A DNA stretch of 26,451 nt from a virus. The stretch is from the IMG/VR virus record IMGVR_UViG_3300000117_000001, positions 37,548-63,998 of that record; one strand, 5' to 3'. The notes under the pieces were generated by a model. The model did no database searches, was not told the DNA's origin, and saw nothing but the letters and a program-made list of their open reading frames with translations. Below are positions 1 to 26,451 of this stretch, piece by piece; position 1 is the stretch's first letter, and each line of letters starts with the position of its first letter. The translations under genes and the position numbers were made by a program.

Positions 1-164
1 CAGAAGATTATAGTATTGCTATGATGAAAAGAGGTAGACATCCGGGTTGGAAACGCACATTTGATTATTGTCTAGCAGTAGAAAACCATGTAAGAAAGCA
101 TTTTACAAACGATGCTAAGAAGTTTATTGCATTTGTAACAGAAACTAAGGGGTTCTACAGATAG
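1..164 (+). CDS. Unidentified protein, 3' end only (tail/neck region)
   Basis: An open frame enters from the left edge (first whole codon at base 3) and ends with TAG at 162-164, giving about 53 C-terminal residues that end in TKGFYR. The next gene starts 8 nt later, so the two are probably co-transcribed. No family is recognised. By position, just before a tail-completion-like gene and the tail tube gene, it could be a head-tail joining or tail completion protein, but this rests on gene order only. The fragment is basic and has no Cys pairs beyond a single Cys and no membrane segment. Confidence 0.6.
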   Translation, partial: EDYSIAMMKRGRHPGWKRTFDYCLAVENHVRKHFTNDAKKFIAFVTETKGFYR

Positions 165-172
165 GTGGTATT

Positions 173-1261
173 ATGGGTATAGCAGAAAATAGTCATTATT
201 GGACTGCACGAGTAGCAGGTACAGACCCAGCATCCCCTTTAGGAGAATATAATACTGCTTGGACTTTATCTGGCTCTGGTTCAGATGGTAGCGTTAGTGG
301 GGATGCTTGGAGAATAAGTGGTTCCGGTCAGACATGGAGTCAGACAGTAGCAAATGACGATAATAATTTGACAATAATGTTTGCTATGAAATATATTAAT
401 AATCCAGATGATAATCAAGTTTTAGCAACTCTTGATAATGGTTCCCATAGAGTACAGATAAAGGCAGATGGTACTGCTGCTAAGTTAAAATTAGTAGGTG
501 CTACAACTGTAACAACAGACGATTTAGATTTAGGTATGGCAGAAGCAGATGCAGTACCTACTCTTTTGCGATTAACTCTTGCGAATGATGGTACTGCTAA
601 ACTATACATGCGAGAAATAATAGAAGACGATGCAGCAGCACAGCATTATCTAGAGATAACAGGTTCTTCTAGTGTATCGCAAACTGCATCTTTTGGAAAT
701 ACAACAGGTAGTATAGATTGGTATGTATCTTACTTTACACCTCATGGTGCTTACTCTCCCGATGAAATGGATATGTCCGATTGGACTACTAACTCTCTTA
801 TTCGCACAGGTATACATATAGTAAATGTATTAAAAGAAAGTAATAGGTTTTATTTGAAAACTCATGTAACTGACGCTGCTATACTGTACGGATATGATTT
901 ATCTTCACAGGCTATGATAAGTAGGATTCAGCCTCCATCAGTACATGTCCTTACACAGAAACTAGAATCTCCTGACTTTTTGACTTTGGGAGGTCGGAGA
1001 ACAGACCAGAGGTACAATGTCATAATCTATGTAACTACTCGTGGTACAGACTATAAGAACGCATATAGACAGGGTCTATCTATAATGGGCGAAGTGTTTG
1101 ATGAATTATACACTAAGACAGGTCTAGAAGGAGGAATTGATTCTCTTATAGGATATGATGCTACATTAGATAGCAAATTAGATGACGACGAAGTTGTCTG
1201 CGTTCATACTCTAACACTAACTTATATGAAAAAGATTCGGATGTTCTTGCGAGAAGTATGA
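173..1261 (+). CDS. LamG-like domain fused to a tail-completion/terminator-like domain
   Basis: A 362-aa protein starting at ATG 173, 3 nt after a GGTGG Shine-Dalgarno-like stretch at 165-169. Residues about 25-190 are rich in short beta strands with the pattern of a LamG/concanavalin-like jelly roll: an exposed WRISGSGQTW segment, then TIMFAMKY, HRVQIKADGTAAKLKLVG and LRLTLANDGTAKLYM. Residues about 195-362 are alpha/beta, with an amphipathic helix (NAYRQGLSIMGEVFDELYTK) and a final strand (VCVHTLTLTYMKKIRMF). They sit where the tail terminator or completion protein lies in siphovirus genomes, just before the tail tube gene. The carbohydrate-binding-like and terminator-like assignments are inferences from pattern and position; only the reading frame and context are certain. 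It could instead be a capsid-decoration or neck protein. Confidence 0.55.
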   Translation: MGIAENSHYWTARVAGTDPASPLGEYNTAWTLSGSGSDGSVSGDAWRISGSGQTWSQTVANDDNNLTIMFAMKYINNPDDNQVLATLDNGSHRVQIKADGTAAKLKLVGATTVTTDDLDLGMAEADAVPTLLRLTLANDGTAKLYMREIIEDDAAAQHYLEITGSSSVSQTASFGNTTGSIDWYVSYFTPHGAYSPDEMDMSDWTTNSLIRTGIHIVNVLKESNRFYLKTHVTDAAILYGYDLSSQAMISRIQPPSVHVLTQKLESPDFLTLGGRRTDQRYNVIIYVTTRGTDYKNAYRQGLSIMGEVFDELYTKTGLEGGIDSLIGYDATLDSKLDDDEVVCVHTLTLTYMKKIRMFLREV

Positions 1262-1267
1262 GTAGTC

Positions 1268-1278
1268 TTTATTAGACA
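1268..1278 (+). promoter_or_regulatory. TATA-like promoter of the tail tube gene
   Basis: TTTATTAGACA lies in the 36-nt gap before the tail tube gene. The hexamer ends 24 nt before the ATG at 1298, the same spacing as the TATA-like boxes of the opposite module. There is no Shine-Dalgarno match before that ATG, so the transcript is probably leaderless or nearly so. A dedicated promoter here fits the high demand for tail tube subunits. Confidence 0.5.
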
Positions 1279-1297
1279 AATACACAGTGCTTTTAAT

Positions 1298-2356
1298 ATG
1301 GCACTAAGTAATGTTCACAGGTATTTGGCTGTGGGTAAAGAATCAGCATATAATACCGCAGTCGGAGCGACAGGTATTGGTGAAGTTGAATCTGAATCTT
1401 TCGGACAGACATTCGATGTAATGAAAAGAAGCGACATGAATTATTGGAATAGCAGAGAAGCAAGAATGGGTAAAATCTCAACTTCTGGCGGCTGGACTCA
1501 AGCACTTCAACCAGACCTATTTACTATGATGTGCCTTCACGGTCTATTTGGAAAATCTACTCCTTACAATGGAACAGGTGCATCCTCTCCTATTGAAGGT
1601 GTATTACAAGAAACCCCAATTACTGCTGTTACTGCACTACCTTCTTACACTTTCCGCATTGGTCGTGACGATGGAGAAGCAATTTTCCCCGGTCAAGTCA
1701 TTGAGTCATGCAGCGTAAGTGCATCAGTAGGCGAATACGCTATGATTTCTTTCAGTACCCTTGGTTCTACCCAGACACAAGCAGATTCAGGTCTAGGTAC
1801 TGCTGTACCAACATATGTCGGAGATGCTTGTCATTTCGCAAAGACATTCGTAAACTTTGAAGAAGCAGCAACTTCTTCTTCATTCTCTACAATGGTTTCA
1901 TCCATTGACTTTGAAATTAAGAATAATCACGATATAGATAATTCTTATTCTCTTGGTAGCAACGCAGTTACTCGTAGACCACCCGTTACAACTCGTGAAG
2001 TAAGCGGTACTATTACCTTCCATAAGATGCTAGAGTCCGGAGATGCTGAATTAGATGGCGCACCATATTACGAAGAGTTAATGGGTGCAACAACCGATAA
2101 CGCACAAGCAGAAGTACAGCCGGGTTCAAGTACAGCAGCACTTTCTGTTTTCTTTGATGCAGGTACAAACAATTCAATTAGGTTTGATTTCTTTAACCTA
2201 CATTATGAGATGCCAGAGACATCTGTAAGCGGTAGAGATACACAGACAATGAGTGTTAAGTTTCATGGTCTTTATGATTTAACTGCTACAGGAACGGTAA
2301 AAGTTACATACCAAAGTAGTGACAGTGCTTTAGAAGATTTAGATTTGGATGCTTGA
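1298..2356 (+). CDS. Major tail tube protein
   Basis: A 352-aa structural protein that should polymerise into the tail tube. The N-terminus, AVGKESAYNTAVGATGIGEV followed by a segment on the order of SFGQTFDVMKRSDM, matches the typical opening of phage tail tube proteins (a GKESxYNTxV-type motif, then beta strands). The rest is beta-rich with a late strand pair (RRPPVTTREVSGTITFHKML, then a C-terminal beta segment). It precedes the chaperone and tape measure genes, as in lambda-like tails. The ATG at 1298 lacks a Shine-Dalgarno site but lies 24 nt past a TATA-like box, suggesting a leaderless message. The protein is long for a tube subunit, so residues about 230-310 may hold an extra surface domain. 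Family assignment is by pattern and gene order. Confidence 0.78.
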   Translation: MALSNVHRYLAVGKESAYNTAVGATGIGEVESESFGQTFDVMKRSDMNYWNSREARMGKISTSGGWTQALQPDLFTMMCLHGLFGKSTPYNGTGASSPIEGVLQETPITAVTALPSYTFRIGRDDGEAIFPGQVIESCSVSASVGEYAMISFSTLGSTQTQADSGLGTAVPTYVGDACHFAKTFVNFEEAATSSSFSTMVSSIDFEIKNNHDIDNSYSLGSNAVTRRPPVTTREVSGTITFHKMLESGDAELDGAPYYEELMGATTDNAQAEVQPGSSTAALSVFFDAGTNNSIRFDFFNLHYEMPETSVSGRDTQTMSVKFHGLYDLTATGTVKVTYQSSDSALEDLDLDA

Positions 2357-2373
2357 GGTTGGAAGGTGATTAA

Positions 2374-2559
2374 ATGCCTATTCAAGATAACTCAAATGTT
2401 GAGACTAAGGTATGTTATGGTACTCATTTAACCATACATACTGCAATAGACACAATGATGTCTAGTGTACCTAATCAATCAGAAGTACACGGTTTAACTG
2501 TAACAAAAATGGCAGTTGGTAATAAGTTTATTGCAGTAGTTTGTTACGAAACACAATGA
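2374..2559 (+). CDS. Small unknown protein between tail tube and chaperone genes
   Basis: A 61-aa protein whose ATG at 2374 has a strong GGTGAT Shine-Dalgarno site 3 nt upstream (2365-2370), so it is very likely translated. It has no recognisable family. It is beta-rich, ends in KFIAVVCYETQ, and has two Cys too far apart to look like a metal site. It lies 17 nt after the tail tube gene. A tail accessory or tube-capping role is possible, but nothing in the sequence shows it. Confidence 0.65.
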   Translation: MPIQDNSNVETKVCYGTHLTIHTAIDTMMSSVPNQSEVHGLTVTKMAVGNKFIAVVCYETQ

Positions 2560-2571
2560 GAGTGATATTCC

Positions 2572-2676
2572 ATGCTAGGGAACAGTAGTAAGATTTCCGA
2601 GTGGAACGGGTCAATGACCTGTATAGTAAAAGAAAAGGATAGTGAAAATAGTGCCTGTACTAAAGAAAGAAATTGA
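2572..2676 (+). CDS. Possible 34-aa leader ORF before the tail chaperone
   Basis: An ATG at 2572 preceded by GTGAT (2562-2566) opens a 34-codon frame (MLGNSSKISEWNG onwards) ending in TGA at 2674-2676, which overlaps the first 35 nt of the chaperone gene in another frame. The Shine-Dalgarno-like site and its position in an otherwise empty 82-nt gap are the only support. It may be a translational coupling leader for the weakly started GTG chaperone gene, or chance. Confidence 0.25.
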   Translation: MLGNSSKISEWNGSMTCIVKEKDSENSACTKERN

Positions 2677-3001
2677 ATTGAATGATGGAAAAAAGATTTG
2701 GGTTAGACAAGCATCCGGAATGGATAAACTTGCGATTGAAAAAACCCAAGCGCAAACTTTGCGAACATTTAGACATTTTGGGGCTAATCCCTCAGAATGG
2801 ACTGATGAGCAACATGCAGAGTTTGGAGATGCTTTAACAGACGCAGGTGGCGGCATCGACGGCCAAATTGCTAGTTGGGTTCCTGTATGTATCTTAGACG
2901 AAGAAGTTGATATTAATACTCTTACTTCGCAAGAATTAAGAACAATTCTAGAGTTTGTTAGAGGAGATGATGTGGAGGGTGCAGTCCCTTTGGCCTCTTA
3001 A
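2642..3001 (+). CDS. Tail assembly chaperone, short product (gpG-like)
   Basis: A 119-aa protein in the position of lambda gpG, between the tail tube and tape measure genes. It opens with a beta segment typical of these chaperones (VPVLKKEIELNDGKKIWVRQ), then helices. The start is GTG at 2642; an in-frame TAA at 2627-2629 excludes any earlier start, and GTG at 2651 is an alternative. Near its 3' end is a canonical -1 slippery heptamer CCCTTTG at 2986-2992, in the right phase to pass ribosomes into the following frame. As in long-tailed phages, the short form and a frameshifted long form would coat the tape measure protein during tail assembly. Family assignment rests on position, size and the slippery site. 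Confidence 0.7.
   Translation: MKIVPVLKKEIELNDGKKIWVRQASGMDKLAIEKTQAQTLRTFRHFGANPSEWTDEQHAEFGDALTDAGGGIDGQIASWVPVCILDEEVDINTLTSQELRTILEFVRGDDVEGAVPLAS
2986..2992 (+). promoter_or_regulatory. -1 ribosomal frameshift slippery site
   Basis: C CCT TTG in the zero frame is a perfect X XXY YYZ heptamer. Slipping back one base re-pairs the two tRNAs on CCC and TTT. It lies 7 nt before the zero-frame stop (TAA 2999-3001). The -1 frame is open from 2971 (just after TGA 2968-2970) to 3273. The fused product would be 117 + 93 = 210 residues, continuing GLLTFVAPMLCSAYKG after the shift. A -1 shift at this site is the conserved arrangement in long-tailed phages. Confidence 0.75.
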
Positions 3002-3015
3002 CCTTTGTTGCGCCG

Positions 3016-3273
3016 ATGCTATGCTCGGCTTACAAAGGTGTGTTACCAAGCGACTTATTCGACAAATACGATTGTAGAGGCGGTTGGTACAAACTAGAAT
3101 ATGATTTATCAATTGCTGCTGAAATGACCGATAGAATTAACGAACAAATGGATGAGAACAAAGTTGATGGTAAAAGAGCAGTTGCTAATAGAAATAAGAG
3201 GAGAGTAGAAAAAGCCGCACTGATAGATTCAAAAGAGATGGGAAACATACTAACAGATTGGGCGGATAATTAA
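3016..3273 (+). CDS. Tail assembly chaperone, frameshift extension (gpT-like)
   Basis: An 85-aa frame counted from its first ATG, but probably made mainly as the C-terminal part of the gpG-gpT-like fusion. The ATG at 3016 has no Shine-Dalgarno site or promoter, the frame is open upstream to 2971, and the residues encoded before the ATG (GLLTFVAP from 2992) continue naturally into MLCSAYKGV. The sequence has a conserved-looking aromatic segment (YDCRGGWYKLEYD) and a charged helical tail (residues about 36-75). Its TAA overlaps the tape measure ATG (TAATG at 3271-3275), so translation is coupled. It should bind the tape measure protein while the tail tube polymerises. Confidence 0.65.
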   Translation: MLCSAYKGVLPSDLFDKYDCRGGWYKLEYDLSIAAEMTDRINEQMDENKVDGKRAVANRNKRRVEKAALIDSKEMGNILTDWADN

Positions 3274-6200
3274 TGGCAAAGGCAGGTGCGGCACGAGTCT
3301 TCTTCGACATTGTAGGACAACTACAAGCGACGAAACTTTTAGGTGATACTAAAGCCGCTATGGTTATTCAAGAAGCCATTGTTATTGATACTCTCGGTGG
3401 AATAGCAGATGCTTTCGCAGACTCTACTCAGTATATCATAGATGGCGTACAACATGTTATTGACGCATTTTTTGAGTATGAGCAACAATTCGTAAGAGTC
3501 CGTAAGTTTTACCAAGGAACGGCTTCAGAAGCAAGAGAGTTTGCTGATGCGGCTATGGAAATGGGTCACGCATTCGCATTTACAGGGGCAGAATCTTTAG
3601 CGGCGGCTGCTAGAACAGCACAATTAAAGAATGTATTAGGCGGTCAATTAGCAGTTATTGAGGCTACAAGAGCAGGTCTTTTAATGGCTCAAGTTGGTGA
3701 AATGGAAACCGAGTTGGGTATGAACCGATTTATTGCTCTTGCTCAACAGACTCAATTTATGATGGGAGGTCTTACTAAAGCAAAGTATGACAGTCTTACA
3801 GCAGAGCAACAGGCTAACATTGTAAGAGAGTCTTCTATACATACTCTTAACCAACTTAACACAATTGAAAATACTTCCGTTGCTACAATGGAAGACATTA
3901 CATTCGTTCTTAACCAATTCGCAAGTCAAGCAAATATCGCAGGTGAGTCTATTGGTGAAATGGCTGCTATGTCTGCTTTACTACTTGAAACAGGTGAAGA
4001 AGTAAGCAGAGCAGGTACAGGTCTGCGTATGATTTACCAGAGATTAGGTAATGCTAATAACGAGGCTACAAAAGCAATAGCAGAAATGGTTCCGGGTCTA
4101 GATGCTCAAGGCGTAGCGCAGATGAAATTAACTGATGTTATTAAAGCAATATCCCCCGCATATGATGAAATGGATGCGGCACAGAAAAGAGCATTAGCAG
4201 TTAGTATCGCAGGTTCTCGTCACTACATTAAGTTTTTGAAGATAATGGAAAATCAAGACCGTCTTACACAGATGCAGACTGACTCATTCCATGCTCTTTA
4301 TCCCGCTATTGAAGAGTTTGAAAATAAAACTGAATCTGCTGTTTTCCAAGCAACTCAGATGGAAGCAAAATTAAATGACATGAAAGTCATGCTTGGTGAA
4401 AAATTAGCCCCAGCATATATGTCATCATTTAGAGCGCAAGAGTTTTTCTTAAAGGGCGTAGAGACCTTCTTAGAATTGCCGGGTGCTGAAAAAGCAGTAG
4501 GTGGCCTTATAGCAGCATCTAATGTATACAAAGAAACACTACAACCACTTAGCGAATTAGCATTAAGATTCGCAGGTCTTAGTATTGCTCTAAAAACATA
4601 TACTGCTGCTAATCCAAAAGCAATAGCAGCAAGTAATGAAATGGGTATCAAATATAAAAAATTAGCAGACTCTAGATTATCAGAACAGATACTAGGAGAT
4701 GCAAATATAGAGTCTCTAAAGAAAGAAACTATAGGTCTAAATAGAGCGCAACAATCTATACTAGGCAAAACTTCTGCAACAAAGAGAAGCCTTACTGCTG
4801 ATAGAGTAGCATTAAATGTAAAAAGAAGGGCGAATAAAGCACAAGCAGATACTATTATTAAAAACATAATGGAGGCTGAGTCGGGCGGTAAAGCAGGTAA
4901 AGCATTAAAGCAACTTCATTGGCAAAAGGGTAAATTAACAAAAACAAACGATAGACTTGCTACTCAACAAGGAAGACTTCTTAATTTACAATTTCAAGCA
5001 GATAAAAACCATAAGTTTGAATTAGAGATTAGTAGGTCTATTGTTGCACAGAAAAAAGGTAGAGAGGTTATTGATAAGCGTACTCTTTTAACTATGAGCC
5101 AAAATGTTATGGCGCAAGAAAAAATGAATGCAGGTTTAATGACCCATGCTACTTTAATGTCTAATGAAATTGTATTAACAGCAGACTTAGGTGTCGCAAA
5201 AATAAAAGAGTTAGAGCATAGGTCTATGGAAATACTTCTTTTACAAGAAGATTTTAGAGCAAGAATGGCTGCTCTAAACGCAAAAAGAGCAGATAGATTA
5301 GCAACAGGTCAATCTACATTAGCCATAGATGAAGAAATAATGACAATAAGAGAGGAAATAATAACTCTTGGTCAAAGAAGGGCTGCTATACAAGGTACAA
5401 TAATGGCAAATAAACAATTTGTTGCTAGTAGCAAATCTGCGGCAAGTGGCTTAAAAGGACTTACTGCTAATCTAAAAATAGGGGCGCAAGCGTGGTATGC
5501 GAATGGTAATGCTGTAAAAGCAGCAAAAGGAGGATTAATGGCTATGACAATGCTACTTCCTATGATAGTAGACCAAGAAGACCAAATGGCGGCTATGACT
5601 TACAGTGCAGCAATTATGATGGGTAGTATGTTAATTCCCGCTATTTTTAGTACAAATGCTGCTCTTATAGAAATGGGGGTAGCCGCAGGTTTCGCAAGTG
5701 GCGGGCTTACACTTATAGTAGGCGGTCTGGCTGCATTAGCAGTATACGCAGGTTTCGAGTTTTTCAAAGACAACACAATGCTTGGAGATATTGAAAGTCA
5801 AATTGATTCAGTTAATGAATTAAATACTAGCCTAGATACTACTGCTTCTATACTTGCTGAATTACAAGGGCCATCTGGTGAAAGTGCTATTTTACCGGGT
5901 CTTATTGATGTTTCTTATAATGAGTTAAAACAAAATGCAGACTTAGCCACATTAACTTATGAAGATGTAACAAATAAAATTGCTGGTTTTGAGCAAAATA
6001 GATTAGCAGCAGAAAAAGCAGGTAATAGCGAATTGGCTTCTATGTATTCCGGTAGAATATCTGAATTAGAAGTAGTACAAAGTAAAGTTAAAAGCATAGG
6101 TGATGCTCAAAAGTTTGTAAATGGTACTATTATGGATGGTAACAATGAGTTGTTAGAAGCCTTAACAATTGAAGAAAGAATGTATGGTAGCAAACACGGT

Positions 6201-6758
6201 CAAGGTAACATTCGTGAACCTCATGCTATGGGAGAAAAGGTCTTTACAATAGGGTTTGATACTGACGGTGATGGAGTCGTTGATGATAAAATAGCCGAAG
6301 TTACAGGAAAAGACTATGTAACCTTAATGGATTTAGATAAACAAAATTATGCGGCTCGCCAAGAGGCATATGAAATATATTTAGAAGAAAAAGGTGCGCT
6401 TACAATAGATTATAGTACCGAAGACCATATATTTTTAGTAGATTATTATAAACAGTTATTAGGTGTGCAAGAAACATCTAACGATGCTATGATAGATGCA
6501 GATAGGCAGATGTACGATTCTCTAAATCAACAGACAGAAGAGTTTGCGAATGCTAGAGAAGAGTTATTCTTTGGGGAAAGAGCAAACTTTACAGGACAGA
6601 TATTCAAAAACATTACGCAAGGCGGAGTAGAAAGTATTCTGCATAGAGTAGAGTTTATTCAGACTAATAACTTTAATGGAATGATTCTTGAAGAAATGGT
6701 AGAGCAAGTTAGTACAGGCGTAGTGCAAGAGTTGAGAAGTTTAGGTGTACCGGTATGA
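3273..6758 (+). CDS. Tail tape measure protein
   Basis: At 1161 aa this is the longest mainly helical protein of the module; it sets tail length and may act in DNA delivery. Residues about 60-330 resemble the TP901-type tape measure core (EASGF-like stretches such as ASEAREFADAAMEMG, QFASQANIAGESIGEMAAM and AGTGLRMIYQRLGNAN). Long Ala/Gln/Lys-rich helices follow at about 340-720. A hydrophobic region with several membrane-segment-like stretches lies at about 750-831 (MAMTMLLPMIV, AAIMMGSMLIPAIF, GGLTLIVGGLAALAVYAGF). Residues 996-1005 (DTDGDGVVDD) look like an EF-hand/dockerin-type calcium loop. At about 1.5 angstroms per residue the length predicts a tail of roughly 170 nm. ATG 3273 overlaps the chaperone stop, and the hub gene overlaps the end (ATGA 6755-6758). 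Confidence 0.88.
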   Translation: MAKAGAARVFFDIVGQLQATKLLGDTKAAMVIQEAIVIDTLGGIADAFADSTQYIIDGVQHVIDAFFEYEQQFVRVRKFYQGTASEAREFADAAMEMGHAFAFTGAESLAAAARTAQLKNVLGGQLAVIEATRAGLLMAQVGEMETELGMNRFIALAQQTQFMMGGLTKAKYDSLTAEQQANIVRESSIHTLNQLNTIENTSVATMEDITFVLNQFASQANIAGESIGEMAAMSALLLETGEEVSRAGTGLRMIYQRLGNANNEATKAIAEMVPGLDAQGVAQMKLTDVIKAISPAYDEMDAAQKRALAVSIAGSRHYIKFLKIMENQDRLTQMQTDSFHALYPAIEEFENKTESAVFQATQMEAKLNDMKVMLGEKLAPAYMSSFRAQEFFLKGVETFLELPGAEKAVGGLIAASNVYKETLQPLSELALRFAGLSIALKTYTAANPKAIAASNEMGIKYKKLADSRLSEQILGDANIESLKKETIGLNRAQQSILGKTSATKRSLTADRVALNVKRRANKAQADTIIKNIMEAESGGKAGKALKQLHWQKGKLTKTNDRLATQQGRLLNLQFQADKNHKFELEISRSIVAQKKGREVIDKRTLLTMSQNVMAQEKMNAGLMTHATLMSNEIVLTADLGVAKIKELEHRSMEILLLQEDFRARMAALNAKRADRLATGQSTLAIDEEIMTIREEIITLGQRRAAIQGTIMANKQFVASSKSAASGLKGLTANLKIGAQAWYANGNAVKAAKGGLMAMTMLLPMIVDQEDQMAAMTYSAAIMMGSMLIPAIFSTNAALIEMGVAAGFASGGLTLIVGGLAALAVYAGFEFFKDNTMLGDIESQIDSVNELNTSLDTTASILAELQGPSGESAILPGLIDVSYNELKQNADLATLTYEDVTNKIAGFEQNRLAAEKAGNSELASMYSGRISELEVVQSKVKSIGDAQKFVNGTIMDGNNELLEALTIEERMYGSKHGQGNIREPHAMGEKVFTIGFDTDGDGVVDDKIAEVTGKDYVTLMDLDKQNYAARQEAYEIYLEEKGALTIDYSTEDHIFLVDYYKQLLGVQETSNDAMIDADRQMYDSLNQQTEEFANAREELFFGERANFTGQIFKNITQGGVESILHRVEFIQTNNFNGMILEEMVEQVSTGVVQELRSLGVPV

Positions 6759-9700
6759 CGAAGACAGTTACAACAAAATACAATTTTTGGTTAGCAGGTT
6801 ACTATGACGACTTTGCTTCTGCTAGATGCGTAGCAGATGACCTTAATGACGCTAACGCAAGAACACTAGACCATACTAAAACACATTTTGGTTCTGCTTT
6901 AGGTGGAAACGCAAGACTTAACTCTCGATTTAGATATTCATATCCAGATAGGGTAAGAACAGGTACTTACTTTTTAGATGCACCTAATGGTACAGATTGG
7001 GCGTACCTAGGTTCTAATGAAGCATTTAGCAGCATTACCGCAGTTACAGATTCTTTTACACACAATTCTTCTTTTGCTGATTGGCTAAAGTATGACATGT
7101 ATAGAGATAATGTAGATAGCAATACTGTTTCGCAATCCAAACCTAAGCATCCCTCTTCTATTCTTGCGAATAGACAAAGATTTGCAGGTGCGGCTGGTGA
7201 TTCTTACTTAGCATTTTTTAACGGTCACGAAACTGCTGGAAAATACTATTGCCCTGTAGGAGATATGGATTTTAGTTGGGCTGCTGCCCCTCTTACAATA
7301 GCAAATAAAGAAAGAGCAAGCGGTATTTTTGATGATAATGCTGGTAGTCCTGTTTCTTTTATGCAATACGGTCATTCATCTACACTATATCCTTCTCATG
7401 TACCTGCTTCTGCAAATACTTATGCTTTAGTATCTTTTGCTAGCGTATATGTAAACGAAGAAGTAGACGCAACAGTAGCAAAAGAATACCCTACTTCATA
7501 CTCACATGAAATAGTAAGCCCTGCTAAAAATAACTTTTTTATTCATAATCTATACATTCCAGCAGAAGCAGGTTCTAGTGGTACAGAAAGAATAATGACA
7601 TACGATGGCCCACTTAGAATAAAAGGTCTTGGAGAAAGTTTTCATTTGCGAATTGCAGTAGATGTTCCCCAACAAACGGGTGTTGGAAACTACATAGACT
7701 TTGCTTATTCTCTAAAGATAGGCTACAAATCTAGTGCTACTTACAATAAATCTACAAATGCTTTTAGCGATACTGCTAGTATAGCAACAATACCTATAAC
7801 TTTAGCAGATATGGGGTTGTTTACAGGAGATATAAGAAAATACAAAGAAGGAGTGCCAGATGCAATACCTTTAGATATGATGTGGGCTGATATAGAAGTT
7901 GTTTTTGACTTTACTGCTAATACTTGGAAAGCATACGCAAATGGAAATACTAGTCATTTCGCAACCGGCTCAATAGATACATCTGTAGAGGAATTAACTG
8001 CTGTTGGTTGGTCTTTAGATACAACTTGGGCGCGTGGCACTAGTACCTATGGAACACTAGTTACTATGATTGATAGAGCCGCTATTGCTTTGCCACTTAC
8101 AAATAAGTTTGATGGCACAATTCCCGCCCCTGTAGAAAAGTTTTCTTTAAGTAGAGGTGCTAATAGAATAAGTACCTGTAGTGTTACAATAGCAGATGAT
8201 GATAATTCTTATAATCTATTAGCACTAACTACAGGAGTGGCTACAAGCGAATGGAAATTAGTATGTTTTTTAGATAATGAGGATAGACCTTTTTGGCAAG
8301 GAGTAGTAAATAGTATTACTCATAAACAAAATAATAAAAATCAGACTCTAAGTACAACCATAAAAGCAGAAGACTCTCTAAGTATTTTAGATAGAACACT
8401 TCCTATCTGGGAACACGGTCAAAACTCCTACATTACTTTATCTAACCATACTTCTATGGCTAGTACAGTAGATAAGAGAATAGAAGAAACTACTGCTATA
8501 TCTAACACTTTATTGATGGGTAGTGCTGATTTAAGTTTTAAAGGTAGTGAATTAGGTTTTAGCAAATATGATACAGATAAATACTCTGGCGGCTTTAGTC
8601 CTATAACAGATAGTAGAACACAACTTCATTCTGGCACTCCTATCCAGATGTATATTAACGAAGACGAAGATGGGCCTAACGATGCTGAAAATGAATGGGA
8701 AGGAGATGATGTTTTAGAGATAGTATCACATCATCCCTTTACAGACCCAGACAGAGAGTTTTGGGTAAAATACGATGAAAGAATCGGAGGTAGTGCTACT
8801 CCTTCTTCAGGACATATTGCTACTTACGGTAATTTTAGTGATGGTGACACCTTTGTTGTAAAAGGTACTGCTTATGATGGTACATATACAATAAATCAAA
8901 TGTATATTAAAAAAGATATAACTACCAAAGAAGACACTTACTTTGTAAGAATAAGAGCAACAGATACATCAGGAAATGCGGGAACAGATAGATTGTTTAC
9001 TGCAACAGATGTAGTATTATTAAATGGAGATTATAACGGAAAAAAACTTGTTAGAATCATAACATCTTCGGCACATAATCTTTCAGAAGGAGATGAGTTT
9101 ATGTTCCCTCAAGGCTTAAATGTTTCTGGTTATTCTCTGGAATTATTTACTGCTAGGCCATTACAAGTTTTCCATGTATTTTCTGCTACTGCTTTCTATG
9201 TTTTAGTGGAAAGATGGCCTTTTGCAGTTGCAGATAGCAAAGGTATACTTTCTAATTCGGGCATGACTTATGACCTAAGCAAAATAAATGGTAAAGATTC
9301 TAAGTCTTATCCTAAGACACATCCCGTACTTTACAAATCAAATACAATTACTACTCAAATACCACAAGATGTTACTAAATACAGAAATATACATGCTAGA
9401 TGGATGAGAGATTTACCTCAATCTACTTGGTTCAAAGCACAGTTTGGTGTAATTGCAGCAGAACCTTATTGGAGACATGGTATAGGTTCATTCCTTCACA
9501 CACCATTTACTGCTTCTCAAGCAGCACTAATGGTTTCGACAATTGGTACTTCACAATGGAATGCTGATGGTACTACTAAAGTACCTACTATGGAGGGTGA
9601 TTTAACAACATCCTCTACAACACTTACTCTAAGAGATGCTGCTTTATGGTGGTACATAACACATAATAGACTAAAGGAGTTTATTATAGACTTAGTGGAT

Positions 9701-12700
9701 AAAGATACAGGAGACCATCAGTATATCATAGGTAATAATGTCACCACTCCAACAAATTATGATGCCGTAACATGGAATCCCGGTAGATTTGTTAAGACTA
9801 GTCATGGGTTTGTAGAAGGACAAATAATCGTTCATACAGGATTTACTCAAGAACACTTAAATGGGCCAATGATGATAAAAGATGTTGTTTCAACATTTGA
9901 GTATACTACTTACAGAATAGAGCAATTTAACGCAAATGACTCCTCATTTGCGTACCTAAAAGCAAAATACAGAGGAGGTAGTAATTGGTCTGATGGTAAT
10001 AGTAGATGGTATGAAGACCCAGATAACATTACTGCTACTTTAGTACAACCTTCTTCTGGTGCTGAATATGCGCCCGATGCAGACTCCGGAGCGGCATATC
10101 ACGGTACTGTAAATCTTACAGGTCTTAAAGGGATTAAAAGAGATTGGAATAGAGCAAACACTATCTATACTCTTAGAAAAGTAGATGAAAGTAATGGTTA
10201 CAAACATCTATGGGCTTTATGGGCTGATATGAGAAATGACGGTACTGCTGATGCAGACGGAGGTTATCGCAAGTCTGACTTTAATTTGCTTTTACCTACA
10301 TCTCAGAAGTATTCAGTTAATCTTACTTTTGCTAATCAATTTGACGAATATGGTTTACCAGATACTTTTTGCGATTTGAAAGTAGGAGAAGATTTAGATA
10401 TATGGTCTCTTGATGCTACAGAAGAACCATTTACGGGTAATGCTTGGGAGACTCTTGAGGGTGGTTCAAACGAAGAACCATTCGACCAATATCACAATTG
10501 GAAAGATAAAGGAGGCGCAATATGTCTAGTAGATGTATCTCGTTTCTGGAATCTAAATACTGCCGCAACAGGCGGAAGACCCGGCTACAAAAGCGGCGGT
10601 TTAGCAGACTTTGGAGACTACGAAACCAATTCTACAGGTTTCCCCTATCTTATTGATAATTATTGGAAACATGCAGTAGCAAACTACAAAAATATAACAG
10701 AAGATACTCACTTTGTAAAGTATCATAAAAACGCTGATTATTTCATAAATGACGGTACTCATTTAATGAGAGATATTGCAGTAGGAGATACCGTCATTTA
10801 TTTAGATGATGCAAGTCAATTCGCAAGTAGTGGTTATGGAGTTATACAATGCACAGGAGGAGGAGAAGACCGTGACTCTGAAAAGACTAATTATTATTTC
10901 TATTGGTCTGGTAAAACTAGTGTTCTAATAAATAATCAACCATATGATAAATTAACAGGAGTATACATTACTGCCTATGAAGTAGTAACCGGCCCTAAAA
11001 ATGCAATAGACCAATTAAAAGCAGACTCCTCGTTATATTCTGGCGGTAGTGAAGTTGCTATTGCTAGTAATGAGTTTTTAACAACAAATGTAGAAGGTAA
11101 TTTTGATACTGTAAGAGTATACAATAGTCCCGCAGCACTGTTTAGTTTTAGATTATTAATGAATATATCTGGTAAAATTAAATCTCTTAACTCTGGTACA
11201 TACTTTGCACACGATAAACTTAGGTATATGCAGACATTACTTCTAACAGATAGTTGGGCTACTAATGCAACACTTCCTTGTATTTGGGATATACAAAATG
11301 TTCCTAAGACTAGCAGTTTAGGAGGAGAAGATTACGGTTCTGTTCACGATGCTAGAGGACAAACAATCTTAACTTTGCTAAATGATATGAAAAGCAAAGA
11401 AGGGAATGGTAGTAATGGAGGACTAAAGACCTTTTCTTGGCTAATAAGTAGAGACAATAGGTTAGACTTTAGAGAAAGTTATGCTAGCGGTCATACATTT
11501 AATAGAAATAATCTAAAAGTTTCTGATTTAAGTACAGTAGCAGGTAGTCAGATAACAAATGTAAGAGTATACTATAATGGAAACTCTGCATTTGCAGACC
11601 ACCCACAGCCTTCTGGTTCAGATGTCAAATGGAGAGTATTAAATTATCCAAACATTTTCAATGGAGAAGAAGCCCTGTCCTTAGCAAAACAAGAGTACCT
11701 TAGAGAAAAAGACTCTAGAGTAAGTATAAGTGCAGAAATAATTAGGCCATCAGGAGATACAAATGTAATGACAGATGGGGGTAGGTACGGATATGTTGCA
11801 GATGTATGTAGAAATCTAACTAGAAAAGACACAGAATCTTTGGCTTGGTGGACTAATACTTTAGGCGGCTCTCCGTTCTTTGGTATTCAAAATGCTTTAG
11901 ATTGTGGCTCACTTAATTCGGAGGCTAACATAACTAACTCGTCTTTGTTATATGCAAGCACTTATGATAATAATAGCGCATCACATGTTCTTCAAAATTA
12001 CGCACATGCAGCAGACCATAGATGGAGACTAGGTATAGTATCTACAAATAGTGCTGGCGTAGCACCTACTAGTCCACCAGCAAGCGGTAAGATATACAGA
12101 GTATCTACAGGGCCGGATGTATACAAGTGGGCTTACGATGGAAGCACTTATGGCCCCAATGTTACATTTAGCAATACTAATACTTGGTATGAATTAGAGT
12201 CTACAGTTAGTGGAGTTACATACAAACTATCAGTATACAATATAGACACCTCTCATGCTTCTGCTATACAAGAAGTAACTATGTATTATGATAGAGCAAC
12301 TAGAAGGCATGGTAACGCTTACTATTGGTATGGAACAAACTCTCTATCCTCTGCTATACAAGTAGTACATGTAGACAAAGACACCAAAAAAGTTAGTGGT
12401 ACTTCAAATAATGAATTAAGACTTGCGATTGCGTATCACGCTGGTAGTACGGCTCAGACTGCTACCTTCAAACTATTTGCTTTAGATTATGGTTTTGATG
12501 AAGCGATAGGGTCTGGCCCTGTAGCACCATTATTTACTGCTGCTACTTTACATGGGTCTTCTTCTGTAGTAATTGATGGTAACGGTATGTTTGAATTAAC
12601 ACTACCTTCATCTTATGATAGTAGTACACCAAAGGTAATTTTTTCAGCAGATATAGATTATTTGCGAGATGTTATGGATAGAAGATTGTATCAGACTACT

Positions 12701-13849
12701 CCTAAAAACGCACATAATATACCATTAGATAGTACATACTCATCTTTTGATACAGATAGTCCATTCCCATTAGGAGTTAGGCAGTATGATGACTTAGGGC
12801 CAATGGCAGATAGAAGGGCGGCTTGGTATGCACCTAGGTTACATATTGTAGATGACCTTAATTTCACGCCAGCAACAACCCTGTCCTATACAGATACTCA
12901 TGTAGATTTAAGTAACGAAACTATGGTTATAAGAGATGTCAATTGGCAACAAGACTGTACTAAGCACGAAAAGGTTACTATGAAACTAGAGAAGGTTGAA
13001 AGTCATTACGCTTACTCTATGGCTCAAGTATTTGCGAAAGAGACATCTCCTGTAGGGGGAGGGGGAGGATGGTACGATGGTAACTCTGACGACTACAACC
13101 AACCTCCCTCTACAGGCGGTTTTGGTGGCGAAGTCCCTAGACCAGCACCTATGCTAACCACTTCTAGCAACATCAATGATGATGGTCAGAGTCAATTCAC
13201 AGGTCTGACTTCTAATCAGATGTCTAAGACCTTGATAAGGGGTCTTAAAGGCAGAGCAGACTTCGGGGGCGACAAGAACGCCTCCGGTGCAACATGGGGT
13301 GTCCTAGGTAGCAAAAACACAGGGATAACATCCTCATTCGATAGAGCGATTGATGGTCTCGACACAACATCCGGTTCATCCGGTTCTGCGATTGCTACTT
13401 CTGATGGATTTACATTAGCAGGTATAGCAGACCCAGAGGTGGGCCAGCAAGGAGAAGTGCATAGTCATACCCTCAATGTGCGAGTACCTAACGATACTAG
13501 TAGCGGATATGTGTCTGTTCTTGCTAGTATATCCCTACCGTCTATCAGTAGTGGAGGAAACGCAGAAATAACAACTACTGTAACTTGTAAAGAAACCTCT
13601 GCTGCTATTAGCAGCACCAAGATTATTACGCAAGGAGTTAGTAATGCTAATACTATCTTACTACCGACTCAATTCTTGAACGGGGCCGGTACTGCGAATA
13701 ACACTCTGATAGTAACCTTTGAAAGAAAGCCAGCACAAGGTAACGATGCGGCAGGTTATCAGTCTCTTGTGATACACAATGTATCAGTTAATGTAAGAAG
13801 GTACAACAAGCCAGCAGTAGCCCAAAGCAACTCATTCAAAGCCTACTAG
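6755..13849 (+). CDS. Giant tail hub / adhesin protein with ConA-like segments
   Basis: A 2364-aa tail-tip protein translationally coupled to the tape measure gene. Residues about 1-440 are beta-rich with a LamG-like segment (FHLRIAVDVPQQTG, then WADIEVVFDFTANTWKAYAN). Residues about 455-550 match the first domain of phage tail hubs (FSLSRGANRISTCSVTIADD, then FWQGVVNSI and TTIKAEDSLSILDR). The later hub half appears around 1500-1690 (ITNVRVYYNGNSAF, LAKQEYLREKDSRVSISAEI) and closes near 2050-2090. A second ConA-like insert is at about 1790-1925. A Gly linker (residues about 2101-2105) leads to a separate beta-rich C-terminal domain of about 260 aa, probably exposed and receptor-binding. There is no visible protease or muramidase motif. 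Hub identity is by pattern and order; domain limits are approximate. Confidence 0.72.
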   Translation: MTKTVTTKYNFWLAGYYDDFASARCVADDLNDANARTLDHTKTHFGSALGGNARLNSRFRYSYPDRVRTGTYFLDAPNGTDWAYLGSNEAFSSITAVTDSFTHNSSFADWLKYDMYRDNVDSNTVSQSKPKHPSSILANRQRFAGAAGDSYLAFFNGHETAGKYYCPVGDMDFSWAAAPLTIANKERASGIFDDNAGSPVSFMQYGHSSTLYPSHVPASANTYALVSFASVYVNEEVDATVAKEYPTSYSHEIVSPAKNNFFIHNLYIPAEAGSSGTERIMTYDGPLRIKGLGESFHLRIAVDVPQQTGVGNYIDFAYSLKIGYKSSATYNKSTNAFSDTASIATIPITLADMGLFTGDIRKYKEGVPDAIPLDMMWADIEVVFDFTANTWKAYANGNTSHFATGSIDTSVEELTAVGWSLDTTWARGTSTYGTLVTMIDRAAIALPLTNKFDGTIPAPVEKFSLSRGANRISTCSVTIADDDNSYNLLALTTGVATSEWKLVCFLDNEDRPFWQGVVNSITHKQNNKNQTLSTTIKAEDSLSILDRTLPIWEHGQNSYITLSNHTSMASTVDKRIEETTAISNTLLMGSADLSFKGSELGFSKYDTDKYSGGFSPITDSRTQLHSGTPIQMYINEDEDGPNDAENEWEGDDVLEIVSHHPFTDPDREFWVKYDERIGGSATPSSGHIATYGNFSDGDTFVVKGTAYDGTYTINQMYIKKDITTKEDTYFVRIRATDTSGNAGTDRLFTATDVVLLNGDYNGKKLVRIITSSAHNLSEGDEFMFPQGLNVSGYSLELFTARPLQVFHVFSATAFYVLVERWPFAVADSKGILSNSGMTYDLSKINGKDSKSYPKTHPVLYKSNTITTQIPQDVTKYRNIHARWMRDLPQSTWFKAQFGVIAAEPYWRHGIGSFLHTPFTASQAALMVSTIGTSQWNADGTTKVPTMEGDLTTSSTTLTLRDAALWWYITHNRLKEFIIDLVDKDTGDHQYIIGNNVTTPTNYDAVTWNPGRFVKTSHGFVEGQIIVHTGFTQEHLNGPMMIKDVVSTFEYTTYRIEQFNANDSSFAYLKAKYRGGSNWSDGNSRWYEDPDNITATLVQPSSGAEYAPDADSGAAYHGTVNLTGLKGIKRDWNRANTIYTLRKVDESNGYKHLWALWADMRNDGTADADGGYRKSDFNLLLPTSQKYSVNLTFANQFDEYGLPDTFCDLKVGEDLDIWSLDATEEPFTGNAWETLEGGSNEEPFDQYHNWKDKGGAICLVDVSRFWNLNTAATGGRPGYKSGGLADFGDYETNSTGFPYLIDNYWKHAVANYKNITEDTHFVKYHKNADYFINDGTHLMRDIAVGDTVIYLDDASQFASSGYGVIQCTGGGEDRDSEKTNYYFYWSGKTSVLINNQPYDKLTGVYITAYEVVTGPKNAIDQLKADSSLYSGGSEVAIASNEFLTTNVEGNFDTVRVYNSPAALFSFRLLMNISGKIKSLNSGTYFAHDKLRYMQTLLLTDSWATNATLPCIWDIQNVPKTSSLGGEDYGSVHDARGQTILTLLNDMKSKEGNGSNGGLKTFSWLISRDNRLDFRESYASGHTFNRNNLKVSDLSTVAGSQITNVRVYYNGNSAFADHPQPSGSDVKWRVLNYPNIFNGEEALSLAKQEYLREKDSRVSISAEIIRPSGDTNVMTDGGRYGYVADVCRNLTRKDTESLAWWTNTLGGSPFFGIQNALDCGSLNSEANITNSSLLYASTYDNNSASHVLQNYAHAADHRWRLGIVSTNSAGVAPTSPPASGKIYRVSTGPDVYKWAYDGSTYGPNVTFSNTNTWYELESTVSGVTYKLSVYNIDTSHASAIQEVTMYYDRATRRHGNAYYWYGTNSLSSAIQVVHVDKDTKKVSGTSNNELRLAIAYHAGSTAQTATFKLFALDYGFDEAIGSGPVAPLFTAATLHGSSSVVIDGNGMFELTLPSSYDSSTPKVIFSADIDYLRDVMDRRLYQTTPKNAHNIPLDSTYSSFDTDSPFPLGVRQYDDLGPMADRRAAWYAPRLHIVDDLNFTPATTLSYTDTHVDLSNETMVIRDVNWQQDCTKHEKVTMKLEKVESHYAYSMAQVFAKETSPVGGGGGWYDGNSDDYNQPPSTGGFGGEVPRPAPMLTTSSNINDDGQSQFTGLTSNQMSKTLIRGLKGRADFGGDKNASGATWGVLGSKNTGITSSFDRAIDGLDTTSGSSGSAIATSDGFTLAGIADPEVGQQGEVHSHTLNVRVPNDTSSGYVSVLASISLPSISSGGNAEITTTVTCKETSAAISSTKIITQGVSNANTILLPTQFLNGAGTANNTLIVTFERKPAQGNDAAGYQSLVIHNVSVNVRRYNKPAVAQSNSFKAY

Positions 13850-13851
13850 GG

Positions 13852-13927
13852 TGAGTCGGGAAGTTGGGGTGAGAAACCATATATGCCAAAGAGGAAGCCA
13901 AAACAATGAAGGAAACTTCCCGACTCA
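13852..13927 (+). repeat. 14-bp perfect inverted repeat between convergent modules
   Basis: TGAGTCGGGAAGTT at 13852-13865 is exactly matched by its reverse complement AACTTCCCGACTCA at 13914-13927, with a 48-nt spacer. It fills most of the 102-nt gap between the stop codons of the hub gene and the ERCC4 nuclease gene. It could be a two-way termination or RNA-stability structure, or a protein-binding or recombination site. No U-tract typical of archaeal termination follows on the plus strand. Confidence 0.6.
13883..13909 (+). CDS. Possible 8-residue ORF inside the inverted repeat loop
   Basis: ATG 13883 opens MPKRKPKQ and stops at TGA 13907-13909. A strong Shine-Dalgarno site, GGGGTGAG at 13866-13873, lies 9 nt upstream. 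The start context (GGGGTGAGAAACCATATATG) closely resembles that of the 74-aa gene at 21862 (GGGGTGAAACCATAATG). It could be a tiny basic peptide, the remnant of a lost gene, or a translation-coupled switch for the surrounding stem. The coding claim is weak; the start site itself is clear. Confidence 0.3.
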   Translation: MPKRKPKQ

Positions 13928-13951
13928 ACACTACATTAGTCGTAAGGACTT

Positions 13952-14659
13952 TTAAGGTTTCCACTCTTTGCGTAGACCTTTGATTCTTCTAGCAAGAACC
14001 CTACCTACTCCTTTGATTTTCATTAAGTCTTTCAGTCTGACTTTAGTCTTTAGCAAGTTAGGTATAGAGCCGTATTGGTCTAGCAATCTTTCTGCTATAT
14101 CCTGACTCACTCCTTGTATTCCCATAAGAGCGAGCATCCTTGAATCAGTAGGCAGACTCTTGATTCTAGTAGTAGGTTTTAGAGTAGAACCCATCTGTTT
14201 CTTTAGATGCGATACTGCTAACCACTCTACGAAGTCATCCATACTAGGAAACTCAATGACTCTTATCTTTGGGAAGTGGGAGTATACTACCATCTTAAAT
14301 GATTTAATCACTCTATTCATCTTTGCTATTTCTCTAGAAATCTCATTTGCTTTGGCCTTTCTTCCTTTGAAATAAGGTTTTAGTTGAGTACCATAGATGG
14401 CAAGGAAAGGCATTTCGCAAGACTCACTTAATTCATGTAACTGATGATTGATTGTTCTACCATTCCTACCTATACCTAGAATAGTGCGATACAAATCGTT
14501 TATCTCTTTTGCTTCAATAGCCCAATCACCAATGATATAATCACCATACTGTAACCTCTTAACCATTATTTCGCCCTTTGGGTCTACCTTTCTATTCCCA
14601 CAAGCAACATACAGTTTGTGGAGAAGTTTTTCATTCTCTCTATCATCTGCATATATCAT
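13952..14659 (-). CDS. XPF/ERCC4-family structure-specific nuclease
   Basis: A 235-aa nuclease expected to cut branched or flapped DNA during replication and recombination. Residues 5-8 (DDRE) and 39-56 (GDYIIGDWAIEAKEINDL) are the two halves of the ERCC4 active site. The usual ERK triad reads E49-A50-K51, so the Arg is replaced. The C-terminal part (about 168-232) holds two helix-hairpin-helix motifs (MALMGIQGVS region and LMKIKGVGRVLARRIKG), as in archaeal XPF/Hef and Mus81. There is no helicase domain, so it resembles the short crenarchaeal XPF form. It starts at ATG 14659 without a Shine-Dalgarno site, 22 nt past a TATA box, so it is probably leaderless. It is the last gene of the minus-strand module. 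Confidence 0.88.
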   Translation of the reverse strand: MIYADDRENEKLLHKLYVACGNRKVDPKGEIMVKRLQYGDYIIGDWAIEAKEINDLYRTILGIGRNGRTINHQLHELSESCEMPFLAIYGTQLKPYFKGRKAKANEISREIAKMNRVIKSFKMVVYSHFPKIRVIEFPSMDDFVEWLAVSHLKKQMGSTLKPTTRIKSLPTDSRMLALMGIQGVSQDIAERLLDQYGSIPNLLKTKVRLKDLMKIKGVGRVLARRIKGLRKEWKP

Positions 14660-14681
14660 GTGCTATGCTGGTACTAAGTGG

Positions 14682-14688
14682 TATAAAA
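14682..14688 (-). promoter_or_regulatory. TATA box of the ERCC4 nuclease gene
   Basis: TTTTATA on the minus strand, in the 41-nt gap after the primase stop, ends 22 nt before the ATG at 14659. No Shine-Dalgarno site lies between them. The GGAC tail seen after the other boxes is missing here. Confidence 0.6.
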
Positions 14689-14700
14689 CAGCATCTCTTA

Positions 14701-15693
14701 CTACCTACTGCAATACCAACAACTTTCGCCATCACATAGGTTGTGTTTGCGATACCATAGAGGAGAAGGAGCGTTTCGGTAGCGTTGCATACCAAGAACA
14801 TACTTCCTAGTGGTGAATACATTATAGTCAGTCCAACCCAGAGTTGCTATGAAATCGCAAATCTGGTTTGCTATCTCTGTTTTTTCTGATTCATCTAAGT
14901 CTTTAGGGTCAGCATACCAACGAAGTTGTCTACTCATTTCTTGTACGAGAGCGACACGCACATGATGAGGAGGATTAGATACTCTAATTGCCCTGTCTAG
15001 GCAGGTAGGTAGTGCTACCTCTCCCTCGTGATTACCTACCCTTACTGTGCTAGTTTCGCCCTTTGCTACTCTTTCTTGATAAGGGTTTTCTGCATTCCAT
15101 AGAACCAAGTCAAAACAAGACTCGACATCGTAAGAACCCAAGAATGGGTCTAGGAGAGAGTTTTGAGAAGTAGGTCTCTTAGGTATAGGGTAGTTAAGCG
15201 GATTGACTAAGAATAGTCTAGGGTCAATTACTACACACCACTTCCCCCTAGTAGTATTGTAGGTATTAGGAACACGAGTCAGTTTCTCTGGATAACCTAC
15301 ACCGTCTAGGCTCTCTAGACCCTCCGCCATCTCTCTCTGATACCTATCTAGGTGCAAAGCCCACTGACGGCCTCTAACAGGGCGTTTGAAGAATTGGTGA
15401 ACATGAAACCCCCTGCCGGTAGCAACAAGCCTAACTTCGCCTTTGAGTCTGGCAATAAGGCTAGCAACATCTTTTTTAACAGTCTCCATACCGTACTCTT
15501 CGGTCATATCGAAGTCCCACCAAGCCCTATCCATAATCACACTATCATAGTCCTTCAAATCCTCAAAGGAATACAGACTAGTGTAGATATTGCTTTTACC
15601 ATTGAGAGTATCAATGTACTTGCGGAAGGATGCAGAATCCCTGCATCCCTGTCTCTTTAGACCTATCTGTCGAGGGAATCTAAGTGTTGTCAT
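14701..15693 (-). CDS. Archaeo-eukaryotic primase with PriL-like Cys-rich C-terminus
   Basis: A 330-aa replicative primase. Residues 58-62 (WWDFD) hold the DxD metal motif I (D60, D62). Residues 91-99 (ATGRGFHVH) are motif II with H97 and H99. D157 in CVVIDPRL is a candidate for motif III. The C-terminal part, about 228-328, resembles the iron-sulfur domain of the primase large subunit: LPTCLDRAIRVSNPPHHVR, then C320, C325 and C328, which with C231 give four possible cluster ligands. Small- and large-subunit functions thus seem fused in one short chain. ATG 15693 has an AGGTGG site 4 nt upstream and a TATA-like box 25 nt upstream. It should make primers for the PolB encoded nearby. The AEP call is strong, the PriL-like part inferred. 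Confidence 0.85.
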   Translation of the reverse strand: MTTLRFPRQIGLKRQGCRDSASFRKYIDTLNGKSNIYTSLYSFEDLKDYDSVIMDRAWWDFDMTEEYGMETVKKDVASLIARLKGEVRLVATGRGFHVHQFFKRPVRGRQWALHLDRYQREMAEGLESLDGVGYPEKLTRVPNTYNTTRGKWCVVIDPRLFLVNPLNYPIPKRPTSQNSLLDPFLGSYDVESCFDLVLWNAENPYQERVAKGETSTVRVGNHEGEVALPTCLDRAIRVSNPPHHVRVALVQEMSRQLRWYADPKDLDESEKTEIANQICDFIATLGWTDYNVFTTRKYVLGMQRYRNAPSPLWYRKHNLCDGESCWYCSR

Positions 15694-15701
15694 AGAACCA
15701 C

Positions 15702-15863
15702 CTAATACGGGGAGTCCTTATCAATCTGCTTATGACCGCAGATAGAGCAAGTGTAATACTTTCGATTAGCAGTATCTATATGCCCCGTTACCATGATTAC
15801 GGGCTTAGAGTCTGCTTCTTCTGTTGATATTATAGCATCGCATTCTTCACAAAACATTGTCAT
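15702..15863 (-). CDS. Small two-CxxC zinc ribbon protein
   Basis: A 53-aa protein whose ATG at 15863 overlaps the stop of the Cas4-like gene (ATGA), leaving 8 nt to the primase start. It has C5-x2-C8 and C39-x2-C42 followed by GH, a classic zinc ribbon with a 30-residue spacer. It could bind nucleic acid or act as an adaptor for a replication enzyme. No specific family is recognised. The primase promoter lies inside its 3' end. Confidence 0.75.
   Translation of the reverse strand: MTMFCEECDAIISTEEADSKPVIMVTGHIDTANRKYYTCSICGHKQIDKDSPY
15714..15724 (-). promoter_or_regulatory. TATA-like promoter of the primase gene
   Basis: TTGATAAGGAC on the minus strand; the TTGATA hexamer ends 25 nt before the primase ATG. 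The identical 11-mer occurs at 26050-26060 before another gene with nearly the same spacing, and it resembles TTTATAGGGAC at three other starts. It lies within the coding sequence of the upstream zinc ribbon gene. Confidence 0.5.
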
Positions 15864-16801
15864 TCCATTTCACCCCATAGGTTCTCAAGACCATTCCTCT
15901 CACTTTCGCAAGACATAGAGAAGTCACACCATTGAGGGCAGAAGTAATCGTTCCACTTCATATCCCAATCGTGCGATTTGATACCATCTACTGCTTCTTT
16001 TAGAGATTTGTTGAATGATGTAATACTCCTTGAGTTTAGTTTCTCTACTACTAAGAACCCCTTAGAGCCTTCAGCAATAGCAACTTCTTTGCGAGAGTCA
16101 GTATCTAACCAACCCTTCTCCGAACAAAGAACCCTATCTTCATCCCATTCGCCCCAATCATTCTTCCAGCCACACAATTCTGCGACAAACTTAGGATTGA
16201 AAGCATCGGGGGATAAGTAAGCAAAGTGAGTTATAGGTCTAGTCTCGCCCATAAGTCTAAGCATATGAGTGTAGTAACACATCTCTTTACGAGTCTTGCT
16301 AAACTTCATCGAAGCCATATTACCTGTCTTCAATTCATATATACAGAGACCGCCGTCTGGGTGAAGGAGAATACCGTCAATGAGACCTACCAAGACTACT
16401 TCATGTTCAGCATCCCATACAACTCTCTTGACTTCGTACTCATAGGGCATGAAGTTTTCAAGACCCCATCTTTCAATACGACATTCTTCTAAGAAGGTCA
16501 TTACTTCGTTAGCAGGGTCGTGCCTATCTTCGGGGATTAGTGGGCCAAGCGTAGACTGACCATCCCAATTATCATATAGAGTCTCTAGGTTCGTGTGAAC
16601 ATACTTCCCACGAGCCATAGCGGGTGTCTCTGGCAACCTTCTGCCTTTGAGTTGCACCCTAGACCACCAATACTTTCTAGGACAGCCCCCGTAACCTACA
16701 AACGAGGACTTAGACATTCTTAGTAGTTTATCTTCCTCATTAGGGTCGTAACTACTATTTGCGTCTAATTCTTCGACAGACATCTCTGATGGGTCTTTCA
16801 T
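15860..16801 (-). CDS. Cas4/RecB-like PD-(D/E)XK nuclease with probable Fe-S cluster
   Basis: A 313-aa exonuclease-type protein. RGKYVH at 64-69 is the RGxxxH motif, LVGLIDGIL puts the active-site Asp at D142, and ELKTG at 156-160 gives E156 and K158. C40 (in GGCPRKYWW) with C288, C292 and C298 near the C-terminus (FCPQWCDFSMSCE) form the cysteine set that binds a 4Fe-4S cluster in Cas4 and AddB-type nucleases. No cas1, cas2 or repeat array is present, so a role in processing viral DNA ends for recombination, replication or packaging is more likely than spacer acquisition. The ATG at 16801 lies 4 nt after the stop of the upstream zinc protein gene, beside a 24-bp palindrome. Confidence 0.85.
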   Translation of the reverse strand: MKDPSEMSVEELDANSSYDPNEEDKLLRMSKSSFVGYGGCPRKYWWSRVQLKGRRLPETPAMARGKYVHTNLETLYDNWDGQSTLGPLIPEDRHDPANEVMTFLEECRIERWGLENFMPYEYEVKRVVWDAEHEVVLVGLIDGILLHPDGGLCIYELKTGNMASMKFSKTRKEMCYYTHMLRLMGETRPITHFAYLSPDAFNPKFVAELCGWKNDWGEWDEDRVLCSEKGWLDTDSRKEVAIAEGSKGFLVVEKLNSRSITSFNKSLKEAVDGIKSHDWDMKWNDYFCPQWCDFSMSCESERNGLENLWGEME

Positions 16802-16805
16802 ACTC

Positions 16806-17102
16806 TCACTCTTCCTCTAGAGGAAGAGTGGTTTGTTGTGTGCTATCCATAGGCTGTTCGCAATAAGGACACAACTCAACTAACTCTATACCATCAAGCA
16901 AAGGAGTCCTAACTATTCCCCCACAGTGATTACATTCTTGCTCGTGGATAAGTCCATCCTTCTGAAGAATCTTCAGAATAAGCGTATTATGCTTCTCCAA
17001 TTCCTGTGCTATCATGTTTAGAAAACCGTCAATACGGCCAATCATAACATTAATCTTTTCATCCAACTGCTTAATTGTCGGCTTCTTACTTCCTCGACTC
17101 AT
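16806..17102 (-). CDS. Coiled-coil plus zinc ribbon protein
   Basis: A 98-aa protein counted from ATG 17102; an in-frame GTG at 17114 would add four residues. The ATG is preferred because it lies 24 nt past a TATA-like element, the spacing seen at other genes here. Residues about 8-50 form an amphipathic helix (KQLDEKINVMIGRIDGFLNM, then IAQELEKHNTLILKILQ), likely a coiled coil. Residues 57-81 are a zinc ribbon (C57-x2-C60, C78-x2-C81). The last codons form half of a perfect 24-bp palindrome. It may be an oligomeric DNA-binding or adaptor protein. No family is recognised. It lies between PolB and the Cas4-like nuclease. Confidence 0.75.
   Translation of the reverse strand: MSRGSKKPTIKQLDEKINVMIGRIDGFLNMIAQELEKHNTLILKILQKDGLIHEQECNHCGGIVRTPLLDGIELVELCPYCEQPMDSTQQTTLPLEEE
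16807..16830. repeat. Perfect 24-bp palindrome at the Cas4-like gene start
   Basis: CACTCTTCCTCT at 16807-16818 is followed directly by its reverse complement AGAGGAAGAGTG at 16819-16830, with no spacer. It covers the last codons (for TLPLEEE) and most of the stop codon of the zinc protein gene and ends 6 nt before the Cas4-like ATG. It could be an operator or an RNA hairpin hiding the GAGTGAG Shine-Dalgarno-like sequence of the downstream gene. Confidence 0.7.
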
Positions 17103-17122
17103 ATCTATACCCACACACCCAT

Positions 17123-17134
17123 GACCTATTAAAA
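17123..17134 (-). promoter_or_regulatory. TATA-like promoter of the coiled-coil zinc protein gene
   Basis: TTTTAATAGGTC on the minus strand, just past the PolB stop. The TTAATA hexamer ends 24 nt before ATG 17102. It has the A-T box plus GG-C tail of the recurrent promoter of this module. Confidence 0.5.
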
Positions 17135-17141
17135 CTATTCC

Positions 17142-19385
17142 TCATAACCACTCTACTTTGGTGACTCCGCTAATGGTATTTTGCAGGGGCATGTAATCCC
17201 AGCCCATTATCTCATAGTAGGGAATTATTTTATCCAATACAAACTTTCTTGCCATTTGCTTATACCCAACCTTTGCTATTCCTTCTATCTCCGATGGGTC
17301 GTCAAAAGCAATATATTTACCTGTATCATCCAAGGTACATAGGAAATAATCATCTTTGCGATAGCCTTTACCTAGATTATCGTTAGCCCATTTAGCACCA
17401 GCACGAGCCTCTGAAAGAACCGTGTATTTATGCAAATCATTACTAAGTTTTGCTTTGATAGTTAAATCTGCAATTGCGATTCTCTCTTCGACAACATCTT
17501 CTATTAGATTCTGCAATTGAAAAGTTATATCCTCTTCATTATGTCCTTGTAACATACCATCTATAACTAAACCCATAGCATTCTTCATAGCCTTCGGCAG
17601 ACGACTCTGCTTCATCTCAATTCCTTTGACATACCTCTCTGGCTCGTGATATTGTCCTTCAGTCCAAGATACTAGACCAGCATAGCGATTCTTAGCCATT
17701 ATCAAGAACGAAGAAGACCATTTCTCAAACTCGGTAACTATAGGAAACATTCTTGCGTTTATTGTCTCTAAAGCGGCCTTTCCCTCTTCGGGAGTAGGTA
17801 CTTCGCACATAATCGAGTCTGTGTGTCCGTATCGCACAGTGAAACCTAGGTCTTCGGCGTGGTCACGCAATTCGCCTAGAGTATTCCTTGAAGTATATGT
17901 GATAGCGGCGGCAATATCGGGATGGTACATTCCATACTTTGCGTCACCAGCCACCCCGTACATAGATGCGACTAGGGACTTTGTAGCATATTGTAGAGAA
18001 TCATACATCTTACGCTCATCATCTGTTCTTGCCTCCTTCATCCATTTCTTGTATTGGTTTCTTAAATCTGTCATCTTATCCATCTGTCTACAGAGAAGAC
18101 CTTTCTTTTTGCGATTAAAATGAATACCATTTCCGCAATCTTCTCCTTCCTCATCAAGAGTAGTCCAGCATATACCGTACTTATCCACATTACTATGATA
18201 CATAGCCTTGACATCGAAGATACCTATGTTGCTATACACTCCGGCCTCCGGAATCATAATCTCTGCACCCTCATAATCAACTTTAGCAAACTGCGGTTTG
18301 CTAGGCATTCTAAGATTAAAATCCTCATCTCTAAGAGATAGGATAGAGAACATCTTTGTGATGAAAGGAGTAGAACGAATATCGCATTGAACGATATGTT
18401 GTAGAGCAGTATGATAGCCTAGGACATCTACCAAATCATTGAGTCTAGGTAGTAAGTCTACATCTTGCCGAGCATAGTCTAGGTATGTCCCTAAGTCAGA
18501 GTAGTAGGTATCGTGACCATCTTCTAGAGGAACCTTTTCATCTTGCAGACAGTGTTTAGATACTGCGTCTAAAGACATAGCAGGTAACTGTCCGTTCTTC
18601 AAAGTCCACAACTTCTTGAAACCAATCATCATATCAATGACATTTCTCCCAACGATAGGCTGTTCCCAATCGCCAAACTTCCATCTTACACGATTCATAG
18701 GGGATAGAATGTTGGGATTGAGACCTACATGTCTCATGCGATTTATTAATTTGCGGCAATCAGCATTAGTTACATTCCATCCTGTGATGATGTCGGGGTC
18801 TTGCGCTTTCATTAGCAAAGCAACATCTAGCAACATCTCCTTTTCGTCAGCGCAACATTTGAATCTTCTATCTCCCATCTCGCAATACTCTTTACCATAA
18901 GGATGATTCTTTGCTGGAATCTTATCATAGAAACCAGCCTCAAAGTCTGGATGGGTGAACCAGACAAACTCCCCTTTCTGCGAATCTCTTACTACTATGA
19001 TTGTTATTTCACCGGAGTCTATCTTCCATTCCATATCCAGATACCATACTCTATGTTCATAGTTGTCAAAGACAAGACCACTATCTGCTAATACTTTATT
19101 TTCCCATTTGATATTCGACTCCCAAGTCTGAACATCATTTGATAACTTACGCATATCTTCTGTGTTGTAGAAGTAGCATTTTACTAGACTCTCTCCATAG
19201 AGACCTTCGTGTCCCTCTTCTATTCTAGCGCAACGATATTGATTCTTTAATACGCTCACACTCATAGAAGACTCGACATAGACATAAGGTAGTTGGTCTG
19301 TACCTAAGACCGTTCTTTTCCTATTACCGTAGTCATCACGGTATAAGACTGTGACACTATTCCCTCTAGACCTCTCGACTATCAT
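17142..19385 (-). CDS. polB: Family B DNA polymerase with 3'-5' exonuclease domain
   Basis: A 747-aa replicative polymerase. Exo I is D117-x-E119 (YLDMEW), Exo II is around N204-D209 (GWNVTNAD, where most families have F/Y before the Asp), and Exo III is Y304-x3-D308 (YARQD). Polymerase motif A is FDVKAMYHSNV with D391. Motif B is K469-SLVAS-MYG, with Ala at 473 for the usual Asn. Motif C is Y519-GHTDS with His521 for the first Asp and the catalytic D523 kept. Residues about 430-465 are helical fingers, and the thumb follows beyond 590. It is short for the family and has no intein. It starts at ATG 19385 with no Shine-Dalgarno site, 25 nt past a TATA box, and the start lies in a dyad. It should work with the PCNA-like clamp, clamp loader and primase encoded alongside. 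Confidence 0.95.
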   Translation of the reverse strand: MIVERSRGNSVTVLYRDDYGNRKRTVLGTDQLPYVYVESSMSVSVLKNQYRCARIEEGHEGLYGESLVKCYFYNTEDMRKLSNDVQTWESNIKWENKVLADSGLVFDNYEHRVWYLDMEWKIDSGEITIIVVRDSQKGEFVWFTHPDFEAGFYDKIPAKNHPYGKEYCEMGDRRFKCCADEKEMLLDVALLMKAQDPDIITGWNVTNADCRKLINRMRHVGLNPNILSPMNRVRWKFGDWEQPIVGRNVIDMMIGFKKLWTLKNGQLPAMSLDAVSKHCLQDEKVPLEDGHDTYYSDLGTYLDYARQDVDLLPRLNDLVDVLGYHTALQHIVQCDIRSTPFITKMFSILSLRDEDFNLRMPSKPQFAKVDYEGAEIMIPEAGVYSNIGIFDVKAMYHSNVDKYGICWTTLDEEGEDCGNGIHFNRKKKGLLCRQMDKMTDLRNQYKKWMKEARTDDERKMYDSLQYATKSLVASMYGVAGDAKYGMYHPDIAAAITYTSRNTLGELRDHAEDLGFTVRYGHTDSIMCEVPTPEEGKAALETINARMFPIVTEFEKWSSSFLIMAKNRYAGLVSWTEGQYHEPERYVKGIEMKQSRLPKAMKNAMGLVIDGMLQGHNEEDITFQLQNLIEDVVEERIAIADLTIKAKLSNDLHKYTVLSEARAGAKWANDNLGKGYRKDDYFLCTLDDTGKYIAFDDPSEIEGIAKVGYKQMARKFVLDKIIPYYEIMGWDYMPLQNTISGVTKVEWL

Positions 19386-19400
19386 GTCACAGACATGATA
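19380..19400. promoter_or_regulatory. Dyad (probable operator) over the polB start codon
   Basis: Perfect 9-bp arms TATCATGTC (19380-19388) and GACATGATA (19392-19400) flank a 3-nt centre ACA. The dyad starts 5 nt downstream of the polB TATA-like element and covers the predicted transcription start and the ATG. A bound protein would block transcription; the small HTH gene just upstream is a candidate source. A hairpin at the very 5' end of a leaderless mRNA is the alternative. Confidence 0.6.
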
Positions 19401-19405
19401 CCCAA

Positions 19406-19416
19406 GTCCCTATAAA
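19406..19416 (-). promoter_or_regulatory. TATA box promoter of polB
   Basis: TTTATAGGGAC on the minus strand, identical to the elements before the PCNA-like and SSB-like genes. The hexamer ends 25 nt before the polB ATG, which has no Shine-Dalgarno site, indicating a leaderless transcript. It begins 2 nt past the stop codon of the HTH gene. Confidence 0.7.
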
Positions 19417-19418
19417 CC

Positions 19419-19571
19419 CTAGTACGCCCTTCTTACTAATACAGGTATATTATGACTATTCAACCAATCCATAACCAGCATAGGGGAGACTGAATACTCC
19501 TTAGCAATCGCACTCATACTACTAGAGAAATACTTCTCCATCAACCATTCTTTATTGTCAAACTTTGGCAT
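19419..19571 (-). CDS. Small helix-turn-helix protein
   Basis: A 50-aa protein whose residues about 16-39 (SSSMSAIAKEYSVSPMLVMD) fit a helix-turn-helix. ATG 19571 is chosen because GGTGA lies 5 nt upstream. An in-frame ATG at 19601 would add ten residues (MQSLKKKVNI) and lies exactly 25 nt past a TATA-like box, so a leaderless longer form is possible. The gene is directly upstream of polB, whose start sits in a dyad, suggesting this protein may regulate polB or the module. That link is inference from position. It could also be the DNA-binding piece of a larger enzyme. Confidence 0.6.
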   Translation of the reverse strand: MPKFDNKEWLMEKYFSSSMSAIAKEYSVSPMLVMDWLNSHNIPVLVRRAY

Positions 19572-19622
19572 TATATTCACCTTCTTTTTTAGCGACTGCA
19601 TAGATTTTACCATGCTCTGTCT

Positions 19623-19632
19623 GTCCTATAAT
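19623..19632 (-). promoter_or_regulatory. TATA-like promoter of the HTH gene
   Basis: ATTATAGGAC on the minus strand overlaps the stop codon of the methyltransferase gene. Its hexamer ends 25 nt before ATG 19601 and 55 nt before ATG 19571, so it gives either a leaderless message or a leader of about 30 nt carrying the GGTGA site. Confidence 0.45.
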
Positions 19633-20426
19633 CATACCCATTCCAACCTATTTGTGTTAGGGATTTCTTTAAGTCTCGCATCTATCTTGGCGCAAGAGTC
19701 GGGGTATAACTCTACCATAGTAGAGTTTCTTTCTAATAATTCGCAAGCAACAGCAGTAGTGCCGCTACCGGCAAATGGGTCTAGAACCCAATCTCCAACA
19801 TCACTACTTGCTAAAACGCATTTAGTAGGTAAGTCTAGGGGAAACGGGGCTTCGTGACCATTGTTAGCAGGGGTCATATCCCATACTGTGAATAAGTTAT
19901 TTGCGTTATAATGATAGTCTGGATTCTTAGAGAGCATGAATATAGTCTCGTGTTTAGGAACAGGTCTTTTGATGTACGCTTCTGGCTGGGGATAGGCTTT
20001 GCTTTTATTCCATATTATTTCGCTTCGCAGAATCCAACCATCAGCCTGTAATGCTAAAGCCAATCTCCAAGCAACGCCTATAAGGTTCTTTTTAGGGAGA
20101 CCTAAAACATTTCTAGCACCCCATTTATTCTTCGACCCTTTGATGCCTCCTTCTTTGTAATCGGAACCTGCACCGCCAGAGCCATTGTAGGAGTCTCCTA
20201 CATTTAACCACAGAGTACCGTCGTCGGTTAGATGGTCTCGTACTTTGCGACAGACCTCTACCATAGTCTCTATGTATTCTTCTAAAGTCTGGCCTTTACC
20301 AACTTCGTCTTCATCCTCACCATAAGTACGCATACCGTAGTAAGGAGGGGAAGTAACGCAAGAACGATACTTGCGATTACCTAAATCCGCTTTGAGAAAA
20401 TCAGAGCATATTATTTCATGTTCCAT
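19632..20426 (-). CDS. Orphan beta-class DNA methyltransferase (N4-cytosine or N6-adenine)
   Basis: A 264-aa S-adenosylmethionine-dependent DNA methyltransferase. The catalytic motif TSPPY (25-29) precedes the SAM-binding motif DPFAGSGTT (216-224), the order of the beta class. Ser before PPY is commonest in N4-cytosine enzymes, though N6-adenine cannot be excluded. A region at about 87-112 (GGAGSDYKEGGIKGSKNKWG) probably lies near the target recognition part. ATG 20426 is chosen over an in-frame TTG at 20429: AGGAGG lies 8 nt upstream, and the upstream stop overlaps it as TGATG. No restriction endonuclease gene is seen nearby, so it probably protects viral DNA or marks it for regulation. The target site cannot be read from the sequence. 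Confidence 0.88.
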   Translation of the reverse strand: MEHEIICSDFLKADLGNRKYRSCVTSPPYYGMRTYGEDEDEVGKGQTLEEYIETMVEVCRKVRDHLTDDGTLWLNVGDSYNGSGGAGSDYKEGGIKGSKNKWGARNVLGLPKKNLIGVAWRLALALQADGWILRSEIIWNKSKAYPQPEAYIKRPVPKHETIFMLSKNPDYHYNANNLFTVWDMTPANNGHEAPFPLDLPTKCVLASSDVGDWVLDPFAGSGTTAVACELLERNSTMVELYPDSCAKIDARLKEIPNTNRLEWV

Positions 20427-20791
20427 CAAACAATCCTCCTATAATTAAATACATTTCTTGTTTTACCTGTCTTTTCTATGAGACCCCATAGTGCTAAACA
20501 AATCATAAGACTGCCAATTGTTCTGGTATCTATGTCTGTTCCTTGACCCCTTATGTATTTATTTGCGTAAGGCAGTAATATATCTGCATTAAACTCCTGA
20601 CCTATCTCTATATCTTTCAGAATAGCATAGGTTACTGCTATTTTTCTATGTAACTTGCGAAGGGACATAACAGAACCCATGTGTCGTAGAACCCAATATA
20701 TCTCATCTACAGGGAGTTTTATGCCCCTGCTTGCTATATTCTGTATTCTATGCCTAGGTTGTTCTTCTACCCATTCGCTAAGTACCGGCAT
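20426..20791 (-). CDS. Unknown protein, winged-helix-like
   Basis: A 121-aa protein joined to both neighbours by 1-nt TGATG overlaps (clamp stop at 20791, methyltransferase start at 20426), so it is translated as part of that operon. It is mainly helical. Two segments, DEIYWVLRHMGSVMSLRKLH and IGSLMICLALWGLIEKTGKT followed by a short strand pair, have the look of a winged helix. It has no metal-binding or catalytic motif. A DNA-binding role in replication or target choice is possible but unproven. Confidence 0.6.
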   Translation of the reverse strand: MPVLSEWVEEQPRHRIQNIASRGIKLPVDEIYWVLRHMGSVMSLRKLHRKIAVTYAILKDIEIGQEFNADILLPYANKYIRGQGTDIDTRTIGSLMICLALWGLIEKTGKTRNVFNYRRIV

Positions 20792-21606
20792 CAGACTACG
20801 CCTCTCTGAAATATCTTACAATCATCACTGTATATCACCATAGAGTAGCCCTGTCCTTCGGGATTGAAGTCTAGGATATAGAGAGTAAGTTTGTCATTAG
20901 AAAGGCAGTTTTCAAGCCCTCCTTCAAACTCAAAACTAAACTGCGGGAAATGCGGCCACTCTATATCAAGGAGACAAGTAGTAGTTTCACCGAGCATCTG
21001 TTTGCCGGTTGTTATGTCTAACTGCGATTCTCCATCCCATGCGAGGGTGCAACGATTTACCTTCTGTCCGTTGATATTACCAGCCTCGATTGCTTGTCGC
21101 AAATCAGAGCCATGCAATTCAAACTTAGCAACAGGTTCTCTTACTTTACCATCAGACATTGTGTATCTACCCACTCCGTCAATAACAGACAATCTCTCTT
21201 GCGATTCTTCATTCCACAGACTAATACTTTTCTTAGTATGAGGGAATGCTAAAGCACGAGGGTCTGCGGAGATAGTAGTCTGTTTACCAGAGGAACGGAA
21301 TACTAATTTATCGTCTTTCTTTTCCAAAGTGATAAGTCCCGCATGTGCTTTTAGAACACCAAGGGCTTTCGCAATATCCGGTATAACTATACCTTCTTCC
21401 ATATGAAAGTCGTCACAAGGAGTAACGAAGGATGCTACACTAGTTTTACCATCTCTGACGATGCTAGTAGTCACGGCCACATCAGCATTAGGAATGCACT
21501 CAATAACGCAACCTATGACTTGAGGCATAGGTTTACCATTGATATTACACATTCTCTGCGTCTTTCTTAACAAATCTTCTAACTGTCCCTTTGGTAGTTT
21601 CAACAT
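20791..21606 (-). CDS. PCNA-like DNA sliding clamp
   Basis: A 271-aa protein with the two-domain pattern of archaeal clamps: alternating strands, a long helix with IPDIAKALGVLKAHAGLITL, a central linker about residue 125-145, a second-domain helix (LHGSDLRQAIEAGNI) and a final strand set (KLTLYILDFNPEG). It would tether PolB to DNA and be loaded by the RFC-like protein. It is slightly longer than usual (about 245-250 aa). ATG 21606 is preferred: GTGAT lies 4 nt upstream and a TTTATA box 25 nt upstream. An in-frame GTG at 21615 is an alternative. Identification rests on fold pattern plus the neighbouring PolB, RFC and primase genes; no single diagnostic motif is decisive. Confidence 0.65.
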   Translation of the reverse strand: MLKLPKGQLEDLLRKTQRMCNINGKPMPQVIGCVIECIPNADVAVTTSIVRDGKTSVASFVTPCDDFHMEEGIVIPDIAKALGVLKAHAGLITLEKKDDKLVFRSSGKQTTISADPRALAFPHTKKSISLWNEESQERLSVIDGVGRYTMSDGKVREPVAKFELHGSDLRQAIEAGNINGQKVNRCTLAWDGESQLDITTGKQMLGETTTCLLDIEWPHFPQFSFEFEGGLENCLSNDKLTLYILDFNPEGQGYSMVIYSDDCKIFQRGVV

Positions 21607-21626
21607 ATTTATCACTTATCCTCTAT

Positions 21627-21637
21627 GTCCCTATAAA
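21627..21637 (-). promoter_or_regulatory. TATA box promoter of the clamp gene
   Basis: TTTATAGGGAC on the minus strand starts right after the TGA of the upstream 74-aa gene. The hexamer ends 25 nt before ATG 21606. It is the same 11-mer as before polB and the SSB-like gene. Confidence 0.65.
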
Positions 21638-21862
21638 TCACTCGTCAAGAGTGACATAAGCATGTTTCTTTAGCATGTTAGCACACAACTTACACATCTC
21701 CCTAGGCTTAGGTTCGCCATTAGCCTTGAGGGGATGGTCTGTCTTGTGAGTACCAAAAGTAGGTATTCCCCTGCATAGAAGGTAGGACTTGCCTGTAACC
21801 CCTATAGATACTGCGTAATGCGATTTCTTGTGTCTAGAAGGGAATACCTTCTTTACTTTCAT
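21638..21862 (-). CDS. Small basic Cys/His protein
   Basis: A 74-aa protein with a clear start: GGGGGTGA lies 7 nt before ATG 21862. It has C30 and a C57-x2-C60 pair (MCKLCANML), with H39 and H43 between them, enough for one metal site. The pattern resembles the 88-aa protein at 25764-26030 (a single Cys, then CxxC). It is strongly basic at the N-terminus. Role unknown; a nucleic-acid-binding zinc protein is likely. It lies between the RecA-fold ATPase and the clamp genes. Confidence 0.65.
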   Translation of the reverse strand: MKVKKVFPSRHKKSHYAVSIGVTGKSYLLCRGIPTFGTHKTDHPLKANGEPKPREMCKLCANMLKKHAYVTLDE

Positions 21863-21869
21863 TATGGTT

Positions 21870-22799
21870 TCACCCCCATTCTAGGAAGGGCAGTCCAGAC
21901 CATTTCACTTCTCCATCAGAGACTCGCAAAATTGTGTGAGTCTCACCTAGATGTTTCTGATTCCAACCTTTCATTTCTTCGATAGTGGCTCTGATTTCCC
22001 ATTCGCCATCTTTCATCTTAGGGTCAGACTTGATTCCAGCCGCAATATCACCTTTCTTGGTGTATCTTGCTAAGAATATCTGTTGCGAGAAGAGTCGCAT
22101 AGTACCTTTCTCCCAATCAGGTATCTCTCCGACCTTCATAAGACCTTTAGCACCGTTACCCAAATCTGCGAATTGCTTTACATCTTTTAGATGGAAAGTA
22201 AAGAATACTGCGTCTACAGGTAATTGATGCGCTCTGTTCATAACATCACGGAACAATTGATTGCGAATACGCCATTCTGCTTGATTAAATCTGTCACCGT
22301 CTTCGACATTGACAGGATTCTTACTGCGATTCATCAGAACATTAGTCATGGCTAATTCGCACCACTTCAAGAACGAAGAACCGCCATCTACGATAACGGC
22401 CCCAATCTTACCTTCCCTTGCTTCTTCCCCTATCAACTTGATAAAGAAACCCATCTTATCAATAAGAGCAGTCCAATTAGTAGTATTATCATCATCGAAG
22501 ATGGAGGCATCTGTCTCATCGAACAGAGGGACTACACGGATATTTTCATCATCGGGATAATTAAACGCAACGGTCTGTACCGCACTGTTGTCAATATCAA
22601 TAATGACTATCTCTTTGTCAGTCCTAGCCCTTGCTATATCAATCGCAAGACCTGTCTTAGCGCAATTCTCCTTTGCCACTAGAGCCATCCTAATAGGATT
22701 ATCGGATGGGCGACCACGAGAGTATAACTCTCTGTAGTGGTCTAGACCAAACTTTGCCGGTGGCTCTTTGCTATCCTCTTTTTTACCCCATGCGCTCAT
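21870..22799 (-). CDS. RecA-fold ATPase (Sak4/AAA_24-like) with altered Walker A
   Basis: A 309-aa protein resembling phage Sak4-type or AAA_24 nucleotide-binding proteins, which act in single-strand annealing and recombination. Residues 39-50 (ALVAKENCAKTG) stand where GxxxxGKT should be, with Ala47 in place of the Gly before K48-T49. A hydrophobic strand ending in Asp follows (IVIIDID, 64-70). Walker B is probably AVIVDGGS with D138. The C-terminal half has the alternating strands of a RecA core (AVFFTFHLKDV and others). ATG 22799 is chosen over an in-frame TTG at 22814: a GGAGTGAG site lies just upstream. It sits beside the SSB-like gene, as recombinases often do. RadA-like paralogy is an alternative. 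Confidence 0.62.
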   Translation of the reverse strand: MSAWGKKEDSKEPPAKFGLDHYRELYSRGRPSDNPIRMALVAKENCAKTGLAIDIARARTDKEIVIIDIDNSAVQTVAFNYPDDENIRVVPLFDETDASIFDDDNTTNWTALIDKMGFFIKLIGEEAREGKIGAVIVDGGSSFLKWCELAMTNVLMNRSKNPVNVEDGDRFNQAEWRIRNQLFRDVMNRAHQLPVDAVFFTFHLKDVKQFADLGNGAKGLMKVGEIPDWEKGTMRLFSQQIFLARYTKKGDIAAGIKSDPKMKDGEWEIRATIEEMKGWNQKHLGETHTILRVSDGEVKWSGLPFLEWG

Positions 22800-22804
22800 A
22801 TTAC

Positions 22805-24037
22805 TCACTCCCAATCGTCAGAAGCCCCTTCCCCCTCGGACTCATCATCCAAGGAGGGGGAACCTACTTCTTCAACACAGTACCAGCCGGTAATTGCTAG
22901 TCTACCGTCGCCTTCACGACCCACATAAGGAGAGCCGACGACGACAACTACTGAACCAACACCGAAGGTTACTTTAGAATCCTCTTCTGCATTTACATAC
23001 AGGTCAAGAGGAGGAGATATTGAAGTGATGTCTAAATCAGACAGAGTCAAGATATAGCCACCCTTTTCACGAGGGTCAATGTGTGCTACTTCCATAACAA
23101 CACATGCTAGAGCATCCCACTTCTCTTTATCAGAGAGAGTACCACAGTGTTCTTCTATGAAGTCCAGACCATCTAAGATAGGCAGGTTTGGCAAGTCTGC
23201 GAGTAGACCTGTACCATCAGCCGCCAACGGAGGCTTCTCAAACATGCTAGCGAGATTTGCATCTAGAGTATATTGCGATACACCTTTCTTTGCGTAGCCT
23301 ACTCCGTTCTTAGACAGATTCATAGGTATTCGCAAAGGAGAGAATGTAGGGTAGCCGACTTTAGCCAAATCCCCTCTAAACTTCATAGGTATAACTCTAA
23401 GCGCACCACTTTCACCCTGCTTTCTACCCATGAAAAGACAGGTCTTTTCAAGGTCTTGAGTAGCACGAGCCTTCCCATAAGAGAAGTTAGTAGTACCCGA
23501 AGGGTAAGTAGGAGAAGTCTTGTTTTCGATACATACGAAGTAACCAGACCCGTCACCGATTTCAGTTGCCTGTGCAGGTAGACTTTCGCCTTGCATTTCT
23601 GCGAATCCAATCTCAAAGACTGCTTTGTTAGTCAGACTTGGGTTGTGAATGATTCGATATTTACCTGTAGTATCATCATGCAGGTATAGTGTGACTAGAC
23701 CCTGTGCTACTAGGTTATTACGACCTTCTTCCCCAAGAGGAGATAGCATCTTCTGATACTTTGTGTAGAATACTTTACCCCAATCTTTGTATCGAGGACT
23801 ACTGATGAACATACCTTCAAGGTTCGTGCATCCACTACGGGATAACCTTGCCTTTTCTGCCCTCATTTCAGCCGCCGCCATTCTAAGCGTTTTGTTTTCG
23901 ACCTCTGCCTCTGCGACCCCTGCCGCAACTAGGGATGCCGCATGTGCATCCTTGGCCTTTGTGTGTCGTGCGAGTAGTTCACTTACTGAACAACCCACAT
24001 TCTTTGCTACTCTCTCGTACATATCAGTGCTAATCAT
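22805..24037 (-). CDS. Probable RPA/SSB-like single-stranded DNA-binding protein
   Basis: A 410-aa protein. Its N-terminus (MYERVAKNVGCSVSELLARH) resembles the helical start of archaeal RPA proteins. A long charged helix at about 25-68 and several beta-rich segments that could be OB folds follow. The C-terminus is a strongly acidic tail (SLDDESEGEGASDDWE), as used by bacterial and viral SSBs to contact partner proteins. It lies between the clamp loader and RecA-fold ATPase genes. ATG 24037 is chosen: GGAG lies 8 nt upstream; an in-frame GTG at 24046 would add three residues. A 5-codon frame (MKRSG, 24056-24039) ends one base before the start. SSB identity is inferred from tail and context. 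Confidence 0.5.
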   Translation of the reverse strand: MISTDMYERVAKNVGCSVSELLARHTKAKDAHAASLVAAGVAEAEVENKTLRMAAAEMRAEKARLSRSGCTNLEGMFISSPRYKDWGKVFYTKYQKMLSPLGEEGRNNLVAQGLVTLYLHDDTTGKYRIIHNPSLTNKAVFEIGFAEMQGESLPAQATEIGDGSGYFVCIENKTSPTYPSGTTNFSYGKARATQDLEKTCLFMGRKQGESGALRVIPMKFRGDLAKVGYPTFSPLRIPMNLSKNGVGYAKKGVSQYTLDANLASMFEKPPLAADGTGLLADLPNLPILDGLDFIEEHCGTLSDKEKWDALACVVMEVAHIDPREKGGYILTLSDLDITSISPPLDLYVNAEEDSKVTFGVGSVVVVVGSPYVGREGDGRLAITGWYCVEEVGSPSLDDESEGEGASDDWE

Positions 24038-24038
24038 C

Positions 24039-24056
24039 TTATCCACTCCGTTTCAT
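24039..24056 (-). CDS. Possible 5-codon leader (MKRSG) before the SSB-like gene
   Basis: ATG 24056 lies 22 nt past a TTTATAGGGAC box, the leaderless spacing of this module, and runs MKRSG to TAA at 24041-24039, one base before the SSB-like ATG. It may serve to deliver ribosomes to that start or sense translation; it may also be chance. Confidence 0.25.
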   Translation of the reverse strand: MKRSG

Positions 24057-24073
24057 CTTGTCCTTTGTTCCAT

Positions 24074-24084
24074 GTCCCTATAAA
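24074..24084 (-). promoter_or_regulatory. TATA box promoter of the SSB-like gene
   Basis: TTTATAGGGAC on the minus strand; its TTATAG contains the last sense codon and the stop codon of the RFC gene. The hexamer ends 41 nt before ATG 24037, so unlike the others it should give a leader of about 20 nt, with room for the GGAG site there. Confidence 0.65.
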
Positions 24085-24989
24085 TCCCTCGCAGACAACA
24101 TACGGCAGTAATCCCAACGGACAATTGTCTCGTCGCAACCTTGCAGTAGGTCTCTTTCGCTGATAATAGAGGACTCGATAACACGCATTTTACCTTCTGC
24201 CGATGCGTCTGAATTAACGGCATATCCCAAGGTCTCACGGATGATAATACGCATAGGCATATCCTTTATCATCTTGTAGCCGACCTCGATACTTCTTTCC
24301 TTTGCACATACACGCAAGAATGGTTTAGGGTTGAAATCTCCAATGTCAAGAGATAGTATGAATCTGTCCCTATCCTCTTCTTGCATTGTTGCGTATGCTT
24401 GTAGACAACCTAGGGCATTTCTCAAATCGCCTTTGTGTCTATTAGCAATAGTAAGTAAATGCGAGTCTGTTATGAATAGATGTTCTGCCGAAGCAACTTT
24501 CTGTAATCGGTTCAACATAGAGTTACGCGGAATAGGCTTGAAATGTCGCAACTGACATCTAGATTGTAGCCAAGGGGAGACCTTGCTCAAATCATTACAT
24601 GTGAGTATGAAGAAGCAGGTTGCGTTTTCGATAACACCTTTGAGAGCATCTTGCGCTTGAATAGTAAGCCGGTCTGCTTCATCAAGAAGAATGATTGTTT
24701 CCCACATACCACTCTGCGATAGAGGAATAATATCTTCTTCTATGAAGTCAATACCTCTCGTTCTTTTGCTAGAAGCATTGAATATATGTAGAGAGTAGTC
24801 CATCTGATGTGCAAGAGCATACGCAACAGTAGTCTTACCTGTCCCAGCCTCTACGCTATGGAAAAGGAAATGATTCATAGGATTTTTGCCATTTGCGATA
24901 TTTCGCATCTCTTCGGTAATCAAATCCTGTCCTACGATTTCGGCAAAGTCTGTTGGCCGATACTTTTCAAACCATACAGGGGAAGTCAT
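24078..24989 (-). CDS. Clamp loader small subunit (RFC-S-like AAA+ ATPase)
   Basis: A 303-aa protein that opens and loads the sliding clamp. It starts with the RFC signature WFEKYRPTDFAEIVGQ (6-21). Walker A is AGTGKTT (48-54), Walker B is ILLDEAD with D103-E104, sensor 1 is ILTCND (128-133), and the SRC arginine-finger motif is S143-R144-C145. Residues about 160-210 hold the lid with sensor 2 (GDLRNALGCLQAY), and the C-terminal collar follows. No large subunit lies in the window; it may be farther right, come from the host, or be unnecessary. ATG 24989 has GGAGG 7 nt upstream and overlaps the upstream stop (ATGA). A weak promoter-like element (TTTACAATAGGGAT, 25007-25020) lies about 22 nt upstream. 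Confidence 0.93.
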   Translation of the reverse strand: MTSPVWFEKYRPTDFAEIVGQDLITEEMRNIANGKNPMNHFLFHSVEAGTGKTTVAYALAHQMDYSLHIFNASSKRTRGIDFIEEDIIPLSQSGMWETIILLDEADRLTIQAQDALKGVIENATCFFILTCNDLSKVSPWLQSRCQLRHFKPIPRNSMLNRLQKVASAEHLFITDSHLLTIANRHKGDLRNALGCLQAYATMQEEDRDRFILSLDIGDFNPKPFLRVCAKERSIEVGYKMIKDMPMRIIIRETLGYAVNSDASAEGKMRVIESSIISERDLLQGCDETIVRWDYCRMLSARDL

Positions 24990-25171
24990 TGTACTGCCTC
25001 CTTCATATCCCTATTGTAAATAGCAATCATGTCTTTGTCAAATGTGTCTTGACATTTCTCACATAGAGTGTAAGAAGAAGTCGCAATAGCATCATCACAT
25101 GCTTTACACATCTCAATACCATGCTTTTTCAAAAACGGCTTAACCAACCTTTTAGCAATAAACTTCCTCAT
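24986..25171 (-). CDS. Small two-CxxC zinc ribbon protein
   Basis: A 61-aa protein with C22-x2-C25 and C37-x2-C40 (MCKACDD, TLCEKCQ), a compact zinc ribbon after a basic helical N-terminus (residues 1-18). It overlaps both neighbours as ATGA (dNMP kinase stop, RFC start), so it is translationally coupled to the clamp loader. A role as a DNA-binding or loader accessory is possible. No family is recognised. Confidence 0.7.
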   Translation of the reverse strand: MRKFIAKRLVKPFLKKHGIEMCKACDDAIATSSYTLCEKCQDTFDKDMIAIYNRDMKEAVQ

Positions 25172-25767
25172 GCTTCATGCCCCCATGTCTCTAGATAATC
25201 TTCTACTATCGGTGCTAATCTTTTGAACATACCATAGGGACTAATACCGGAAGTATCAAAATCTACGGATTGATGAACAAAGGCTTTTCTGCGAAGCAAA
25301 TCATCTACACCTTTCAATTGCTCGCTACTATGTCCTAAATTGACTGCGCCCCTAGAGATGAGAACCTGTTCATTAGCATGTAGACGAATGATGAGACCCC
25401 CATTATCGAGAATGTGTTTAGCCTCGTTTTCATGTCTGACATCGTCAATAATAGCATACTCTATACCTTTGCTATCTGCGTACTCCTGTAGTCTATTGAC
25501 CCAATAGTCCTCATGTCGCAAATCTCTCCTACCTTGACCCCAAGCCTGTAGGATAGGTCTAGTGAGAGTCTTGTCTTGCTGTTCTAACATATCCCAAAGA
25601 TAACGAGCATCGGTCTTCCTCTTAGGGTGGAAGAATGCCTGTGCTACTTCTACTCTAAGGCTCTCTGCAAAGGAGAGTATAGGTAAATCAAATGCTTGCG
25701 ATAACTGCGAAGCAAGTGAAGACTTACCGGACTTCATGTTTCCGCATATGCCTATGTATAATGTCAT
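25168..25767 (-). CDS. Deoxynucleoside monophosphate kinase (dNMP kinase-like)
   Basis: A 199-aa P-loop kinase that should phosphorylate dNMPs for viral DNA synthesis. The Walker A loop is GNMKSGKSS (9-17). The segments LSFAESLRVEV, ILQAWGQGRRDLRHEDYW and YAIIDDVRHENEAKHI match the lid and substrate-binding patterns of phage dNMP kinases (T4 gp1-like): a WG-G-R-LR segment and a DVR-x-NEA motif. ATG 25767 is chosen over an in-frame TTG at 25773: GGAGGG lies 6 nt upstream, and it overlaps the previous stop as ATGA. It lies at the promoter-proximal end of the replication genes. The exact dNMP preference cannot be read from sequence. Confidence 0.83.
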   Translation of the reverse strand: MTLYIGICGNMKSGKSSLASQLSQAFDLPILSFAESLRVEVAQAFFHPKRKTDARYLWDMLEQQDKTLTRPILQAWGQGRRDLRHEDYWVNRLQEYADSKGIEYAIIDDVRHENEAKHILDNGGLIIRLHANEQVLISRGAVNLGHSSEQLKGVDDLLRRKAFVHQSVDFDTSGISPYGMFKRLAPIVEDYLETWGHEA

Positions 25768-26030
25768 AGCCAACCCTCCATGCGGCGGGAGGTAGAGGCG
25801 GAACCCTGCTTTCGACTTAGGTTTGCTTCACCGTCTTCTCTACCACCCTTTTTAGCGGAGGCATGGATGTGACCCCCCATCTTCCCTTCTTTGAAGCATT
25901 GGGAACATAAAGGGAGTGACAAGGCTTGCTGGTCTGTGATGTCTCCCCTATCCTCGACAGGCGCACCACACGAGTAAGTATCACCAACTACATTTTTGTG
26001 TAGTAACCAATCCTTTTTGACTCTGACCAT
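25764..26030 (-). CDS. Small Cys/His protein with basic tail
   Basis: An 88-aa protein from ATG 26030. A TTG-initiated extension to 26060 is unlikely, because a TATA-like box lies there with the leaderless spacing of 24 nt. It has C21 in SCGAP and a C42-x2-C45 pair (LCSQCF), then H54 and H56, enough for one metal site. The last 30 residues are rich in Arg, Lys, Ser and Gly and probably disordered. Its layout resembles the 74-aa protein at 21638-21862. It overlaps the dNMP kinase start (ATGA). Function unknown. Confidence 0.62.
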   Translation of the reverse strand: MVRVKKDWLLHKNVVGDTYSCGAPVEDRGDITDQQALSLPLCSQCFKEGKMGGHIHASAKKGGREDGEANLSRKQGSASTSRRMEGWL

Positions 26031-26049
26031 ATACCGTCTTAGATTCGAT

Positions 26050-26060
26050 GTCCTTATCAA
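26050..26060 (-). promoter_or_regulatory. TATA-like promoter of the 88-aa gene
   Basis: TTGATAAGGAC on the minus strand overlaps the TGA of the upstream gene. The hexamer ends 24 nt before ATG 26030, which has no clear Shine-Dalgarno site. The same 11-mer precedes the primase gene. Confidence 0.5.
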
Positions 26061-26451
26061 TCAAGCGGTCTTCTTTGACATATTATACACTCATCCCACT
26101 CTTGGGGGAATAGTGACGGGTCTCCCATGTATCTCATCTGCTTACAAGTAGGGCATCTCTTAGCATGGGTTTTCTGTGCCTTAGTCATTGTAGAATAAGG
26201 TCTAGTGAATAGTAAATCTGCTTTACAATGTATAATCTCTTCATCAATCGCATAGACTGAATTGTTTGTCATTGTTCCATCTCCGACATCAACCTTGGTC
26301 GTGCCTGTCTGGATAATCTGAATGTTCTTTGCTAACATGGCCGATAGACTTGCGTCGGAAGGCATAACTCTAAAATTACCTTCGCTTAGTAAGATGCTGG
26401 CTACGGCAGACCTAGTCATCGGCCCTCTCTCGTAGAGGATTTCTGCAACTC
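26057..26451 (-). CDS. Winged-helix plus zinc-binding protein, 5' end outside window
   Basis: At least 130 residues. An internal ATG at 26419 could be the start, but the frame stays open to the right edge (VAEILYERGP before that Met) and reads naturally across it, so the gene probably begins beyond the window. The N-terminal part (VAEILYERGPMTRSAVASIL, then PSDASLSAMLAKN and a strand) fits a winged helix. The C-terminal part holds C-x2-C pairs (RCPTCKQ, ECIICQR) and an upstream IIHCKADL Cys, a likely zinc site. It may be a DNA-binding regulator of the replication module. The stop overlaps the next gene's promoter. Confidence 0.65.
   Translation of the reverse strand, partial: VAEILYERGPMTRSAVASILLSEGNFRVMPSDASLSAMLAKNIQIIQTGTTKVDVGDGTMTNNSVYAIDEEIIHCKADLLFTRPYSTMTKAQKTHAKRCPTCKQMRYMGDPSLFPQEWDECIICQRRPLD

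Follow-up and report, generated by a model that had tools for sequence, protein, structure and literature searches.

A conserved slippery heptamer points to ribosomal −1 frameshifting of tail assembly chaperone genes in a probably archaeal group of marine viruses

The window analyzed in this study comprises 26,451 nucleotides and forms the final 26.5 kb of the 64-kb IMG/VR virus record IMGVR_UViG_3300000117_000001. Between its tail tube gene (PF18906) and its tape measure gene (PF10145/PHROG), the window carries a pair of reading frames, G and T, which a preliminary description of the DNA had recognized as tail assembly chaperone genes in a lambda-type arrangement. The identity of the upstream and downstream neighbors bears out this position. 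The features of the region are as follows:

1298–2356, plus strand: major tail (tube) protein gene (PF18906 Phage_tube_2, E 5.6e-12)
2651–3001, plus strand: gene G, putative tail assembly chaperone, zero-frame product of 116 aa (start alignment of 119 relatives; AlphaFold2; Foldseek; BFVD)
2975–2979, plus strand: Shine–Dalgarno-like GAGGG, candidate stimulator, 6 nt 5′ of the heptamer
2986–2992, plus strand: slippery heptamer C_CCT_TTG
2992–3273, plus strand: T domain, a conserved domain in the −1 frame, predicted to be read only by shifted ribosomes and to contribute 93 aa to GT
3001–3039, plus strand: hairpin predicted in the RNA (dG −19.1 kcal/mol, z −2.4) at 8 nt 3′ of the heptamer, without conservation among the relatives
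3016–3018, plus strand: in-frame ATG of the second frame, predicted internal Met of the conserved T domain
3273–6758, plus strand: tape measure protein gene, encoding 1161 aa (PF10145 and PHROG tape measure families)

Of 36 related loci, all 36 contain the tail tube gene and 32 contain the tape measure gene. Two further reading frames lie close by. A 61-aa ORF (2374–2559) separates the tail tube gene from G; it is conserved directly upstream of G in 14 of 36 related loci, with 32–82% identity among the matches listed. A 2364-aa protein (6755–13849) encoded 3′ of the tape measure gene is present in 23 of 36 related loci; it matched no PHROGs family and is probably a large tail-tip or fibre protein.

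Downstream of the tail genes, the minus strand encodes a family B DNA polymerase (PolB), an RFC small subunit and an ERCC4 nuclease, which confirms the archaeal replication genes mentioned in the preliminary description. PolB is closest to haloarchaeal viruses; its top matches among phage records are HCTV-5 and HRTV-27, with HVTV-1 also ranking high, all at 22–23% identity. Elsewhere in the record we found a portal domain, which scores below the curated cut-off, and the terminase domain PF17289, while a search of the same record for terminase PF04466 returned none. Judging by its genes, the layout is that of archaeal tailed viruses related to Druskaviridae and to the marine magroviruses (PMC12999244). 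The combination of PolB, clamp loader and nuclease with oppositely transcribed morphogenesis and replication modules would fit Magrovirales, viruses of Poseidoniales (PMC12999244). The genome collection searched for host assignment contained no relatives of G or RFC, and G had no match among phage records. The window probably represents an uncultivated marine virus group with an archaeal host.

At the end of G, the zero-frame codons read GAG GGT GCA GTC CCT TTG GCC TCT TAA, placing CCCTTTG exactly in the X_XXY_YYZ phase, with 6 nt between the heptamer and the G stop codon (TAA, 2999–3001). The −1 frame is open from 2971, following a TGA at 2968–2970, to a TAA at 3271–3273. Heptamer, phase and open −1 frame are thus as first described. 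In the window's genes, 0.28% of codon positions carry a zero-frame X_XXY_YYZ heptamer, and by this frequency the chance of finding one in the overlap is about 2%. Such an accident would be called for if a single gene had been broken by an indel in assembly, with a heptamer nearby by coincidence.

To relate the site to natural variation, we used 119 distinct G+T pairs from IMG/VR searches, together with a tree of 94 distinct pairs. In all 119 relatives, which come from many metagenomes, the second frame is at −1 and in none are the two fused in frame; this refutes an assembly error, which we regard as having practically no probability. CCCTTT followed by G, A or T is found in 110 of the 119 (G in 81, A in 15, T in 14), and, as the second frame is always at −1, this conservation also removes the remaining doubt about chance. 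The preliminary description had proposed comparing heptamer and phase in related viral contigs, and had named the retention of both frames with loss of the heptamer as evidence against a frameshift. Loss is not general among the relatives, and the nine that deviate from the motif retain a T_TTT core.

Spacing within the relatives further delimits the site. In 119 of 119 relatives, the heptamer lies at a distance of exactly 15 codons from an [FY]KG motif conserved in the second domain, whereas the stop codon of G follows the heptamer at a distance that varies between 0 and 27 nt. Where the overlap is tightest, the −1 frame opens just 16–19 nt 5′ of the G stop, so that the shift must take place at or beside the heptamer.

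We then compared neighboring sequences on the tree of 94 distinct pairs for synonymous change. The Pro codon of the heptamer shows no synonymous changes where 35.8 are expected (z −8.6), and the Leu codon shows 5 against 34.9 expected (z −7.4). Taken as a window, the two slippery codons have a z of −11.3, the strongest suppression in the gene, compared with −3.7 for the best two-codon window elsewhere. The base 5′ of CCT is C in 84 of 94 relatives, whichever amino acid is encoded (GTC, ATC, CTC, ACC, TGC and CCC for Val, Ile, Leu, Thr, Cys and Pro, respectively), and no other Val column has more than 15% GTC. Both the suppressed synonymous change and the C before CCT across different amino acids show that selection acts on the letters of the DNA and not on the protein alone.

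The start of G probably differs from the one first proposed. In 119 of 119 distinct relatives, the G start (ATG in 111, GTG in 8) aligns with the codon before “PVLKKEIEL”, which is GTG 2651 in the window, and the ATG of the relatives often has a good Shine–Dalgarno (SD) sequence, for example AAGGAGTGATAGAAATG in relative L023. Within 2628–2653 of the window, GTG 2642, from which G would have 119 aa, is therefore probably wrong as a start. The fusion length of 210 aa given in the preliminary description holds from GTG 2642; the alignment makes product lengths of 116 aa (G) and 207 aa (GT) likelier. Neither G, T nor the open −1 frame matched any Pfam or PHROGs family. The AlphaFold2 model of G has a mean pLDDT of 92.9, and its top PDB matches in Foldseek are chains of the HK97 tail assembly chaperone 2ob9, at weak scores (E 0.42, TM 0.33–0.38). 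Searches against BFVD returned many tail assembly chaperones (E 0.01–0.4, probability up to 0.96).

The second frame might alternatively be a gene of its own, translated by reinitiation after the G stop or by independent initiation at ATG 3016. In the window, 14 nt separate this codon from the G stop, and some ATG precedes the KG motif in 62 of 94 relatives. The sole match in a fold search with T was its own deposited relative, BFVD entry A0A516MCV4, which is 94% identical and stands as a separate 85-aa protein; automatic annotation probably read the frame in this way, and the frameshift was thus probably missed. Several observations speak against a separate gene. The column of ATG 3016 is Met in just 8 of 94 relatives, and in 21 of 94 the KG motif is preceded by neither an ATG nor a GTG or TTG. 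The window contains no SD site 5′ of ATG 3016, as had been noted at the outset, and the relatives, too, offer the second frame no clear start with a ribosome-binding site: an SD-like 4-mer accompanies 3 of 106 ATGs between heptamer and KG motif, compared with 105 of 119 start codons of G. From the G stop to the codon that aligns with ATG 3016, the −1 frame has a pN/pS of 0.29 and its third positions are the most variable; to judge by this substitution pattern, the frame upstream of ATG 3016 is under purifying selection and evolves as coding sequence. With no conserved start, almost no SD sequences and coding evolution before ATG 3016, reinitiation is unlikely, and a separate T would leave both the conserved heptamer and the fixed 15-codon spacing unexplained. 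We give this alternative only a slim chance.

The reading that we favor, with a probability of roughly 93%, is that G and GT are tail assembly chaperones made by ribosomal −1 frameshifting at C_CCU_UUG. In this model, most ribosomes would end G (116 aa) at the TAA, and a minority would slip back by one base on C_CCU_UUG, with the Pro-tRNA exchanging its pairing with CCU for one with CCC and the Leu-tRNA its pairing with UUG for one with UUU. The shifted ribosomes would read the −1 frame to 3273, giving a GT fusion about 207 aa long. If the roles resemble those of lambda gpG and gpGT, the tape measure protein would be coated by G, the less abundant GT would use its T part to recruit the tail tube subunit, and the ratio of G to GT set by the slip would be important for tail assembly. 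We infer that the slip occurs on the ribosome, and likewise its efficiency and the lambda-like roles. The canonical −1 site joining the two chaperone genes, as proposed in the preliminary description, is thereby supported by the comparative evidence from 119 relatives.

A slip of RNA polymerase at the same site would likewise join both frames. However, the site has no long homopolymer, CCCTTT offering only three consecutive C and three or four consecutive T, and the feature that is conserved is the codon phase X_XXY_YYZ, which is a requirement of the ribosome. We therefore consider polymerase slippage even less probable than a separate T gene.

The predicted end of the GT frame is closely linked to the next gene. 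The T stop and the ATG of the tape measure gene overlap as TAATGG (window 3271–3275), and in several relatives T stop and tape measure start also lie within a few bases of each other. Translation of the tape measure protein might be coupled to the rarer GT, since only frameshifted ribosomes would reach the T stop.

We searched both sides of the slippery site for candidate stimulators. Across 70 representatives there is no conserved stem-loop 3′ of the heptamer, and the mean structure z-score there is no lower than elsewhere. The hairpin at 3001–3039 is absent as a consensus structure of the relatives and is thus at most lineage-specific. The sole consensus returned by RNAalifold, which pairs the slippery site with the invariant Lys-Gly codons, was attributed to protein constraint. 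A hairpin of GARGG with CCUUU around the site was also rejected from codon counts, as Asp instead of Glu would break a pair in 15 of 94 relatives. On the 5′ side, 107 of 119 relatives carry a 4-mer of AGGAGGTGAT no more than 20 nt from the heptamer, compared with 34% of background windows, and the Glu codon at the GAGGG site is GAG in 65% of relatives, compared with 12–40% at all but one other Glu column. We take these figures as suggestive of an SD-like stimulator, since conserved Arg-Gly-Asp codons may account for part of the 4-mer enrichment.

The nine relatives that lack the first C of the heptamer have the sequences ACCTTTT (4), GCCTTTT (3), TCCTTTT (1) and GCATTTT (1). In the last of these, relative L113, the site near 5342 reads GTG CAT TTT instead of CCT TTT; its P-site half is gone, and only T_TTT is left. 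Loss of the first base is found in 9 of 23 relatives with UUU in the A site, compared with 0 of 96 with UUG or UUA. Within this UUU clade, which has a support of only 0.58, the first base may be C, A, G or T, having drifted with about seven changes on the tree. A Fisher test of the pattern gives p 8e-8, a value that is inflated by relatedness and overstates the pattern, as the relatives are not independent. In Escherichia coli, U_UU.Y tetramers slip and U_UU.R tetramers barely do (PMC4066793). The exceptions are consistent with this rule and thus argue for ribosomal slippage rather than against it. The lineage offers a natural test of the relative importance of the two halves of the heptamer. 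Tentatively, and with slightly less than even confidence, we suggest that the P-site half is dispensable only when the A site holds UUU, that the archaeal ribosome would obey the A-site re-pairing rule of E. coli, and that the site may run without a conserved downstream structure, with the upstream SD-like GAGG as a possible stimulator.

The 119 distinct sequences constitute a deep natural data set for an uncultivated, probably archaeal, marine virus group. For this lineage, the model predicts a specific shift site, a specific product and the junction peptide ...EGAVPL|GLLTF..., and it corrects the annotation of the close T relative that is now deposited as a separate protein.

G/GT frameshifting is standard among long-tailed phages (PMC5009743), and one of the closest known systems is the pair of lambda tail assembly chaperones gpG and gpGT (Xu, Hendrix and Duda 2004, reviewed in PMC5009743). 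The lambda heptamer is G_GGA_AAG, whereas here it is C_CCU_UUG; the present virus is of archaeal type, and its G and T have no detectable Pfam or PHROGs sequence match. Among archaeal tailed viruses, a −1 shift in the same gene pair has been proposed for the haloarchaeal siphoviruses HVTV-1, HCTV-1, HCTV-2 and HCTV-5 (Druskaviridae and relatives) and for Hardycor1 (PMC8211752, PMC5009743, PMC7911831). In the HVTV-1 record, the chaperone is annotated as a joined gene between gene 128 and the tape measure, and HCTV-5 has a replication gene set similar to that of this virus. A profile comparison of HVTV-1 G with the G described here revealed no similarity (hhalign probability 0.6%). The heptamers reported from haloarchaeal viruses are G_GGA_AAC/G/T (G_GGA_AAT in Hardycor1) and A_AAA_AAC, in contrast to C_CCU_UUN here. 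The haloarchaeal myoviruses HSTV-2 and the HF1 group have a predicted frameshift fusion at the same gene position, but their shift is +1, and the HF1 group lacks a conventional heptamer (PMC5009743, PMC7230728). A heptamer of the type found here, C_CCU_UUA, has been proposed for a −1 shift in Giardiavirus, a dsRNA virus of a protist, where it lies in an unrelated gene and where the proposal is disputed within the same paper (PMC8230311).

The preliminary description had called −1 shifting in archaea little documented. This holds for experiments: a 2021 review lists one demonstrated archaeal −1 programmed frameshift, in the Saccharolobus fucosidase, and a handful predicted in haloarchaeal viruses (PMC8211752). 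Reports of frameshifting in these genes of haloarchaeal tailed viruses, however, go back to 2013 (PMC8211752, PMC5009743, PMC7911831), so that the arrangement itself is not new. A literature search of incomplete coverage found no report of a G/GT frameshift in magroviruses or viruses of Poseidoniales. Compared with the known systems, the new elements here are the lineage, which is marine, the heptamer C_CCU_UUN and the depth of the comparison.
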